A stretch of 64,000 nt of DNA from Candidatus Acidiflorens stordalenmirensis (GTDB lineage: Bacteria; Acidobacteriota; Terriglobia; Terriglobales; Acidobacteriaceae). Under the pieces are notes generated by a model. It had not been told where the DNA came from. It did not search any database and saw nothing but the letters and a program-made list of their open reading frames with translations. Shown one piece after another: positions 1 to 64,000 of the stretch (its first letter is position 1; every line of letters begins with the position of its first letter). A program made the position numbers and the translations under genes. The DNA lies in NCBI GenBank assembly GCA_003139995.1, contig PLIC01000109.1, positions 1 through 64,000 on the forward strand, in the 5' to 3' direction.

Positions 1-199
1 TAATTAGTGTTAACACTCCCTAGGTCTCAGGTATCAGGTATCAGCGGAGCGGCGCAAGCAGCCCTTATGTTTCGTATCAGGGGATCGCCTTAGCCATACC
101 GTAACTTCCTAGAAATCAGACGGCCCTTGAGGGGCCAGGTTACCCCCGTCCCTCAAGTTTTCCGCCGTTTGTGCCGATGAATCCACACGAGGGATACGT
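1..199. other. non-coding left edge with small palindrome and tandem repeat
   Basis: No gene is seen here. Bases 6-17 form a perfect 12-base palindrome, AGTGTTAACACT. Bases 28-44 hold tandem copies of caggtat/caggtatcag, a type of short tandem repeat that recurs between genes in this window. The region may carry the promoter of the response regulator that follows, but no convincing -35/-10 pair was found. Confidence 0.5.
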
Positions 200-670
200 G
201 TGACCGTTTCGAACTCCACCATGTCGAAGTCCAAGGTGCTGTTGGTCGAAGACAGCAAGTTTCTCCGGATGGCCAATGAGCGCGCTTTGTCCAGAGCCGG
301 CTACGACGTCAGCACCGCCGCCGACGGCGAGGAAGCCTTGCGGGTCGCCAATGACAAATTGCCCGACATCATCCTGCTCGACATGATGCTGCCCAGGATC
401 AGCGGCACGGAAGTCCTGAAAGCCCTGAAAGCAAATCCCGCTACCTTGGACATTCCGGTCATCGTGCTGACCAGCCTGTCGCAGAAGAACGAGGAAAAGC
501 TCCTCAGCGAGGGCGCGACCGCCTACTTCGAGAAGTCCAGTTTGGGGCTCGACCAAAGCTCCGATCGTCTGGCGGCCACGATAGAGAAGGTGCTCGACCG
601 GGTCAATCACAAAAAAAGGCTGGATCTTCGTTTGAAGGAATTAGCCATCAAGAAGTCCGGTGGTGGCTGA
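200..670 (+). CDS. single-domain response regulator (receiver domain)
   Basis: A CheY/PilH-like receiver protein of 156 residues. The acidic pair is E17/D18, the phospho-acceptor is D61 in the LLDMMLP segment, the switch Thr lies in VIVLTS, and the conserved Lys in the YFEKS segment. About 25 basic residues follow the receiver fold, and no DNA-binding or enzymatic output domain is present. It probably acts by protein-protein contact after phosphorylation by a kinase encoded elsewhere. The GTG start is preferred because GAGGG lies 8 bases upstream. An in-frame ATG at 221 has no ribosome-binding site. The partner kinase cannot be read from the neighbours. Confidence 0.88.
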   Translation: MTVSNSTMSKSKVLLVEDSKFLRMANERALSRAGYDVSTAADGEEALRVANDKLPDIILLDMMLPRISGTEVLKALKANPATLDIPVIVLTSLSQKNEEKLLSEGATAYFEKSSLGLDQSSDRLAATIEKVLDRVNHKKRLDLRLKELAIKKSGGG

Positions 671-720
671 TGAGGGATCAGGGGGCTGAGAAATTTCACG
701 CGCGGCGATAGAATGTAACA

Positions 721-930
721 ATGTACCACTACAATCCCGCAACCGCCCTTGAAGAACTCACCGAAGACGCGACCCTGCCCAATCCCGTCCACGTGCGCGA
801 CATGATGCTGCGCCACAAGCCCACCGCCGACCAGTCGCTCGAACTGAACCGCATCTTCGTCGAATACCAGAAATCTTTCGGCGAAGCGCAAAAGCTGGCC
901 AAGAAACTCTTGAAGCGCCTGGCAGCGTAG
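721..930 (+). CDS. small hypothetical protein, 69 aa
   Basis: A short hydrophilic protein of 69 residues, not recognised as a family member. It is predicted to be mostly helical, acidic in the first third and Lys-rich at the end (KKLLKRLAA). There is no signal peptide or membrane segment, so it should be cytoplasmic. Codon choice resembles the flanking genes, which supports coding. The ribosome-binding site is weak. It lies 50 bases after the response regulator and may be cotranscribed with it. A short hairpin follows the stop codon. Confidence 0.5.
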   Translation: MYHYNPATALEELTEDATLPNPVHVRDMMLRHKPTADQSLELNRIFVEYQKSFGEAQKLAKKLLKRLAA

Positions 931-967
931 TAAGACTCACGTGGGGACGGCCGCCCTCGTCCGTCCA

Positions 968-984
968 AGCGGGCAAAGCCCGCT
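968..984 (+). terminator. hairpin after the 69-aa gene
   Basis: AGCGGGC-AAA-GCCCGCT forms a 7-bp perfect stem with a 3-base loop, 38 bases after the preceding stop codon. No T-run follows on the plus strand, so it is either a weak terminator or an RNA-stabilising hairpin. Confidence 0.35.
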
Positions 985-1000
985 AGCGCTGCGCTGGGGG

Positions 1001-1042
1001 AAACAAAGAAAAACGGCTGGCAGATTTGTCATGCCAGCCGTT
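1001..1042 (-). terminator. Rho-independent terminator of the Gly/Tyr-rich secreted protein gene
   Basis: An 11-bp perfect stem (AACGGCTGGCA at 1012-1022 pairing with TGCCAGCCGTT at 1032-1042) sits just downstream of the minus-strand gene. Read on the minus strand, the hairpin is followed by TTTTTCTTTGTTT, the classic intrinsic-terminator layout. This is the clearest terminator in the window. Confidence 0.85.
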
Positions 1043-1064
1043 CGTCAATTTCCGGCGTAATTTG

Positions 1065-1472
1065 TTAGCGGCGGCCGCGGAACCCTCCATGGAACCCTCC
1101 GCGGTTGCCTGCGGCCGGGCCGCGTGCTGCGAAGCCGCGCCCAACCACCGGGCCATGTCCCACAAAGCCATGTCCCGCAAAGCCACGTCCCCCAAAGCCG
1201 CGAGCATAGGGGCGTCCGTAATATGGATGTCCCCAGCCGTGGTACCACGGGCCTGCGCCGATGAAGATCCCGTTCGCAAACCAGCTCGGGCCGTAGTAGC
1301 CGTAGGGCGCGCAAGCATACGGATAGCTCGGGTAATAGCCGTAAGCGCAAACTGGCGGGCCAGCCACATAGCCGCCGACGCCGATCCCCACTCCGATCCT
1401 GACCGCAGCCTGCGAGTAGGCTAGCGGCAACGTCAGTAAAGCAAGCAGTGCAACATATCTCAGGTATTTCAT
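1065..1472 (-). CDS. secreted Gly/Tyr/His-rich low-complexity protein
   Basis: A 135-residue protein with a Sec signal peptide (Lys near the N terminus, hydrophobic core LALLTLPLAYS, cleavage likely after SQAA). The mature part is rich in Gly, Tyr, Pro, Phe and Arg: Tyr/Pro blocks first, then repeated RGFxGRGF/GHGFVGHG units. Such proteins are exported and often surface or matrix associated, but no function is assigned. The start at 1472 is set by a strong GGGAGG about 7 bases upstream on the minus strand. Longer upstream frames would mask the signal peptide. A strong terminator follows, and the 5' side carries an ACGGGGC-type hairpin. Confidence 0.75.
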   Translation of the reverse strand: MKYLRYVALLALLTLPLAYSQAAVRIGVGIGVGGYVAGPPVCAYGYYPSYPYACAPYGYYGPSWFANGIFIGAGPWYHGWGHPYYGRPYARGFGGRGFAGHGFVGHGPVVGRGFAARGPAAGNRGGFHGGFRGRR

Positions 1473-1518
1473 GGTGAACCTCCCTTTCTTCTCCTCAGCG
1501 ATTCGAGTTCGTGTGGTG

Positions 1519-1535
1519 ACGGGGCTTAGCCCCGT
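1519..1535. repeat. ACGGGGC-TTA-GCCCCGT dispersed hairpin
   Basis: A perfect 7-bp stem with TTA loop, upstream of the secreted protein gene. Closely related hairpins occur at 4440-4460, 15370-15411 and 27107-27128, so this is one copy of a dispersed small palindrome family. Confidence 0.7.
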
Positions 1536-1745
1536 AAGCGGGCGGAACCCCACACAAGCCCTGCGATTCGCCGGAGCCTGAGGTCCTTCAGCTTTCTGTT
1601 TCTTCTGAAGCGCCTACTCATGTGAACTCGGATCGCGAAGAAAAGTTGCGGCAAGACGAGTGGCTGATTTCAGCCATCCTGCGTGAAATCAACCAGTTGG
1701 AATGGATGGGCGAACCGGGCCGTAAGTTCAGCGTCATCATTCAAT

Positions 1746-1802
1746 CTGTCATCCTGAGCGGAGCAGGGACTTCACGAAGTGAAGTCTCTGCGGAGTCGAA
1801 GG
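1746..1802 (+). repeat. REP-like dispersed element, copy 1 (core CTTCACGAAGTGAAG)
   Basis: The element runs from ctgtcatcctgag through a perfect palindromic core, CTTCACGAAGTGAAG, to ctgcggagtcgaagg. A second copy with nearly the same sequence lies in inverse orientation at 4308-4367, on the other side of the AIPR gene. Confidence 0.8.
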
Positions 1803-1986
1803 ACCCCTGCACCCTTCTCCCTCGCAAGGGGTGCGTTAGGGATGTTCACCCGCGTCCAAGACTCTTTACCCTCTGCTTGGCGGCTGACGCTTTTGATGTG
1901 TTTACTGGTTAGTACTGGTACCCCCCTCCCCCCCTCGCTATACGAATCATGGGGTTAGGAGGAATTTTCGGACTTGGTCTTTGAAA

Positions 1987-2026
1987 AATAAGGACTTATA
2001 TCAAAGTATTCCGGAATAAGGACTTA
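1987..2026. repeat. 12-base direct repeat AATAAGGACTTA, period 28
   Basis: AATAAGGACTTA occurs at 1987-1998 and again at 2015-2026 in an AT-rich stretch. A partial third match (CGGACTT) lies about 20 bases upstream. It could be a protein-binding site, but no adjacent plus-strand gene is recognised. Confidence 0.5.
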
Positions 2027-2358
2027 GCTCGATTCTTCGCCTAATTCTATTAGACTTCATAGTTTCGGCGGCGTGCTGACGCCCGCTCATTGCCTCAAAT
2101 TTAGTTTTCAAAGAACAACTAACATACGGGCTGGAGTAGCTTCGAGGGCCGTCTCGGGAGACGGGCACACATCCTCGTTGCCCTAATCAGATTCATTATC
2201 GCGCATGGCGGGTTGGAAGTCTGTGATGCCGCACACAGATGGTTTGTGATGAAAAAAGTCAGGCGTCTGATTGCGGAAGTGGAACGCTCGCGGAATCCCA
2301 ACCATCGCGAAGAAACGATGAGTGGGGCAGGCTGTGAGTTTCGGTTCAGTCATGTGCG

Positions 2359-4209
2359 TCAGCTCCTAGAGGATGGAGGCCCATCTCGTTTGGTCGAGGG
2401 CAGCAGGTAATCATCGGCGTTCTCGCTCACCACGTCCCAGAGGTTTTCCAACTGCTTCTGCACGGACGCGAGGGTTAGCTGATTTCTGAACCAATTGCGA
2501 TGCCGGAATTCCTTTTCTTTGCTGGACTCTCCATATGCGTTCTTGAGTGCGGTGAACGCGAGTTTGCAGTGACGCCTGATTACCGCTTTGTACGAGTGGG
2601 TCTCGGGCTCAATGTACCAGTTAGGGTCAGAAAACCGTTCGAGAGCGGGACCGAGATCCTGTCCTTGATGCCGGTAGGCCTGTCGCATTGACTCTCCCAC
2701 GGCGAAGAAGACCATCCATCTCCGCTCCAAAGCCTCCGAGGCCGCCGCGCCGCTTTCTCGCTCCCAGATGTCCTTTACGTATTCGCAGATGAACCAAATT
2801 CCAACGAGCCGATTAAACTGCGTTTCCGTCAATGCGGGCAGAAGTTCCGTCCCGTTTCCGTAAATTTTGAGGTAACCGCCATCCTTAGACGTATCAAACA
2901 GGTACTGAGAGCCCCCGAACACATCATCGGGGCCCGAGAGGAAGGAGTGCGCCGTTTTGGTGAAGTCCTCCATTGCAATGGAGATCCGGTTCGGCTCTCT
3001 CTCGCCCGTGCGCTTGTTTCTATATCGAAATTTCTTGCCACCTCGGGCTGGCAGTTTCTCGAACTTCGCAGCCACGTCGAGCTGCACTTTGTCGTTGCTT
3101 CGAAAGTCGGCGACCTTAATGGCGTTTTGGGTGTTGTTGAACTTTGTAATGCTATAAAGGAAATCTGGCTCGACCTCCTTCGGTCTAGCCTCCGTAACTC
3201 TGATCAAGACCCTCACGTCGCGGACGGCGTTCGAGTCATCGGCGTGTGCCTTTTGGAGAGATCGAACGGTCTGGGCGCCATTTATGATCGAAAAATCCTC
3301 GCAAACAAGCGTCCGATTCTCGGGATCTTCAACGATGTGTGATGACAGCGCCGAAATCCCGTTGTTGTAGAAAAAGAAATCGTCTGGGGCGTTCGTAGCG
3401 GTCGCCTTGATGCCCCTGTTGGTTAGGTTGTCGCCGATGTAGTTCCTGATGTTTAGCGAGAATATGCTGGATTTATGTGCTCTGAAAATCTCGGCGACCT
3501 GGCTACCGTCGACTCTTCCGACATACGAGATCCTGCCAAGGTTGTCTTCGAAGCGCAGCCAGGGTGGCTGCTCTTCGTTTCGAGAAAACAAGACCCGCGC
3601 ACGCGCCGAGGACTCCTCTCTTACGCTCAGCGCATCGCGAAGACTCTTATTCAGGGCTTGTTCGTCCAAGAGTTCTAGGGCGACCCGATCAGTTAGGTCT
3701 TGGATCTCACTTATGGGATGTATCCCCTGGCTTAATTGATTGAACGAATTCTGAGCGGGCTGGGCGAGCGTGATGTAGTGAAGAAGAAATGAATCATGCT
3801 CCCAGTCAATTTCGGCGCGCGCCTCCTTGAGCTTCTGATTCATTTTGAATTTCTTCGGCCCCGCAAAGAGCCTTGCTAGCACCGAACAAAAGAAATCGAA
3901 GCTCTCAGGGTCCTCTAGGCGCTTCTTGCTTGTTTTCTTGTGTCCGCTGAACTTCGCCTGCACTATAAGAACGGTGTCGCCTTCACGGGACAGGAAGTCG
4001 ACGCCGCAATCGTCTGAGCCGTCGACAACACAGGCAGCGAGCTCCTCCTCCGTTGTGGGTATCAGTCCCGGATTGACACAGCGGATCACTTTCTCCGCGT
4101 AAAACCTCGCCATGCGTTTCGACCGCTCAACCTCATTCAGGCTGTCGAATTTCAGCCCAAAATCTGATGCGACATAATCCCTGAAATGTTCTCGAAAGAG
4201 TTCTTTCAT
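2359..4209 (-). CDS. AIPR-family abortive phage infection protein with N-terminal nuclease-like domain
   Basis: A 616-residue cytoplasmic protein matching the AIPR family (abortive phage resistance). The AIPR core covers roughly residues 240-520 and contains the family signatures NIRNYIGDN, FFFYNNGIS, IINGAQTV and TKFNNTQNAI. The N-terminal 100 residues fit a PD-(D/E)xK endonuclease pattern: GVD with D71, then IVQAK with Q84 and K86, as in Mrr-like enzymes. The likely role is nucleic-acid cleavage in response to phage; this is inference. The gene stands alone, with no methylase or toxin partner. Its base composition is more AT-rich than its neighbours and it is flanked by inverted copies of a dispersed repeat, both consistent with acquisition by transfer. 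The ATG start at 4209 fits the conserved family start. Confidence 0.85.
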   Translation of the reverse strand: MKELFREHFRDYVASDFGLKFDSLNEVERSKRMARFYAEKVIRCVNPGLIPTTEEELAACVVDGSDDCGVDFLSREGDTVLIVQAKFSGHKKTSKKRLEDPESFDFFCSVLARLFAGPKKFKMNQKLKEARAEIDWEHDSFLLHYITLAQPAQNSFNQLSQGIHPISEIQDLTDRVALELLDEQALNKSLRDALSVREESSARARVLFSRNEEQPPWLRFEDNLGRISYVGRVDGSQVAEIFRAHKSSIFSLNIRNYIGDNLTNRGIKATATNAPDDFFFYNNGISALSSHIVEDPENRTLVCEDFSIINGAQTVRSLQKAHADDSNAVRDVRVLIRVTEARPKEVEPDFLYSITKFNNTQNAIKVADFRSNDKVQLDVAAKFEKLPARGGKKFRYRNKRTGEREPNRISIAMEDFTKTAHSFLSGPDDVFGGSQYLFDTSKDGGYLKIYGNGTELLPALTETQFNRLVGIWFICEYVKDIWERESGAAASEALERRWMVFFAVGESMRQAYRHQGQDLGPALERFSDPNWYIEPETHSYKAVIRRHCKLAFTALKNAYGESSKEKEFRHRNWFRNQLTLASVQKQLENLWDVVSENADDYLLPSTKRDGPPSSRS

Positions 4210-4307
4210 TCAATCCTCGAAGCGCTCTCTTTCTGGAGGAAGAGGCAAGGGAATATTACAACGAACTCAGGCCGACGCTCCAACCGTCTGTTTCGGCCGG
4301 GTGCAGG

Positions 4308-4367
4308 GTCCGACTCCGCAGGGGCTTCACTTCGTGAAGTCCCTGCTGCACTCAGGATGACAGACTG
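4308..4367 (-). repeat. REP-like dispersed element, copy 2 (inverted)
   Basis: Reverse complement of the element at 1746-1802, with the same palindromic core CTTCACGAAGTGAAG and the same flanking words (actccgcagggg on one side, caggatgacag on the other). The two copies bracket the AIPR gene. Confidence 0.8.
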
Positions 4368-4439
4368 GAGGTTCCCTGGCGTCAGCGCCCACTCATCGCA
4401 ACGAACGCGATGAGTGGGGCACCCGCTTGCGCTCGGCTT

Positions 4440-4460
4440 GGACGGGCGAGACGCCCGTCC
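4440..4460. repeat. GGACGGGC hairpin of the dispersed palindrome family
   Basis: GGACGGGC-GAGAC-GCCCGTCC: a perfect 8-bp stem with a 5-base loop, followed by ccacac as in the 15365-15418 element. No T-run follows, so it is better read as a repeat than as a terminator. Confidence 0.65.
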
Positions 4461-4564
4461 CCACACGATCCCCATCGTCCCCACACTAACCCCATCGTTT
4501 ACAATCCTCGTCGTTTACAATCAAAGATTCTCTCCGGGTTGGAAAACGATTGGAAAACATAATC

Positions 4565-6394
4565 ATGCACCGCTGGTCGCAACTCTTTATCCCTACTCTT
4601 CGCGAGGCTCCGGCTGACGCCGAAGTCGCTAGCCACAAGCTGCTGGTCCGCGCTGGATACATCCGCCAACTGGGCGCGGGCATCTACTCGTTCCTGTTCC
4701 TCGGCAATCGCACTACGCAGAAGATCATGGGCATCGTTCGCCAGGAGATGGACAAGATCGGACAGGAATTCTACCTGCCAGCGTTGAATCCGCGCGAAAT
4801 CTGGGAAGCGAGCGGGCGCTGGGCAGCGATGGGCGACAACATGTTTCGCCTCAAGGACCGCAAGGGCGCCGATCTGTGCCTGGGCTTTACGCACGAAGAA
4901 GTCATGACCGACATCGCGCGCAAGGAACTGCGCAGCTACAAGCAACTGCCGCAGATCTGGTATCAGATTCAGACCAAGTTCCGCGACGAGCCTCGTCCGA
5001 AATCGGGCCTGCTGCGCGTGCGTCAGTTCATCATGAAGGACTCGTATTCGTTCGACCTTGACGCCGCCGGGCTCGACGTTTCCTACCTCAAGCACTACGA
5101 CGCCTACTGCCGCATCTTCGACCGCTGCGGCATGAAGTACATGGTGATCGACGCGCACTCGGGCGCCATGGGCGGATCGCAGTCGCAGGAATTCATGGTG
5201 CGCACTCCGGCCGGCGAAGACCAGGTGGTGAGCTGCGAGAAATGCAGCTACGCGGCGAATATGGAGAAGGCGACCTCGAAGCTGGCTCCCATCGAAGACC
5301 TGCAGCCGGAAGGCGACGGCAAGCCGCTGCTCGTCTATACGCCGGGCAAAGGCGCGATCGCCGATGTAGCGGAGTTCCTGAAGATTTCCGCCAAGCAGGA
5401 CATCAAGGCCGTGGCCTACATGGCGCAGAAGCTCGGCGACGGCGGCAAGACGCTGGAGCAGCCGGTCGTGGTTTTTCTGCGCGGCGACCACACCGTGAAC
5501 GAGACCAAGCTGCTCACACTGGTGAAGGCGAGCCAACTTCGTCCCATGCAGACGGAAGAACTGGAACTCTACTTCCAGGGCCCCGCTGGTTTCATCGGAC
5601 CCATCGGCATGGTTGCCCGGCCGGCGGAGTTGCTTGGGCTGTGGCTGGATGAAGGCAAGGAAAAAATTAAGAAGCAGTACCCGCAATTCATCGCCGTTAT
5701 TGACGATCCGCGGAACGCCAATGTCGTGCTCGATGAAGGGCTGGTTGGCCGCGTCAACATGATTTGCGGCGCCAACAAGCTCGACTATCACCTGAAGAAC
5801 GTTACGCCGGGGAAGGATTTCCAGTACACCGTTGCCGCCGACGTCCGCAGCGTGACCGCCGGCGAAGATTGCCCGAATTGCGGCGCTGCCCTGCGCATCG
5901 ATACCGCGGTCGAGATCGGGCATATCTTCAAGCTGGGCTACAAGTATTCCGAATCCATGGGCGCCCGCGTGCTCGATCGCAATGGCAAGGAAATCGCGCC
6001 AATTATGGGGAGCTACGGGATTGGCATCGAGCGTATCCTGACCGCGGCCGTCGAGCAAAATAACGACGAGAACGGCTTCTGGCTGCCGCCTTCGATCGCG
6101 CCATTCGAGGTGGTCGTAGTGGCCACCAATAGCTCGGACGAAAAGATCCGCAGCGCCGCCGAGGACGTTGCCCGGCAGCTCGAAGCCTCCGGATACGACG
6201 TTTTACTCGATGACCGGGATGAACGGCCAGGGGTGAAGTTCAAGGATGCCGACCTGGTGGGCATCCCCTTTCGAATCAATGTGGGAAAGAAGGTTACCGA
6301 AGATACTGTGGAAGTCGTTCGGCGCTCGACTCTCCACAAAGAGGACGTTAAGATTTCTGCCATAACCGAGTATTTTCAAGGACTGCGCCAATGA
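4565..6394 (+). CDS. proS: proline--tRNA ligase
   Basis: Class II aminoacyl-tRNA synthetase charging tRNA-Pro, cytoplasmic, 609 residues. This is the bacterial long form with an inserted editing domain (about residues 225-400). Class II motif 2 is [16 protein letters not shown] near residue 140, motif 3 is GSYGIGIER near residue 485, and the anticodon-binding domain fills the last ~100 residues. CxxC pairs are seen at CEKC and CPNC. ATG 4565 is preferred because [14 protein letters not shown] matches the usual family N terminus. The frame is also open to a TTG at 4550, which would add five residues. Upstream lie repeats only; a small membrane-anchored gene follows about 100 bases downstream. 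Confidence 0.97.
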
Positions 6395-6493
6395 CTGCTC
6401 GCGGCCGGCTCGCTAGCCCGAGAACAGCCCTTAGCGCATGACGGTAAGCTCGGGATTGGAACTTCGCAACCAGCGATTTGGCGATTGTTTTTT

Positions 6494-6850
6494 ATGGCAA
6501 CTCTGAAATTGGTCTTCGGCGTGGCCGTCATCGCGGCGATTCTCCTGGTGGGCTTCAAGGTCATTCCGCCGGTCCTCTCGAACTACCAGTTCGAGGATGC
6601 GATCAAGACCGAAGCGCTGCAATCGACTTACACCACGCGCACGGAAGACGACATTCGCGAGACCATCATCAAGCAGGCCCGCAGCTACGATATTGCGCTG
6701 ACGCCCAAGCAGGTGCATGTTGCGCGGGTGGGCGGGATGGGCAATGGCAGTCTCGCCATTGACGTCGAGTACAGCGTTGCCATCGAACTGCCGGGCTACT
6801 CGACCACCATCAATTTCCATCCTTCGACGAAGAACAAAGCTGTGCTTTAG
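6494..6850 (+). CDS. small membrane-anchored protein, DUF4845-like
   Basis: A 118-residue protein with one N-terminal membrane helix (residues 4-25, VFGVAVIAAILLVGF), followed by a soluble domain of about 90 residues predicted alpha/beta. The layout (N-in anchor, short extracytoplasmic domain ending in a beta-rich segment) resembles DUF4845-type proteins, whose function is unknown. ATG 6494 is used; an upstream in-frame TTG adds only three residues. It follows proS by 100 bases in the same direction and may be cotranscribed. There is no catalytic signature. Confidence 0.65.
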   Translation: MATLKLVFGVAVIAAILLVGFKVIPPVLSNYQFEDAIKTEALQSTYTTRTEDDIRETIIKQARSYDIALTPKQVHVARVGGMGNGSLAIDVEYSVAIELPGYSTTINFHPSTKNKAVL

Positions 6851-7018
6851 GAGCGGCTGTCAGCCATCAGTTCTCAGTTCTCAGCCGTCGGGGTCCTCAC
6901 GCGGCACTACTCGGAACCCGCGCCCTTCCGGGTTCGCCCCGACCCTCAGTAACCTGCCTCTGTGCTGGGAACGGCAACTGTCTTGCCGATAACTCTCGAA
7001 GGAGGCGAGACCGAGGTC

Positions 7019-7444
7019 ATGGAATTCTTTGGACAATTGTTTTCTTCCGATTTCATGCCGCACGGTTTCTGCTACCTGTGGGATCCGCGCATCGTGTGGC
7101 TGCACGTTATTTCGGACGGCCTGATCGCACTGTCGTATTACTGCATTCCCGTTATCCTCTTCTATTTCATTCGCAGGAATCGCGATCTTCCCTTCTATCG
7201 GATTTTCTGGATGTTAGGGAGCTTTATCCTGGCTTGTGGCACGACCCACCTGATGGAAATTTGGAACGTCTGGCACGGCAGCTATGTGCTGGCGGGCATC
7301 ATTAAGGCAATCACGGCTGCGGTTTCCGTGGTCACGGTGGTGATGCTCGTACCATTAGTTCCGAGGATCATCTCGCTGCCGGGCATCAATCAGCGCCCAT
7401 TAGTGGAAGGTTCCCAGCATTTGGCAGGTCTGGCTCATGACTGA
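7019..7444 (+). CDS. stand-alone ethylene-receptor-type transmembrane sensor protein
   Basis: A 141-residue membrane protein with three transmembrane helices (about 27-52, 60-82, 88-115). It corresponds to the ethylene-binding domain of plant ETR1 and cyanobacterial relatives. All five residues known from ETR1 as important for copper and ethylene binding (Asp25, Tyr32, Ile62, Cys65, His69) are present with identical spacing as D33, Y40, I70, C73 and H77. The third helix also matches (KAITA..V...MLV). No kinase is fused. Instead the stop codon overlaps the next gene, a receiver-histidine kinase, by 8 bases, so the two probably form one split receptor. ATG 7019 is chosen; GGAGG lies 13 bases upstream and GAGG 2 bases upstream, neither ideal. 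Confidence 0.88.
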   Translation: MEFFGQLFSSDFMPHGFCYLWDPRIVWLHVISDGLIALSYYCIPVILFYFIRRNRDLPFYRIFWMLGSFILACGTTHLMEIWNVWHGSYVLAGIIKAITAAVSVVTVVMLVPLVPRIISLPGINQRPLVEGSQHLAGLAHD

Positions 7445-8642
7445 CACTAAAGCTGTATCGTGGCTCACTCCACAACCCAACGAACTCCGGGTGCTGCACG
7501 TCGAAGACAACGAACTGGACGCGGAACTCGTGGCCCAGGCCCTGCGAAATGGCGGCTTCTCATTTTCCGTGGTGGTGGTACAAACGGAAACCGGGTTTGA
7601 GCGGCAGCTTCGCTTGCAAAGTCCGGACGTGGTGATCGCCGACTACGACCTGCCGCAGTGGAAAGGAATGGAAGCGCTGGATGTGCTGCGGCGCGAAGGG
7701 CTGGAGATACCACTGATCCTGGTCTCGGGCGCGTTGGGAGACGTCACCGCGGTGGAATGCATCAAACGGGGCGCGACGGATTACGTTCTGAAAGACGGTC
7801 TGGCGCGGCTGCCCGAAGCAGTCCGCCGCGCTTTGCAGGAAAAACGGATGCTTCGTTTGCGCCGGCAAGCGGAACAGGATTTGGCGAGGAAAGTCGAGGA
7901 GCTTGCCCGCTCCAACGCGGACCTGGAACAATTCGCTTATATCGCATCGCATGACCTGCAGGAGCCGCTGCGCATGGTGGCGACTTATACGCAGTTGCTT
8001 GGCGAACGCTATCGCGGCCGGCTCGACGAGAACGCCGACAAATTCATCGGCTATGCCAGCGAGGGAGCTCTGCGCATGCAGACCTTGATTCAGGATCTGC
8101 TGGCCTTTTCGCGAGTAGGCCGGAGTGGCGACGCTTGCGGACGCGTCGATTGTGATGCGGCGGTGGAAGAGGTCCTGCAGAGTCTGGGTCCGGCGATGCG
8201 AGCGAGCGGCGCGGTGGTCACGCATGCGGCGCTGCCGATGGTTTGGGCGGACCGCTCGCAGGTAGCGCAGATCTTCCAGAACTTGATCGGGAACGCGATC
8301 AAGTTTCGCGGAAAGGAAGCGCTGGCAATCTCCGTGCAGGCCGAGAAAGCGGGCCAGCAGTGGTTGTTCAGCGTGAGCGATAACGGGATCGGCATTGCGC
8401 CGGAGTACAGAGAACACATTTTTGTCGTCTTCCAACGCCTGCACACCCGGGCCGAGTATGCGGGCAACGGAATTGGCCTGGCCATCTGCAAGAAAATCGT
8501 CGAGCACTGTGGCGGAAAGATCTGGGTTGAGGCACAGGCTGACCATGGCTCCATTTTCAAGTTCACGATGCCTTGCGATGGCCCGGCGGAGAAGGAGTTG
8601 GGCGGCGCGGAAACACGCACCTCAAGTCCTTCTATCTGTTAG
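7437..8642 (+). CDS. hybrid receiver-histidine kinase
   Basis: A 401-residue cytoplasmic two-component protein. The receiver domain covers about residues 18-135 with phospho-acceptor D69 (VVIAD). A short coiled linker (136-165) leads to a HisKA domain with H172 in ASHDLQEPLR and a HATPase_c domain with N box (NLIGNAIKF), G1 (DNGIGI) and G2 (GNGIGLA). It has no sensor of its own and no membrane segment. Its ATG lies inside the end of the ethylene-type sensor gene (8-base overlap), so translation is probably coupled and the sensor protein likely supplies the input. The receiver at the N terminus may receive a phosphate or gate the kinase. A separate receiver protein follows 138 bases downstream. 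Confidence 0.92.
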   Translation: MTDTKAVSWLTPQPNELRVLHVEDNELDAELVAQALRNGGFSFSVVVVQTETGFERQLRLQSPDVVIADYDLPQWKGMEALDVLRREGLEIPLILVSGALGDVTAVECIKRGATDYVLKDGLARLPEAVRRALQEKRMLRLRRQAEQDLARKVEELARSNADLEQFAYIASHDLQEPLRMVATYTQLLGERYRGRLDENADKFIGYASEGALRMQTLIQDLLAFSRVGRSGDACGRVDCDAAVEEVLQSLGPAMRASGAVVTHAALPMVWADRSQVAQIFQNLIGNAIKFRGKEALAISVQAEKAGQQWLFSVSDNGIGIAPEYREHIFVVFQRLHTRAEYAGNGIGLAICKKIVEHCGGKIWVEAQADHGSIFKFTMPCDGPAEKELGGAETRTSSPSIC

Positions 8643-8780
8643 GCACTTGCTGCTCGATCTCTTCAAGCAACCAGGTCTCTGAATCAACTTCCATCATCCA
8701 TCATTTACAAATCTCTACCCAAAGTATTCGCAAGGGCGGCGCGTGGCCTGCGTTCTTCAGGACAGGAACGGAGGTTTGTG

Positions 8781-9206
8781 ATGGAGAACCGAACGACAGT
8801 GCTCTACGTGGATGACAATCCCAAATCCAGCCGATTGCTAACCAGTGTTCTTGAAGAATGCGGGTTCCGAGTGATCACGAAGAATGACCCGATCGAGGCG
8901 CTCGCGCTTTGCCAGAGAACCTATTTCGATCTGGCGCTTCTTGACTACGAAATGCCTTTGATGTCGGGTTCGCGGTTAGCCGAGGAAATCAAGTTTCTGG
9001 CGCCGGATGTTCCCGTGGTCCTGATCTCTGGCCGTTCGTCTCTGCCGTCGGCGGAACTGGCGTTTGTGGATGCTCACTTCGGGTTTGGGACCGCCCTGGA
9101 CGATCTCGTTTGGACGATGCGTATCCTGGTGCAGCCTAAGCTGGCGAGGATGCCGGACCATCGCGCGATTCAACGCGCGATGACGCAGTGGGCGGACTCG
9201 ACATGA
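8781..9206 (+). CDS. atypical single-domain response regulator
   Basis: A 141-residue receiver protein with acidic pair D11/D12 and phospho-acceptor D55 in LALLDYEMP. The switch Ser lies in LISGRSS. The conserved Lys normally found after strand 5 is missing; that region reads AHFGFGTALDD. Signalling may therefore be altered. No output domain is present. The start is set by GGAGG six bases before ATG 8781. It follows the receiver-kinase gene and probably belongs to the same signalling pathway. A perfect 9-bp stem (CATCGCGCG/CGCGCGATG, 9159-9182) lies inside the 3' end of the coding region. Confidence 0.85.
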   Translation: MENRTTVLYVDDNPKSSRLLTSVLEECGFRVITKNDPIEALALCQRTYFDLALLDYEMPLMSGSRLAEEIKFLAPDVPVVLISGRSSLPSAELAFVDAHFGFGTALDDLVWTMRILVQPKLARMPDHRAIQRAMTQWADST

Positions 9207-9369
9207 AACGGGGCGGGCGCTTCGGCGCCGGTCAGTGGGACACCCTTTTGGGGGATGGATAAACAAAGGACGGCTGCAAGAAAACTCTTTCCTAGGCACG
9301 GTCGTAGACCCTAAACTGGGGGCAGGCAGGCCGAGGGTAGTTCCCAGACCTCGATCCCCGGGGGGTTCT

Positions 9370-10488
9370 GTGCGCGTATTGGTGACGGCGGACACGTTCA
9401 GCGGAGTATGGACGTACTCGCGTGAACTGGTTTCGGGCCTGGTGACCCACGGGGCGCAAGTCACGCTCGTCAGCTTTGGAGAAATTCCACTTCCTCATCA
9501 GACCGCATGGATGGACGGGCTACACGGGCTCGAATATCATCCCACTGCGTTTCGACTCGACTGGATGCAGGAAGGTGAGCAGGACTTCCACGCGGCCGAG
9601 GATTATCTGTGCGCGATCGTGCGCGACACGCGTCCCGATTTTCTGCACTTGAATCAATTGAGTTTTGGGGCGCTGCCAGTGGCGACGCCGCGGCTGGTGG
9701 CGGCGCACGGCGATGTGATCACGTGGTGGTTGAGCATCCACGGACACGAACCGGCCGCCTCGGCCTGGCTGAAGTGGTATCGCGCGACGATGGCCGCGGG
9801 CTTGAAGCGGGCCGAGGCCGTGGTCACCACTTCGCGCTGGATGGGAGAGATGCTGCGCGTTGCCTACGGCGACGATTTTGAGGGATACGTCATTCCGCCC
9901 GGGCGCAATCCGATTTATTTCAATCCGTTTGTGACCAAGGAAGAGTCGGTGCTGGCGATCGGGCGCCTATGGGATTCGGGAAAGCAGGTGGCATTGCTGA
10001 CCCAACACACGCATGGCCTGCCGGTGTGCATTGTGGGGGCGGATAACCCGATTCCCGCGCCGCCGGTGCCGATCCGGGCCGACGTGCGCGTCTCCACCGG
10101 CGAACACGAAATTTCGGTGAAGGGAGCGCAGACCGAATCGCAACTGCGCTCGCTTTACAGCAAGTCGACGATTTTTGCGGCGACTTCGCGCTACGAGCCT
10201 ACGGGATTGGCGTCGATCGAGGCGGCGTTCTCGCGCTGCGCTTTGGTGGCAAACGACATCGAAGTGTATCGCGAAATGTGGGGCGACGCGGCCTTGTACT
10301 TCGAACGCGATAGCGCCGAGAGCCTCAGCGAAGTGCTCGGCCAACTGGACGAAGACCGCGAACTCGCGCGCCTCTACGGCATGAGAGCCTACAATCGGGC
10401 GCGAGAGCGCTTCACGGCGCGACGGATGGTGGACGACTATCTGCGGCTGTATCGGCAGTTGCGGACTTCGAAGACGGCGGTGGCGTAA
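9370..10488 (+). CDS. family 4 (GT4, GT-B fold) glycosyltransferase
   Basis: A 372-residue cytosolic or membrane-associated glycosyltransferase. The N-terminal Rossmann part begins with VRVLVTADTFSGVWTYS, typical of GT4 acceptor domains. The C-terminal donor-binding part carries the family signature YEPTGLASIEA (the E-x7-E motif). The sugar donor and acceptor cannot be inferred. GTG 9370 is chosen because it directly precedes the first beta strand and has a G-rich stretch upstream. The frame is also open to a GTG at 9235, which would add 45 poorly structured residues. No other polysaccharide genes are adjacent, so it is not part of a recognisable capsule or LPS cluster. Confidence 0.85.
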   Translation: MRVLVTADTFSGVWTYSRELVSGLVTHGAQVTLVSFGEIPLPHQTAWMDGLHGLEYHPTAFRLDWMQEGEQDFHAAEDYLCAIVRDTRPDFLHLNQLSFGALPVATPRLVAAHGDVITWWLSIHGHEPAASAWLKWYRATMAAGLKRAEAVVTTSRWMGEMLRVAYGDDFEGYVIPPGRNPIYFNPFVTKEESVLAIGRLWDSGKQVALLTQHTHGLPVCIVGADNPIPAPPVPIRADVRVSTGEHEISVKGAQTESQLRSLYSKSTIFAATSRYEPTGLASIEAAFSRCALVANDIEVYREMWGDAALYFERDSAESLSEVLGQLDEDRELARLYGMRAYNRARERFTARRMVDDYLRLYRQLRTSKTAVA

Positions 10489-10860
10489 GTTCTTCTAATT
10501 GCAGAGACGGGGCTTACCGCGATCTCTAGTAGTGAGCTGTTTTGAAATCTGACCTCATAGTGGATTATTGGAGCAGGGAACACTCGGAGCAGCGGCGCGA
10601 ACACGGAAGGCACTGTTTGGTGGAAGATAATTGTTGGCGCACTCTTGGTCTACATAGAGATGAAGCTGATTTTGCATCCAAACACGAGAGCGTTTCAGCC
10701 CAGCAATCACACTCAAGCCATAGTCAAGCTCATTGTGGAATATGTGTTCCTGTTGCTTGGGGCATGGTTGATCTTTTCCGGCATACGAGCGAGGCACAAG
10801 TCTTAATCGGAGTTTCCCTGAAACGGTGCCGAGAAGTCCGTTCGTTTTACAATTGAAGGC
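10489..10860. other. spacer with a degenerate small membrane-protein frame
   Basis: 372 bases between the glycosyltransferase and argD-like genes. An open frame from 10561 to the TAA at 10804-10806 encodes a protein-like stretch with two hydrophobic segments (see separate entry). No ATG/GTG lies before the first segment, so a complete gene cannot be defined. A degenerate copy of the acggggctt hairpin word lies at 10505-10530. Confidence 0.4.
10561..10806 (+). pseudogene. possible remnant or unusual-start small membrane protein
   Basis: This frame translates to two hydrophobic segments: one around KIIVGALLVYIEMKLIL and a second around LIVEYVFLLLGAWLIFSGI. They are separated by a polar loop with an Asn/His/Gln-rich stretch, and the protein ends in basic residues before TAA. 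This looks like a real two-helix inner-membrane protein of about 60 residues. Yet the only in-frame starts are TTG 10645 and ATG 10660, both inside or after the first helix, apart from rare ATT codons at 10564 and 10567. Either the gene has lost its start or a non-standard start is used. No family was recognised. Confidence 0.35.
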
Positions 10861-12105
10861 ATGCCTCGCCTCGATCAGATCGCCGATCTAGAAAAGCGCT
10901 TTCTTCTCCCTACCTACAATCGCTATCCCGTTGGCTTTGAGCGCGGGAAAGGCGTTTTCCTCTACGACTTCGAAGGCAAGAAGTATCTCGACTTTGTGGC
11001 GGGGCTGGGCGTGAATGCGCTCGGTTATGCTCATCCTCGCATCGTGAAAGCCATCCGCGAGCAGGCGGCCCGGGTCATTCACCTTTCGAATCTCTATTAC
11101 AACGAATATCAGGGACAGCTTGCCGAGCGCCTTTGCCAGCTTTCGGGCCTTGATCGCGTATTCTTCTCGAACAGCGGCACCGAGGCCATGGAAGGCGCCA
11201 TCAAGCTGGCGCGTCTCGCCGGACACAAAGCAGGCGGCGAAGCCAAGTCCCAACTGGTGGCTCTGCAGGGTTCGTTTCACGGCCGGACGTTTGGCGCCAT
11301 GTCCCTGACCGGACAGGACAAATACCGCAAAGGTTTTGAGCCGCTGCTCGAAAATGTGACCTTTGTTGCGCAGAACGACGTTGACGCGCTGCGTGCTGCC
11401 GTCAACGCCAACACCTGCGCTATCGTGCTTGAGCCCATCTTTGGCGAAGGCGGAATCCTCGAGTGTTCCGAAGACTTCCTGCGCGAGTGCCGCACGCTTG
11501 CCGACCAGCACCAGGCCGCACTCATCTTCGACGAGATCCAGTGCGGCCTCGGCCGCACCGGCAAGATCTTTGCCTTCCAGAGTTTCGGCGTGGTTCCTGA
11601 TATCGTCGCCATCGCCAAGCCGATCGCTGCGGGATTGCCGCTCGGCGCGTTCTTGTCGAAAGAACATTTCGCCTCCGCGATTTCGCCCGGACAGCACGGC
11701 ACCACCTTTGGCGGAGGTCCGCTGGCGTGCCGCGTCGCGCTCGAATATCTGTCCATCGTCGAAGAAGAGCGCCTGCTGGAAAATGTCGAGAAGGTTGGCG
11801 GCTACCTGCATCAACAACTTCAGGAATTGGTCGACAAATACTCCGCTACGCGCGAAGTGCGCGGACGCGGATTTATTCAGGGTCTCGTCCTCGACATTCC
11901 CGCGCGCCCATTAGTGGAGCAGGCGCTGGCGGAGGGCGTGCTCTTCAACGCGACTCAGGACACCGTCCTGCGCTTCTTGCCGCCGTTTCTGCTCGAAGAA
12001 AAGCACGTGGATAAAGGCGCCAGAGTGCTGAAAAAATTGCTGGGCAAGAAGCGGAAGAAAGCGCAGACCGTGGTTTCAGCCGGCATAGCCGCGCCGGCGA
12101 ACTGA
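10861..12105 (+). CDS. argD: class III PLP aminotransferase, acetylornithine aminotransferase-like
   Basis: A 414-residue fold-type I PLP enzyme of the acetylornithine/ornithine/GABA aminotransferase subgroup, cytoplasmic. Signatures in order: the cofactor-phosphate loop SNSGTEA, SFHGRT, IFDEIQCGLGRTG, and the PLP lysine K253 in the AIAKPIAAG segment. The usual reaction is N-acetylglutamate semialdehyde plus glutamate to N-acetylornithine plus 2-oxoglutarate, but related 4-aminobutyrate or ornithine activities cannot be excluded. The C terminus is extended by a Lys/Arg-rich tail. No other arginine-synthesis gene is adjacent. A second class III aminotransferase (rocD) lies 46 kb away. Confidence 0.8.
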   Translation: MPRLDQIADLEKRFLLPTYNRYPVGFERGKGVFLYDFEGKKYLDFVAGLGVNALGYAHPRIVKAIREQAARVIHLSNLYYNEYQGQLAERLCQLSGLDRVFFSNSGTEAMEGAIKLARLAGHKAGGEAKSQLVALQGSFHGRTFGAMSLTGQDKYRKGFEPLLENVTFVAQNDVDALRAAVNANTCAIVLEPIFGEGGILECSEDFLRECRTLADQHQAALIFDEIQCGLGRTGKIFAFQSFGVVPDIVAIAKPIAAGLPLGAFLSKEHFASAISPGQHGTTFGGGPLACRVALEYLSIVEEERLLENVEKVGGYLHQQLQELVDKYSATREVRGRGFIQGLVLDIPARPLVEQALAEGVLFNATQDTVLRFLPPFLLEEKHVDKGARVLKKLLGKKRKKAQTVVSAGIAAPAN

Positions 12106-12127
12106 CGCAGGACTCGCAGCAAAAAAG

Positions 12128-12151
12128 AAGGGGAGCCAGAATTCAACTCCC
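12128..12151. repeat. GGGGAG...CTCCCC hairpin between argD-like and hydrolase genes
   Basis: An inverted repeat with 6-bp arms (GGGGAG and CTCCCC) sits 25 bases after the argD-like stop and is preceded by CAAAAAAGAA. On the minus strand this reads as hairpin plus T-run, but no minus-strand gene ends here. It could act as a weak bidirectional terminator. Confidence 0.35.
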
Positions 12152-12204
12152 CAAGAGCGATAGAGGCGATATCGCTTAGTAAGACTCTATCCGCGAGGAT
12201 TTCG

Positions 12205-13140
12205 TTGCCCATCGAAACGCAAAATTCCGAAGAAAAATTCATCCCCGCCGCCGAACGCAAAACGCCCGCGGGCACTTCGAGGGCTGGAGTTGCCGTTGAA
12301 GAGCGCTGGCTCGAACTCGCCGACGGGCGCATGCGCTATTTCAAGGCCGCGTCAGGCCCGGCGCTCATCCTGATTCACGGGCTGATTGGATATTCCTTTT
12401 CTTGGAGATTCACCATCCCCGCGCTCGCGCCCCATGCGACCGTTTACGCCATCGACAATCTGGGCGCTGGGTTGTCGATAGCTAATGAGGGCATGGACTG
12501 CACCGTGCGCGCGACCGCCGAGCGCGTTCTGCAGTTCGCGGACGCTCTCGGCATTCGAGATTTCGACCTGCTGGGTACCTCCCGCGGAGGCGGCGTCGCC
12601 ATCATGGTGGCCGCCATCTGTGTTGAGCGCAAGGATGCCCGATTGCGGCGCCTCGTGCTCGTGGCGCCCATCAATCCCTGGTCGCCGCATGGCAAGCGGC
12701 TCGCGCCCTTCTTGGGCAGCGCTTTCGGTTCCATGCTCTTCCGCAACACGATTGAGCGCTGGCGCTCGCTCGACTACCTGTGGCTGCGCCGCTTGTTCGG
12801 CGACGGATCAAAAATTCCGCCCGATTCGCTCGAGGGCTACCGCATGCCCGTACTCAAGAATCACTCCTTCCGCCATGCTTTGCGCATCGTAAGGAATTGG
12901 ACGGCGGATCTGGCGGAACTGGAAACGGCGCTTCCCAAGATCCGCGATTACCCCACTCTCCTCATGTGGGGAACGAAAGACCGCGCCGTTGATTTTCATT
13001 CCGCCGAGCCGCTGCGCCGGAATTTTCGCGATGTCCGTCTGATGGCCTTTGAGGGCGTCGGCCACTTGCCCTACGAAGAAGCGCCCGAGGACTTCAACCG
13101 CGCGCTCGTTGATTTCCTGACCGGCGGAAAAGGAAACTGA
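12205..13140 (+). CDS. alpha/beta hydrolase
   Basis: A 311-residue alpha/beta-hydrolase-fold protein. The oxyanion region is ILIHGLIG, the nucleophile elbow GTSRGG has S126, the acid is the Asp of MWGTKDRAVD and the catalytic His lies in FEGVGHLPYEE. The family includes lipases, haloalkane dehalogenases and C-C hydrolases; the substrate is unknown. The TTG start at 12205 has GAGG about 8 bases upstream. There is no signal peptide, so it is probably cytoplasmic. It lies between the argD-like gene and a DedA membrane protein with separate spacing to each. Confidence 0.82.
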   Translation: MPIETQNSEEKFIPAAERKTPAGTSRAGVAVEERWLELADGRMRYFKAASGPALILIHGLIGYSFSWRFTIPALAPHATVYAIDNLGAGLSIANEGMDCTVRATAERVLQFADALGIRDFDLLGTSRGGGVAIMVAAICVERKDARLRRLVLVAPINPWSPHGKRLAPFLGSAFGSMLFRNTIERWRSLDYLWLRRLFGDGSKIPPDSLEGYRMPVLKNHSFRHALRIVRNWTADLAELETALPKIRDYPTLLMWGTKDRAVDFHSAEPLRRNFRDVRLMAFEGVGHLPYEEAPEDFNRALVDFLTGGKGN

Positions 13141-13192
13141 TCGGTTCTCAGTCAACCCCGCTTGTCTGAGAACTGAGAACCGAGAACTGGTC
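13141..13192. repeat. ttctcagt / actgagaac short repeat cluster
   Basis: The spacer carries ggttctcagtc and, on the other side, gagaactgagaaccgagaac, giving both direct and inverted copies of a gagaactgagaac word. Similar words lie at 6868-6890, 22455-22468 and 23550-23580. It appears to be a dispersed intergenic repeat family. Confidence 0.6.
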
Positions 13193-13210
13193 CATACTGG
13201 CCTTCAATCC

Positions 13211-13828
13211 ATGCACTACACGATGGTCCACTCGCTGCGCGCATTCGTCGCCGACTACGGCTACTGGGCCGTGGCTCTGGCATTGCTGTCGGAGAGCGCC
13301 GGCGTTCCCGTCCCCGGTGAGATCGCGCTCCTGCTGGCTAGTTTCCTGGCCTATCACGAACATCAGCTCCATCTCGGCTGGATCATCGTGGTTGCCACGT
13401 GTGCCACTACGCTCGGCGGCGATCTGGGCTACGCCTTCGGCCACTATGGCGGGCGTCCGCTGCTCGATCGCTATCAAAGCTTCTTCCGGATTCCGTCCAC
13501 CGCGCTGCAACGCGGCGAGCGAATGTTCGCCCGCTATGGCGCAGCCGCCATTTTCTTTGCCCGCTTCATTTTCGGCGTGCGCGTTTTCGCCGGACCGCTG
13601 GCCGGCGTGCTGCGCATGAGGTGGCGAGCGTTTGCGATCTTCAACTTCCTGGGTGCGGCCGTCTGGGTCACCTGCATCGCCAGCGCCGGATATCTCTTCG
13701 GGCAACATTGGCGCAGCCTGGTGCGCGCCCTGCAGCGCTTCGATCTCGCCGTTCTGATTGTCGCCGTGTCTGTGGCCCTGTTTCTATGGTGGAGAAATCG
13801 CCGCCAGTCAACGCCGGATAATGATTGA
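13211..13828 (+). CDS. DedA/SNARE-associated family membrane protein
   Basis: A 205-residue integral membrane protein with the DedA (VTT) family pattern: ESAGVPVPGE near residue 30, a central loop with GHYGGRPLL, and FFARFIFGVRVFAGPLAG with the conserved Arg residues. DedA proteins act in lipid transport or turnover and membrane potential homeostasis. The last ~20 residues form a terminal helix followed by a charged tail. The spacer before it carries a short ctgagaactgagaacc repeat. The neighbours (hydrolase upstream, DUF58 downstream) do not specify its role. Confidence 0.9.
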   Translation: MHYTMVHSLRAFVADYGYWAVALALLSESAGVPVPGEIALLLASFLAYHEHQLHLGWIIVVATCATTLGGDLGYAFGHYGGRPLLDRYQSFFRIPSTALQRGERMFARYGAAAIFFARFIFGVRVFAGPLAGVLRMRWRAFAIFNFLGAAVWVTCIASAGYLFGQHWRSLVRALQRFDLAVLIVAVSVALFLWWRNRRQSTPDND

Positions 13829-13933
13829 AGGCTGCCTTCGATCGGATTTCCGCTCAAACTATCTTCCGTCACTTCCACTCGCCCCTCGGCCGTCATATGC
13901 TGGCAGAAGCACCGTCCGGCATCGGAGAGCTTC

Positions 13934-15361
13934 GTGATTACCGAACGCAAGCCAAACAGCCCGCAACCCGCAACCACGTCCCGCTTTTCGCTGGGGCTTT
14001 CGCAGGTCTGGGTGCGATTCCTGCTGGCGCTCGTGGGCCTGGCGCTGGCTTTCGGGGCGGCGCTGTTTTCCACGGTGGCGCGCGAGGCGGGCAGCCTCTG
14101 GGGAACTCTCATTATGGCCTCGGTGGCGCTGTTGCTGGCGACGTTCGTCGGCCTGACCACGGTGCCCTACCTGGCGCGGCGGGTAGTCGCGAGCCGTGTC
14201 CGCGAAGCGATGGACTACGACGTCACGCGCGCTGGCCTGATCTACATCCTGATCAGCGTCGTCATCGGAATCGCCGCCATTAACACCGGCAATAACCTGC
14301 TTTACGTTGTCGTCGCCGCGCTGCTCTCTGCCATTCTGGTTTCCGGCATCGCCTCGGCGCTCGTGCTCCGCAGTCTCACGCTCGATGTTCACTTGCCCGA
14401 ACACGTTTTTGCCGGGCGGCCGATGCTGGCGCGCTTGCTCTTGCAGAACGCCAGCGCATGGCTGCCCTCGTTTTCCGTGCGCGTGGTTCCCGCCAAGCGC
14501 AAAGCCGCCAAAGACCGCTGGCGCTGGGAAGCCTCGACCTTCGGCTTGCCTCGCAACCGCGCACCCCAGGACCAGTGGCTGCGGCTGCCCGACCGCCGCT
14601 TGCGGCGCGTGCGCGAGGAAGCGGAAAAGCCGATCCTCGAAGAATCCGTTTATTTTCCTTTTCTTGCCCCCGGGCAGGAACTCCGCGCCGACCTCGAGAT
14701 CAGCTTCCCGGTCCGCGGCCGCTACTCGGAAAAGAACTTCGGTCTGGCCACGCGTTTCCCCTTTTCCTTCCTGATGAAGACCCGGCGCATTAATCTGGCC
14801 CGCGAAGTGATCGTCTATCCCGCGGTTGAGCCCACCGAACAGTTCCGCGAAGTTCTTCCCATGGTCACCGGCGAGTTCGAAACCTTTGTGCGCGGACGCG
14901 GCTACAATCTTTACCTTATCCGCGACTACATGCCCGACGACTCGGCCCGCCATGTGGACTGGAAAGCCACGGCCCGCACCGGCGCGCTCAAAGTGCGCGA
15001 GTTCAGCCGCGAAGATGAACGCAAGCTCCGCATCGTGTTTGACAACCCCGCGCCCGGAATCCTGCAGCCCGTGCTGTATGAGCGAGCGGTGCGCCTGGCC
15101 GCCTCGCTGGGGTGGCACTTTCACCACGAAGATGTAGAAGTCTCCTTCGTTGCGCCGGGGTTGGAGCCCACCGAAGACGTATTCACCTTCCTCCGATACC
15201 TGGCCCTGGTCGAGCCGCGGGAGGAGACCCCCGTGTTCAGCCGTCTTCGGGCCAGTGAAGATTACAACTTGATTGTCACCGCCCGCGGCGCCGCCGAGAT
15301 GCCCGCCGCTTTGGCCGCCAGATCCTACGTCATTTCGCTGGGCGCGGGCCGGAGCGCGTAA
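13934..15361 (+). CDS. DUF58 domain membrane protein
   Basis: A 475-residue protein with two N-terminal hairpins of membrane helices (about residues 28-85 and 102-145). A long soluble part ends in the DUF58 signature IRDYMPDDSARHVDWKATAR. DUF58 proteins have a vWA-like fold and usually sit beside a MoxR AAA ATPase and a transglutaminase-like protein. Neither is adjacent here, so this copy is isolated. The GTG start at 13934 has GGAGAG 4 bases upstream. The role is unknown; chaperone-like assembly of envelope proteins is the general hypothesis for MoxR/DUF58 pairs. Confidence 0.87.
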   Translation: MITERKPNSPQPATTSRFSLGLSQVWVRFLLALVGLALAFGAALFSTVAREAGSLWGTLIMASVALLLATFVGLTTVPYLARRVVASRVREAMDYDVTRAGLIYILISVVIGIAAINTGNNLLYVVVAALLSAILVSGIASALVLRSLTLDVHLPEHVFAGRPMLARLLLQNASAWLPSFSVRVVPAKRKAAKDRWRWEASTFGLPRNRAPQDQWLRLPDRRLRRVREEAEKPILEESVYFPFLAPGQELRADLEISFPVRGRYSEKNFGLATRFPFSFLMKTRRINLAREVIVYPAVEPTEQFREVLPMVTGEFETFVRGRGYNLYLIRDYMPDDSARHVDWKATARTGALKVREFSREDERKLRIVFDNPAPGILQPVLYERAVRLAASLGWHFHHEDVEVSFVAPGLEPTEDVFTFLRYLALVEPREETPVFSRLRASEDYNLIVTARGAAEMPAALAARSYVISLGAGRSA

Positions 15362-15364
15362 CGG

Positions 15365-15418
15365 GTGTGGGGACGGGGCTTCGCCCCGTCCCGGCGGGGC
15401 GAAGCCCCGCCGCCACAC
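15365..15418. repeat. three-stem cloverleaf-like palindrome
   Basis: An outer stem GTGTGG (15365-15370) / CCACAC (15413-15418) encloses two perfect hairpins: GGGACGGGGC-TTC-GCCCCGTCCC (15370-15392) and GGCGGGGC-GAA-GCCCCGCC (15393-15411). It lies directly after the DUF58 stop codon; a T-run occurs 8 bases later (15427-15433). It may double as a terminator, but the sequence clearly belongs to the dispersed ACGGGGC hairpin family. Confidence 0.8.
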
Positions 15419-15579
15419 ATACTTCATTTTTTTCTTCCCCTGCGCCGATTTTCGACATATACTCCGCCTACTCCGCCGGGGGTCCAGACACAAAGCGGTG
15501 TTGCTTCTTTCGTTCAAGACGAATTTGAAGCCGTTCGCCGGACACGTCGCTTTCCGGCACAAGTCCACGGGAGGTGCAA

Positions 15580-16014
15580 ATGTTGATCTGCGATCTGCTC
15601 AAAGATCAAGTCACCATATCCGCCGAGGCCCACCAGACCGTGCTCGAAGTCGCCCGCATGATGGTGGAGCACAAGATCGGCGCCGTGCCGGTCCTCGAAG
15701 AAGGCCAACTAACCGGCATTTTTTCCGAGCGCGACCTGATGAGCCGCGTGGTGGTTGGCGGCAAGGATCCCGCCCGCACCCTGGTCGGCCAGGTTATGAC
15801 CGAAGATCCGCTGACCGTCGCTCCAAATGATCCCGTCGAAACATGCATGACCCTGATGAAGCGGCATGGCTTCCGTCACCTGCCGGTCTGCGCGGGACGT
15901 GAATTGAAGGGCGTTGTTTCTCTGCGCGACATCCTCCTCCACGACCTCGACGAAAAAGACGATGAAGTGCGCATGATGCGCGCCTACCTGCATTCCTCGC
16001 CCGAGGCGGGATAG
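15580..16014 (+). CDS. tandem CBS domain protein
   Basis: A 144-residue cytoplasmic protein made of two CBS domains (about residues 8-65 and 75-130), which together form one Bateman module that binds adenosyl ligands such as AMP, ATP or NADH. Signatures are KIGAVPVLE..GIFSERDL and MTEDPLTV..GFRHLPV..GVVSLRDIL. No effector domain is fused, so it probably acts as a free sensor or regulatory subunit. ATG 15580 is chosen because GGAGG lies six bases upstream; an in-frame GTG at 15574 overlaps that site. The gene is flanked by non-coding sequence and may be monocistronic. Confidence 0.9.
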   Translation: MLICDLLKDQVTISAEAHQTVLEVARMMVEHKIGAVPVLEEGQLTGIFSERDLMSRVVVGGKDPARTLVGQVMTEDPLTVAPNDPVETCMTLMKRHGFRHLPVCAGRELKGVVSLRDILLHDLDEKDDEVRMMRAYLHSSPEAG

Positions 16015-16072
16015 GCTTGACCTTACCCAGCGGTTGGCGGCAAGGCAGTTGTCCAGACGGTAATAGTTGCCA

Positions 16073-16204
16073 ATGAACGGTTGGCTCACCGCGTTACTGC
16101 TGTTGGTAGGTCTGGTAGGCGCGTTTGCGTATGCTGCGAGCCCGAGAGTTCCCACTCCCGAGGGGCCGTTCCCGTGTGCTCCCAACAGACCGCACTGCGA
16201 CTAG
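16073..16204 (+). CDS. small single-helix membrane or exported peptide, 43 aa
   Basis: An ATG-to-TAG frame of 43 codons. The N terminus is MNGW followed by a clean hydrophobic helix (LTALLLLVGLVGAFAYAA). A Pro/Cys-containing tail follows, with SPRVPTPEGP and two Cys near the C terminus. The layout suggests a bitopic membrane peptide or a secreted peptide with cleavage after YAA. No strong ribosome-binding site is seen. No family was recognised. It lies in the spacer between the CBS-domain gene and the minus-strand motor genes. Confidence 0.45.
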   Translation: MNGWLTALLLLVGLVGAFAYAASPRVPTPEGPFPCAPNRPHCD

Positions 16205-16261
16205 TAGTCGCGAAGTGTAGATAGCCACTTAAGCAAGATGACGTAGCTATTCGCATCACGA

Positions 16262-16300
16262 AAAGCAATTTTCCGGGCTGGCCTCCGTGGCTAGCCTTTC
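16262..16300 (-). terminator. possible terminator of the motAB unit
   Basis: Just after the motB stop (read on the minus strand) an imperfect 8-bp stem, GGCTAGCC with GGCCAGCC, is followed by a loosely A/T-rich stretch ending in GCTTTT. It is modest in quality but correctly placed for the end of the minus-strand operon. Confidence 0.4.
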
Positions 16301-17203
16301 TTACTTCTCGTCTTTCTTACCCGCAGTTTCAGTTTCCACCTTCGCGCCCGCAGCCGACGGTTTCCCCCCTCCCGATTCTTTCGCATCCGCTCCGAGAGGT
16401 TCCGCTTTCTCGGTGTTGCTGCTGACGTACTGCACGATGATCGAAATGCGCCGGTTCGCCGGATCCAGCGGATCCTTTAAGTTGTGCAGACGCCGGTCGG
16501 CAAAGCCCCGCACTTGCGAGATCTGATCGGTGCGCAATCCCGACTGCTGCATCAGTCGCCGCGCCGCGTTCGCGCGGTCGGCCGAGAGTTCCCAGTTGCT
16601 GTAGCTGCCCTTGCCGGCATAAGGCTTGGCGTCGGTGTGTCCCTCGATCGAAATATGATTGGGAACTTTTCCCAATTCCACCGCCAGCAGCGCCACTATC
16701 TCCCGACCATTTTTGTTGAGCGCGGAACTCCTGATGTCGAAGAACGCTCCTTTCTCCAATTCCAGCAACTCGATGCGCAGGCCTTCCGTGGTTACCGTCA
16801 TTTCTATATTTTTTTTCAGCTTGTCCAGGTTGGTCATCTTCTCGATACTCTTTTGTAACTCCTCTTTGAGCTTCGCCATGTCCTGCTTGGTCACTTGAGG
16901 AGCCTCGCTCGTTACCGCCAGACTGGTCCCGGTCTTAAGCTTCGCCATGTCCTGTTTTGTCACTTGAACACTCTCGCCCGTTCCCGCCATACTGGTTCCG
17001 GTCTTGCTCCCAGTTCCGCTGGGATCCTTGAAGTAACCGCTAATCGCCACCTGAATCGGCTTGTTGGTGTTCATCAGCCACAACACGATGAACAGTGCCA
17101 TCATGGCCGTGACGAAGTCGGCATACGCGACCTTCCAGGCTCCGCCGTGATGGCCGCCATGGCCGCTTTTCTTCTTGATGACGATGATGGGTGGCGTGGG
17201 CAT
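16301..17203 (-). CDS. motB: MotB-like motor protein (OmpA/MotB peptidoglycan-binding)
   Basis: A 300-residue stator protein. The short cytoplasmic N terminus is followed by one membrane helix (residues 26-44) with the proton-carrying aspartate D29 in the YADFVTAMMALF segment. A linker leads to an OmpA-like peptidoglycan-binding domain (about residues 140-265, SIEGHTDA, LSADRANAARRLM) and a charged C-terminal tail. It pairs with MotA, encoded 8 bases upstream. The linker holds an exact-register duplication: residues 68-90 and 91-113 share TGTS at the start and QVTKQDMAKLK at the end. No flagellar structural genes are present, so flagellar use is inferred only from the family. Confidence 0.92.
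   Translation of the reverse strand: MPTPPIIVIKKKSGHGGHHGGAWKVAYADFVTAMMALFIVLWLMNTNKPIQVAISGYFKDPSGTGSKTGTSMAGTGESVQVTKQDMAKLKTGTSLAVTSEAPQVTKQDMAKLKEELQKSIEKMTNLDKLKKNIEMTVTTEGLRIELLELEKGAFFDIRSSALNKNGREIVALLAVELGKVPNHISIEGHTDAKPYAGKGSYSNWELSADRANAARRLMQQSGLRTDQISQVRGFADRRLHNLKDPLDPANRRISIIVQYVSSNTEKAEPLGADAKESGGGKPSAAGAKVETETAGKKDEK
16865..17002 (-). repeat. in-frame 69-base tandem duplication inside motB
   Basis: Two 69-base units encode 23 residues each in the MotB periplasmic linker (residues 68-90 and 91-113). The second half of each unit is nearly identical at protein level (QVTKQDMAKLK); the first half has diverged after TGTS. Confidence 0.85.
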
Positions 17204-17211
17204 GAGGCTGT

Positions 17212-18138
17212 TTATCCCGGCACCGCAGGCTCCGCCGCGGCTGGCGCCTCCTCCGCTGCCGGCGCCCCCGCGGTCTTCGCTTCATCTCTCGCGCCCCGGC
17301 AAGCCTCCTCGACCTCCTGAAACGAAGGACGCACATGCCCGGGCACCATCCGCCGTCCAATCTCAACCGCCATGATCGGGGCTACACCTTTCAGAAAAGC
17401 AATCATGGTCACCCGCAACACCATCATGAAGGCGTGTTCCTCGTCCGCCATCTTGCCCATTCGCGCCGCCAGCGGCCCAACCAGCCCGTAGCACAGTAGA
17501 ACGCCCAGAAAAGTCCCCACCAACGCCGCCGCTACCTTACGTCCAATTTCTTCCGGAGGTCCGCCCAGCGCGCCCATTGTGATCACCACCCCCAGCACCG
17601 CCGCCACAATGCCCAGCCCGGGCAGCGCGTCCGCCATCGTGCTCAACGCCAACACCGGCTCGCTCGCTTGGAGATGATGGACTTCCATGTCCGCCTCCAG
17701 CATCTGGTCCAGATCGAACACTTCCACGCCGCCGCTCACCGCCATGCGCATCGTGTCGCAGATGAAAGCCATGGCATGGTGGTCCTTCGCGAAATTTTCG
17801 TACTTCAAGAACAGCGGGCTCTTCTCCGGTTCCTCGATGTCCGACTCCAATGCCACCAGGCCCTCCTTGCGCGCCTTTTGCAGCACTTCATACATCATCT
17901 TCAATAAATCGATGTAGCGCTGCTTGTCGTACTTCGATGACGCAAATACTCCCGCCACACCGCTGGCGATCTTTTTCAGAGTGTGGACTGGATTCGAGAT
18001 CAGCAACGTACCCAACGCCGCTCCGCCGATGATGAGCAGCTCCGCCGGCTGGAGCAACACCTTTATGTTGCCGTGCTCCATCAAGTAGCCCGCCGCAATG
18101 CAGCCGAAAACAACCACGATCCCAATGACCGCAAACAT
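17212..18138 (-). CDS. motA: MotA-like motor stator subunit
   Basis: A 308-residue inner-membrane protein with the MotA pattern: two N-terminal helices (1-20 and 30-50), a large cytoplasmic domain, and two C-terminal helices containing ALPGLGIVAAVLGVVITMG, with the conserved Pro, and VGTFLGVLLCYGLVGPLA. It forms the ion-conducting stator complex with MotB. The C terminus is an Ala/Pro/Glu-rich tail not typical of the core family. It starts 6 bases after the stop of a PAS/degenerate-GGDEF gene and ends 8 bases before motB, so all three form one minus-strand operon. That linkage suggests motor output could be tuned by the PAS protein. Confidence 0.93.
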   Translation of the reverse strand: MFAVIGIVVVFGCIAAGYLMEHGNIKVLLQPAELLIIGGAALGTLLISNPVHTLKKIASGVAGVFASSKYDKQRYIDLLKMMYEVLQKARKEGLVALESDIEEPEKSPLFLKYENFAKDHHAMAFICDTMRMAVSGGVEVFDLDQMLEADMEVHHLQASEPVLALSTMADALPGLGIVAAVLGVVITMGALGGPPEEIGRKVAAALVGTFLGVLLCYGLVGPLAARMGKMADEEHAFMMVLRVTMIAFLKGVAPIMAVEIGRRMVPGHVRPSFQEVEEACRGARDEAKTAGAPAAEEAPAAAEPAVPG

Positions 18139-18144
18139 GGATCA

Positions 18145-19068
18145 TCATCCTCGCGGGCGTCCAGAAACACTGGCAACGCCCATCGCTACCGCCTTCGCTA
18201 TCCCCTTCGAGTGCGAAGGCTTCATCTCCCGCAAAAGCGATTCCAAGTCGCTGCCCGCTGTCGCCACCGTGTAGGCCACCTGTGCCTCAACCATGAAGCG
18301 GTCGCCCCACCACAAAACTTCCGAATGGCTCAACAGGTTCCACAAGATTTCAGCCGTCGTGGCCACCATCATCGGACTCGCCGAGGGCAGCACCGCCAGA
18401 AACTCGTTCTCTTCCCAGCATCCCAGAAAGTTTTCCGCATCCAGGCTGTGCCGCAAGGTCTGCGCCGCGGTGTGCAGAAAAGGCGCGACCGACTGCGGAC
18501 CGTGTTTTGCGCAAAACTCCTCCAGCCCCAGCACCCGTATTCGTAGCAGCCCGAAGCCGAGATGCGATTCCTCCATGCCCGCCATGCATTCGTTCAGCAC
18601 CGCTCGCGTCAGGCGGCGTGAAGGAACTCCCGTCGTCCGGTCCAGACATCCGTACATCGCTGGCCCGGACGATTCCTCGCGGTACACAAACGCTTCCTCG
18701 AAAAAAACTGTCGCACCCCCAATCGCGTCGCCGTATTCAAGTATCGGTTGCGTGCGGACCCTCACTGCGGTGCGATGCCCATTCTTGTGCAGGTAGAAAA
18801 CGGTGCATTGCTGCGGCTGCCGCAGGTGGATGGTCATCGTCACCGGGCAGCGCTCGCCACTCAAGCTGTTGCCCCGCCGGTCGCAAGCCTGCACAGCATC
18901 TTCCAGCACATGTCCCACCACATCGTGCCCCAGATGCCCGGTGAGGTGTTCCGCGCCCCGATTCCAAAAACGGATCCGCCGGTCTCGATCCACGATGAAA
19001 ATCCCCACCGGCAAGTCTTCCACTAAATGCCGGAACAGCTTCGGGTTATCGAGGAAGTCGGAAGGCAT
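18145..19068 (-). CDS. PAS domain protein with degenerate GGDEF domain
   Basis: A 307-residue soluble protein. A PAS domain spans about residues 8-130 (LPVGIFIVDRDRRIRFWNRGAE-type start). A GGDEF-like fold spans about residues 145-300. The GGDEF active-site loop reads CWEENEF instead of GGDEF, and the upstream TG(L/V)xxR segment is reduced to TTGVPSRR. Cyclase activity is therefore unlikely; a GTP- or c-di-GMP-sensing or protein-binding role is more plausible. It is the first gene of the motAB operon, 6 bases before motA, so it may regulate the stator. No other regulatory domain is fused. Confidence 0.82.
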   Translation of the reverse strand: MPSDFLDNPKLFRHLVEDLPVGIFIVDRDRRIRFWNRGAEHLTGHLGHDVVGHVLEDAVQACDRRGNSLSGERCPVTMTIHLRQPQQCTVFYLHKNGHRTAVRVRTQPILEYGDAIGGATVFFEEAFVYREESSGPAMYGCLDRTTGVPSRRLTRAVLNECMAGMEESHLGFGLLRIRVLGLEEFCAKHGPQSVAPFLHTAAQTLRHSLDAENFLGCWEENEFLAVLPSASPMMVATTAEILWNLLSHSEVLWWGDRFMVEAQVAYTVATAGSDLESLLREMKPSHSKGIAKAVAMGVASVSGRPRG

Positions 19069-19297
19069 GACTGGCCGCGCCGCCTTCTCGTTTTATCGGC
19101 AGTCAAGGCAGGTAACTTCAGGGACGGAAGGGCAGCACGGCAGCGCGCAGTGCGTGTCGCGCACTGTATGTCGCCTGCCCGGAATGCTATACAGTTATGG
19201 ATATCGGCGCGGACAAGCGAAACTTCAGGCCCGTGGCTACGGTCGCAGTGGAAGATGGGATCAGCCCCCGAGGTCCCCCAAATCCAGCCGCCTCAAC

Positions 19298-21499
19298 TCA
19301 CGCCGCTGGACGCGCCCGCGACCCCAACGAACGCGCCAGTTCCTCTGCATCAAAAATCGGCGGCTGGCACGCGAAGCCAGAGCACACAACCGCAAATGAT
19401 CGTCCCCCGCCCAGCGCCGGAAGATTCGGGATCGTTTCCGCCAAAGCCGGTGGCAGGTTCTGCGCGACAACCTTATCGGCGTCCAAACGCAGAACCGCCA
19501 TACTCAAGCCCAGCGGACGCACTGCAGCCCGATAAAGCTCCGCGGCCGCGTCATCCTTCCCGACGACCACCACTTGCGTGTGCGGCTGCATGAAGCGGAC
19601 CACCGCCAGCCCGTAAGTCGCCGCAAAAATGCCGTGCTCGCCCGCGACCCCAGCGTAGACCTCTAGCGTCTGCTCGGCCTTGTCGCGATACGACGCGTCG
19701 CTATCCGATGCAACGTTGGCGTAACCATGCAGACGCAGCAGCGCAATCGCCGCCTCCGGATTTCCCGCCGGAGTCGGCGAATCCTGAAACGGCTTTCGCC
19801 GCATCCCCAGAATTCCGATCGTAGTTTGCTCGTCCGCTGCTTCGTTCGCCGCTCGACCCTCCGTGCGCGTATCGAAGAATCCCCCAGCCACCGGATCGAA
19901 AAATCCCGCCACCATCGCATCCCCAATCGACCGCGCAAACCGGAAGTAGCTCAAGTCCGCCGTTGCCTCGTATGCGTCGAGACACGCAATCACCGCGAAA
20001 GCATAATTATCAAGCACGCCAGGAACAACGACAGCGACTTCGCGCCGCTCCGCCTTCGGGTCCGAGTAGGCAATCACATGCTTCATCCCGCGCTCCGCAT
20101 TCCATCCCTCGGAAAGCAGCCGGTCCAGCGAGCGCAGAGCAAAGTGGCGCGCCTGCGCCAGATCGACCACCTTGGCCGCCTCCAGATACGCGGAAACGCA
20201 CATCGCGTTCCAACCTGTGTAAACCGTCTTGTCCACATACGGTGTTGGACGCAGCAAACGCGCCGCATACATCTTCTTCTTAGCCACCGCCAGCAGCGCG
20301 CGCGCCCGCTCTTCCTCAATGTTCAGCCGCCGCGCAATTTCCTCCAACGAACTCTGAATGTAAAGCACATTCTTCGCCGGATTGTGATGCATGTCCCCAG
20401 CTTCCTGAATGTCGAAGTAGAGCGCCGCCACCGCAGCCTCATCCTCGGCGAGCGCCGCTTTCGTTTCTTCCAGCGCCCAGGTGAAATAATCGCCGTCATC
20501 GTCCATCGAGCAGTCGGCGTCCTGCGAAGCGTAAAAGCCGCCGTGGGCGCGGTCGCTGAGCCATTCATCCATCCAGCGAATGATGTCGCGCGCCACACTC
20601 GCGAAGAACTCATCCCCAGTGGCCTGATATGCGTGTACGTAATTTTTCAGCAACTCCGAGTTGTCGTAGCACATTTTCTCGAAGTGCGGCACGATCCAGC
20701 GCTCGTCCACCGAGTAGCGATGGAAGCCGCCCGCTAACTGGTCATAGACGCCGCCGCGCGCCATCTTTTCCAGAGTGTGGACGAAGATCGTGCGCAACTC
20801 TTCATCCTCCACGCCTGAGTTGCGCGTGCGCACATACCGGTCCATCACCAGATCGAGCGCCGCCGGATGCGGAAACTTGGGCGCACCACCAAATCCGCCG
20901 TTGACCTCGTCAAACATCTTCCGCGCCGATTCCACAATCGCGTCAATCACCGTCGCGGAGACCTTCCCGCTGCCCGCCGAAAAAGATTCCGCCCGCGAGA
21001 TCGCGCTCTCGACCATCCGCGCCTGTTCCAGCACATCGCCGTGCTTGTCGCGATAAGCCTGAGCGATCGAAAGCAGCACGCGCTTAAAACTAGGACGCCC
21101 GTACGCGTCTGCTGGAGGAAAGTAAGTGCCCCCATAGAACGGCTTGCCATCCGGAGTAAGAAACGCCGTAAGCGGCCATCCGCCCTGCCCAGTAAGCGCA
21201 GCCACCGCCGCCTGGTACCGGCTGTCAATATCCGGACGCTCGTCCCGATCCACCTTCACCGCGATGTAATGCTCATTGACAATCGCCGCTACCTCGGCAT
21301 CGTCATACGACTCGCGATCCATGACATGACACCAATGACACCAAACCGCCCCAATATCCAAAAGCACAGGCTTGTCAGCCAGTCGAGCCGCCCGAAAAGC
21401 CTTCTCCCCAAACTCATGCCACTGAATCGGCTGATGCATAGCGGAACGCAGATAGGAAGAAGAAGCGCGAGCGAGGGAATTGTGGGAGCCGGTAGTCAT
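19298..21499 (-). CDS. DUF255 thioredoxin-fold / six-hairpin glycosidase-like protein (YyaL/SSP411 family)
   Basis: A 733-residue protein of the YyaL family. An N-terminal thioredoxin-like domain holds the WCHWCHVM motif (C54 and C57). A long alpha-helical toroid with N-acylglucosamine-epimerase/six-hairpin character follows. Other family blocks are GGWPLTAFLTPDGKPF with YFPP, GGFGGAPKFPHP, GGVYDQLAGGFHRYSVD and PHFEKMCYDN. The biochemical role of the family is not established. The start fits the family N terminus (NSLARASSSYLRSA...PIQW). It is likely cytosolic, since no signal peptide is seen. It stands alone on the minus strand. Confidence 0.93.
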   Translation of the reverse strand: MTTGSHNSLARASSSYLRSAMHQPIQWHEFGEKAFRAARLADKPVLLDIGAVWCHWCHVMDRESYDDAEVAAIVNEHYIAVKVDRDERPDIDSRYQAAVAALTGQGGWPLTAFLTPDGKPFYGGTYFPPADAYGRPSFKRVLLSIAQAYRDKHGDVLEQARMVESAISRAESFSAGSGKVSATVIDAIVESARKMFDEVNGGFGGAPKFPHPAALDLVMDRYVRTRNSGVEDEELRTIFVHTLEKMARGGVYDQLAGGFHRYSVDERWIVPHFEKMCYDNSELLKNYVHAYQATGDEFFASVARDIIRWMDEWLSDRAHGGFYASQDADCSMDDDGDYFTWALEETKAALAEDEAAVAALYFDIQEAGDMHHNPAKNVLYIQSSLEEIARRLNIEEERARALLAVAKKKMYAARLLRPTPYVDKTVYTGWNAMCVSAYLEAAKVVDLAQARHFALRSLDRLLSEGWNAERGMKHVIAYSDPKAERREVAVVVPGVLDNYAFAVIACLDAYEATADLSYFRFARSIGDAMVAGFFDPVAGGFFDTRTEGRAANEAADEQTTIGILGMRRKPFQDSPTPAGNPEAAIALLRLHGYANVASDSDASYRDKAEQTLEVYAGVAGEHGIFAATYGLAVVRFMQPHTQVVVVGKDDAAAELYRAAVRPLGLSMAVLRLDADKVVAQNLPPALAETIPNLPALGGGRSFAVVCSGFACQPPIFDAEELARSLGSRARPAA

Positions 21500-21738
21500 C
21501 AGGAGAGTCTACCGCGAGAGCGGGCTAGAATGGGATCTCTGCGAGCGAAATACCCGCCGATTACCCGGGCCGCAGCCTGTCAAGTGCACTAACAGGCAAA
21601 GACGGACACGGGGTCATGCCCGGACGTGACCTTCGTCCTTCTGGGATCGCTGCCTAGAATCCGGCGAGACAAAAACCGCAATTCCGGGTTTACTATGAAG
21701 GTGTTTTATTCCGCCGAAAGGCCTATCTAGAGGAGATC

Positions 21739-22194
21739 ATGAAAACTGCTCGATATTGCGCCGTACTCTTGTTTTTTGTTGCTGCCTGCGCTGCGCTGAC
21801 CTTCGCCGATGAACCGGGGCGACATCCGGCATACCTGCACGCGCTCACCGACCTGCGCCACGCCCGTGCTCATCTGGAGCGCGGAACATGGTCCGGCCGG
21901 ATGGATAGAGAAGAAGATCACGCCGTCGCCGAGATCGACAAAGCCATCGGAGAAATCAAGCGTGCTTCGATTGACGATGGTAAGAATTTGAATGACCATC
22001 CTCCGGTTGATGCCCACATGGGCCACAGAGGCCGCTATCACCGCGCCCTGGAATTGCTCGACAAGGCGCACAATGATATCGCCCGCGAAGAAGATGATCC
22101 GTCCGTGCGCGGTCTGCGCAATCGCGCCCTCCGCCACATCGACGAAGCGCACCGCATCGTCGAACACCTGGTCGCGCAAGCTTCCAACGACTAG
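21739..22194 (+). CDS. small exported helical protein, His/Asp-rich
   Basis: A 151-residue protein with a clear Sec signal peptide (KTARY, hydrophobic core VLLFFVAACAALTFA, cleavage near FAD). The mature protein is almost entirely predicted alpha-helical, rich in His, Arg, Glu and Asp. It contains two similar helical hairpins (ALTDLRHARAHLERG and RALELLDKAHNDIARE). Internal similarity suggests a duplicated unit. It is probably periplasmic, with unknown function and no recognised family. The start is well defined: AGAGGAG lies 4 bases before ATG 21739. It is flanked by non-coding sequence, hence probably monocistronic. Confidence 0.75.
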   Translation: MKTARYCAVLLFFVAACAALTFADEPGRHPAYLHALTDLRHARAHLERGTWSGRMDREEDHAVAEIDKAIGEIKRASIDDGKNLNDHPPVDAHMGHRGRYHRALELLDKAHNDIAREEDDPSVRGLRNRALRHIDEAHRIVEHLVAQASND

Positions 22195-22418
22195 AACGCG
22201 TCTGGCTCTGTTGGCATCCGCGCCGTGCCCATGCCGGCGCCGTTCCCGAGCGGGGCGAGGAACCTGACGTGCACTACCTGGAACCGAAGCTGGAAGGTGC
22301 TGCACGCCGGATCCTCACCCCGCCGTCCCGCTCGTCCTATTGTGCTTTTTGGGAGAATGCATCTCGAGACATGGGATCGGCAGCAGGCATCCAGCCGCCG
22401 AGCACAAGTAAATCGAGC

Positions 22419-22468
22419 GAAAAGCGAAAAGCCAAAAGCCAAAAGCCAAAAGCCAAGAACTGAGAACT
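22419..22468. repeat. AAAAGCC heptamer array plus aagaactgagaacta
   Basis: A run of (a)aaaagcc units, about five copies, is followed directly by aagaactgagaacta. It looks like a slipped-strand low-complexity array joined to the gagaactgagaac word seen elsewhere. It abuts the stop codon of the M20 peptidase gene on the opposite strand. Confidence 0.75.
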
Positions 22469-23462
22469 AAGCTCCCAGCCGTTTCGCCATCGAACAATAA
22501 ATCTCCACCGCTTCCACCAGCTGCGCTTTCTCCACAAACTCGCCCTTGGTGTGCGCCACGTGAATCGAGCCTGGACCGAGCAGCAGCGGTTCGCCCCACT
22601 TCGTAAGCGACGGGGTATCGGTCGTGAAAGCCGCGACCATCGTCGGCAAACCCTCCATTGTGCGCAGCCGCAGGAACGGAGTCTCGCGGGTGAAGTGAAC
22701 CTCCGCGAGTTCGCCGACGGCCTCCGTAATCTCGCGGCGCAGCGTGTCCGTCGGACCCACAAGGCGATAGAAAAGATCAGCCCTGGCAAAATCGGAAATC
22801 ACGTTCGGAGCGCGCCCTCCCTGAATCGATCCTACGCTCTTCGTGCAAGCGCCGACCTCGGCATGTTCGGGAAGTTTCATCGCGTGCAACCGGTGCAACG
22901 CTTCCACCAGCTTGTCGATTGCCGACTCGCCCAGTTCCGGGTACGCCGAGTGCGCCATCTTCCCGCGCGCCACCAGTTCCACCTGCAGCGCGCCCTTGCT
23001 CGCCAGCGCCAGCTTGTTTTCGGTGGGCTCGCCGTTGATCATGAAGCGCGCGCCTATCGATTGCTGGTTGGCCACCTTCGCGCCGATCGAGTCCCGCTCC
23101 TCGCCCACCAGAAAAAGCAGCCCGACGAAAACGCCTGCCCCGTGCAGCGTTTCCGCCGCCAGAATCTGCGTTGCAATAATTCCCTTCGCGTCGCACGCGC
23201 CGCGCCCGTAAATGCGCCCGTCATCTTCGGACGATGCGATGAACGGCGGCACCGTATCCATATGGGTGGAGAAAACAATCTCCGGACGAGCATGTGCCGG
23301 CCACGTAGCCAACACGTTCGCGCGCGCACCTGCAACCGGCATTTTCCGAGCTTCCATCCCGCGCCGCCGCAGTTCGTCGCAAAGGAAATCTCCGACCGCA
23401 GTTTCATTCGGAGTAATGGATTCAATATCGATCAGCCAGCGGGTTAGCGCAAATAAGTCCAT
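22467..23462 (-). CDS. M20 family metallopeptidase (ArgE/DapE/CPG2-like)
   Basis: A 331-residue cytoplasmic dizinc amidohydrolase. Zinc ligands and catalytic residues are visible: H67 in STHMDT, D91 in GRGACDAKG, catalytic E121 with ligand E122 in VGEERD, and the C-terminal His in HVAHTKGE. A dimerisation (lid) domain fills about residues 165-275. The family removes acyl groups from amino acids (acetylornithine, succinyl-diaminopimelate) or cleaves dipeptides. The length is short compared with ArgE/DapE (about 375) and the substrate is undefined. It is monocistronic on the minus strand, divergent from the COG2945 hydrolase. Confidence 0.88.
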   Translation of the reverse strand: MDLFALTRWLIDIESITPNETAVGDFLCDELRRRGMEARKMPVAGARANVLATWPAHARPEIVFSTHMDTVPPFIASSEDDGRIYGRGACDAKGIIATQILAAETLHGAGVFVGLLFLVGEERDSIGAKVANQQSIGARFMINGEPTENKLALASKGALQVELVARGKMAHSAYPELGESAIDKLVEALHRLHAMKLPEHAEVGACTKSVGSIQGGRAPNVISDFARADLFYRLVGPTDTLRREITEAVGELAEVHFTRETPFLRLRTMEGLPTMVAAFTTDTPSLTKWGEPLLLGPGSIHVAHTKGEFVEKAQLVEAVEIYCSMAKRLGA

Positions 23463-23586
23463 GCAGGAAGAGCGTAACAGCTCATCGCGATTGCTGGATA
23501 GTAAATAGTAAGTGAATCGCGGCGCAACCCGTCAATTCGCCCAGAATTTACTGACAACTGAAAACTGATAACTGACAACTGCTCTG

Positions 23587-24294
23587 ATGTACTCTGATTC
23601 TGTGACCTCCGAAGACTCCAGCATTCGCTCGCTCTTCCTCGCCGGCCCCGCCGGACGCTTGGAAGCTCTCCTCAACGCCGGATCGCCCGATGCAACGCAC
23701 GCCGCCGTGGTTTGCCATCCGCATCCGCTCTACGGTGGAACGCTGCACAACAAAGTCGTTTTCCACACCACGAAAGCGCTCAACAGCTTCGGATTCCCCG
23801 TGCTCCGCTTCAACTTCCGCGGCACCGGCCTGAGCGAAGGCGAACACGCAAGCGGCACCGGCGAAGTCGAAGACGTGCGCGCCGCCCTCGACTGGCTCGA
23901 ACGCGAGTTCACGCTGCCGATCATCTTCGCCGGTTTCTCCTTCGGCGCCGCCGTCGGATTGCGCGTCGCGTATTCCAATGACCGTGTCGACGCGCTCATC
24001 GCCCTTGGGTTGCCCGCCGTCGCCGTCCGCACCGAAGTTCGCAATGAAGACCGCGTCTACGATTTCGAATTTCTGCGCGCGTGCACGAAGCCCAAACTTT
24101 TCGTCAGCGGCTCGCGCGATCAGTTTGGTCCAATGGGTAAACTCGAAGCGCTCGTCAACACATTCGCCGACCCCAAGAAGCTGGTCCGCATCGAGGCCGG
24201 AGATCACTTCTTCGAAGGAAGACTCAAGGAGATGCGAGTAGCCATCGAAGATTGGGTCCGCGAGACCGTGCCTTCCCGGATCGCCGGCGGCTGA
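23587..24294 (+). CDS. COG2945-type alpha/beta hydrolase
   Basis: A 235-residue alpha/beta-hydrolase of the COG2945 type. The family signature HPHPLYGGTLHNKVV lies near residue 45. RFNFRGTGLSEG is followed by the nucleophile S118 in AGFSFGA, the acid in SGSRDQFG and the His in AGDHFFEG. Such proteins are small cytoplasmic serine hydrolases with unassigned physiological substrates. The frame starts at 23587 directly after a cluster of ctgacaactg repeats, and the ribosome-binding site is poor, so the true start could be a few residues downstream. It lies 78 bases upstream of the glycerate kinase gene. Confidence 0.85.
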   Translation: MYSDSVTSEDSSIRSLFLAGPAGRLEALLNAGSPDATHAAVVCHPHPLYGGTLHNKVVFHTTKALNSFGFPVLRFNFRGTGLSEGEHASGTGEVEDVRAALDWLEREFTLPIIFAGFSFGAAVGLRVAYSNDRVDALIALGLPAVAVRTEVRNEDRVYDFEFLRACTKPKLFVSGSRDQFGPMGKLEALVNTFADPKKLVRIEAGDHFFEGRLKEMRVAIEDWVRETVPSRIAGG

Positions 24295-24372
24295 CCACCA
24301 GCGACGTGTGGCGGACAACGAAAGGCGAACAGCGAACGACTAACGACCAACGACTTTTCTATAATCGCCACC

Positions 24373-25737
24373 ATGCCCGATCTTTCTCCCGCGCGCGACC
24401 AGCAATTCCGCCACATGCGCGACGTCGCTCGCGACATATTCACCACGGCCCTGAAAAACGCCTCCATCGAAAGCGCTTTTGCTCGCAATGTGCATTGCGA
24501 GCGCCGCGTGCTGCGCATCGGAGACGACCTGCACGATCTCGATTCCTACAATCGCGTTTTCGTCGTTTCCATCGGAAAGGCCGCGCACACCATGGTCGCC
24601 GCTCTCGAAGCCCAAGTCGGCGGCAGCCTCGAAGGCATCGTGGCATCGCCGGTTGAACCCGCCAGTCAAGTCCGCGGTTTCCGCTATTTTCGCGGCGGAC
24701 ATCCCACGCCCACCGCCGAATCCATCCGAGCCGCCAACGCCATTCTCAAATCGCTGACTTCTCTCGACTCCACTTCCCTCGCCATCTTTATGATCTCCGG
24801 CGGTGGCTCTTCCGTCGTCGAAAAGCCCGTCGTGATTTTGAAAGACACTTTGAAAGACGACGAAATTTCTCTGCCCGACCTCGCCGCCACCTACCGCACG
24901 CTCGTGCACTCCGGCGCGCCCATCGCCGAGATCAACGCGATCCGCAAGCATCTCTCCGCGGTGAAGGGCGGACGCCTGGCCCAGGCCGCCTATCCCGCGC
25001 AACAGGTCTCAATTCTTGTCTCCGATGTGCCCGACGACACGCCCGACGCGCTCGCCTCCGGCCCCACCATGCCCGATTCCTCTTCCATTCACGACTGCGA
25101 GCGCATCGCCGCCAAATACGGCCTCGTCGATCAATTCCCCCAATCCGTTGCCGATCTTTTTCGTCAGCACGCGCTCGATGAGACGCCCAAATCCGACGAC
25201 CCCGCGTTTGTCCGCGCTCGCTGGTGGACGGTGCTCTCGAATAGAGTGGCCATCGACAAAGCCGCCGCCGCCGCCACCCGCGCCGGTTTTGCCGTTGAAG
25301 TCGATAACTCCTGCGACGACTGGCCCTACGACAAAGCCGCCGCCTATTTACTCAATCGTTTGCGCGAACTGCGGCGCACCGTATCGCGCGTCTGCCTGAT
25401 CTCCGGTGGTGAGGTGACCGTGACCGTCCGCAACGGCGGCGTCGGTGGGCGCAATCAGCAATTCGCCCTCACCTGCGCCGAAGAAATATCGGGAGACGAC
25501 ATAACGGTGCTGAGCGCTGGCACCGACGGCATCGACGGCAACAGTCCTGCCGCCGGAGCCGTAGTCGATGGCAGCACCATTGCCCGCGTCGATGTCCGCG
25601 CCGGCAGCGTTGAAGCCGTGCGGCAGGCGCTCTCCGGCTTCAATGCCTATCCTCTTTTCGACGCGATAGGCGACACCGTCGTTACCGGACCCACCGGCAA
25701 TAATCTTCGCGATCTGCGCATCTTGCTGGCTTACTAA
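24373..25737 (+). CDS. glycerate 2-kinase (MOFRL family)
   Basis: A 454-residue type II glycerate kinase, which phosphorylates D-glycerate to 2-phosphoglycerate with ATP in the cytoplasm. Signatures: SIGKAAHTM near residue 75, the GHPTPTAES segment, SGGGSSVVEKP, NAIRKHLSAVKGGRLA, and the C-terminal MOFRL domain with GGRNQQFAL and SAGTDGIDG. It is part of glyoxylate or serine-derived glycerate assimilation. No glycerate-pathway partner is adjacent. The ATG start at 24373 is preceded by a gcgaacagcgaacgac-type repeat stretch rather than an obvious ribosome-binding site. Confidence 0.93.
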   Translation: MPDLSPARDQQFRHMRDVARDIFTTALKNASIESAFARNVHCERRVLRIGDDLHDLDSYNRVFVVSIGKAAHTMVAALEAQVGGSLEGIVASPVEPASQVRGFRYFRGGHPTPTAESIRAANAILKSLTSLDSTSLAIFMISGGGSSVVEKPVVILKDTLKDDEISLPDLAATYRTLVHSGAPIAEINAIRKHLSAVKGGRLAQAAYPAQQVSILVSDVPDDTPDALASGPTMPDSSSIHDCERIAAKYGLVDQFPQSVADLFRQHALDETPKSDDPAFVRARWWTVLSNRVAIDKAAAAATRAGFAVEVDNSCDDWPYDKAAAYLLNRLRELRRTVSRVCLISGGEVTVTVRNGGVGGRNQQFALTCAEEISGDDITVLSAGTDGIDGNSPAAGAVVDGSTIARVDVRAGSVEAVRQALSGFNAYPLFDAIGDTVVTGPTGNNLRDLRILLAY

Positions 25738-25859
25738 TCCGCCCGCTGCGACCTCTAGACTAACAAAGAATGTTCGCTACTTATTCGCCCTTATATAGAG
25801 GTGCGCGCTTCCGCGGCTCCAAGGTCAGCGTCCGATAACACCCGGCAGTTCATGTTCCT

Positions 25860-25888
25860 TTGACACCGTAAATTCTTGTAAATATCTC
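25860..25888 (+). promoter_or_regulatory. possible sigma70-type promoter of the beta-barrel gene
   Basis: TTGACA at 25860-25865 is followed after 17 bases by TATCTC. The -35 box is perfect and the -10 box weak. It lies about 70 bases upstream of the TTG start of the outer-membrane protein gene, in an otherwise AT-enriched spacer. Confidence 0.4.
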
Positions 25889-25956
25889 TCTGTTCGGCAG
25901 CGCCGACCCGTTAGACTGCATCCAACACCTTGAAAAACAAATACCGGAGGTTTCGA

Positions 25957-26580
25957 TTGAAACAGACATTGCGCATCGCCATCCTCTTCGCCTTTGCCTG
26001 CGCTGCCGTGGCAGCGTTCTCGAATTTCGCGCAAGCCCAGAAAATCGACATCGGTTTCGGCGGCGGCACCACCCTAGCCCCAGACGCCAATTCTGTGAGC
26101 GGCGCCCCCTCGCTTAAGGGCGGTACCTTTCTTGGCTTTAACGGCGATGTCCTCTTCTGGCACAACCTCGGCTTCGGAGCCGAAGTGTTCTGGAGGGCCG
26201 GCAGCACCAACTGCGCAGTATCCCTCTGCGGCGTCGATTCGGGCGTCACCTATCGTCCCGTGCTCTACAACTTCAACGCCGTGTACTCGCCCAAGATCGC
26301 CAGCCACGCCTACCTGGAGCTTGTCGGCGGCATCGGCGCCCTCGATACCCATTACTCCGCTTGTACCGGGGTTGGTGTGTCGTGCGGTGGCAGTGAACTG
26401 ATCTCATCGAGCAACCACTTCGACGTAGATCTCGGCGGCGGCATCAAGCTTTACCCGCTCCACGGCGGTTTCTTCATTCGCCCCGAGGCGCGCTTTTACT
26501 GGGTCAACAACGGCACTGCCGACTACAGTTCGAACCACGCCACCCGCGTCGGCGCCTCCATCGGCTACACCTTCAAATGA
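25957..26580 (+). CDS. outer-membrane beta-barrel protein
   Basis: A 207-residue exported protein: signal peptide (KQTLRIAILFAFACAAVAAF, cleavage after AQA), then alternating beta strands ending in the aromatic C-terminal signature IGYTFK typical of outer-membrane barrels. About eight strands are expected, similar to OmpW/OmpX-like small barrels. Two Cys pairs are present in loops. The start is set at TTG 25957 because GGAGG lies six bases upstream. An earlier TTG at 25930 precedes that site and would add nine polar residues to the signal peptide. The function is unknown. Confidence 0.8.
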   Translation: MKQTLRIAILFAFACAAVAAFSNFAQAQKIDIGFGGGTTLAPDANSVSGAPSLKGGTFLGFNGDVLFWHNLGFGAEVFWRAGSTNCAVSLCGVDSGVTYRPVLYNFNAVYSPKIASHAYLELVGGIGALDTHYSACTGVGVSCGGSELISSSNHFDVDLGGGIKLYPLHGGFFIRPEARFYWVNNGTADYSSNHATRVGASIGYTFK

Positions 26581-26596
26581 CGAGAGCAATCGACAT

Positions 26597-26625
26597 GCGG
26601 GACAGCCGCCCTCCGGCTGTCCCGC
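26597..26625. repeat. GCGGGACAGCCG hairpin (12-bp stem)
   Basis: GCGGGACAGCCG and CGGCTGTCCCGC form a perfect 12-bp stem with a 5-base loop, 17 bases after the barrel stop codon. No T-run follows. The words gacagccgcc and ggctgtccc recur at 26670-26690 and 29197-29225, so this is a dispersed palindrome that may also stop transcription. Confidence 0.75.
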
Positions 26626-26767
26626 CGAGCGCAGCTAGGCAAGGCTCGTCAATTTAGCTGGGGAGCCGGGGAGCGGCTGTCCCTACGCACGGTCCTCCGC
26701 TTTGTGACTTTTTCACTCTTCCTCTTCTCAAGTGGCTCGTATCGCTGTCCCGCATTATGATAGCTAT

Positions 26768-27169
26768 ATGAATTTTGGCTTCTCCGGCGAGATGATCTTC
26801 CTGTTTCTTTTGGTGCTGATCCTTTTCGGCCCCAAGAAAATGCCGGAGATCGGACGCCAAATCGGGCGCTTCCTCAACGAGTTCCGGCGCGCTTCCTACG
26901 AATTCCGCTCGCAGATCGAATCCGAAATCAATTCCCTCGATGGCGGTGGCAGCCCCCGGCAGCAGATCCTGCCGCCACTTCAGGCCCCGCTCGGATCGCT
27001 GGCCAACCGCATCTTCAATCCCCCGCCCGTAGAAAAGCCCCCAGAAAAGCCCGCGGAAAAGCCCGAGGCTGCCGAACACGCCGCTACGGAAAATGCCGCC
27101 GCCGTAGAGACGGGGCTTGCCCCGTCTCCCGAGCCGTCTCCCGCTCCGAAAGCAGCACCCGATGCCTGA
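26768..27169 (+). CDS. tatB: twin-arginine translocase subunit TatB (TatA/B family)
   Basis: A 133-residue protein with one N-terminal membrane helix, the FGP hinge, and an amphipathic helix (KKMPEIGRQIGRFLNEFRR). A long Pro/Glu/Ala-rich tail follows. Glu at position 8 is the residue usual in TatB; TatA normally has Gln. It forms the Tat substrate receptor with TatC, whose gene overlaps by 8 bases. ATG 26768 is chosen because the helix then starts at the family position; a GTG at 26732 would add 12 residues. The last part of the gene contains a perfect 10-bp hairpin (27107-27128), translated as ETGLAPS. Confidence 0.88.
   Translation: MNFGFSGEMIFLFLLVLILFGPKKMPEIGRQIGRFLNEFRRASYEFRSQIESEINSLDGGGSPRQQILPPLQAPLGSLANRIFNPPPVEKPPEKPAEKPEAAEHAATENAAAVETGLAPSPEPSPAPKAAPDA
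27107..27128. repeat. GAGACGGGGC hairpin inside the tatB coding region
   Basis: GAGACGGGGC-TT-GCCCCGTCTC, a perfect 10-bp stem, lies in frame within the 3' end of tatB. Its sequence matches the dispersed intergenic ACGGGGC hairpin family (1519, 4440, 15370). Confidence 0.8.
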
Positions 27170-27965
27170 AGCGGCCGCATCCTCACCCGTGAACGAGTCG
27201 GCCAAGGAGCAAATGCCGACCATGGGCTTCCTCGAACATCTCGAGGAACTGCGCAAGCGCATCGTTTATTCCATCATCGCCATCGTTCTCGGCTTCTTGG
27301 CCTGCTGGAGATATGCCGGGAATATTTACGCAATCATCCAGCGTCCCATCATGGACGCGCTCCACCGTAATGGCCTCTCGGCAAAGCTCGTTTACGTCAA
27401 TCCCATCGAGCCTTTCAATCTATACCTGAAAGTCGCTGGCATGGCCGGCTTGTTCGTCGCGTCGCCCTTCGTGCTTTACCAGATATGGTGCTTCATTTCG
27501 CCCGGTCTTTACCGCAACGAGAAGCGCTACGTCATGCCCTTCATGGCCTCGACCATAGCCCTGTTCCTCTCCGGCGGGTACTTCGGCTACAAAGTGGTCC
27601 TCCCGCAGGCGCTCGTGTTCCTGATCGGCTACGGCAAAGACTTCCAGCCGATGATCACGCTCACCGAGTACAGCTCTCTGTTTCTGACGATCATCGTCGG
27701 CCTGGGCGTAATTTTCGAAATGCCGATCCTGGTATTTTTCCTGGCGCTCATGGGCATCGTCAGCGCCGGCTGGATGTGGCGCAATATCCGTTATTCCATC
27801 CTGTTCATTTTCGTCATCGCCGCCATCATCACGCCCACCCCCGACATCCTGAACATGTGCATCTTCGCCGCGCCCATGGTGGCTTTGTACGTCCTAAGCA
27901 TCGCCATCGCCTGGTTCGTGCATCCCAACCAGCGCAAGAAACGCGCGGGGAAGAAAGAATCCTAA
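27162..27965 (+). CDS. tatC: twin-arginine translocase subunit TatC
   Basis: A 267-residue inner-membrane protein with six predicted helices. The conserved N-terminal block GFLEHLEELRKRIV (signal-peptide binding), FYEN-like loop region and P-rich segment VASPFVLYQIWCFISPGLY are all present, as is ITPTPDI near the end. It recognises twin-arginine signal peptides together with TatB. ATG 27162 overlaps the tatB stop by 8 bases, so the genes are translationally coupled. No tatA is adjacent; TatA may be encoded elsewhere or the upstream protein may serve both roles. Confidence 0.95.
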   Translation: MPEAAASSPVNESAKEQMPTMGFLEHLEELRKRIVYSIIAIVLGFLACWRYAGNIYAIIQRPIMDALHRNGLSAKLVYVNPIEPFNLYLKVAGMAGLFVASPFVLYQIWCFISPGLYRNEKRYVMPFMASTIALFLSGGYFGYKVVLPQALVFLIGYGKDFQPMITLTEYSSLFLTIIVGLGVIFEMPILVFFLALMGIVSAGWMWRNIRYSILFIFVIAAIITPTPDILNMCIFAAPMVALYVLSIAIAWFVHPNQRKKRAGKKES

Positions 27966-28036
27966 CCGCAGAGGACACAGAGGACCACAAGGAAAATCAT
28001 GAAACCACAAAGGACGCGACGGGACACGAAGGAAAA
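27966..28036. repeat. gaggacacagaggaccac-type degenerate repeat
   Basis: An A/G-rich stretch of gaggac/cacaagg/gacacgaagg words follows tatC and runs into the predicted N terminus of the M28 peptidase. A related stretch (reverse complement, gaggacgctgggaacgcagag) forms the C-terminal codons of lysS at 29498-29530. Confidence 0.6.
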
Positions 28037-29123
28037 GTTTGCAACAGACCTTAGTGAACCGGAGCCTGCCCTGAGCGCAACCGAAGGGTGTCCTTTCAGG
28101 CTAAAGATCTGTTTGGTGCTGCTGATCAGCGTCCTGGCGAGCACCGTGGCTTGCGCCAAAGGAACCTCCTCCGCTGGCGCCGTCAGCGCAGCCCCAAAAT
28201 CCGAATCTCCGGCTGCGACGCCAGTTCCGCCCGAAGCGGCGGTCCCTGATAACGCCCCACTCCCGCACATCGATTCCAAGCGCGCCTTCCAGTACACCCG
28301 CGAGGTCACTGCCTTCGGCCCGCGCTATATGGGCAGCGAGAATCACAAGAAACTCGAGCGCTACATTCTTGACCACCTCAAAGGCGATCAGGTCGAAGAC
28401 GATGCCTTTACCGCAGACACCGTGGAAGGGAAGTTTCCGGTCCGCAACATCATCGCCAAATTTCCCGGCACAAAGGACGGCATCATCGTTATCCTCGGTC
28501 ACTACGACACCGTCTATCCACTGCGCAACTCCGGGTTCGTCGGCGCCAACGACGGCGGGTCTTCCACCGCCATTCTGCTCGAATACGCCAACCAGTTGCG
28601 CGACGACCCCAACAAGCCAAAACCGGGCTTGTCGGGGGCCCCGGGCAAAAAGCGCGATGGCTACAGCGTCTGGCTCGTCTGGACCGACGGCGAAGAGGCG
28701 GTCAAGACGTGGACCGATGCCGACAGCCTTTACGGCACCCGCCACCTCGCCGAAAAATGGGAAAAGGACGGCACGCTAAAGAAGATCAAAGCGCTCATGG
28801 TAATGGACATGATCGGCGATGCCGACCTCAACATCGACCGCGACACCAACTCCACTCCCTGGCTGCTCGATCTCATCTACGCCGCCGCCAAGCGCGGAGG
28901 CTACCAATCCCACTTCTACACCCGCGAGGGCCCCATCGAAGACGATCACATCCCCTTCGTCAAACGCGGCGTCCCCAGTGCCGACGTCATCGACCTCGAA
29001 TACGGCTACAACAACGTCTTCTGGCATTCTCCGCAAGACACAATGGACAAGCTAAGCCCCAAGAGCCTTGAAATCATAGGCGACACGATCCTGGAGACTA
29101 TCCACATGCTCGACCGGCGATAA
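27999..29123 (+). CDS. M28 family metallopeptidase / glutaminyl-cyclase-like
   Basis: A 374-residue zinc enzyme of the M28 fold, close to bacterial glutaminyl cyclase or aminopeptidase proteins. Metal and active-site segments are seen in order: H168 in GHYDTV, D185 in GANDGGSS, the Glu pair in TDGEEAV, Asp in MDMIGDAD, and the C-terminal His in FWHSPQDTM. A hydrophobic segment (LKICLVLLISVLAS, then TVAC) suggests export, possibly as a lipoprotein. The first 35 residues derive from two dispersed repeats, so the true start may be elsewhere, although no in-frame ATG lies between. It follows tatC by 33 bases. Confidence 0.83.
   Translation: MKPQRTRRDTKEKFATDLSEPEPALSATEGCPFRLKICLVLLISVLASTVACAKGTSSAGAVSAAPKSESPAATPVPPEAAVPDNAPLPHIDSKRAFQYTREVTAFGPRYMGSENHKKLERYILDHLKGDQVEDDAFTADTVEGKFPVRNIIAKFPGTKDGIIVILGHYDTVYPLRNSGFVGANDGGSSTAILLEYANQLRDDPNKPKPGLSGAPGKKRDGYSVWLVWTDGEEAVKTWTDADSLYGTRHLAEKWEKDGTLKKIKALMVMDMIGDADLNIDRDTNSTPWLLDLIYAAAKRGGYQSHFYTREGPIEDDHIPFVKRGVPSADVIDLEYGYNNVFWHSPQDTMDKLSPKSLEIIGDTILETIHMLDRR
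28062..28089. repeat. gagcctgccctgagc...cgaaggg dispersed repeat, copy 1
   Basis: GAGCCTGCCCTGAGC followed by cgaaggg. A second copy with the same two blocks lies at 34632-34658. This copy falls in the predicted N-terminal codons of the M28 peptidase. Confidence 0.7.
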
Positions 29124-29494
29124 ACGGATAAACGCTAGAGGGGATTCAGCGTTGTTCTGCCGCGTTCGTGTGGGATGGGCATGCTTGCGTGGGGGATGGG
29201 GACAGCCGCCGTGGGCTGTACAAGCCGAGCGCGGCTCGCACCTGACTGTGGTCACAGCGACTCTGGATTCCCTATAGCCGCGCAACGGCAAGGCGCTACC
29301 CGACCCAACGCCCGAAGGACGTTACGAGTAGCGCCGCCCGTGACCAAGCTCAAACTAGCCTCAGCATGATCGTCCTGCAGTACGGCTTCAAGTGATTGTT
29401 TAGGTACTCGAAAATAGCGCGGGACTGAATCGCGTCGGCCTTCACCCAATCGCGTCAGGAACCCAAGGTCCGAGGAACTCCAGAAACCCAAGTC
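29124..29494. other. non-coding spacer between M28 peptidase and lysS
   Basis: 371 bases with no convincing gene. It contains a gacagccgccgtgggctgt imperfect palindrome (about 29200-29222) related to the 26597-26625 hairpin. The two flanking genes converge here, so terminators are expected, but no hairpin plus T-run was recognised. Confidence 0.5.
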
Positions 29495-31051
29495 CTATTC
29501 TTTCTCTGCGTTCCCAGCGTCCTCCGCGGTCGAAGATCTTTCCGGCCGCAGCAACGGAAACAGAATCACATCCCGAATCGTGTGCGAGTCGGTGAACAGC
29601 ATCGCCAGCCGGTCCACTCCCAAGCCCACCCCGCCCGCCGGAGGCATGCCATAACTCAGCGCGTTTATATAATTCTCGTCCATCTGGTGAGCTTCTTCGT
29701 CGCCGCGTTCGCGTTCTTTTAATTGCGCCTCGAACCGCCGCCGCTGATCTTCAGGATCGTTCAGTTCGCTGAAGCCGTTGGCGATTTCCATGCGGCCGGC
29801 AAACATTTCGAAGCGCTCGGTCCAGTCGGGTTCATCCGGCTTCTGCTTCGACAGCGGCGAGACTGCGGTGGGAAATTCGTAGATGATCGTCGGCTGCATC
29901 AAGTGTTCTTCGGCGACCGCCTCGAAAAGATTTGCGATCGTCTTGCCGACCGGCTCCGCCGCATCGTAGCTCAAGCTAATCCCAGCGCCGCGCACGCGCT
30001 CGACCAGCGCCACGACCGACTGGCGCGCCGCGAAGTCACTGCGCTCGGGCTTAGCGCCCGCCTTCTCCGGCCATAATCTCGTGATCGCTTCGCGCATCGT
30101 CATCCGCCGCCAGTTTGCGTGCGACCAGTCAATCTCATGCTCGCCCCACTTCGTCTTCATCCCGCCCGTTACATCCTGCACTGCCTGCTCGATTGCGCCC
30201 TGTGTGGTGTCGAGAATGCCGAGATAATCCGTGTACGCCTGGTACGCTTCGAGCATGGTGAACTCGGGATTCCATCTCCACCCCAGCCCTTCGTTGCGGA
30301 AGTTGCGGTTGATCTCATACACGCGATCGAATCCGCCCACCGTCAGACGCTTCAGATAAAGTTCGGGCGCGATGCGCAGAAAAAGATCCATATCCAGCGT
30401 GTTGTGATGCGTCTTAAACGGACGCGCCACCGCTCCGCCCGGGATGGGATGCATCATCGGCGTCTCGACTTCCAGGAAGCCCTGCGCGTCGAAATACCGC
30501 CGCAGCGATTGCACCAGCTTGCTGCGCTTCAAAAACACTTCGCGCACTTCCGGATTCATGACCAGATCGAGATACCGCTGGCGATAGCGCAACTCAACGT
30601 CGGTCAGCCCGTGAAACTTTTCCGGCAACGGCAGCAGGTCTTTCGACAGGAACGTCAGTTCCTCGGCATGAATGCTGAGCTCGCCCGTGCGCGTGCGAAA
30701 CAAATATCCGCGGACCCCTATGTGATCGCCCAGGTCGAGCAGCTTCCACAATTCAAAGCCGGCATCGCCGACCGCGTCTTTCTTGACGTAGATCTGCAGC
30801 CGCTGCCCGTCCTGCTGCAAGTGCGCGAACCCGGCCTTGCCCATCAGCCGGATCGCCATGATGCGCCCCGCGACGCGCACGGAGACGCGCGGAGATTCGA
30901 GTTCCTCCGTCGTCTGCCCGCGGTACTCGGCCAGAATCTGCGGCACGGTGTGGCTGAAGTTGTACTTGCGCGGATAAGCGGAGTGCCCGAGAGCCTCAAT
31001 CTTCTTCAGCTTCTCGCGCCGGATTTCATAAATGTTCTGGTCGAGTGCCAC
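29495..31051 (-). CDS. lysS: lysine--tRNA ligase (class II)
   Basis: A 518-residue cytoplasmic enzyme charging tRNA-Lys. An N-terminal OB-fold anticodon-binding domain (about residues 50-150) is followed by the class II catalytic core: motif 1 region around residue 185, motif 2 RNEG...NPEFTMLE near residue 260, and motif 3 GLGVDRLAMLFTD near residue 485. The last dozen residues (SSTAEDAGNAEKE) are not family-like and are encoded by a dispersed A/G-rich repeat, so the C terminus appears to be extended into repeat sequence. The ATG start and MALDQNIYEIRREKL fit the family. Confidence 0.96.
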   Translation of the reverse strand: MALDQNIYEIRREKLKKIEALGHSAYPRKYNFSHTVPQILAEYRGQTTEELESPRVSVRVAGRIMAIRLMGKAGFAHLQQDGQRLQIYVKKDAVGDAGFELWKLLDLGDHIGVRGYLFRTRTGELSIHAEELTFLSKDLLPLPEKFHGLTDVELRYRQRYLDLVMNPEVREVFLKRSKLVQSLRRYFDAQGFLEVETPMMHPIPGGAVARPFKTHHNTLDMDLFLRIAPELYLKRLTVGGFDRVYEINRNFRNEGLGWRWNPEFTMLEAYQAYTDYLGILDTTQGAIEQAVQDVTGGMKTKWGEHEIDWSHANWRRMTMREAITRLWPEKAGAKPERSDFAARQSVVALVERVRGAGISLSYDAAEPVGKTIANLFEAVAEEHLMQPTIIYEFPTAVSPLSKQKPDEPDWTERFEMFAGRMEIANGFSELNDPEDQRRRFEAQLKERERGDEEAHQMDENYINALSYGMPPAGGVGLGVDRLAMLFTDSHTIRDVILFPLLRPERSSTAEDAGNAEKE

Positions 31052-31365
31052 TGAGTGTCCTTAAATGAGTGTCCTTAACGCCGCAAGAATTCAGATTGCC
31101 CGCAGACAGCGGGGGGAACCTCTGATTATAAACATGCGGTGGGATCAGGAGCGCCTTCCTAATCTTCGGCGCGTCACGAGTGACAGGGACGTGGAATCCC
31201 ACGCTTCGCAAAGTGCAGTACGTGAAGCATGGGGCGCCCCGAGGTCTGTCGAGCGGGCGAGAAGAGCTGGCCCACCCGCCGACGTCTTGCCCAGAGCCGT
31301 TACTTTCGTGGCACTTCGGGACCTATCTATTTGGAGTTGGATTGCCCGGTTGCTACAGTGGGAAC
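31052..31365. other. non-coding spacer between divergent lysS and TPR gene
   Basis: 314 bases with no gene seen. The frame of the TPR protein is open upstream to 31180, but those 62 codons lack protein-like character and precede the signal peptide. The spacer should contain the promoters of both divergent genes. Candidate -35/-10 pairs are weak. A gaatcccacgcttcgcaaag stretch resembles the dispersed repeat near 39316. Confidence 0.5.
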
Positions 31366-32868
31366 ATGCGGGTTCTCTTTAGCTTTCGCAGTCGTCATTT
31401 CCGGGGTCGAGCGTTCCTGCTGGGAACGGTAGTTCTCGGCGTGCTGCTCGCCTCTGGCCCGAGATGTGCGCTCGGACAAACTTCGCCCCCAGCGCTTAGC
31501 CCGGCGGGCAATCCCGACCGGCTACCCATGACTACGAGTTCGCCGGTAGCCGCCAAGTTGTTCGAGGAAGGGTTGCAGCTTAGATACGACTTTCACATTG
31601 AGGAGGCTTTGGGGAAGTTTCGGGAGGCCAGTAGGAAGGATCCGAATTTCGCTCAAGCGTGGGTTTATATTGTGATGCTGGCATCTGATCCGGTGGAAGC
31701 TAAGCAGGCGGTGCAGAAGGCGCAGCTTGCGTCTCAGAACGTAACGCCTGCTGAAAAGCTTCTGGTGAAGTGGATGATATCAACGAGCGAGGGACGTTTT
31801 CTCGATGCCATTGCAGCGATGAACGATTTGATGGCGATGTATCCGCGCGACGCCCAGCTGAACTATGAGGCTGGGCTTTGGCTGCAATCCCAGGGTAATT
31901 ACGAAGGAGCTGCCACGTTCACGAAGCACGCGCTGGAGGTTGCCCCCAATTTCGCCGGCGCTTTGAATACTCTGGCGTATGACCTCGCCCTCATGCATGA
32001 GTACGACCAATCGGTCCTTTACCTGAAGCGCTACGCCGAGGCGGAAGCCAACGATCCCAATCCACGGGATTCCTGGGCCGAGATTCTGCGGGAGGCAGGG
32101 CGGCTGGAAGAGTCCCTGGCGGAGTATCGGGAAGCCCTGAAGCTGGACCCCAAGTTTTACTCCTCGCAGCTGGGCATCGGCAACGATTACGCCTTGCTCG
32201 GGAAGCAGGACCACGCCCGCGAGGAATACGCCAAAGCGCTGGCTATGGCGTTGACACCGCAAGACAAGCTCGACTGTCAGATTCAATCGGCGGTCACCTA
32301 CGCCCGTGAAGACAATGTGAAGCAAGCCCGGGGGGAGCTGGCGGCGGTGCTGGCCGAGGCGACGAAGCTGCAACTGAACGACTACCGAAGTATCGTCCAT
32401 CAGGACCTGGCTCTGCTGGCGGAATCCCCTGCCGCTGCCTTCCGACATCTGGACGAAGCGGAAGCGGTTTTGCAGGGGCCCGGACAAGTGTCGGGGGCGG
32501 GCCGCAGTCGGCTACTGGCGCGCACCTTGCTCATGCGAACCCGGTTGGCGGCGGAAGCCGGAAAACTTGAAATGGCTCGTGCCGCGGTCTCGCGCTTGCA
32601 GAAAATGGTCCAGACCAGCCGCAGTTACACGATCGAGCGCGCGTATCACGGAGCCAATGGGGCGCTGCTGGCGGCGGAGAAGAAAACCGGCGCGGCCATC
32701 GAAGAACTGCGGGAAGATCCCGATGCTCCCTTTTCCATGGTGAAGCTCGCCGAATTGCAGGCGGCGTCGGGGGATGCTCACGATGCGGAGGGAACCAGAG
32801 CGCGCTTGAAGGCCGATTACGGCATAGAACTAGAGGACTGGCTGGTCGTGCGAAAGTTCAGGCAATAG
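31366..32868 (+). CDS. exported TPR-repeat protein
   Basis: A 500-residue secreted or periplasmic protein. An Arg-rich N terminus and hydrophobic core (LLGTVVLGVLLASG, cleavage near ALG) form the signal peptide. The rest consists of tetratricopeptide-like helical pairs, for example FHIEEALGKFREASRKDPNF, NYEGAATFTKHALEVAPNF and RLEESLAEYREALKLDPKF. TPR arrays mediate protein-protein contacts; no enzyme domain is seen. ATG 31366 is chosen for the signal peptide, with GGGA about 4 bases upstream. A small exported protein gene follows after only two bases, so the two are probably cotranscribed. Confidence 0.82.
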   Translation: MRVLFSFRSRHFRGRAFLLGTVVLGVLLASGPRCALGQTSPPALSPAGNPDRLPMTTSSPVAAKLFEEGLQLRYDFHIEEALGKFREASRKDPNFAQAWVYIVMLASDPVEAKQAVQKAQLASQNVTPAEKLLVKWMISTSEGRFLDAIAAMNDLMAMYPRDAQLNYEAGLWLQSQGNYEGAATFTKHALEVAPNFAGALNTLAYDLALMHEYDQSVLYLKRYAEAEANDPNPRDSWAEILREAGRLEESLAEYREALKLDPKFYSSQLGIGNDYALLGKQDHAREEYAKALAMALTPQDKLDCQIQSAVTYAREDNVKQARGELAAVLAEATKLQLNDYRSIVHQDLALLAESPAAAFRHLDEAEAVLQGPGQVSGAGRSRLLARTLLMRTRLAAEAGKLEMARAAVSRLQKMVQTSRSYTIERAYHGANGALLAAEKKTGAAIEELREDPDAPFSMVKLAELQAASGDAHDAEGTRARLKADYGIELEDWLVVRKFRQ

Positions 32869-32870
32869 CA

Positions 32871-33356
32871 ATGACGGGATTGAAAGACAGAGCGCTGCGG
32901 ATGCTGGCAAGAGCTGTCCTGGCGTTCGTTTGTGTTTTCGTGTGCGGCGGGATCGCGGCGGCGCGCGATGTCGCGCTCGTGACCAGCAAGAACAGCCAGG
33001 TCAAAGTGGTGAAAGCCGCCGACCTGGCGAAAATGTTCAAAACCACGCATAAATGGCTCGATGGAAATGATCTGACCGTAGTCCTCACCGACCCATCTTC
33101 ACTAGAGATGCGCATTGTTGCCGAGAAACTCTTATCGCTGACGAGCGATGAATTCAAGAAATTGATGGACGCAGCAAACAAGGCCAGGGTGACGTTCCTG
33201 GTGGTTTCGAGCGATGACGAAGCGCTAAGGATTCTGCAATCGAATAAATCTGCAATCGGCCTGGTGAATGTTTACTCCATCAACAGCAACGTCGGGGTGC
33301 TGAAGATCGACGGCAAGCTACCCCTCGAGCCGGGGTATATTCTGCACAGCCAGTAG
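32871..33356 (+). CDS. exported PstS-like substrate-binding-fold protein
   Basis: A 161-residue protein with a signal peptide (LARAVLAFVCVFVCGGIAAA) and a mature part resembling the short PBP-like domain of phosphate-binding proteins: DVALVTSKNS, a DLAKMFKTTHKWLDGNDLTVV block analogous to the IFxGxxxxWxDG motif, and an IGLVNVYS block near the end. The family includes PstS-related proteins that lack transport partners. No ABC permease is adjacent, so a binding or sensing role is more likely. It begins two bases after the TPR gene and is likely in the same operon. Confidence 0.72.
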   Translation: MTGLKDRALRMLARAVLAFVCVFVCGGIAAARDVALVTSKNSQVKVVKAADLAKMFKTTHKWLDGNDLTVVLTDPSSLEMRIVAEKLLSLTSDEFKKLMDAANKARVTFLVVSSDDEALRILQSNKSAIGLVNVYSINSNVGVLKIDGKLPLEPGYILHSQ

Positions 33357-33399
33357 TCGCGGGGAAATTACTCGCATTACCCAAATCCGTGCCGACTTC

Positions 33400-34683
33400 T
33401 CACCGGTGGGGGCCCCACAGCTCGCGCTTTTTCCAGTTGATCTCCCTCCAGCCAATTCTTTTCCAGTCGATTCTTGTGCGCAGGAGGGAGAGGACCAGCA
33501 TGAACAGACAGATTTCCAGCAATCCTCGCGAGGCGGTGGGCATGGATTCGGCTCGTTTGGGGAGCAGGGAGAAGCGTCCGTAGACGAATTCTATGTGGAC
33601 CCAGTAAACAAGGAGAGACGTTTGGCCTAGTTGAATTAGCGGGCTGAGGCCGCGAGCTCCGAGGCCCCAGCGGCACCAGGCATAACTCAGGAAGGCGATA
33701 ACTAACAAGAGACCTGTGCGCATCAATAGGAAGTTAGGGCTGGTGTGCCAGTAGTCGTAGGTGGAGTAGAGATGAAAGGAAGAGTGGTCCAGTTGGCGCG
33801 CTGCGAGGATTGCGATTGCTCCGGCGGCGGCTAAGAGGGCTAGCGTTTCGGCTGCGTGGGCGCGGGCCCGGTTGCTGAAGAGAACGAATCCGGCGGCCAG
33901 ACCGGCGAAGGCGAAGGCGGCCCACGGGAAAAGGGGGAAGAGCCAGGACTGGGGAGTGCCGAGGTTGTGACATCCGTTGACGTAGGACTCCAGCGGCCAA
34001 GGCAGCCAAGTTGGTCGCCAGGTAGTGTAGAGGGGCGGAGTTAGCAGGGCAATTAGAGACGCGGCGGCGATGGCGGCGACAACTAATGTGATTACTGGCG
34101 TTGTCCCTTGGGTTCTTGCTTGTGTTGCGCGAAGGCGGTGATGGGCGATACTTAGGATGATGCCGCAGGTCAGCGCCATCAGGATCATGGAAAGGCCGAT
34201 GATGTTCAGGACGTCCACGCGGAGTAAGTCGGACCACGGGGCCCATCCCCAGGCGATGAGGAACTCTTGCAGGCGGAAGAGGAGTCCGAAAGCGAAGATT
34301 TCGGCGCCGCGGCGGAGCATGGCGCGGGTGATTTCGGCGGGGCTCAGGTTTTTGCAAATGAGTTTGTCGATGACCAGAGCGAAGGAAGTCCCGGCTAGAA
34401 AAAGAAAGAGGGGCGCGGGCAGCGTGCCGAGGAGTTGAGATCCTTTGAGAAAGCGAGAGTTGCGGGCATCGCCGCCCAGCCAGGCGTCGTAACAGTGCGT
34501 CTGGAACATCAGGATGCAGGCCAGGCCGCGCATCCAGTCGATCCAGGCAAGACGGGAAGAAGGGACCGAGGTCACGGACGAGAGTGTAACGTGCGAGGCG
34601 GCGTGGGGCCAAGGTGAAAGCCGGCGCGCGAGAGCCTGCCCTGAGCTTGCCGAAGGGGCGCCCGTCTCTCCATGGCGATTCAC
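33400..34683 (-). CDS. DUF1624 / heparan-alpha-glucosaminide acetyltransferase-like membrane protein
   Basis: A 427-residue polytopic membrane protein with about ten helices. The family start SRLAWIDWMRGLACILMFQTHC-type block (DxxRG, later H) lies near residue 43. Further signatures are GTLPAPLFLFLAG and a Trp/His-rich C-terminal half. Such proteins transfer acyl groups across the membrane to sugars or glycans. The first 35 residues include repeat-derived sequence (PSASSGQALA), so a GTG at 34575 is a good alternative start, giving 391 residues. It is divergent from the lipoprotein gene at 34737. Confidence 0.78.
   Translation of the reverse strand: MNRHGETGAPSASSGQALARRLSPWPHAASHVTLSSVTSVPSSRLAWIDWMRGLACILMFQTHCYDAWLGGDARNSRFLKGSQLLGTLPAPLFLFLAGTSFALVIDKLICKNLSPAEITRAMLRRGAEIFAFGLLFRLQEFLIAWGWAPWSDLLRVDVLNIIGLSMILMALTCGIILSIAHHRLRATQARTQGTTPVITLVVAAIAAASLIALLTPPLYTTWRPTWLPWPLESYVNGCHNLGTPQSWLFPLFPWAAFAFAGLAAGFVLFSNRARAHAAETLALLAAAGAIAILAARQLDHSSFHLYSTYDYWHTSPNFLLMRTGLLLVIAFLSYAWCRWGLGARGLSPLIQLGQTSLLVYWVHIEFVYGRFSLLPKRAESMPTASRGLLEICLFMLVLSLLRTRIDWKRIGWREINWKKRELWGPHR
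34632..34658. repeat. gagcctgccctgagc...cgaaggg dispersed repeat, copy 2
   Basis: Same two blocks as at 28062-28089 (GAGCCTGCCCTGAGC and cgaaggg). It sits between the divergent DUF1624 and TPR-lipoprotein genes and reads into the longer possible N terminus of both. Confidence 0.7.
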
Positions 34684-34736
34684 TTCTTACCTGCTGGTTG
34701 GCTGGCGTGCTAGCATTTTCGGGGAAGGACTCCACC

Positions 34737-36725
34737 ATGAAGCCCTGGTTCGCTATCGGCATCGTTGCTTTGAATTTGCTGATCGCGGGTTGTTTGTCGC
34801 AACTGACTTTTGCTAAGGATGAGCCCAAGTGGATCGAGGTGCATTCCGCGCATTTCTCCGTGCTCACGGATGCGGGCGACAAGCGCGGGCGGGAAGTTGC
34901 TTTGCGGATAGAGCAGATGCGGGCCGTTTTCGGACAACTGCTTCTGAAAGACAAATTGAAAATGTCGGTGCCGATCACCGTCATTGCGCTTAAGAGCGAC
35001 AAGCAGTATGGCTTGGTTGCTCCGGCGAAACAGAGCATGGCGGCTGGGTTTTATGTGCCGGGTTCGGATCGTGTTTACATCGTACTGAATCTTTCTGGAG
35101 TCGATCCGTGGCGAGCGGTGGCGCATCCGCTGGCGCATTATCTTTTGAATTACAACTACCCTCCGGCGCAGGGCTGGTTCGACGAAGGACTGGCGGAATA
35201 CTTTGGGTCGATACACATCGGCAAGCAAGTGGAGATTGGAGGCGATCCGGAGCTCGCGCCGGAATGGCACGAGGATATCTTCGATGAAATGCAGCGGGAC
35301 CCGAATGCGCCGCAGTCACTGACGCAGCTGGTGAGCTCGCCGGTATGGCTGTCGATGGTGGACCTGTTCACGATGAAGCATGATGGGTCGGGGACGCGCG
35401 AGGGAACGCACAACACGCTGTATTACGCGCAGTCGTGGATGGTCGTCCACTATCTGGTGAACAGGAACAAGATGCCGGAGGCGGGGACGTACTTCGACTT
35501 AGTGCTGAATCAGAAAGTGCCGGTGGAGAAGGCGATGGTGCAGGCGTTTGATTTGTCGCCGGCGCAGATGGAAGACGCGGTGAAGACCTATTTCAAATCG
35601 CTGAGCGGATTGGGCATTGCGCTCGATCAGGCGAAGAAGCCGATTGCAAATCCGGTGGACATCCAGCAGCCGGATCATTTCGCTCTTCCGTTTGACGCGG
35701 ACGACGTCGGGATGGCGGTGAGTTCGGTTAAGGATGAGGAAGCGAGGGCGGTGATTGGCGACGTGATGGCGCGCATTCCGGAGCATCGCGATCAGGCATT
35801 GCGCGATTTGCAGCAGCTAACGGCGGACCCAAAAGATAATGAGGCGGCGCATCGTGGGCTCGCCCGGGATGATTTGTGGCAGAAGAAGTTTGACGCGGCC
35901 GCCGACGAACTGGAGAAGGCGGCGGACCTGAATCCGCGTGACCCCTGGATTTGGTATTACCGTTCGGTGCTGAAGTATCAGAAGGCGCAGGCGACGCGGC
36001 AAGAGATGCAGGGGCTGGCGAACATGATGCAGGACCTGCGGGCGGTCGCGGATTGGTATCCGGAGTTAGCCGACGCTTATAACATGCTGGGAATGGCGCG
36101 AGTGGAGGGCGGCGGAATCAACTCGGCGCTGGAGGCGCAACGGCAGGCGATCGCTCTGGCGCCGCGGAATGTGGAGTATCAGTTTAACCTGGGGCAGATT
36201 TATGTTGCGGGGAAGAAGTGGGACCTCGCGCGGGAAGTGTTTGCGCGGTTGAAGGCGGGACCGGATCGGGTGGCGGCGGCAGCGGCGAAGCAGGAGTTGG
36301 ACGACTTAGAGACGCTGAAGAAGTATGGAGTGCGTCCGCAGCGAGCGGGCGGAAACGCGGCGCCAGCGGGCGCGGCGAGCGCTCCTGCGGCGGGGACGAG
36401 TGCGTCCGTGGAAGCCGCGAGCGCAGCAGAAGATGAGGACGAGGATGAGGCGCCGAAACCGGCGCCCGTCAAGCCGGGGACGACCGGGCCGGTGCAATTT
36501 CTGAAAGGCAAGATTGTGAGCAGTGACTGCTCGAAGCCTCCCGAGGCTACGGTTACGATTTTGAGCGGCATGACGACTTACAAGCTGCATGCTTCGGATT
36601 ACAAATCTTTGCTGGTGATTGGCGAAGACCAGTTTTCCTGCGAGTGGAAAAATCGGGTCGTGTCGGTGAACTACCGCGCGGTGGGGAAGCACGAAGGAGA
36701 ATTAGTGTCGATTGAAACACGCTAA
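34737..36725 (+). CDS. lipoprotein with degenerate peptidase-MA (DUF1570-like) domain and TPR repeats
   Basis: A 662-residue exported protein. The signal peptide ends in a good lipobox (LLIAGC). Residues 25-260 resemble the gluzincin-type peptidase MA/DUF1570 domain, but the HExxH motif is HPLAH (H130, P131, H134). The catalytic Glu is therefore replaced by Pro, while the third ligand region [10 protein letters not shown] (E150) is intact. Residues about 340-560 hold TPR helices, followed by an Ala/Glu-rich low-complexity stretch and a C-terminal beta domain of about 75 residues. ATG 34737 has AAGGA 7 bases upstream. It is probably a binding or scaffold protein rather than a protease. Confidence 0.78.
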
Positions 36726-36817
36726 GTGCGGCGAACCGGCGCGGGTTGCGCGCAGCTTCACGGAAAATGTGGGTCGAAGCGGCCGTGTGCGAAGATGGAA
36801 TCCGGGAGGGGAATCGG

Positions 36818-37903
36818 ATGGAAAATCCGCTGAAGCTTAAACGCATTCACCATGTCGAATTCTGGGTCGGCAACGCCCGGCAGGCGGCCTATTTCTACCG
36901 CAAGGGATTCGGCTTTTCGCAGGTTGCTTACAGTGGACTGGAAACCGGCCAGCGTCAGCGAGCTTCTTATGCGCTCAGTCAGGGCAAGGCAAACTTCATT
37001 CTGACTACGCCCATGACGCCGGACGATTTGGCGGCGGACCACATCCGCAAGCATGGCGACGGCGTGCGCGACATCGCGTTGGAAGTGGAGGACGCGGATC
37101 AGGCGTTTGCCGAAGCCGTCCGTCGAGGAGCGCAGCCGGCCGAGGAACCGCATGACATAAAGGATGAACACGGCGCCATTCGCCGCGCTGCGGTTCACAC
37201 TTATGGTGACACGATCCACTCGCTGATCTCATATAAGGATTACAAAGGGCCGTTTCTGCCTGGCTTCGCGGCTGCGCCGTTGGCAGGCGACGATTGCGGC
37301 ATTCTGCGCATTGACCACATCGTGGGGAATGTGGAACTCGGCAAAATGCAGTACTGGGCGGATTACTACACCCGCGTCTTCGGGTTCCATCGTTACATCA
37401 CGTTCGACGATAAGGATATCTCGACCGAGTACAGCGCGTTGATGAGCATCGTGATGTCGGACGATTCGCATTCGGTAAAATTTCCCATCAATGAACCTGC
37501 CCCGGCGCGCAACAAGAGCCAGATTCAGGAATACATAGAAGCCTACGGAGGAGCGGGGGCGCAGCACGTCGCGTTGCAGTGCAAGGATGTGATGTACACG
37601 GTAGCGAAGCTACAGCGCAACGGGCTCGATTTTCTGCGCGTTCCAGACGCCTATTATGATGCGCTGCCGTCGCGGGTTGGTCCGGTGGAGGAACCCCTGG
37701 CAAAGTTGCGCTCGCTCGGCATACTTGTGGACCGCGACGAGGAAGGCTACCTTTTGCAGATTTTCTCGAAGCCGGTGGAGGATCGGCCGACCGTGTTCTT
37801 CGAAGTCATCCAGCGCAAGGGCAGCCGCGGATTTGGCAAAGGGAATTTCAAAGCACTGTTTGAATCGATCGAAATGGAGCAGGCGCGACGAGGGAATCTG
37901 TAG
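36818..37903 (+). CDS. hppD: 4-hydroxyphenylpyruvate dioxygenase
   Basis: A 361-residue Fe(II) dioxygenase of the vicinal oxygen chelate fold, converting 4-hydroxyphenylpyruvate to homogentisate in tyrosine breakdown. Two VOC modules are seen (about residues 10-145 and 160-340). Iron ligands are the His of RIDHIVGN, the His of GAQHVALQ and the Glu of FFEVIQRKG, and the family tail [16 protein letters not shown] is complete. The start at 36818 is set by GGGAGGGG 6 bases upstream; longer upstream frames are poor. hmgA follows after 17 bases and fahA after that, so the genes form a homogentisate operon. Confidence 0.96.
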
Positions 37904-37909
37904 GCACGT

Positions 37910-37969
37910 CTAACCTAAGAATGTCTAACGCGAGAATGACTAACACAAGAGCGATGAGCGCAAGAGCGA
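37910..37969 (+). repeat. four tandem 15-base units across the hmgA start
   Basis: Units ctaacctaagaatgt, ctaacgcgagaatga, ctaacacaagagcga and tgagcgcaagagcga lie head to tail. The array spans the annotated hmgA start codon and encodes the imperfect N-terminal repeat [15 protein letters not shown]. Confidence 0.8.
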
Positions 37970-39276
37970 AGACGCCAAAGACCGAGTTGCGTTACCAGTC
38001 GGGATTCGGCAACGAGTTCGCCAGCGAGGCGGTGGAAGGCGTATTGCCGCGCGGGCAGAATTCTCCTCAAAAAGTAGCGCATGGGTTATACGCAGAGCAA
38101 CTGAGCGGCACGGCATTCACCGCGCCGCGCGCCGTCAATCGCCGGACGTGGCTTTACCGGATGCGTCCGTCGGTGGCGCACAAGCCATTCGAGCCGATCA
38201 GCCCCAAAAGGATGCGCAGCGCGCCGTTTGACGAGGTGCCGACACCGCCGAACCAGTTGCGCTGGACTCCAATTCCAATTCCCTCCGAGCCCACCGACTT
38301 CGTCGATGGCCTGATCACCATGGCGGGCAATGGCAACACCCATACCCATGCTGGCGTTGCCATACACATCTATGTTGCCAACCGCTCGATGACGGATCGA
38401 TTTTTCTACAACGCTGACGGAGAGATGTTGATCGTGCCGCAAAAGGGACGCCTGCTGGTGCGCACGGAGATGGGTCTGCTCGAAGCCGGCCCCGGCGAGA
38501 TTGCGGTGATTCAACGGGGAATTCGTTTCCGCGTCGAACTTCTTGAGAAGGAAGCGCGCGGCTACATCTGCGAAAATTACGGCGCGCTGCTTCGTCTGCC
38601 CGATCTGGGACCGATTGGCGCGAACGGATTGGCGAATCCGCGCGACTTTCTGGCTCCGGTCGCGGCGTTTGAAGATCGAGAAGGCGATTACCGGATTGTG
38701 ACTAAGTTCCAGGGAAGACTTTGGGAGGCGGCAATCGATCACTCGCCGTTGAACGTCGTCGCGTGGCATGGGAATTACGTGCCCTACAAATACGATCTGG
38801 CAAACTTCAATTGCATTAACACCGTGAGCTTCGACCATCCGGACCCGTCGATTTACACGGCGCTGACTTCGCCCTCGGAAATTCCCGGAACTGCCAATGT
38901 GGACTTCGTAATTTTTCCGCCGCGATGGTTGGTCGCCGAGCATACCTTTCGTCCACCGTGGTTTCATCGCAACTTTATGAACGAGTTCATGGGGCTGATT
39001 CACGGTGAATATGACGCCAAGGCGGAGGGGTTCGTGCCCGGCGGCGCCAGTCTGCACAATTGCATGGCGGGTCACGGGCCCGACGCTGAAACGTTTGAAA
39101 AGGCGAGCAAGGCCGGACTGAAGCCGGTCTATCTGGGCGACACTATGGCGTTCATGTTCGAGACTCGCTTCGTGTGCCAGCCAACGAAGTTTGCGCTGGA
39201 GACTTCGCAGCTCGATCATCAGTACTTCGAGTGCTGGCAGGGATTGCGGAAGAAGTTTAAGAAGTCGGGCGGGTAG
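37921..39276 (+). CDS. hmgA: homogentisate 1,2-dioxygenase
   Basis: A 451-residue Fe(II) ring-cleaving dioxygenase turning homogentisate into maleylacetoacetate, cytoplasmic. Family blocks: [13 protein letters not shown] near residue 25, [20 protein letters not shown], and the iron-site region [14 protein letters not shown] with a His and Glu, then [11 protein letters not shown] with the further His. The length is typical. The first ~18 residues are encoded by a 15-base tandem repeat and contain three possible ATG starts (37921, 37936, 37954), so the exact N terminus is uncertain. It sits between hppD (17 bases) and fahA (92 bases). Confidence 0.96.
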
Positions 39277-39315
39277 AGGTCGAGTTGGTGTACGAGCAGC
39301 ACCCTTCACGAGTTG

Positions 39316-39356
39316 TCATCCCGAGCGAAGCGAGGGATCTGCATTTGCGGCGGGCT
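39316..39356 (+). repeat. tcatcccgagcgaagcgagg dispersed repeat
   Basis: A gttgtcatcccgagcgaagc element with gggatctgcattt following lies in the hmgA-fahA gap. It has the character of a dispersed bacterial interspersed element (related words near 1746 and 31195). It is inside an operon. Confidence 0.55.
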
Positions 39357-39368
39357 GAAACATCTGCT

Positions 39369-40718
39369 ATGAAACCTGTTCTCGACGAAACCCACGATTC
39401 CAAAGTGCAAAGTTGGGTTGAATCCGCCAACCTTGCCGGCTCGGATTTTCCCATTCAGAATTTACCCTTCGGAGTTTTTCGGCGATGCAAAGCAGGCGCC
39501 GAGGCAAGAGTGGGAGTTGCAATCGGAGACCGCATTCTCGACTTGGCCGGAGCGCAAAGCGATGGCTTGCTTGCGACTGATGATGAGAGTGTGCGGCTCG
39601 CAGCGAACGCTTGCGCATCTGATTCGCTAAATCCGTTGATGGCGATCGGAGCCAGCCCTCGGCGCGCTTTGCGGCGGCGGCTTCACGCGATTTTGCGTCA
39701 GGACGCGCCCGCCTCCGATCGGCAGGCTGCTTCGCGCCATCTTGTTGCGCAGGCCGATGCCGATATGCTTCTGCCCGCGGCGGTCGGCGACTACACGGAT
39801 TTCTACGCATCGATCTTCCACGCCACCAACGTCGGCAAGCTGTTTCGCCCCGACAATCCGCTGCTGCCGAATTACAAATACATTCCGATTGGCTATCACG
39901 GGCGAGCGTCGTCGCTGGTTCCGACGGGAACGCCGGTTAGGCGCCCGTCCGGCCAGACGCGCGATGGCGGCGCCGATCCGAATAAAGACCCGAAATTCGG
40001 GCCGACCCGGGCGCTGGATTACGAAGTGGAACTGGGCTTCTTCGTCGGTGCTGGAAATTCGTTGGGAGAAACCATTCCAATCGGCGAAGCGGAAGAACAT
40101 ATCTTCGGAATCTGCTTGGTGAACGATTGGTCGGCGCGCGACATTCAGGCCTGGGAGTATCAGCCACTCGGACCTTTCCTGGCGAAGAGCTTTGCGACTT
40201 CACTCTCGCCCTGGGTGGTAACGATGGAAGCGCTCGCTCCGTTTCGCGCGCCTGCCTTTGCGCGCGGGGAGGGCGATCCGGCGCCATTGCCTTACCTGTT
40301 CGCCCAGAGCGATCGGGAACAAGGTGGTCTCGACTTGTGGCTGGAAGTTTCGCTGTTGTCGGTGCGAATGCAGGAAGCCGGCATGGCTCCTGCGGTTTTC
40401 GGCCGAAGCAATTTTCGCGATATGTACTGGACCATGGCACAAATGCTGACCCATCACGCGAGCAATGGCTGCAATCTGCGCGCTGGCGATTTGCTGGCAA
40501 GCGGCACTGTGTCGGGCGCGGACAAGACCGCGCGCGGATGCCTGTTGGAGCTGACTTCGCGCGGCAAGGAGCCGGTTACGCTGCCGACGGGAGAACAGAG
40601 GAAATTTCTGGAAGACGGAGACCAAGTCATCCTCCGTGGATTTTGCGAACGAGCCGGATTCCGCCGCATCGGACTGGGCAGTTGCCGCGGGGCGATTCTG
40701 CCCGCTTCGGCGATCTGA
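39369..40718 (+). CDS. fahA: fumarylacetoacetase
   Basis: A 449-residue hydrolase cleaving fumarylacetoacetate to fumarate and acetoacetate, the last step of homogentisate breakdown. The N-terminal SH3-like domain is followed by the catalytic FAH domain with DYTDFYASIFHATNVG (metal Asp and catalytic His), NYKYIPIGYHGRASS, the acidic pair in YEVELGFF, and NDWSARDIQAWEYQPLGPF. ATG 39369 is chosen because the family N terminus follows. The frame stays open to 39285, but those codons are repeat-derived. Maleylacetoacetate isomerase is not found nearby, so it may be encoded elsewhere. Confidence 0.96.
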   Translation: MKPVLDETHDSKVQSWVESANLAGSDFPIQNLPFGVFRRCKAGAEARVGVAIGDRILDLAGAQSDGLLATDDESVRLAANACASDSLNPLMAIGASPRRALRRRLHAILRQDAPASDRQAASRHLVAQADADMLLPAAVGDYTDFYASIFHATNVGKLFRPDNPLLPNYKYIPIGYHGRASSLVPTGTPVRRPSGQTRDGGADPNKDPKFGPTRALDYEVELGFFVGAGNSLGETIPIGEAEEHIFGICLVNDWSARDIQAWEYQPLGPFLAKSFATSLSPWVVTMEALAPFRAPAFARGEGDPAPLPYLFAQSDREQGGLDLWLEVSLLSVRMQEAGMAPAVFGRSNFRDMYWTMAQMLTHHASNGCNLRAGDLLASGTVSGADKTARGCLLELTSRGKEPVTLPTGEQRKFLEDGDQVILRGFCERAGFRRIGLGSCRGAILPASAI

Positions 40719-40910
40719 CAAATCTGCATTCACCATCGCCGACGATCACGTCATGCTGTTGGGGAGATCGATTAAAGCGTGATCTGCAGCATCGACCCGA
40801 ATCAAGCCGACCCGCGGGTGCTCCAAGTCGAGGATGACGTAGGCGGCAATTGCGGCCTTCGCGGTTGATGAATTCGTTTATAGTAATCGCCGTTGGAAAA
40901 AGGAGAGATC

Positions 40911-42155
40911 TTGAGCGGCCCAGCGGATGCAAGCCTGCCGGAAGACTCCGTGATTCCGCCGGCCACTCCACCGACAAAAGGTGGCCACGGTGCGGCCGTA
41001 TTCGCCGGCTTCCTCGGGTGGACACTCGACGCCTTCGACTTCTTTTTGGTGGTCCTCTCGCTGACGGCCATTGCGAAGGAATTTCACCGCTCCGATGCAA
41101 AGATTGCTCTCTCCATCACGCTTACCCTGATGTTTCGTCCAGTGGGCGCGTTCATCTTTGGACTCATGGCCGATCGTTACGGACGCCGCCTCCCCTTGAT
41201 GATCGATCTCGTCTTCTACTCCTTGGTCGAGGTGCTCACTGGCTTCGCGCATAGTTTCACAACTTTCATGGTGCTGCGGGCGTTGTTCGGCATCGGCATG
41301 GGCGGAGAGTGGGGCGTGGGCGCCTCTCTCGCCATGGAAAAAGTTCCACCCCGACTGCGCGGGTTTCTTTCCGGGATGCTGCAGCAGGGATACGCTCTCG
41401 GTTACCTTCTGGCCGCGGGTTGTTTCTACTTTGTCTTTCCGCGCTGGGGATGGCGGCCGATGTTTTTCATCGGAGGACTGCCTGCCCTGCTGGGACTTTT
41501 TGTCCGCTTCCGGGTGAAGGAATCAGAGGTGTGGCAGAAGACTCGTCAGTCGAGTTGGAGCAATTTGGGCCGCGAGATCTGCTCCCACTGGAAATTGTTT
41601 CTCTATTTGACCCTCTTAATGATGATGATGAATTTTGCTTCGCACGGCACGCAGGATATGTTCCCAACTTTCCTGCAGCGCCAGTGGGGCATGCGTCCGA
41701 CCCAACGCGCCGTGATCACTGCGATCTCCATGGTGGGTGCGATTCTCGGAGGCCTGCTGATTGGCTTGCTGTCCGACCGCTTCGGACGCCGCCGGGCGAT
41801 GGTCGCCGCACTCGTCAGCGCGGTTGCGCTGGTGCCTCTTTGGGCCTACGCCCCGTCTCTGGCATTGCTGGTCGCCGGAGCTTTCCTGATTCAGTTCATG
41901 GTGCAGGGAGCGTGGGGCATCATTCCGGCGCACCTCTCGGAATTGTCGCCCGACTCGGTGCGCGGATTCCTTCCCGGGTTCGCTTACCAGTGCGGCGTGC
42001 TGCTGGCCGGCTCGGTCGGTTACGTGGAGGCAATTCTCGCCGAACATACTCGCTACGCAAACGCCATGGCTCTGACCGCATTTGTGGTGTTCACGCTGGC
42101 GGCGGTAGTGGTGGCCCTGGGGCGCGAGCGGAAAGGCATTCAATTTGGCGCGTAG
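40911..42155 (+). CDS. MFS transporter, SHS/metabolite:H+ symporter-like
   Basis: A 414-residue major facilitator with 12 predicted helices. The first helix carries GFLGWTLDAFDFFLVVLS, typical of sialate/lactate/aromatic-acid H+ symporters. The MFS loop motifs are GLMADRYGRRLPL (loop 2-3) and GLLSDRFGRRRAM (loop 8-9). The start is decided by AGGAGAG just before TTG 40911; an upstream in-frame TTG at 40893 lies before that site. Its place after the tyrosine-degradation genes suggests an organic or aromatic acid as substrate, but this is inference. A separate promoter is possible in the 192-base spacer. Confidence 0.88.
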   Translation: MSGPADASLPEDSVIPPATPPTKGGHGAAVFAGFLGWTLDAFDFFLVVLSLTAIAKEFHRSDAKIALSITLTLMFRPVGAFIFGLMADRYGRRLPLMIDLVFYSLVEVLTGFAHSFTTFMVLRALFGIGMGGEWGVGASLAMEKVPPRLRGFLSGMLQQGYALGYLLAAGCFYFVFPRWGWRPMFFIGGLPALLGLFVRFRVKESEVWQKTRQSSWSNLGREICSHWKLFLYLTLLMMMMNFASHGTQDMFPTFLQRQWGMRPTQRAVITAISMVGAILGGLLIGLLSDRFGRRRAMVAALVSAVALVPLWAYAPSLALLVAGAFLIQFMVQGAWGIIPAHLSELSPDSVRGFLPGFAYQCGVLLAGSVGYVEAILAEHTRYANAMALTAFVVFTLAAVVVALGRERKGIQFGA

Positions 42156-42276
42156 GATTTCGCTTGCGGTTGCCAAACGCCGCGATGTCGAGAAGGTCGG
42201 CTTTGTATTGTTCCCACCAGTTTCTCCTCCGCACAGAGAGCTGCTGAGTGTGCGGGGGCCGCGACCGCACAGCGCG

Positions 42277-42294
42277 TTGTGATTGTAATCACAA
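42277..42294 (+). promoter_or_regulatory. CRP/FNR-family-type operator TTGTGATTGTAATCACAA
   Basis: An inverted repeat with 8-base arms (TTGTGATT, AATCACAA) and a 2-base spacer, containing the exact TGTGA-N6-TCACA pattern recognised by CRP-type regulators. It lies 81 bases upstream of the aroF start codon, a usual distance for promoter control. No regulator gene is adjacent. Confidence 0.65.
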
Positions 42295-42312
42295 ACCGCG
42301 GATTTGTCAGAA

Positions 42313-42330
42313 CCTAGTAGTTTCCTAGTA
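42313..42330 (+). promoter_or_regulatory. direct repeat CCTAGTA, 11-base period
   Basis: CCTAGTA occurs at 42313-42319 and 42324-42330, one helical turn apart, between the CRP-type site and aroF. This layout is common for tandem binding of response regulators, but the short length makes chance possible. Confidence 0.35.
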
Positions 42331-42374
42331 ATGATTCGTCGCTTGCATCGACGTAAAATTGCGCTGCGCAATTC

Positions 42375-43256
42375 ATGAACCCTAAATGGAATGGCCAGTT
42401 TTCGTGCTTCGATCTCGTCGCCAACATCGACGATCGCGCGCGGAGTATTGTTCGCGCCGGTAATGTCGAGATTGGAGGCGACGATTTCGTCGTGATGGCG
42501 GGACCCTGCGCGGTCGAGTCGGAGCGGCAGTTGCTGCGGACCGCGGAAGCAGTGGCCGCGGCGGGCGCACGCCTTCTGCGCGGCGGCGCCTACAAACCGC
42601 GCTCTTCGCCTTATGCGTTTCAGGGTCTGGGCATTGAAGGTCTAAAGATTCTGCGCAAAGCGGGGGAAGAGACTGGGCTTGCGATCGTCACCGAAGTGAT
42701 GAGCGGGGAAGACGTCGACCTGATCGCGGAGTATGCCGATCTCATGCAGGTGGGCACACGCAGCATGGGGAACTACGCGCTGCTAGAAAGACTGGGCGGA
42801 TGTGGACGGCCGGTGCTGCTGAAGCGGGGAATGACCGCGACGCTCGAGGAGTTGCTGCAGTCCGCGCAAGTGATCGCGATGAATGGCAATCCGCAGATCG
42901 TTCTCTGCGAGCGCGGGATCCGAACGTTTGAGACGGCGACACGCAACACGTTGGACATCGCCGCAGTGCCGGTGCTGAAGACAGTTTCGCACCTGCCCGT
43001 GATTGTCGATCCGAGTCACGCCGCGGGAGTGCGTTGCCTGGTTCCGATCCTGGCGCGGGCCGCGGCGGTCGTGGGCGCTGATGGGCTGCTGGTCGAAGTG
43101 CATCCGGCGCCCGATCAGGCGCTGAGCGACGGCGAGCAGTCGCTCACTTTCCGCCAGTTCCGCGACATGATGGACGATCTGCAGCCTTATCTGGCGATTC
43201 GGGAAGCTGCCCGGCTGCCTAGTCCGCAACTGGTCGTGGCGGGGGTAGCGGACTAG
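42375..43256 (+). CDS. aroF: 3-deoxy-7-phosphoheptulonate (DAHP) synthase, core-type
   Basis: A 293-residue class I beta DAHP synthase joining phosphoenolpyruvate and erythrose 4-phosphate at the start of the shikimate pathway. Signatures: MAGPCAVES (about residue 40), [28 protein letters not shown], and VDPSHAAG with the C-terminal metal site. It has no ACT, ferredoxin-like or chorismate mutase regulatory domain, so feedback control by fusion is absent. It is the first gene of a tightly packed run continuing through 51875: the next gene's GTG shares the last base of the aroF stop. A CRP-type site lies upstream. Confidence 0.94.
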
Positions 43257-44617
43257 TGTGGGCGCGGCCTATAAGGCTCGGCTGGCTTCTGTTGATGGCA
43301 GTGGGCTTTGTCCATACGGACTTCGGGCTGCCGCCTCCTTCGCATTCGCCAGCACTTCTTTTCACCGTTGCGAAGCGGTATGAGCCGCTCGCATGGATCC
43401 GCGGCGCCGACCGATTCAGCTCCAACGCGGCCGTATTTCTTCAAGACGCGAGCGGCCGGCATCCTCTGATCCCAGGTCTTGCGGCTTCTGCCGATCCCAC
43501 CGTTTCGTTCGACGGGAAGAGTGTGTTGTTCGCCGGCAAGCGGAAAGCTCAAGATAGCTGGCAGATATGGGAAGTTGCCTGGAACGGGGATCTGCCCGTC
43601 GGCGAGCCGCGGCGCGTCACGTCGTGCGCCAACGACTGCGTTCGTCCCTTCTACCTCCCGGGCGACCGCGTCGTATATGCGAAGAAGACCGGTGGCCGTT
43701 TTGTCGTTGAGGCCGCCGACCTGGCGGAGGGCAACACTGTCCAATTGACCTATGGCCCAGGAAACTTCCTGCCGACCGATGTTCTGCGCGACGGCCGCAT
43801 CTTGTTTGAGGCAACCTACCCGCTCGGAGCCAATGGCACGCCGGAACTCTATACCGTTTATTCGGATGGCAGTGGGGTGGAGTCCTATCGCTGCGATCAT
43901 GGCAAAGCGCGTTACTCCGGGAAGCAGGTGGTTTCGGGCGACATCGTCTTCACATCTGGTTCTGGCCTGGGCCGATTCACTTCAGCGCGAGCACAGGAAG
44001 TTCACATCTCGGCCCCGGCTGGAGAATACGCCGGCGATATCGCCGAGACTTCGTCGGGCGATTGGTTGCTCGCCTGGCGGCCGGATGCAAGGAGCTATTT
44101 CCAGGTGAAACGCTGGAAACCGGGGGACGGAAGCTTGTCGTCCGTCACAGCAGAACAGAATGCCAACATACTCCAGCCGACGCTAGTTGTAGAACGCACG
44201 TTGCCGAAGCGTCATCCCTCGGGCTTGCACGACTGGCCGAATGCCAACCTCCTTTGTCTGAATGCTTACACCTCGAAATACAGGGTTGCTGCCGGATCGA
44301 TCCACTCGGTTCGTCTCTACGCGCGAGATAGCACGGGAGCCGCAAAGCTGCTGGGGACGGCGCCGGTGGAGCGCGACGGATCGTTTTTTGTTCACGTCCC
44401 GACCGAGCAGCCGTTGCAAGTCGAACTGCTCGACGGTTCCGGCAAGACATTGCAGCGGCAAGCGGGTTGGTTCTGGATGCGCCGCGGCGAACAACGGGCA
44501 TGCGTCGGATGCCACGCCGGCCCGGAAACTGCGCCCGAAAACGCAGTGCCAATGATTCTGCTGATGTCCACGACTCCGGCCGATATGACGGGCCACAGTG
44601 CTCCGGGAGGGCACTAA
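43256..44617 (+). CDS. exported PD40/beta-propeller c-type cytochrome (hydrazine synthase alpha-like)
   Basis: A 453-residue exported protein. After an N-terminal hydrophobic segment (LGWLLLMAVGF), residues 40-330 form WD40/PD40-like propeller blades (VSFDGKSVLFAGKR, LRDGRILFEATY). The C-terminal ~110 residues match the HZS_alpha-like haem domain: DGSFFVHVPTEQPLQVELLD, WFWMRRGE and a single CxxCH haem site, C416-VG-C419-H420, in the ACVGCHAGPE segment. These proteins are widespread outside anammox bacteria with unknown roles. The GTG start overlaps the aroF stop by one base, and the following TTG start lies one base after its own stop. Confidence 0.82.
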   Translation: MWARPIRLGWLLLMAVGFVHTDFGLPPPSHSPALLFTVAKRYEPLAWIRGADRFSSNAAVFLQDASGRHPLIPGLAASADPTVSFDGKSVLFAGKRKAQDSWQIWEVAWNGDLPVGEPRRVTSCANDCVRPFYLPGDRVVYAKKTGGRFVVEAADLAEGNTVQLTYGPGNFLPTDVLRDGRILFEATYPLGANGTPELYTVYSDGSGVESYRCDHGKARYSGKQVVSGDIVFTSGSGLGRFTSARAQEVHISAPAGEYAGDIAETSSGDWLLAWRPDARSYFQVKRWKPGDGSLSSVTAEQNANILQPTLVVERTLPKRHPSGLHDWPNANLLCLNAYTSKYRVAAGSIHSVRLYARDSTGAAKLLGTAPVERDGSFFVHVPTEQPLQVELLDGSGKTLQRQAGWFWMRRGEQRACVGCHAGPETAPENAVPMILLMSTTPADMTGHSAPGGH

Positions 44618-44618
44618 C

Positions 44619-46307
44619 TTGAAGACGCGAATCCCGATCACGCGACTCTGTATCCTGCAAACCCCGTTCTTGCAGATCTTATTCCTGAACGTGCTGGGAT
44701 TCTTGTTGATGTCTTCCGCTCTGACGGCGCAATCGCCGCAGACCACGCCGAGTCCGATCCGCTTCGAGGACGCTACCGCGAAGTCGGGCATTCAATTCAC
44801 CCACAGCTTCGGGGCGCAGCAGCTCGGCTCGTTGCTCGAAAGCACCGGTGCGGGCTGTGTCTGGTTCGACTATAACAACGACGGCCTGCCGGATCTCTAC
44901 GTGGTCAGCGGAAAGCCGCTCGAAGAGGGAATGCATCCCTACCCGCTGAAGCAGCCCCCGGCCGTCGCCCCGCACAATCATCTCTATAGAAACAACGGCG
45001 ACGGCACATTTACCGATGTCACCGACCAAGCTGGCGTCGGCGCCAACATTTACGGCATGGCTGCGATTGCCGCCGATTTCGACAACGACGGCTTTGTCGA
45101 TCTGTTCGTCACCGGCTATGGACGAGCGATCCTGTATCACAACAACGGCAACGGCACATTCACAGATGTAACCGAGAAGGCCGGTATCAAGGTTGACGGC
45201 TGGTCGATCAGTTCCGCGTGGCTTGACTACGATCGCGACGGCTGCGTCGACTTGTTCGTTGGCCGATACGTGAAGTTCGATCCCAAGTATCGTAACTACT
45301 ACGCTGCCGATAACTATCCCGGCCCACTCGATTACGCCGCGGATACGAACCGTCTCTATCACAATAACTGTAACGGCACCTTTACGGACGTGACCGATAA
45401 GTCGGGACTCGGCGCTTACAAAGGCCGAGCTATGGGCGTCACAGCCGCGGATTTTGACGGCGACGGTTGGCCCGATATCTACGTTGCCAACGACAAAACG
45501 GAAAACTTTCTGTTCCATAACAAGCACGATGGCACGTTTGAAGAGGTCGCCGCCGATCTCGGCGTCGCGTATGGTCAGAACGGAGAGAACACTTCGGCGA
45601 TGGGCCCGGTGTTTGCCGACATCGAGGGCGACGGGCGCATGGATCTGTGGGTGACCGACTCGAAGTACAACCGGCTCATGCGCAACAACGGGCCGAACGG
45701 ATTCGAAGATATCGGGCCGAGTTCGGGAATTTCACAGGCGACCGCGCAGTACACAAGTTGGGGAAGCGGCGTCTACGACTTCGATAATGACGGCTGGCTC
45801 GACATTCTGATCTTCCACGGCGGTTTGATCCATCTGGTTCCGCAGGAGCAGTCGTTGTTTCGCAACCTCGGAAACGGCAAGTTTGCCGATGTTTCGCGCG
45901 ACGCGGGTCCGGCGCTCGACGTAAAGACGGTCTCGCGCGGCGCCTGCTTTGCCGACTACGACAACGACGGAAAGATCGATGCGTTCGTCGTGAACCTGGG
46001 CGCGCCCGGCACGCTGCTGCACAACGTCACTCAGAACAGCAATCATTGGTTGACCGTGAAGTTGAAAGGAAAGAAGAGCAATCGCGATGGAATCGGCGCC
46101 CACCTGGAGTTGCTCTCCGGCGGCAGGAAGCAGATCGCCGAGCGCATCGCGGGATCGGGCTATCTCTCGCAGGACGACGGGCGCGTTCATTTTGGCCTAG
46201 GCAGCGCGACGAAAGCCGACAAGCTTACCATACACTGGCCCAGCGGGCAGGAGCAGGTTCTGGAGAATCTGGCAGTGGATCGCGTGCTCACGGTGGAGGA
46301 GCCGTAG
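44619..46307 (+). CDS. CRTAC1-type FG-GAP/ASPIC-UnbV repeat protein
   Basis: A 562-residue exported protein. The signal segment ILFLNVLGFLLMSSALTAQ is followed by seven or more FG-GAP/VCBS-type calcium-binding blades with the loop pattern DxDxDGxxD (DYNNDGLPDLYV, DFDNDGFVDLFV, DFDGDGWPDIYV). The C-terminal ASPIC/UnbV domain (KSNRDGIGAHLEL..SGYLSQDDGRVHFGLG) completes the CRTAC1 family layout. The likely location is periplasm or cell surface, with a role in binding or adhesion. TTG 44619 is chosen because GGGAGG lies eight bases upstream; the in-frame GTG at 44598 overlaps the previous gene. It is flanked without gaps by two cytochrome-type proteins. Confidence 0.88.
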   Translation: MKTRIPITRLCILQTPFLQILFLNVLGFLLMSSALTAQSPQTTPSPIRFEDATAKSGIQFTHSFGAQQLGSLLESTGAGCVWFDYNNDGLPDLYVVSGKPLEEGMHPYPLKQPPAVAPHNHLYRNNGDGTFTDVTDQAGVGANIYGMAAIAADFDNDGFVDLFVTGYGRAILYHNNGNGTFTDVTEKAGIKVDGWSISSAWLDYDRDGCVDLFVGRYVKFDPKYRNYYAADNYPGPLDYAADTNRLYHNNCNGTFTDVTDKSGLGAYKGRAMGVTAADFDGDGWPDIYVANDKTENFLFHNKHDGTFEEVAADLGVAYGQNGENTSAMGPVFADIEGDGRMDLWVTDSKYNRLMRNNGPNGFEDIGPSSGISQATAQYTSWGSGVYDFDNDGWLDILIFHGGLIHLVPQEQSLFRNLGNGKFADVSRDAGPALDVKTVSRGACFADYDNDGKIDAFVVNLGAPGTLLHNVTQNSNHWLTVKLKGKKSNRDGIGAHLELLSGGRKQIAERIAGSGYLSQDDGRVHFGLGSATKADKLTIHWPSGQEQVLENLAVDRVLTVEEP

Positions 46308-48248
46308 ATGTTAGGGCGCTCCGATTACGTCCGCAAGATCACATGGATGGTTAGGTCCGCTCCGATCGCGTCGCTCATCTCTGCGTTGCTCCTCGCCCTG
46401 ATCTTCGGTCTGATTCTGGTGACGACCGCCGCCACGCCTCCGGCGAAGCAAGATGAGCCGACGACCGGTGACCGCTACCTGTCGCCAATCGAGATGGCGC
46501 TCTCGCCGGACGGGCGCCTGCTCTATGTCGTGTGCCAGGCTGGCGACGAACTGCGCGCCGTGGATATTCAATCCGGCAAGGTTGTGAGCACGGTCCCAGT
46601 GGGCCACGTGCCGAGCGGAATTGCGTTGTCGCGCGATGGCCGGCAGATTTACGTGACGAACGCGTGGTCAGACACGGTATCGGTAATCGATGCCGCAACT
46701 CTGAAAGTCGTGCGCACGCTGCCCACTGGCTTCGAACCGACCGGCATCGTTTCCGACCATAGCGGCGAGACGCTGTACGTCGCGAACCGCCTCAGCAGCG
46801 ACATTTCCGTGATCGATGTTAACACCGGCCAGGAGATCAAACGGCTGCTGGCCGGACGAGGCGCGAGTTATCTCGCGCTGTCCGCGGATGGAAAGTTTGT
46901 CTATGGCACGCACATCTATCCGAATGCCGGAGCCTTCCGTACGCCGCCGAATTCGGAAATCACAGTCATCGACACGGCGCGTCAGGCTGTAGTCGAGCGC
47001 AAGCGGCTGCACAACGTCGCGGGCGTATTTCATGTGGCGCTTTCCGCCGACGGCAAGCTGGGCGTGGCGGCGCAGCTTCGGCCCAAAAATCTGGTTCCGT
47101 TGGCGCATGTCGAGCACGGCTGGGTGTTCGGCGATTCGCTGACCCTTTTCGGCGACGACGTCGGAGGAACAGTGCAGGTCCCGATTGACGAACTGGAACG
47201 CTATTACGCTCTGCCTTGGGGCGTGGCGATTACTCCGGATAAGTCGAAGATGTTCGTGACCACAGCCGGGTCCGAGAGCGTGACCGTCATCGACGTGCGC
47301 AAGTTACTGGACTTTACGCGGAACTATACGCACACGCGCAAGCAGTCCTTTGTAAACGATCTTTCCGCGGCGGCGAATTACGTGACTGCGAGAATTTCGG
47401 TCGGCCGCAATCCACGCGGCACTTTGTTGTCGCAAGACGGCAAGCGGCTGTACGTTGCGAACCGGCTCGATGACAACATCTCAGTCATCGATACGTCGGC
47501 CGAAAAAGTAACTTCGACGATCGATCTCGGCGGACCGAAAACCGTCAACGCTCTTCGCCGTGGTGAACAGCTTTTCTTCACCGCCGATTACGCATTTCAA
47601 GGCCAGTTCGGCTGCGCCAACTGCCATCTGGACGCGACGATTGACGGTTTGCAATGGGACCTCGAGCCCGACGGCTTCGGCAAAGACATCGTCGACAATC
47701 GATCGCTTGAAGACCTAGCGGGCACAGAGCCGTTCAAGTGGAACGGCGGCAATCCCGACATGCCGACCGAGTGCGGGCCGCGCACCGAGATGTACTTCTA
47801 TCGCTCCCAGAGTTACAACGCGCAAGAACTCTCCGACTTAGTTAGTTTTGTTTACTCGCTCCCCTATCGTCCGAATCGTTACCGCCTGGCGAATGGAGAA
47901 CTGACTCCGGCGCAGGAGCGCGGCAAGGCGATCTTTGAGCGGACGAAATATAAGAATGGCAATCCGATCCCCGAAAAGAACCGGTGCGCGTATTGCCACA
48001 GCGGCCCCAAGTACACGAACCAGCGGCAAATCGACGTGGGCACCGGCAAGCCCACCGACCGTTCGCCGGTGATCGATGTACCGCAACTTCCCAACGTGGT
48101 CTATTCCGCGCCCTATCTGCACGATGGCTCGGCGCGATCGCTGGAAGAAATCTGGACTGTGTTCAACGCAAAAGACACGCACGGCGTGAGCAACGATCTC
48201 AGGAAAGAAGAACTGAACGATCTCGTGGAGTATCTGAAAACGTTATGA
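46308..48248 (+). CDS. YVTN beta-propeller dihaem cytochrome (peroxidase/MauG-like C terminus)
   Basis: A 646-residue exported protein. An N-terminal membrane segment (SLISALLLALIFGLILV) precedes YVTN-type propeller blades (LYVVCQAGDELRAVDIQSGKV, IYVTNAWSDTVSVIDAATLKV) over about residues 60-425. The C-terminal domain has two haem c sites, C436-AN-C439-H440 and C560-AY-C563-H564, in the arrangement of dihaem peroxidase/MauG-type proteins. A late Met/His ligand for an active peroxidase is not clearly identified. Its start abuts the previous stop and its stop overlaps the next ATG by four bases. It probably works with the HzsA-like protein in extracytoplasmic electron transfer. Confidence 0.87.
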   Translation: MLGRSDYVRKITWMVRSAPIASLISALLLALIFGLILVTTAATPPAKQDEPTTGDRYLSPIEMALSPDGRLLYVVCQAGDELRAVDIQSGKVVSTVPVGHVPSGIALSRDGRQIYVTNAWSDTVSVIDAATLKVVRTLPTGFEPTGIVSDHSGETLYVANRLSSDISVIDVNTGQEIKRLLAGRGASYLALSADGKFVYGTHIYPNAGAFRTPPNSEITVIDTARQAVVERKRLHNVAGVFHVALSADGKLGVAAQLRPKNLVPLAHVEHGWVFGDSLTLFGDDVGGTVQVPIDELERYYALPWGVAITPDKSKMFVTTAGSESVTVIDVRKLLDFTRNYTHTRKQSFVNDLSAAANYVTARISVGRNPRGTLLSQDGKRLYVANRLDDNISVIDTSAEKVTSTIDLGGPKTVNALRRGEQLFFTADYAFQGQFGCANCHLDATIDGLQWDLEPDGFGKDIVDNRSLEDLAGTEPFKWNGGNPDMPTECGPRTEMYFYRSQSYNAQELSDLVSFVYSLPYRPNRYRLANGELTPAQERGKAIFERTKYKNGNPIPEKNRCAYCHSGPKYTNQRQIDVGTGKPTDRSPVIDVPQLPNVVYSAPYLHDGSARSLEEIWTVFNAKDTHGVSNDLRKEELNDLVEYLKTL

Positions 48249-49411
48249 AGATAAAACCGGGAATTTTGTTCGCAAGGCTGGTTGCAGTCGTGGTTGTTGC
48301 GATCGGGGTTTCACTCGCGGTTCCGCTCGCGACTGCGCAAAATATTGATATGCCCCGCTTCCGCTGGGAGAACTTCACCACCGCCAACGGCCTGCCCGAC
48401 AATCACGTCTTTTGCGTTCTCGTGGACGGGGACCGCATCTGGGCGGGCACGGAGAACGGACTTGGCCGCTACGAAAACGGCGCATGGAAGATCTACCGTC
48501 CCGCCGATGGTCTGGCCCACCAGGCCGTGCTTTCGCTCGCGCTCGACAAGCGCACTGGCGATCTCTGGGTGGGCACGATGGGTGGGCTGAGCCGCGTCTC
48601 CGCCGGACGCATTGATAACTTCACCCAGCTCAATTCCGGTTTGAGCAACGACATCGTCTACGGCGTTGGCGTGCAGGGAGATTTCCTCTGGGCCGCGACC
48701 GCTGCCGGAGCCAGCCGCCTCAACACGCGTACCGGCCAGTGGGCGCTCTTCAACGAGCGCAACACTCCGATGTTCGAGATCTGGACTTACAGCGTCAGTC
48801 CAGCGGAAGACAAGGTTTACTACGCGGTGTGGGGCGGCGGAGTGCTCGAGTATGACGTCAAGACCGAGCACTGGAAGGACTACAACGATCCCGACGGCGA
48901 AACCGAACTGGTGTTAATGAAGGACCAGGGGCTGATTCACGAGATTACGACATCGGTCAGCTATGTGGATAAGATTCTCTGGGTCGCGACTTACTTTGGT
49001 GCCAGCCGTTACGACGGCCGCTACTGGCATAACTTCCTGCAGAAAGACAGCGGCCTGCCTAGTAACTTCCTGAACCAGATTAAAGGAGTGGATGGCAATC
49101 GCGCATGGTTCTCCACCGATAAAGGCCTGGCTTATTATGATGGCACGAACTGGGCTGTCTATCGGCCTGCGCTCGACACGCACAAACCGGAGATGCTGGT
49201 TCGCGATGCGTCCGGCGCCGTCAAGAATATAACGGTGCAAAGTGCGCCCGCGCATAACTACATTCTCGGGGTCGACTTCCAGGGAGACGACCTTTGGGTA
49301 GCAACCGCCAAAGGCCTGAGCCACGGCATTCGGCAACACGGTTCGACAGAAACTGCTCAAGCTTTACGGCAAGATAAGGCAACACAAGGGACGGCAATAC
49401 CAAATAGGTGA
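48245..49411 (+). CDS. exported beta-propeller protein with Reg_prop-type repeats
   Basis: A 388-residue protein with signal peptide (LVAVVVVAIGVSLAVPLATA). Repeated blades of the type found in sensor regions of hybrid two-component systems follow: FTTANGLPDNHVFCVLVDGDRIWAG-like, VLSLALDKRTGDLWVGTMGGL, LWAATAAGASRL and LWVATAKGLSHG. No kinase or other output domain is fused, so it is a stand-alone propeller in the periplasm. The ATG overlaps the preceding stop (ATGA), indicating translational coupling to the dihaem propeller protein. It may be a docking subunit of the same complex; this is inference. Confidence 0.82.
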   Translation: MKIKPGILFARLVAVVVVAIGVSLAVPLATAQNIDMPRFRWENFTTANGLPDNHVFCVLVDGDRIWAGTENGLGRYENGAWKIYRPADGLAHQAVLSLALDKRTGDLWVGTMGGLSRVSAGRIDNFTQLNSGLSNDIVYGVGVQGDFLWAATAAGASRLNTRTGQWALFNERNTPMFEIWTYSVSPAEDKVYYAVWGGGVLEYDVKTEHWKDYNDPDGETELVLMKDQGLIHEITTSVSYVDKILWVATYFGASRYDGRYWHNFLQKDSGLPSNFLNQIKGVDGNRAWFSTDKGLAYYDGTNWAVYRPALDTHKPEMLVRDASGAVKNITVQSAPAHNYILGVDFQGDDLWVATAKGLSHGIRQHGSTETAQALRQDKATQGTAIPNR

Positions 49412-49431
49412 ATTCTCAAGGAGTCTTACTA

Positions 49432-49914
49432 ATGAAAGTCCAGGAACTGCTCAAGGAAATAGCAACGGCGACAGTGGCCAAGCGCGCGATCACCAACCAC
49501 TCGGTGCTGAATGAAGCCTACGCTTACGGCAGCGCCTTCTCGCGCGGCATGAGGATCGACTTGAATGGATTGACCATTCTGCTGATCTCAGGTACCGCCA
49601 GCATCGACGACGAGGGCCGAACGGTACACGTGGGCGATCTTCGCGCCCAGACGCGCCGCACGTTCGAGAACATAACCGGGCTGCTCGCTTCCGAAGGCGC
49701 GACCTGGCACGACGTCGTGCGTACATCGTGCTATCTCCGCGACATCGAGCGCGACTACCAGGCCTTCAACGAGGAGCGGACTGCATTCTACAAGGAGCAG
49801 AAACTCGATCCGCTGCCGGCTTCGACCGGCATCCAGGCGATTCTTTGCCGCCCGGACTTACTCGTCGAGATCGAAGCGATTGCCATGTTCCGCCGCGAAT
49901 CGACCACGGAGTAA
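49432..49914 (+). CDS. Rid (YjgF/YER057c/UK114) family protein lacking the catalytic Arg
   Basis: A 160-residue member of the Rid family, longer than the usual ~128 by an N-terminal helical extension of about 30 residues. The fold signatures are LISGTASIDDEGR and the C-terminal EIEAIAMFRR. Aligned without gaps to E. coli RidA through the end of the protein, the catalytic Arg105 position is occupied by Ser in PASTGIQA. Canonical 2-aminoacrylate deaminase activity is therefore unlikely, as in the Rid4-Rid7 subgroups. The start is set by AAGGAG 9 bases before ATG 49432. It is the only non-exported protein inside the extracytoplasmic gene run. Confidence 0.88.
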   Translation: MKVQELLKEIATATVAKRAITNHSVLNEAYAYGSAFSRGMRIDLNGLTILLISGTASIDDEGRTVHVGDLRAQTRRTFENITGLLASEGATWHDVVRTSCYLRDIERDYQAFNEERTAFYKEQKLDPLPASTGIQAILCRPDLLVEIEAIAMFRRESTTE

Positions 49915-49940
49915 TGAGTAACACGTAAGGAGTAGCGCTT

Positions 49941-51875
49941 ATGCGTTGCGTGCTTGTCTATGTTGCCGCTGCTGTACTATTGTCCACGGCGTGGGCACAG
50001 ACGTCCCCGCTGTGTTCGTGCGGGAGCAACCCTCCGGGACCGCCAGCGCCACGTTCGCTGAAGCCCTACACCGGCGCGCCCGAGGACTTGCGCCCGTTTT
50101 CGAAGTACACCACTCCGTACTTCGAGTACTATCAGGACTTGATCGAGTACAACGGCGCGGCTCGCGACATCCCAGATCCCGACCTCAAGGACCTGAACGA
50201 GATTCGTATTGGCTTTCTGGCGCCGCTCTACGATCACCCCGACCAAGTGCTCGGGAATCGCATGCTGAATGGCGCAAAAATGGCGATTGACGAGGCCAAT
50301 GCCGCCGGAGGTTACTGTGGTAAACCTTTCCGCCTCGTGCTCCACAACGACTATAACAATTGGCAGAACAACAGCGCTGCCGCTGCGGGCGTTTCAAAAG
50401 ATTCCGCCATCTGGGGCGCTGCTTCTAACGATGCTGTCAGGATGATCTACGACGACAAGGTTTGGGCAATGTTCGGCTCCATTAGCTCGGAATCCACGCA
50501 CATCGCCCTTCGCCTGATGCTGAAAGCCGAAACGCCGCTGGTGAACAGCGCGTCCACCGATCCCACGATCCCCGAAACCATCATCCCGTGGTATTTCACC
50601 GATATTCAGGACGACCGCCTGCAAGGCTACACGCTGGCGCGCCACATTTACACCGAACTCGGCCTGAAGCGGATCGCGATCCTGCGCGTGAACGATCGCT
50701 ACGGCCGCTTCGGGGTCATCAAGTTCCGTGACGCTTCGCGCCGTCTCGGCCACCCAGTGGTGATCGAGCAGAAATTCATGCCCGGCGATATCGACTTCCG
50801 CCACCAACTTGCGGTGATCGAAGATTCGCGCGTTGACGGGATCGTGCTCTGGACTGACGTTGGCTACGCCGCCGCCATCCTGAAGCAGATGCAAGAGCTC
50901 GGCATGAAGCAGAGGGTGTTCGGCAGCCATCGCACGATCAGTGGAACGATCGGCGGCACTATCGGCGACGACCTCGTTAAGCTGGCCGGACCGGCCGCGG
51001 AAGGCTTCGAGGCGGTTTTTCCATACGATCCTACCCGCACCGACCTGCGCTGGCTCGACTTCAATGCCCGCTACGAAGCGCGCTTCCACGAGAAGCCGGA
51101 CCAGTTCGCCTCTCTGGCCTACGATGCGATGCAGATTCTGCTGGACGCGATCTGCCGCGCGGGCTTGAACCGTGGCAGGATTCGCGACGCACTCACCGGC
51201 ATCGAGAACTATAAGGGTGTGACCGGCGACATGGTCTTCGATCCGAATTGCAAGAACATCGCTCCGCTTTTTCTCGCCCGCGTGCACAACGGAAGCATCG
51301 AGTACCGCCGCATCACGATGGAGAAGCCCTATGCTCGCGTCGGCGAAGACGGAGTTCAGTACGCGGGCCCGCGCTTGGCCGAGGAGAAAACCGGCAGCCT
51401 GCAAATCGGCGTCTTCGGGCCGCGAGCCGATGAAATCGTCCACTCCGCTGAGGTGATCGGTTTACTCCGTGCCATCAACGGCAAAGGCCAGCACATATCT
51501 CTGATTGGGATTCCCTCGCAGCTTTCCTGGGGAAAGGCTTCCGACGAACTCGTAAAGGCGGTCTATCAAGATCATGCTCTGGCCTTGATCGCACTCGACC
51601 GTCCTTCCAGTCACCTGGCCGAACAAATCGCCGTGAAGTCGTTCATCCCCGTGGTTGCCATCTCTTCCGACCGCGCGCTGACCACGACCAACATTCCATG
51701 GATCTTCCGCCTGCCGGAAGGTACGCCGATCGAGCAAGCGCTGCGCAGCCTGACGGAAGCCATCCACCGCGCCGGTCCAAACCGCGAAAAGATTCGTAAC
51801 CTGCTGGCGTCGGGTAAACCTATGGCCGGAGCGAGCTTTGAATCCACCGGCGAGCTGAGTCAGCCGGCTCGATAA
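49941..51875 (+). CDS. double-domain periplasmic binding protein (branched-chain amino acid-type, type I)
   Basis: A 644-residue exported protein with signal peptide (VLVYVAAAVLLSTAWA). A Cys/Pro-rich segment is followed by a complete type I periplasmic binding domain similar to LivJ/amide-binding proteins (about residues 85-470: IRIGFLAPLYDHP, NGAKMAIDEANAAGG, VNSASTDPTIPE, YAAAILKQMQELG). A second partial domain (about residues 490-640) begins again with LQIGVFGPRADEI, like the first strand of another binding lobe. No ABC permease or ATPase is adjacent, so a receptor or electron-complex subunit role is possible. It is the last gene of the run that starts at aroF. Confidence 0.85.
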   Translation: MRCVLVYVAAAVLLSTAWAQTSPLCSCGSNPPGPPAPRSLKPYTGAPEDLRPFSKYTTPYFEYYQDLIEYNGAARDIPDPDLKDLNEIRIGFLAPLYDHPDQVLGNRMLNGAKMAIDEANAAGGYCGKPFRLVLHNDYNNWQNNSAAAAGVSKDSAIWGAASNDAVRMIYDDKVWAMFGSISSESTHIALRLMLKAETPLVNSASTDPTIPETIIPWYFTDIQDDRLQGYTLARHIYTELGLKRIAILRVNDRYGRFGVIKFRDASRRLGHPVVIEQKFMPGDIDFRHQLAVIEDSRVDGIVLWTDVGYAAAILKQMQELGMKQRVFGSHRTISGTIGGTIGDDLVKLAGPAAEGFEAVFPYDPTRTDLRWLDFNARYEARFHEKPDQFASLAYDAMQILLDAICRAGLNRGRIRDALTGIENYKGVTGDMVFDPNCKNIAPLFLARVHNGSIEYRRITMEKPYARVGEDGVQYAGPRLAEEKTGSLQIGVFGPRADEIVHSAEVIGLLRAINGKGQHISLIGIPSQLSWGKASDELVKAVYQDHALALIALDRPSSHLAEQIAVKSFIPVVAISSDRALTTTNIPWIFRLPEGTPIEQALRSLTEAIHRAGPNREKIRNLLASGKPMAGASFESTGELSQPAR

Positions 51876-52489
51876 CTGTATTGCACTGACGGAAGTGCTT
51901 GGTGCGTTCAGCGCGGATGGTTCCCATTAGCTAGGAACCCGGCTGGGGGATATCCAGCCGCGAATTGACCATGCGTGCGTGACAAAAATCACCGACAGAC
52001 GAAGCCGGAAAGATCTAATAATAATTTTAGGAGGACTCAAAAACTGAATACCGCAAATTGGGCCCGGCCATACCAAAGAGTGAGGACACTCGCTCAGCCG
52101 CCGCTCGACGGCGAGTGGCCGGGCCTTCGGCATTTCCTGCGGTTTGCCAAGAATTCTTGAGCAAACCAACCCATCCGAGCGAGCGTTTCCTCGACTACTT
52201 CCGCCGGCCCGCTGCGCACCGTGATCTTGAATCCGCGTCTTTTCGCCTCGCGCACAAAAGCCCTGCCGGGCACTGCCAGTTCCAACCGTATCGCGCCCAT
52301 CGGGATGTCCTGCTTCGCCATCATCGCGGCAACGGTTGAAATGTGCCGGATGCACACTTAACCTCTTTCCTGTCTTCAAGATAGCTCTTGCTGTGGCACA
52401 ACTCACCCCTAGCTGTGATGAGCGGCACAGCCGCGACTGCTGCCAAGCGAGAGAATACAAGTTTAACAATCTCCGCTGGAGGAAGATTC
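51876..52489. other. spacer between the two right-hand operons
   Basis: About 614 bases. A strong AGGAGGA at 52029-52035 precedes an open frame that would begin with CTG 52044 and run to TGA 52160 (38 codons), a possible leader peptide. On the minus strand an 87-codon frame (52094-52357) is listed separately. The last ~130 bases should hold the promoter of the carbamoyl-phosphate cluster, though no clear consensus boxes were found. Confidence 0.45.
52094..52357 (-). CDS. possible small protein, 87 aa, divergent from the carbamoyl-phosphate cluster
   Basis: A minus-strand frame starting with GTG 52357, with GAGG four bases upstream. The first two thirds look protein-like, with hydrophobic strands alternating with basic helices (IRLELAVPGRAFVREAKRRG, then FKITVRSGPAEVVEETLARMG); the tail is Arg/Ser/Pro-rich. 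No family was recognised. It would be transcribed away from the GTPase-like gene and might be a small regulator, but it overlaps a plus-strand leader-like frame, so it may equally be spurious. Confidence 0.3.
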   Translation of the reverse strand: MCIRHISTVAAMMAKQDIPMGAIRLELAVPGRAFVREAKRRGFKITVRSGPAEVVEETLARMGWFAQEFLANRRKCRRPGHSPSSGG

Positions 52490-53833
52490 ATGAAGAAAGT
52501 GTTGATCCTTGGTGCCGCAGGCAGGGACTTCCATAACTTTAACGTCTTATTTCGCAATAATCCCGACTACCAGGTAGTCGCATTCACAGCCACTCAGATT
52601 CCCGACATTGCCGGCCGCCGTTATCCGCCGGAACTTGCCGGACGCTTGTATCCGGAAGGCATTCCTATCTTCGAAGAGAAAGATTTGGAAACCCTGATCG
52701 CCAAGCACAAGATTGACGCTGTGGTGTTTTCCTATAGCGACGTTTCCTACCAGACCCTCATGCATCTTGCCTCCCGTGCGGTCGCCGCGGACGTCGATTT
52801 CTGGCTTCTCGGAACCGAGCGCACCCAGATCAAGTCGTCGGTCCCCGTCGTTTCCGTGTGCGCGGTGCGAACTGGATGCGGCAAAAGCCCAGTCTCGCGC
52901 CTGGTCGCCCGAGAGTTGCGCCGCCTGGGCCGAAAGCCAGTGGTCATCCGGCACCCCATGCCTTACGGAGATCTCGCGGCGCAGGCTGTCCAGCGTTTCG
53001 CCACCATGGACGACCTCGACCTTCAGCAATGCACCATCGAGGAACGCGAAGAGTATGAACCGCACATTACCAAAGGGACCGTGGTGTATGCGGGAGTCGA
53101 CTACGAAAAGATCGTCCGCCAGGCCGAGAAGGAAGCGGATGTCATTTTGTGGGACGGCGGCAACAACGACACTCCTTTCTATGTCTCCGACCTGGAAATC
53201 GTTGTGGTAGATCCGCACCGGCCGGGGCATGAACTGTCTTACTTCCCTGGTGAAGTCAATCTGCGGCGCGCGGATGCGATCGTGATCAATAAGGTGGACA
53301 CGGCCGAGCAGCATAACATTGAGACGGTCCGCCAAAACATAAAGCTTAACAACCCCAAGGCGGCTGTTTTTGAGATGGCCTGCCGAGTCTCCGTTCCCGA
53401 TCCGCATCTGGTGAAGGGGAAGCGCGTGCTGGTGGTGGAGGACGGTCCCACACTCACTCACGGAGAAATGGCCTACGGCGCCGGGGTGGTCGCGGCGCGG
53501 CAATGTGGGGCGGCGGAATTGGTGGATCCGCGGCCTTATGCCATGGGATCCATCCGCGGCACCTACGAGCGTTATCCGCACATGACGATCCTTTTACCCG
53601 CTATGGGTTACAGCGCTATCCAAAGGCACGAACTGGAGGAAACCATCCGCCGCACTCCCTGCGATCTCGTGCTGATTGCCACTCCCATTGACCTCACGCG
53701 GGTCATCAGACTCGATAAGCCCAGTCTCCGCGTGACCTATGAAGTCGAAGAACTCAGCAAGCCAGGCCTGGCCGAAACGCTTGCCAACTTTACGCGCGAA
53801 CACGCGCCAGCACTAACAGGAGGCGGAAAATGA
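52490..53833 (+). CDS. COG2403-type P-loop protein (cyclic 2,3-diphosphoglycerate synthetase-like GTPase)
   Basis: A 447-residue cytoplasmic protein. The N-terminal Rossmann-like part (KKVLILGAAGRDFHNFN) is followed by a SIMIBI-type P-loop (AVRTGCGKS, K132 and S133), a conserved RHPMPYGDL block, DGGNNDTPF, and an NKVD motif (N267-D270) that suggests guanine-nucleotide recognition. The only characterised relative known to me is archaeal cyclic 2,3-diphosphoglycerate synthetase; bacterial members are unassigned. The start has GGAGGAAG just upstream of ATG 52490. Its stop overlaps the ornithine carbamoyltransferase start by four bases, so a role in carbamoyl-phosphate or ornithine metabolism is likely but unproven. 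Confidence 0.8.
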   Translation: MKKVLILGAAGRDFHNFNVLFRNNPDYQVVAFTATQIPDIAGRRYPPELAGRLYPEGIPIFEEKDLETLIAKHKIDAVVFSYSDVSYQTLMHLASRAVAADVDFWLLGTERTQIKSSVPVVSVCAVRTGCGKSPVSRLVARELRRLGRKPVVIRHPMPYGDLAAQAVQRFATMDDLDLQQCTIEEREEYEPHITKGTVVYAGVDYEKIVRQAEKEADVILWDGGNNDTPFYVSDLEIVVVDPHRPGHELSYFPGEVNLRRADAIVINKVDTAEQHNIETVRQNIKLNNPKAAVFEMACRVSVPDPHLVKGKRVLVVEDGPTLTHGEMAYGAGVVAARQCGAAELVDPRPYAMGSIRGTYERYPHMTILLPAMGYSAIQRHELEETIRRTPCDLVLIATPIDLTRVIRLDKPSLRVTYEVEELSKPGLAETLANFTREHAPALTGGGK

Positions 53834-54801
53834 AAGGCAAGGATTTTCTCTCGATTCGAGATTTCTCGCCCTCGGAGATCCGGTACCTGCTCACTCTTGG
53901 CCGTCAAGTGAAGGCTCACCCGACCGCCTACAGTGGGACGCTCCGGCGCCAGACCCTGGCCATGATCTTCGAGAAACCTTCTTTGCGCACCCGGGTGACC
54001 TTTGATGTCGGCATCCAGCAACTGGGCGGCTTCTCGCTCTACCTTTCTCCTGCTGAGATCAATCTGGGCAAGCGCGAGTCGGTGTACGACGTGGCGAAAA
54101 ACCTGGAACGCATGGTGCAGGGCATCATGGTCCGCACCTTCTCCCATGAAGTGGTTGAACAATTGGGCCGGTACGCCAGGATCCCCGTCATCAATGGGCT
54201 CACCGATTACAGTCATCCCTGCCAGGCGATGGCGGATTACCTCACCATTTGGGAGACGAAAGGCAATCTGGAGGGTTTGAAGGTCGTATTTGTAGGCGAT
54301 GGCAATAACGTCGCGCGCTCCCTTGCGTTTGCCGGAGCCCAGCTCGGCGCGCACGTTTGGGTGGCTACGCCTCCGGGATACGAACTCGACGCCGAATCCG
54401 TGGAGTGGGCCCGCAAGCGTGGCGCCGAGACGGGAGGCACTTGCACCGTCACCAACGATCCCGCCGATGCGGCCTCCGGCGCCGATGTGATCTACACCGA
54501 TATCTGGGCCAGCATGGGGCAGGAGTCGGAAGCGGAGAAGCGCAAGCAAATCTTCGTCCCGTACAGGGTCGATGCGGCTCTGTTCGGCCGGGCCAAGCCG
54601 GATGCCATCTTTCTGCATTGCCTGCCCGCTCACCGCGGCGATGAAGTCACCAACGATGTGATTGACTCGCCACGGTCCCTGGTATTTCAGCAGGCCGAGA
54701 ACCGGCTGCACGCGCAAAAGGCGATCATGCTGGAATTGATGAAGGGTGAGTTCGTCAAATTGCCAGGACTCGCCGAGTTGCAGGAGTTGGTGCACATATA
54801 G
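53830..54801 (+). CDS. argF: ornithine carbamoyltransferase
   Basis: A 323-residue transcarbamylase. Carbamoyl-phosphate site: FEKPSLRTR (the usual STRTR reads SLRTR, a variant seen in other bacteria), RTFSH and HPCQAMADY. Ornithine site: DIWASMGQE and HCLPAHRGDEV. It interconverts ornithine plus carbamoyl phosphate with citrulline plus phosphate. Direction is not given by sequence; the neighbouring carbamate kinase and ornithine aminotransferase favour a catabolic use of citrulline, while arginine deiminase is absent. The ATG overlaps the GTPase-like stop by four bases. A 213-base repeat-rich gap separates it from the carbamate kinase gene. Confidence 0.93.
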   Translation: MKGKDFLSIRDFSPSEIRYLLTLGRQVKAHPTAYSGTLRRQTLAMIFEKPSLRTRVTFDVGIQQLGGFSLYLSPAEINLGKRESVYDVAKNLERMVQGIMVRTFSHEVVEQLGRYARIPVINGLTDYSHPCQAMADYLTIWETKGNLEGLKVVFVGDGNNVARSLAFAGAQLGAHVWVATPPGYELDAESVEWARKRGAETGGTCTVTNDPADAASGADVIYTDIWASMGQESEAEKRKQIFVPYRVDAALFGRAKPDAIFLHCLPAHRGDEVTNDVIDSPRSLVFQQAENRLHAQKAIMLELMKGEFVKLPGLAELQELVHI

Positions 54802-54820
54802 GAACAGTGGCTCGCTCTGT

Positions 54821-54962
54821 TTTGAAGGGGCGCGGCTTTAGCCGCGCCGTCAGTGCTGCAAGAAATGGCGGCTTGAGCCGCCGGTGCGTAGTTTCCTCAG
54901 GGGCTAAAGCCCTGTGTTGATGCGGCTCGTAACGGCCCGGCTGAAGCCGGACCCTTTCAAAG
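54821..54962. repeat. four-hairpin element with inverted termini
   Basis: Four hairpins in a row: GGCGCGGC-TTTA-GCCGCGCC (54829-54848), GGCGGC-TTGA-GCCGCC (54867-54882), GGGCT-AA-AGCCC (54901-54912) and CCGGC-TGAA-GCCGG (54937-54950). The block is bounded by tttgaagggg at the left and accctttcaaa at the right, which are inverted copies. It lies inside the carbamoyl-phosphate gene cluster. Confidence 0.8.
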
Positions 54963-55014
54963 CACCAGTTGCGGAACACGTTCCAGCAATGCCGCAAGCT
55001 GCTCGCTACTACTT

Positions 55015-56040
55015 ATGAAGACCATGCTCCTTGCCGTTGGCGGAAACTCCCTGATTCGCGCGGGAGAGAAGGGAACGATTGCCGAGCAACGGGCAAACGC
55101 CCAGCGGACCGCGGCCCAGATCGCCGGCCTGATCCGCGCCGGTTACCGGGTCGTGCTTACGCATGGCAATGGCCCGCAAGTTGGCGCGGCGCTTCTGCGG
55201 TCGGAACGCGGAGCGAGCCAGGTCCCTGGACACCCGCTCGACGTTTGCGGCGCCTCCACCCAGGGTGAGATCGGATATCTTCTCCAGCAATCGTTGCAGA
55301 CCGAGCTGCAACTGGCCGATCTGCGCGTGCCGGTCGCGACGGTTGTTACCCAGAGCCTGGTGTCGGCGGACGATCCCTCGATGAAGCACCCCACCAAACC
55401 GATCGGTCCTTTCTATTCGCTTGCCGACGCCGAGGAACGCAAACGCCTTTTCGGATGGGAGATCGTGGAGGATGCGGCCCGCGGTTATCGCCGTGTGGTT
55501 CCGTCGCCTGAGCCGGTTGGCATTGTCGAACTGGAGGTTATTCGAAATCTGGTCGGCCAGGGCGTGCTGGTCATCGCCTGCGGAGGCGGGGGCATTCCTG
55601 TGGTCCAGAGGGACGGAAGATTGCAAGGCGTCGAGGCTGTCATCGACAAGGATCGCGCCTCCGCTTGGCTGGCTTCACGCCTTGGCGTGGATCTGTTTGT
55701 TATTTCTACCGACACCGACTGCGTATATCTGGACTACAAGAAACCCACACAGCGTCCGTTGCAGCGCGTCGGCGCGGCTGAGTTGGACGGCTACGCCAAG
55801 GCTGGCCATTTCCCGCCCGGAAACATGGGCCCCAAAATCGAATCCGTGTTGCGCTTTCTGCGCGATGGCGGGAAAGAAGCTATCATTACCTCTTGCGAGA
55901 ATTTGTGCCCGGCGGTCGCCGGATCTGCCGGCACACACATATTCCCCGATCGCGACCACGCGGAAATCGAGCGCAGCGCCGATCTCAAGAACAAAGATCT
56001 CGAGAACATAGCGCTCGAACTCCCCGTAAAGGAACGCTAA
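55015..56040 (+). CDS. arcC: carbamate kinase
   Basis: A 341-residue amino-acid-kinase-fold enzyme making ATP from carbamoyl phosphate and ADP, with release of carbamate (to ammonia and CO2), or the reverse. Signatures: LLAVGGNSL, THGNGPQVG, HPTKPIGPFY, ACGGGGIPV, IDKDRASA, ISTDTDCVYL and FPPGNMGPKIE. It is about 25 residues longer than typical carbamate kinases, mostly at the C terminus. Its stop TAA shares its last base with the following ATG (ATCase-like gene), so the two are translationally coupled. Together with ornithine carbamoyltransferase it forms the energy-yielding half of an arginine/citrulline degradation route. Confidence 0.95.
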   Translation: MKTMLLAVGGNSLIRAGEKGTIAEQRANAQRTAAQIAGLIRAGYRVVLTHGNGPQVGAALLRSERGASQVPGHPLDVCGASTQGEIGYLLQQSLQTELQLADLRVPVATVVTQSLVSADDPSMKHPTKPIGPFYSLADAEERKRLFGWEIVEDAARGYRRVVPSPEPVGIVELEVIRNLVGQGVLVIACGGGGIPVVQRDGRLQGVEAVIDKDRASAWLASRLGVDLFVISTDTDCVYLDYKKPTQRPLQRVGAAELDGYAKAGHFPPGNMGPKIESVLRFLRDGGKEAIITSCENLCPAVAGSAGTHIFPDRDHAEIERSADLKNKDLENIALELPVKER

Positions 56041-57086
56041 TGCCAGAGCCATGTCCAGTTCCAACGACCACTCCTCCCAATCCAGCGCGGCCTCCTGCTT
56101 CGGGATCGGCGCTGAGAGGGGCGACATTGAAACATGTCGTCGAGTCTCAGCAATTCACGGTTCCCCTGCTCATGGAGTTATTCGACCGGTCGCGTGGCAT
56201 GGAGCACGTGGTGGCGCGCGGAGGCACCCTCGACTACCAGAACCGCATCATGACCACGCTTTTTTATACGCCTTCCACCCGCACTCGACTCTCGTTCGAG
56301 GCCGCCATGCATCGCCTGGGCGGCAGGGTCTTGTCCACGGAGCATGCGGGCGCGTTTTCTTCGGAGATCGAAGGCGAGCAGGTGGAGGACTCCATCCGGA
56401 TTATCGGCGGCCATTCGGATGTGATTGTGATCCGGCACACCGCCGAGGACGGCGCGCGGCGGGCCGCGGAAGTCTCGCCCGTGCCGGTGATCAATGCCGG
56501 GGATGGCAATGGCGGGCAGCATCCGACCCAAGCCTTGCTCGACTTGTACACGATTTACCGGCAGCGTCCGCTCGACGGCCTCAGCGTGGCCATCATTGGC
56601 GAGTTGGACAAGGGGCGCACGGCGCGATCGCTGGCCTATCTGCTGGCCAAGTTTGACCGCGTAAAAATGTTCTTTGTAAGTCCACCCCAACTCCAGATGA
56701 AACAGGATATCTTGGACTATCTCGATGAGCATGACGTCCGTTACGAACTGGAGTCGGATATTGACCGGGTGATTGGCGAAGTGGATGTGGTTTATCAGAC
56801 CCGAATCCGGCCCGAGCGAGTGCGGGACATGGCTGGTCGAAATAACGACGGTCGAGAAAACGACGGCCTCAAGCGTTATGCCATCGATTCGAAAGTCGTG
56901 CAGCGCATGAAGCCGGACGCGCTAATCCTTCATCCGCTGCCCCGCACGGTCGAGTTAGATAAGTCGGTCGACGCCGATCCCAGAGCCATGTATTTCCGTC
57001 AGGCCATGAATGGCCTCTACGTACGGATGGCGCTGTTGACCATGCTGTTGGATAAGGAGCAGGCAGCGAGGAGCGCTTGGTGGTAG
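56040..57086 (+). CDS. pyrB: aspartate carbamoyltransferase-like enzyme with altered substrate residues
   Basis: A 348-residue transcarbamylase with a Pro-rich N-terminal extension of about 25 residues and an inserted loop near residue 265. It keeps the carbamoyl-phosphate residues S79-T80-R81-T82 (STRTR), S107, R132, H161, Q164 and the HPLPR loop. Relative to E. coli ATCase two positions differ: the Lys84 position is E111 and the Gln231 position is R257. Plant-type ATCases, to which the rest is very similar, keep Lys and Gln there. The true acceptor may not be aspartate. No regulatory chain or pyrC is adjacent. The ATG overlaps the carbamate kinase stop by one base. Confidence 0.8.
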   Translation: MPEPCPVPTTTPPNPARPPASGSALRGATLKHVVESQQFTVPLLMELFDRSRGMEHVVARGGTLDYQNRIMTTLFYTPSTRTRLSFEAAMHRLGGRVLSTEHAGAFSSEIEGEQVEDSIRIIGGHSDVIVIRHTAEDGARRAAEVSPVPVINAGDGNGGQHPTQALLDLYTIYRQRPLDGLSVAIIGELDKGRTARSLAYLLAKFDRVKMFFVSPPQLQMKQDILDYLDEHDVRYELESDIDRVIGEVDVVYQTRIRPERVRDMAGRNNDGRENDGLKRYAIDSKVVQRMKPDALILHPLPRTVELDKSVDADPRAMYFRQAMNGLYVRMALLTMLLDKEQAARSAWW

Positions 57087-57094
57087 GGAACAGT

Positions 57095-57337
57095 ATGACA
57101 CTCAAGTTCTCAGCCAATCACTTCGCTTATGCCAGCCTCGTTTGCTCGCTCTCGTTTTGGCTTGGCCTGATTCTGAGTTACGTTCCGGGCGCTCCCAGGC
57201 TGAACTTCTCTGGAGTGTGGTGGCTCGCGATCATGGGCGTCGGCGTTGCATTGGCGATCGTTGCCGCCGTGCTCAATTTCGGGAAAAACTATGGATTCTG
57301 GCTGTCGTTCTGGCTCTCGGGACGCTTCTCTTCGTGA
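57095..57337 (+). CDS. small inner-membrane protein, 80 aa
   Basis: Two hydrophobic helices (about residues 12-30 and 43-66) flank a short loop with PGAPRLNFSG; a third short hydrophobic stretch ends the protein. It starts eight bases after the ATCase-like stop with AGGGA six bases upstream of ATG 57095, so it is part of the same operon. No family was recognised. It could be a membrane partner for uptake or for anchoring the carbamoyl-phosphate enzymes, but this is only a guess from position. Confidence 0.6.
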   Translation: MTLKFSANHFAYASLVCSLSFWLGLILSYVPGAPRLNFSGVWWLAIMGVGVALAIVAAVLNFGKNYGFWLSFWLSGRFSS

Positions 57338-57428
57338 TGTACGTGATAGGGTCGTGACAGAATATTCGCGCAGTTGCAGCGAACTGAGCAAGCCGGCTTA
57401 TGAGATAACTAGGCCTTGAAAGGACATT

Positions 57429-58649
57429 ATGACCACCGAACTAATAGAAAAATCCAAGCGCACCGATTACTTCGTAGAACTCGAGAACCAATATGGCGCT
57501 CATAACTATCACCCGCTCGACGTGGTAATCGAGCGCGCGGAAGGCGTGTGGGTGTATGACGTCGAGGGCAAACGTTACCTCGATTGTCTGGCTGCCTATT
57601 CCGCGGTGAATCAAGGACACTGCCATCCCAAAATTCTGCAGGCCCTTAACGAGCAGGCGCGGAAAGTCACCCTTACCTCGCGCGCCTTCCGCAACGACCA
57701 ACTGCCGCTGCTCTACAAAGAAGTCCACGACTTGACTGGCTTCGACATGACGCTCCCCATGAACTCAGGCGCCGAGGCCGTCGAAACCGCAATCAAGACA
57801 GCTCGCAAGTGGGGTTACAAGATCAAGGGCATTCCCCAGGACAAGGCAGAAATCATTGTCTGCGCCAATAATTTTCATGGCCGCACCGTCACCATCGTCG
57901 GCTTCTCGACCGACGAACAATATCGCGACGGCTTCGGCCCATTCACTCCGGGGTTCAAAATCATTCCATTCGGCGATGCGCGCGCTCTCCGCGAAGCCAT
58001 CACCCACAACACTTGCGCCTTTCTGGTCGAGCCCATTCAGGGCGAGGCCGGAATCGTCATTCCGCCCAAGGGATTTCTTCGGGAAGCGGCGGAAATCTGC
58101 CGCCAGAATCGCGTGCTCCTGATGGCGGACGAAATTCAGTCCGGTCTCGGAAGAACTGGCAAACTCTTCGCCTACATGCACGAAGGAATCACGCCCGATG
58201 TGTTGATCATTGGCAAGGCCCTTGCCGGCGGATTCTATCCGGTCTCGGCCGTATTGGCGTCGCGAGAGATTCTCGGCGTGTACAAACCCGGCGACCATGG
58301 CAGCACCTTCGGCGGCAACCCGATGGGCTGCGCCATCGCGCGGACCGCGCTGCGAGTTCTCATCGAAGAGCAAATGGTGGAACGTTCCGCCGAGTTAGGC
58401 ACTTACTTCCTGACCCTGCTGCAAACGTTGCGCAGCCCCGACTTGAAAGAGGTGCGCGGCAAGGGCTTGTGGATCGGCATCGAGTTAAACAGCCTCGCGC
58501 GTCCGTACTGCGAAGCGCTCAAGGAACAAGGAATCCTGTGCAAGGAAACGCATGACCGGGTGATTCGCATCGCGCCCCCGCTCATCATCACCCGTCAGGA
58601 GATTGACTGGGCCTTTGAGCGAATCGCGAAAGTCATTCAGAAGCATTGA
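57429..58649 (+). CDS. rocD: ornithine aminotransferase
   Basis: A 406-residue class III PLP enzyme converting ornithine and 2-oxoglutarate to glutamate semialdehyde and glutamate. Signatures: the start block [64 protein letters not shown] and the PLP lysine in [15 protein letters not shown]. The match to ornithine aminotransferases is closer than to acetylornithine aminotransferase. It is placed 91 bases after the small membrane protein and completes the ornithine-consuming end of the cluster. It converges with the minus-strand REC-PPDK_N gene, 44 bases apart. Confidence 0.95.
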
Positions 58650-58693
58650 ACCAACTGACCAGGCACGGTCTTCTAAGGCCACCAGCTCGCGGC

Positions 58694-61675
58694 TTAGCTT
58701 TGCTGCGCTTCGGGCTTGAAGATTACGCCTTGACTGGTGCGGCTGTTCATCACGACGCGGATCGGCTCCGCAAACTGCAAGCGGCGGACACAGCCTTGCT
58801 CTTCCACGGCCGGTTGTTCCGCCAGCCACTGCCAATCGACCGAGCCTTCGCCGGCGTCTGGATTCACGGTGAAGTAACCGACCTGAAAGGCCGTGAGATT
58901 CTGGAAGAAATGGCTGCCCTGCGATGGGGTGACGCGAAAATCGCGGAACCCGGCCTCCACAATCGCGCGCGCGCCTGAAATTTCATCCCATTCCACCGGA
59001 ATGCCCAGCCAGGGTTCGTTCGATCCCCAGCGCCCAACCCCGATCAGCAGATAGGGCCGGTTCTCCTCACTGAGCCGGTGATTGAATTGAGCGACCGCCC
59101 GGGCCACTTCCTGGCTGCGGCTGCGCTCGAAGCGCTGCGAATCGACCACTACGGCATCGTGCAGATTCTCGATGCGGCCGTTGCCCAGAACTTTGCTGCT
59201 CCGGCAGATCAACCGCTCTGGCCGCACGTTGTCAAGGGCTAAGTCCTCGCCGTCGCGCGCCAGCGTCAATGGCCGGATCTGCAGGAAACCAAACTCCGCC
59301 GCTTGGCCCGCCTGCTGGGGCAGACGCACGGCAAATTCGATCTCCACGGGATTGCCCAGCGCATCCTTGCCTGCCCGAGCCAGGACATCGAGAATCTCAG
59401 CCAGCGGGAAAGTGCCGTGCTTGAGCATGGGGGCAAAGGTCACGATGCGCGCGCCCGGCCGGCTCACTCCATCGTAAACGGCATGGTTGTCCCTGGAGTA
59501 CGTTGAGGCCAGCGCCTGCAGCGTGCCGTCGCTCTCGGCGGCGTCCAGGCTTAACCGCCTCTCCTGCCAATGTCCCGGACGGCCTTCCTCGGCGCCATGC
59601 AACTCCAAGGCCCAGAATTCCGACTGCGAGTTGGCCAGTATGTCTTCGACCGAGGAAAACTGCACCAGGTTTTGGGGATAGCGCGGGCAGAAACTCAAAC
59701 ACTTCCCTCCATCCACCACCGCCCGGCCCAGGCCCAGCGCGACGGCCGCGATGCCATCCTCGAAAGTCATGGGCGGCACGGGATAAGAATTGATCGAGCG
59801 CACGACTCCGGAGAAATCCGGATAAAATCGCTCCCCGTGGGGCGTGCCCACAACCCGTTGGAGAATCACCGCCATTTTTTCCTCTTCCAGACGGTAGGGC
59901 GTGGCCCGCACGTAGGCTTTCGCATGGCGGCTGAAGGTGGAGGCGTAGACGCGCCGGATGGCCTCGCTCAGTGCCGCCAGCCGCTCGTCGAGATCGGCTT
60001 GCTGATTGCCCAGCATGAACGTCTCATACACTCCGGTAAAAGGCTGGTATTGCGAATCCTCCAGCAGGCTGGACGAGCGCACCGCCAACGGATGGTTTAC
60101 CTCGGCCAGAAACGATTTCAGGTCTTCGCTGAGGGATTTGGATAGCGGTGTGGCTAGGAACTTCCGCTGAATTTCCGCGTCGTCTTCCGAACGCAAGGCA
60201 AAGTCGAGAAGATTGTTCTCGGCCAGAAATTGATCGAACACATCCGTCGCCAGGACGACGGCGGGAGGCACCGCGATGCGAACGCCGGGAAAGCGGCGGG
60301 TGATACGGCTCTTGCGCAAAAGGTGGCGCACGAAAGCGAGGCCGCGAGCCTTGCCGCCCAGCGATCCGGAGCCGATCCGCAGAAAATTCGATTCCGAAGG
60401 CTTGAACGTATCGGCCCGGAAGTCGCCGATCAGCACCTCGTTCTGTTCCCGGCGATACTCGTGGATCGACTCGATCAGATCGCGCCGCAGATGTTCCGAA
60501 CTCGGAAAATCCGAGACCTTTCGCGGGCGGAGCTTGGCCGCCAACGCAAACTCGGTGCGCGCCATCAGCCAATGCGAGAAGTGGTTGCTCTGCGAGTGAA
60601 AGACGAGGCTTTCCGCCGGAACCGTTTGCAATCGTTCTTCCAGTTCGTTCAAGTCTTTCGCCCGTCCGACTTCGCTCGCATCCGGCAGACGAAACACGAA
60701 GTCGCCAAACCCGAATTGCTCGGTCAAGATCCGGCGCAAGTCTTTCAGCAGCGTGGGCGAACGCTTACGCAGAAACGAATAGCCCGCGGAATGCGCCCGC
60801 GGACGGAACTCGGTGCGGCTGGTCTGCAGCACCACGGGCACGTCCGGCACCAGGCTCTTCACCATGCGCGCCAGTTCAAAGCCCGCTTCCGGATTCAGCT
60901 TGCCCTCCCATGGAAACTCCACATCCGATACCAGGCCGAACAGATAATCGCGATACTCCTCGACCAGTCCGGCCGCCTCTTCGAAGTTCGAGCTCAGCAG
61001 AATTCTTGGCCGCGCCTGCATGCGCACCAGCTTGTGCGCCACGTTGATGCCTTCCTGAATCACGCGCTTCGATTGCTTGATCAGCTCGGTGTAGATCACG
61101 GGCAGGAACGATGAGTAATAACGAATGTTGTCTTCCACCACCAGCAGCACCGGCACGCCGATGGCCTGCGTGTCGTGCAGGACGTTGCGCTTATCCTCGA
61201 TGTACTTGACCATCGCGATCAGGATGCGGGCGTTGCCCTGCCACAGAAAAATGCGTTCGATCTCGGTGACTGGGTTCCGCGCCACGAAGTTCTTGATCTC
61301 GCGATAGTCGTAGGCCAGCACCAGCACGGGAACATCCAGCCCGGCCCGCTTCACCTCCCGCGCCAACTGCGCCGCGTCCATGTCGCCCACCGCGAGATTG
61401 GTGACGATCAGATTGAATTGCGGCTGCGAGCGGGCAAGCTCAACCGCTTCCGCGCAGCTCGAGACGTGCGCAATCCCTGGAATCTGCCGGAGGTTGAGTT
61501 CGAGCGATTCGTCGATGAGCAACTCGTTGAGGCGTCCGTCTTCGCGGAGAATGAAGGAATCGTACAGACTGGAGACGAGAAGAATGTTCTGCACCTTGAA
61601 CGGCATCAGGTTTTCGAAGCCTTCAAAGCGCTCTTCGGCGTCCAGAATCGACCCGGCTATGCGGCGGACACTCAT
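58694..61675 (-). CDS. fusion of two receiver-like domains with a PEP/pyruvate-binding (PPDK_N, ATP-grasp) domain
   Basis: A 993-residue soluble protein. Residues 25-160 form a receiver-like domain whose phospho-acceptor position is N93, hence degenerate. Residues 172-325 form a second receiver domain with acidic pair E181/D182 and D251 as likely phospho-acceptor. Residues about 430-820 form the N-terminal nucleotide-binding domain of pyruvate phosphate dikinase/PEP synthase: IGSGSLGGKARGLAF, LAVRSSSLLEDSQYQPFTGVYETF-type block and LQIRPL. No phosphohistidine swivelling domain and no PEP-binding TIM barrel follow; the last ~170 residues are unassigned. This may be a regulated phosphotransferase of unknown target. 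Start could also be M24 (MPFKVQNILLV). Confidence 0.85.
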   Translation of the reverse strand: MSVRRIAGSILDAEERFEGFENLMPFKVQNILLVSSLYDSFILREDGRLNELLIDESLELNLRQIPGIAHVSSCAEAVELARSQPQFNLIVTNLAVGDMDAAQLAREVKRAGLDVPVLVLAYDYREIKNFVARNPVTEIERIFLWQGNARILIAMVKYIEDKRNVLHDTQAIGVPVLLVVEDNIRYYSSFLPVIYTELIKQSKRVIQEGINVAHKLVRMQARPRILLSSNFEEAAGLVEEYRDYLFGLVSDVEFPWEGKLNPEAGFELARMVKSLVPDVPVVLQTSRTEFRPRAHSAGYSFLRKRSPTLLKDLRRILTEQFGFGDFVFRLPDASEVGRAKDLNELEERLQTVPAESLVFHSQSNHFSHWLMARTEFALAAKLRPRKVSDFPSSEHLRRDLIESIHEYRREQNEVLIGDFRADTFKPSESNFLRIGSGSLGGKARGLAFVRHLLRKSRITRRFPGVRIAVPPAVVLATDVFDQFLAENNLLDFALRSEDDAEIQRKFLATPLSKSLSEDLKSFLAEVNHPLAVRSSSLLEDSQYQPFTGVYETFMLGNQQADLDERLAALSEAIRRVYASTFSRHAKAYVRATPYRLEEEKMAVILQRVVGTPHGERFYPDFSGVVRSINSYPVPPMTFEDGIAAVALGLGRAVVDGGKCLSFCPRYPQNLVQFSSVEDILANSQSEFWALELHGAEEGRPGHWQERRLSLDAAESDGTLQALASTYSRDNHAVYDGVSRPGARIVTFAPMLKHGTFPLAEILDVLARAGKDALGNPVEIEFAVRLPQQAGQAAEFGFLQIRPLTLARDGEDLALDNVRPERLICRSSKVLGNGRIENLHDAVVVDSQRFERSRSQEVARAVAQFNHRLSEENRPYLLIGVGRWGSNEPWLGIPVEWDEISGARAIVEAGFRDFRVTPSQGSHFFQNLTAFQVGYFTVNPDAGEGSVDWQWLAEQPAVEEQGCVRRLQFAEPIRVVMNSRTSQGVIFKPEAQQS

Positions 61676-62215
61676 GAGGATATCTTAGCCCAGGTTCGCT
61701 GGAGCAAGAAAATGCGAGGGGAATGTGCTTCAGTTACAGCAACAACCTTGGCCAGACTGCGAACGTCGGATCGTCGATGAGTGAGGGTAAAGGCTCTCTT
61801 AAGTTTCTCCCGGCGGTGCGGGTTCCATTGCCAGCGTGCGCCGCCCTGCCTTTTCGTACAGTCCGTACTTCCCGCTGCCCGTGGATCACCCAGCCCACCC
61901 GCTACGCTCGATACGCCGGCCATGACATGGGCCGCTCCTGTTATTATTCCCATTCAGAGAATCTGGCTCCAAGTTCAAGGCAGTCACGATCTTGACGATG
62001 CTATCGGCTTCGGGACCCAGTTAGGCGCTTCATCTCGACTCTCTGCAAGTGCATCGGGTCTCCAGCTTCTCTCCCCATATCCTGGCGTCAGCGTGCCCGC
62101 CCATAGGGAACACCCTCCCTGAACGGCGAACGGTAGTCGGAGTGTCACGGGCGGAATGATGCGGGCTGTCGCAAGATCCATTACATTCACCGGTTGGCTT
62201 AGGGGATGGACCTGT
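61676..62215. other. non-coding spacer between divergent REC-PPDK_N and outer-membrane protein genes
   Basis: About 540 bases without a recognised gene. Short frames are present but show no family features or ribosome-binding sites. The spacer should carry promoters for both divergent genes. No hairpin array or repeat matching the other families was seen. Confidence 0.5.
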
Positions 62216-63166
62216 ATGAAGACGATGAAGTGCATTTTCTTGCTTGGGCTCATGTTCTTGGCGATTCCGGCCACGTACGCAAAAGAGGGAGGCGACCAAT
62301 ATCCCAACGGAGCAGAGAACTGGTTCGCGGGAGCGACTCCACCGCCGGGCTTTTATTACATCAACTATTTCGGGTACTACACCGGCGAACTCAAGAACGG
62401 TAGCGGAAATAAGGCAAACGTGGGTGGAACGACACCGAACGTAGACGCCATCTTCAATGCATTCCGGTTTCTCGAAATGACCAAATTCAAAATCTTCGGG
62501 GCCACCTGGGGGATGCACGTCATCGTCCCGGTCGTGTACCAATCGATGAACTTTCTCGGGACCAGAAGCGAAACCAGTGTGGCAGACATTACCATCGACC
62601 CCTTCGTTCTCGGATGGCATCATCCGCAGTGGCATGCCGTAGCAGCGATCGACATCAACCTACCCACCGGACACTACAACGGCAGCGACCCACGTGTGAG
62701 CGTGGGCGCAAACTACTACAGCTTTGAGCCGCTCTTCGCCTTCAGTTATATGCCCAAGTCCGGATGGGAAGCCTCCGCCAAGCTTATGTACAACATTAAG
62801 ACCACCAACCAGGCCACCAACTACCACTCGGGCCCGGAATTCCACGCCGATTACCTGGCCGGCAAGCATTTCGGGAGCTGGATGTTCGGCGCCACAGGTT
62901 ACGTCCTCAAGCAGGTAACCGACGACACCGTGAATGGCTCCGTGGTGACGGCATCTCCCGGCGTCTATGATACCGGTCGCAGGGGGCAGGTCTTTGCCGT
63001 GGGACCGAGTATCGGCTACACCAACAAAAGCCACATGACGTTCATGGTCCAGTGGCAGCACGAGACTCTGGTCGAAAACCGCTTCGGCGGGGACAAGTTC
63101 TGGTTCAAAATGATTATCCCGGCCTCCTCCCTCTATCACAAGAAGTCACTGCCAAGCGCTGGCTAG
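62216..63166 (+). CDS. Phenol_MetA_deg family outer-membrane protein
   Basis: A 316-residue exported beta-barrel protein. The signal peptide (KTMKCIFLLGLMFLAIPATYA) precedes the family start block QYPNGAENWFAGATPPPGFYYINY. Beta strands with alternating aromatic residues follow to the C terminus, including IDINLPTGHYN and FGSWMFGATGYV. The family (first described in phenol and aromatic degradation clusters) is thought to form outer-membrane channels for hydrophobic or aromatic compounds. ATG 62216 is chosen because it precedes the signal peptide directly; a G-rich GGGGATGGA lies upstream. It is probably monocistronic. Confidence 0.87.
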   Translation: MKTMKCIFLLGLMFLAIPATYAKEGGDQYPNGAENWFAGATPPPGFYYINYFGYYTGELKNGSGNKANVGGTTPNVDAIFNAFRFLEMTKFKIFGATWGMHVIVPVVYQSMNFLGTRSETSVADITIDPFVLGWHHPQWHAVAAIDINLPTGHYNGSDPRVSVGANYYSFEPLFAFSYMPKSGWEASAKLMYNIKTTNQATNYHSGPEFHADYLAGKHFGSWMFGATGYVLKQVTDDTVNGSVVTASPGVYDTGRRGQVFAVGPSIGYTNKSHMTFMVQWQHETLVENRFGGDKFWFKMIIPASSLYHKKSLPSAG

Positions 63167-63270
63167 ACCGAGGCTTGGAGGGGTAGCGTTTCAACATGCA
63201 TTCCCCCACGACTCTTGTCCTTGTGGTTCGGTGCATTCCAGTTTACCTTCTTACTCATACTTTTAATGAT

Positions 63271-64000
63271 GTGAGGCGCGCTATTGTGTCTTGTTTATGC
63301 AAGCGGTCCACACTAAGTTTCGCGGTTGAGGCATTGCTACTTTGTACAGCGCTCGTTTCAGCCTTCGCAGCCAGTGGCAACGAGCCGGAGCAGACTCACT
63401 TTTCACCAGATGCGGCAGCCTTGTATCAGCGTGTGTCGCAAGCGACTCCTCCGCCGGGTGCCGATGTGCTTTTTCTCGATGACGAGGAGACGGTTGTATT
63501 CGGTACCGAAGGACGGGCCGTCCGTTCGCGGTATGTCCTTTACAAGATCCTCACGCAGAAGGGCGCCGAAGGCTGGGGCGATATCTCCTCCAGTTGGGAA
63601 CCTTGGCGTGAGGAGCGCCCCAGCATACGCGCACGGGTTATCACTCCCGACAACGCGGTGCATCTTCTCGAGGAAAAGACCATCACCGACGCCCCGGCGA
63701 AAGAGAATCAAGACAACGTCTTCAGCGATCGCCGCGTGCTGAGGGCTCCACTCCCGGCCGTCGCACCAGGGTCGCTCGTCGAAGAAGAGCAGGTCTCCAC
63801 CGAGAGCGCAGCCTTTTTTGGCGCGGGCACGGTGGAGCGCTTCTACTTCGGCGGTTCCGTGCCCGTACAGCACACTCGTTTGGTGCTGGATGCCCCTGCG
63901 GCGCTTCCGCTTCGCTACGATATCCGCTTACTCCCCGATCTGAAGCCGCAGCGCAACGAAGCCGAGGGCCGGGTTCGCATCACCTTCGACTACGGACCGA
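63271..64000 (+). CDS. DUF3857-type exported protein, truncated by the window edge
   Basis: An open frame from GTG 63271 (or GTG 63286) runs off the right end after more than 240 codons. A signal peptide (LSFAVEALLLCTALVSAFAAS) is followed by DUF3857-like sequence: YQRVSQATPPPGADVLFLDDEE, SRYVLYKILTQKGAEGWGDIS, then RARVITPDNAVHLLEEKTITDAP and RAPLPAVAPGSLVEEE. Such proteins usually carry a transglutaminase-like domain further downstream, which is not visible here. It is periplasmic by prediction and its function is unknown. The gene follows the outer-membrane protein by about 100 bases with no clear ribosome-binding site for either start. Confidence 0.75.
   Translation, partial: MRRAIVSCLCKRSTLSFAVEALLLCTALVSAFAASGNEPEQTHFSPDAAALYQRVSQATPPPGADVLFLDDEETVVFGTEGRAVRSRYVLYKILTQKGAEGWGDISSSWEPWREERPSIRARVITPDNAVHLLEEKTITDAPAKENQDNVFSDRRVLRAPLPAVAPGSLVEEEQVSTESAAFFGAGTVERFYFGGSVPVQHTRLVLDAPAALPLRYDIRLLPDLKPQRNEAEGRVRITFDYGP

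Follow-up and report, generated by a model that had tools for sequence, protein, structure and literature searches.

In the window (the whole 64,000-nucleotide stretch of DNA analysed here), a single gene encodes a protein in which two receiver domains precede a PPDK-type ATP-grasp domain and a C-terminal domain with a predicted swivel-like fold, and the commonest neighbour of its homologues is glutamate dehydrogenase (GDH). We propose, with a probability of roughly one half, that this protein is a VadK-like phosphohistidine kinase of the PPDK lineage, controlled by its receivers and working on or with GDH. The suggested regulation of GDH by the kinase is drawn from the gene linkage and from the analogy with VadK.

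The gene occupies a single intact frame of 993 amino acids whose bounds agree exactly with the original prediction. Homologues along most of this length are found in 88 of the 297 genomes sampled from the phylum and in at least 80 named loci, those considered here being the best 80 among the matches listed; the domain fusion is therefore more than chance. An alignment made from the best 80 named loci kept 68 homologues, leaving out 7 truncated loci, 3 with stops or a frame break and, by choice, L059 and L068; alignment A3 omits three further sequences. Residue counts below refer to columns of 69 sequences from several phyla, and domain counts (E <= 0.01) to alignment A1, which holds 26 members including the window protein. 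An AlphaFold2 model of the whole protein, built from 69 aligned sequences, has a mean pLDDT of 85.2 and a pTM of 0.72. The features are as follows.

58694..61675, minus strand: whole gene, 993 aa, REC-REC-[DUF5752-like]-PPDK_N-swivel-like (open reading frame and translation; 68 homologues aligned along its length).
61181..61597, minus strand: receiver 1, residues 27-165, degenerate (PorX receiver structure match at 27-164, Z 13.9; column counts).
60698..61159, minus strand: receiver 2, residues 173-326, with a complete pocket of E181, D182, D251, S/T285 and K304 (receiver structure match at about 174-326, Z 16.5; column counts).
60923..60925, minus strand: codon of D251, predicted phospho-acceptor of receiver 2 (sequence; D in 69/69).
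60401..60697, minus strand: DUF5752-like linker domain, residues 327-425 (Pfam PF19027 at 337-413, 23.1 bits vs a cut-off of 23; 22 of 26 members at E <= 0.01).
59243..60388, minus strand: PPDK-type ATP-grasp domain, residues 430-811, with K442, R533, T552, E780, Q799 and R801 (Pfam PPDK_N; structure matches; residue counts).
58709..59233, minus strand: C-terminal domain, residues 815-989, with a predicted swivelling phosphohistidine-like fold and the motifs GRWG[ST] and PS.G[ST]HFF.N (AlphaFold model; structural matches).
58910..58912, minus strand: codon of His922, proposed phospho-carrier histidine (sequence; H in 69/69, also in members of two paralogous families).

Receiver 1 had been read as degenerate on account of N93 and receiver 2 as apparently active through D251, and the residue counts over the 69 sequences uphold this reading. 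Aspartate never occurs at position 93, which holds T in 28, M in 18, N in 9, S in 5, A in 3, F in 3 and G, L and V in 1 each. Receiver 2 combines the phospho-acceptor Asp, the acidic pair, the Ser/Thr and the Lys by which receivers are recognised: E181 and K304, like D251, are present in 69/69, position 285 is Ser or Thr in 69/69, and D182 is D in 63/69 and N in 6. Pfam Response_reg matches the window protein weakly, at residues 45-121 (21.1 bits vs a cut-off of 30.2), and matches 26/26 members, with a best E value of 3.6e-11. No histidine kinase stood out by eye among the commonest neighbour clusters of the best 80 named loci. Comparison with a viral structure library returned mostly ordinary receiver matches, plus Gp139 of Bacillus phage G, and was uninformative on function.

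The PPDK ATP-grasp domain predicted to be joined to these receivers is recognised by Pfam as PPDK_N at residues 438-809 (E 5.5e-38), and in all 26 members. By structure comparison this part runs from about 418 to 811 and matches RPH (rifampin phosphotransferase), PEPS, PPDK and HpeI with Z of 16.7-26.7. K442, R533, E780 and Q799 occur in 69/69 sequences, T552 and R801 in 67/69. From family motifs, we take K442 to be equivalent to Lys22 of RPH, and E780, Q799 and R801 to belong to the downstream ATP-grasp motif; R533 and T552 fall within the segment structurally aligned to RPH. In that enzyme, Lys22, Arg117 and Thr136 contact the nucleotide (PMC4844700). In none of the 26 members did Pfam report a PEP-utiliser or PEP/pyruvate-binding domain at E <= 0.01. 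The PEP/pyruvate-binding domain is thus missing, as had been stated, and since none was found the protein cannot be a complete PEP synthase or run the full cycle of that enzyme. A receiver-controlled phosphotransferase is the likeliest function class, in keeping with the earlier suggestion that it phosphorylates another molecule or protein under two-component control.

The substrate might also be a small molecule: the protein could act as a phosphotransferase (dikinase) in glutamate/2-oxoglutarate metabolism, like RPH or HpeHI, on a substrate that GDH delivers or consumes. The characterised enzymes with the closest ATP-grasp folds (RPH, PEPS, PPDK, HpeI) phosphorylate small molecules, the ATP-grasp residues are intact, and a shared pathway would fit the GDH linkage equally well. 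We nevertheless regard this as unlikely. Pfam and the structure comparison turned up no counterpart of the RIF-binding or PEP-binding domain, although the DUF5752-like part could bind something, and the two receivers, together with the pairing of three PPDK-type families with two GDH types (described below), look regulatory.

The last ~170 residues had been left unassigned, and the protein had been described as lacking the swivelling domain. They form a conserved domain for which the swivelling phosphohistidine domain is the nearest match to the predicted fold. Modelled alone (66 sequences; pLDDT 88.9, pTM 0.88), this domain has among its top 12 structural matches nine swivel domains, seven from PPDK (chain ranges within 369-532) and two from RPH (756-867), at Z 6.1-7.2. 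The other three rows are enzyme I-Ntr (one, 170-397) and the extra C-terminal domain of pyruvate kinase (two), the latter presumably kin of swivel domains. Z across the top 12 is modest (6.1-7.4), and a Z below 8 may, according to the aligner, reflect merely a common arrangement; from Z 5.9 down other folds predominate (TRiC/thermosome apical, aconitase), and two further RPH/PPDK rows appear at 5.8 and 5.5. In the model of the whole protein the swivel-like domain is the chain end. Going by first and last residues only, residues 418-989 of that model align onto 4-467 of PEP synthase (rmsd 4.3) and 429-989 onto 7-511 of PPDK (rmsd 5.1); other rows end near 804-811, where the ATP-grasp domain ends. 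His922 heads a predicted helix (921-929) that follows a strand (902-908) and a loop, and we assume this helix start to be the place of the T-S-H motif in PPDK.

Profile comparison, Foldseek and Pfam gave no corresponding signal. Comparison by hhalign of the C-terminal profile with 12 and then 43 swivel segments found no similarity (probability 0.2%), and still none with the 38 segments left after removal of five out-of-frame rows; the positive control, a split-half comparison, scored 100%. Foldseek, queried with just the C-terminal model, returned nothing at E <= 0.001 and ranked LD-carboxypeptidases first (E 0.014), and Pfam found no swivel domain at E <= 0.01 in the 26 members, the window protein among them. 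Because the sequence-profile comparison is negative, the swivel assignment rests on structure. We consider it likely that the C-terminal end is a divergent swivel phosphohistidine domain, and the claim of a missing swivelling domain is probably wrong; a hidden phosphohistidine domain in the same chain is seen in the predicted structure but not by sequence comparison.

The profile and Foldseek tests, which detected no phosphohistidine-domain homology, would suit an ATP-sensing regulator that carries out no phosphotransfer: receivers and ATP-grasp domain would bind ATP and signals and control GDH by binding only, and His922 would be structural. The retention of K442, R533, E780, Q799 and H922 in 69/69 sequences from several phyla exceeds what would be expected of a dead enzyme, and makes this regulator rather unlikely.

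A survey of the neighbourhood, proposed as a search for a separate phosphohistidine domain, yielded GDH as the commonest neighbour and not a separate phosphohistidine protein. When 922 ORFs around the gene were clustered, GDH was represented in 50 of the best 80 named loci and the next cluster in 12; a translated search over all 80 found GDH within 1 kb in 53. Among the 56 named loci whose flanks each reach 1.2 kb or more, the translated search placed GDH within 1 kb in 42, and in 36 it is on the same strand, usually just upstream. Record titles of loci with adjacent GDH name Acidobacteria, Gemmatimonadota, Ignavibacteria/Bacteroidetes, Calditrichaceae, KSB1, Planctomycetota, Eisenbacteria, Zixiibacteriota and Deltaproteobacteria, most of them metagenome-assembled. 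An apparent GDH fusion in L116 was rejected: its 1321-aa ORF overlaps the gene in another frame, and GDH is separate, 108 bp downstream. In 49 further loci GDH lies within 1 kb in 25, which divide into 0/20 of the window's genus (L005-L024) and 25/29 others.

The same association holds in the sample of 297 phylum genomes, counted after exclusion of matches to the gene under about 600 bits and of short paralogues, and after removal of four genomes whose GDH matches reached only 35-40% (113 to 109). The gene is present in 88 genomes and GDH-I in 109; 82 have both, 6 the gene only, 27 GDH only and 182 neither (Fisher p 1.3e-41, phylogeny ignored). As 27 genomes hold GDH-I without the gene, GDH does not need it. 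The two lie within 2 kb of each other in 62 of the 88 genomes, in 59 of these 62 with GDH upstream on the same strand, and the adjacent pairs span 25/28 families and 34/48 genera; the other 26 genomes show no adjacency, some perhaps owing to contig ends. As a control, GDH was found in 0/18 PEP-utiliser loci of the window's relatives (flanks up to 1.5 kb).

In the window's own genome GDH is unlinked, and the gene and one for ornithine aminotransferase are convergent. GDH-type hits lie on contigs C8 and C171 and the gene on C179; the C8 gene encodes GDH-I of 465 aa (NCBIfam NADP-specific GDH). Likewise, in the 20 loci of the window's genus, several with cut flanks, the gene is not beside GDH. 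In genome G124 an 82%-identical homologue is directly preceded by a GDH-I sharing 84% identity with that of the window genome. The cluster near the gene in the window comprises a GTPase-like gene, OTC, carbamate kinase, a second carbamoyltransferase and RocD. Arginine genes were dismissed as conserved partners: among the loci searched, many of them short-flanked, this cluster recurs near the gene only in L068, with partial matches in L069 (only the GTPase) and L131 (a homologue of RocD).

Two paralogous PPDK-type families share the ATP-grasp domain and the C-terminal histidine motif, one of ~600 aa without receivers and the other of ~1060 aa ending in a nucleotidyltransferase domain. Neither was found in the window genome at the thresholds used. 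In L154, L155, L156, L157 and L066, loci that were picked for holding paralogues and so give no rate, the paralogues line up with a second GDH type. Both sets occur together in L157 and L066, where [GDH-I, REC-REC-PPDK] faces [GDH-II, short PPDK, PPDK-nucleotidyltransferase]; in L158, GDH-I is accompanied by the full trio of kinases. In L154 and L156 the paralogues have a calcineurin-like phosphoesterase as a neighbour.

Conceivably, the kinase targets another protein and owes its place near GDH to a common glutamate/nitrogen regulon or to genome history. The window gene lies beside arginine genes and not GDH, and adjacency alone indicates co-expression at most. Such an explanation is improbable given that GDH specifically recurs as the neighbour in several phyla, at short same-strand spacing, and that the link is common to three PPDK-type families in selected loci.

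Returning to the phosphohistidine kinase proposed above, from the domain content, conserved residues, predicted fold and GDH linkage in relatives we infer its chemical steps and its action on GDH as follows. The ATP-grasp domain, with its conserved residues, would bind ATP; the C-terminal swivel-like domain would dock on it, and His922, invariant and suitably placed in the predicted fold, would take the phosphate. GDH may then be acted on by the swivel domain in its phosphorylated form, or by the phosphate directly, so that glutamate synthesis or breakdown is tuned, as linkage and the analogy with VadK suggest. The timing would be set by phosphorylation of receiver 2 at D251, with either a histidine kinase encoded elsewhere or a small phosphodonor as the source, and receiver 1 may be a structural or dimerisation part.

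We also put forward, as a quite improbable idea, an internal phosphorelay: the PPDK-type core would charge His922 from ATP, the phosphate would move on to Asp251 within one chain, and the ATP-grasp chemistry would stand in for a histidine kinase, with GDH activity as the output. If this were true, the three related kinase families would constitute a GDH-dedicated control system across many bacterial phyla. GDH joins carbon and nitrogen metabolism, and to our knowledge its control is little known in most bacterial phyla. The kinase proposal, if true, would show PEP-synthase chemistry recruited for enzyme regulation for a second time, VadK being the first, and on a much broader scale, and the receiver-PPDK fusions of earlier surveys would gain a specific, testable partner in GDH.

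The combination of REC and PPDK is already in print, termed 'Bacteroides-like' (PMC5847659), and PPDK is listed among effectors highly associated with aspartate-less receivers (PMC4395418). By description, the window protein fits the architecture of these published fusions. The portions of those surveys available to us give no GDH link or C-terminal phosphohistidine-like domain, and on function hold only a reference to C4 carbon metabolism. The receiver-PPDK fusion was therefore known before; a receiver-PPDK protein tied to GDH was not found in the part of the open-access literature covered.

PEP synthase and PPDK share with the window protein the PPDK_N ATP-grasp domain followed, in the same order, by a swivel or, in the window protein, a predicted swivel-like domain; in contrast to them, the window protein has no PEP/pyruvate-binding domain, has two added receivers and carries the histidine motif G[ST]HFF instead of TSHAA. 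The HpeHI kinase is split between two proteins. HpeI (9goj) resembles the window protein in using a PPDK-type ATP-grasp domain outside PEP chemistry (Z 19.9 over 429-808), but HpeHI is described as a two-component kinase that initiates the catabolism of hydroxyphenylethanones, and differs in that role.

RPH has the ATP-grasp domain first and a C-terminal swivel domain with His825 (PMC4844700). In the structural comparisons it ranks first for the ATP-grasp part (Z 26.7) and second for the C-terminal domain (Z 7.2); NCBIfam RIF_Ptrans_rph scores 26.5 bits on the window protein vs a cut-off of 999. Unlike RPH, the window protein has no rifampin-binding domain, its C-terminal domain starting within about 15 residues of the ATP-grasp end in the model, and two receivers stand ahead.

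VadK (Rv1127c) of M. tuberculosis autophosphorylates on His422, was co-purified with PrpC/PrpD, and interacts with and regulates methylcitrate-cycle enzymes (PMC13400623). As described there, it has an N-terminal ATP-binding domain and a histidine domain, no receivers, and the methylcitrate cycle as its target, in which it differs from the window protein; the two are likened by description, not by sequence. VadK joins a PPDK-derived ATP-grasp domain to a phosphohistidine domain and lacks the PEP-binding domain (PMC13400623); in the window protein the ATP-grasp domain is present, the PEP domain is absent, and the histidine domain is that of the predicted structure only.

The best viral-library structure match to the AlphaFold2 model of the whole 993-aa REC-REC-PPDK_N protein is Gp139 of Bacillus phage G (G3MBK5; 365 aa; E 1.3e-9), which may correspond to its ATP-grasp part. 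A PEP-utiliser swivel domain occurs in open frames in two relatives of the window genus (L149, G002:C41, 145 aa; L153, G004:C301, 112 aa).

Two further gene arrays are:
window 52388-58649: GTPase-like protein that weakly matches LpxK, OTC, carbamate kinase-like protein, second carbamoyltransferase, class-III aminotransferase
L127:5101-19387 (single Bacteroidetes contig): PPDK-nucleotidyltransferase, glutamate dehydrogenase (GDH), REC-REC-PPDK, GDH, REC-REC-PPDK, GDH

In the former, the carbamate kinase-like protein has a different carbamoyltransferase on either side; in the latter, GDH genes alternate with PPDK-type genes.

Four loci, selected for holding paralogues of the REC-REC-PPDK gene and hence giving no rate, carry consecutive genes for GDH-II (a second GDH type), a PPDK_N protein that lacks receivers and a PPDK_N-nucleotidyltransferase protein:
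L154:1142-8550 (adjoined by a calcineurin-like phosphoesterase)
L156:1742-8981 (likewise adjoined)
L157:8515-14841
L066:12966-19177

The nucleotidyltransferase of the last-named protein is reminiscent of covalent control of nitrogen enzymes.
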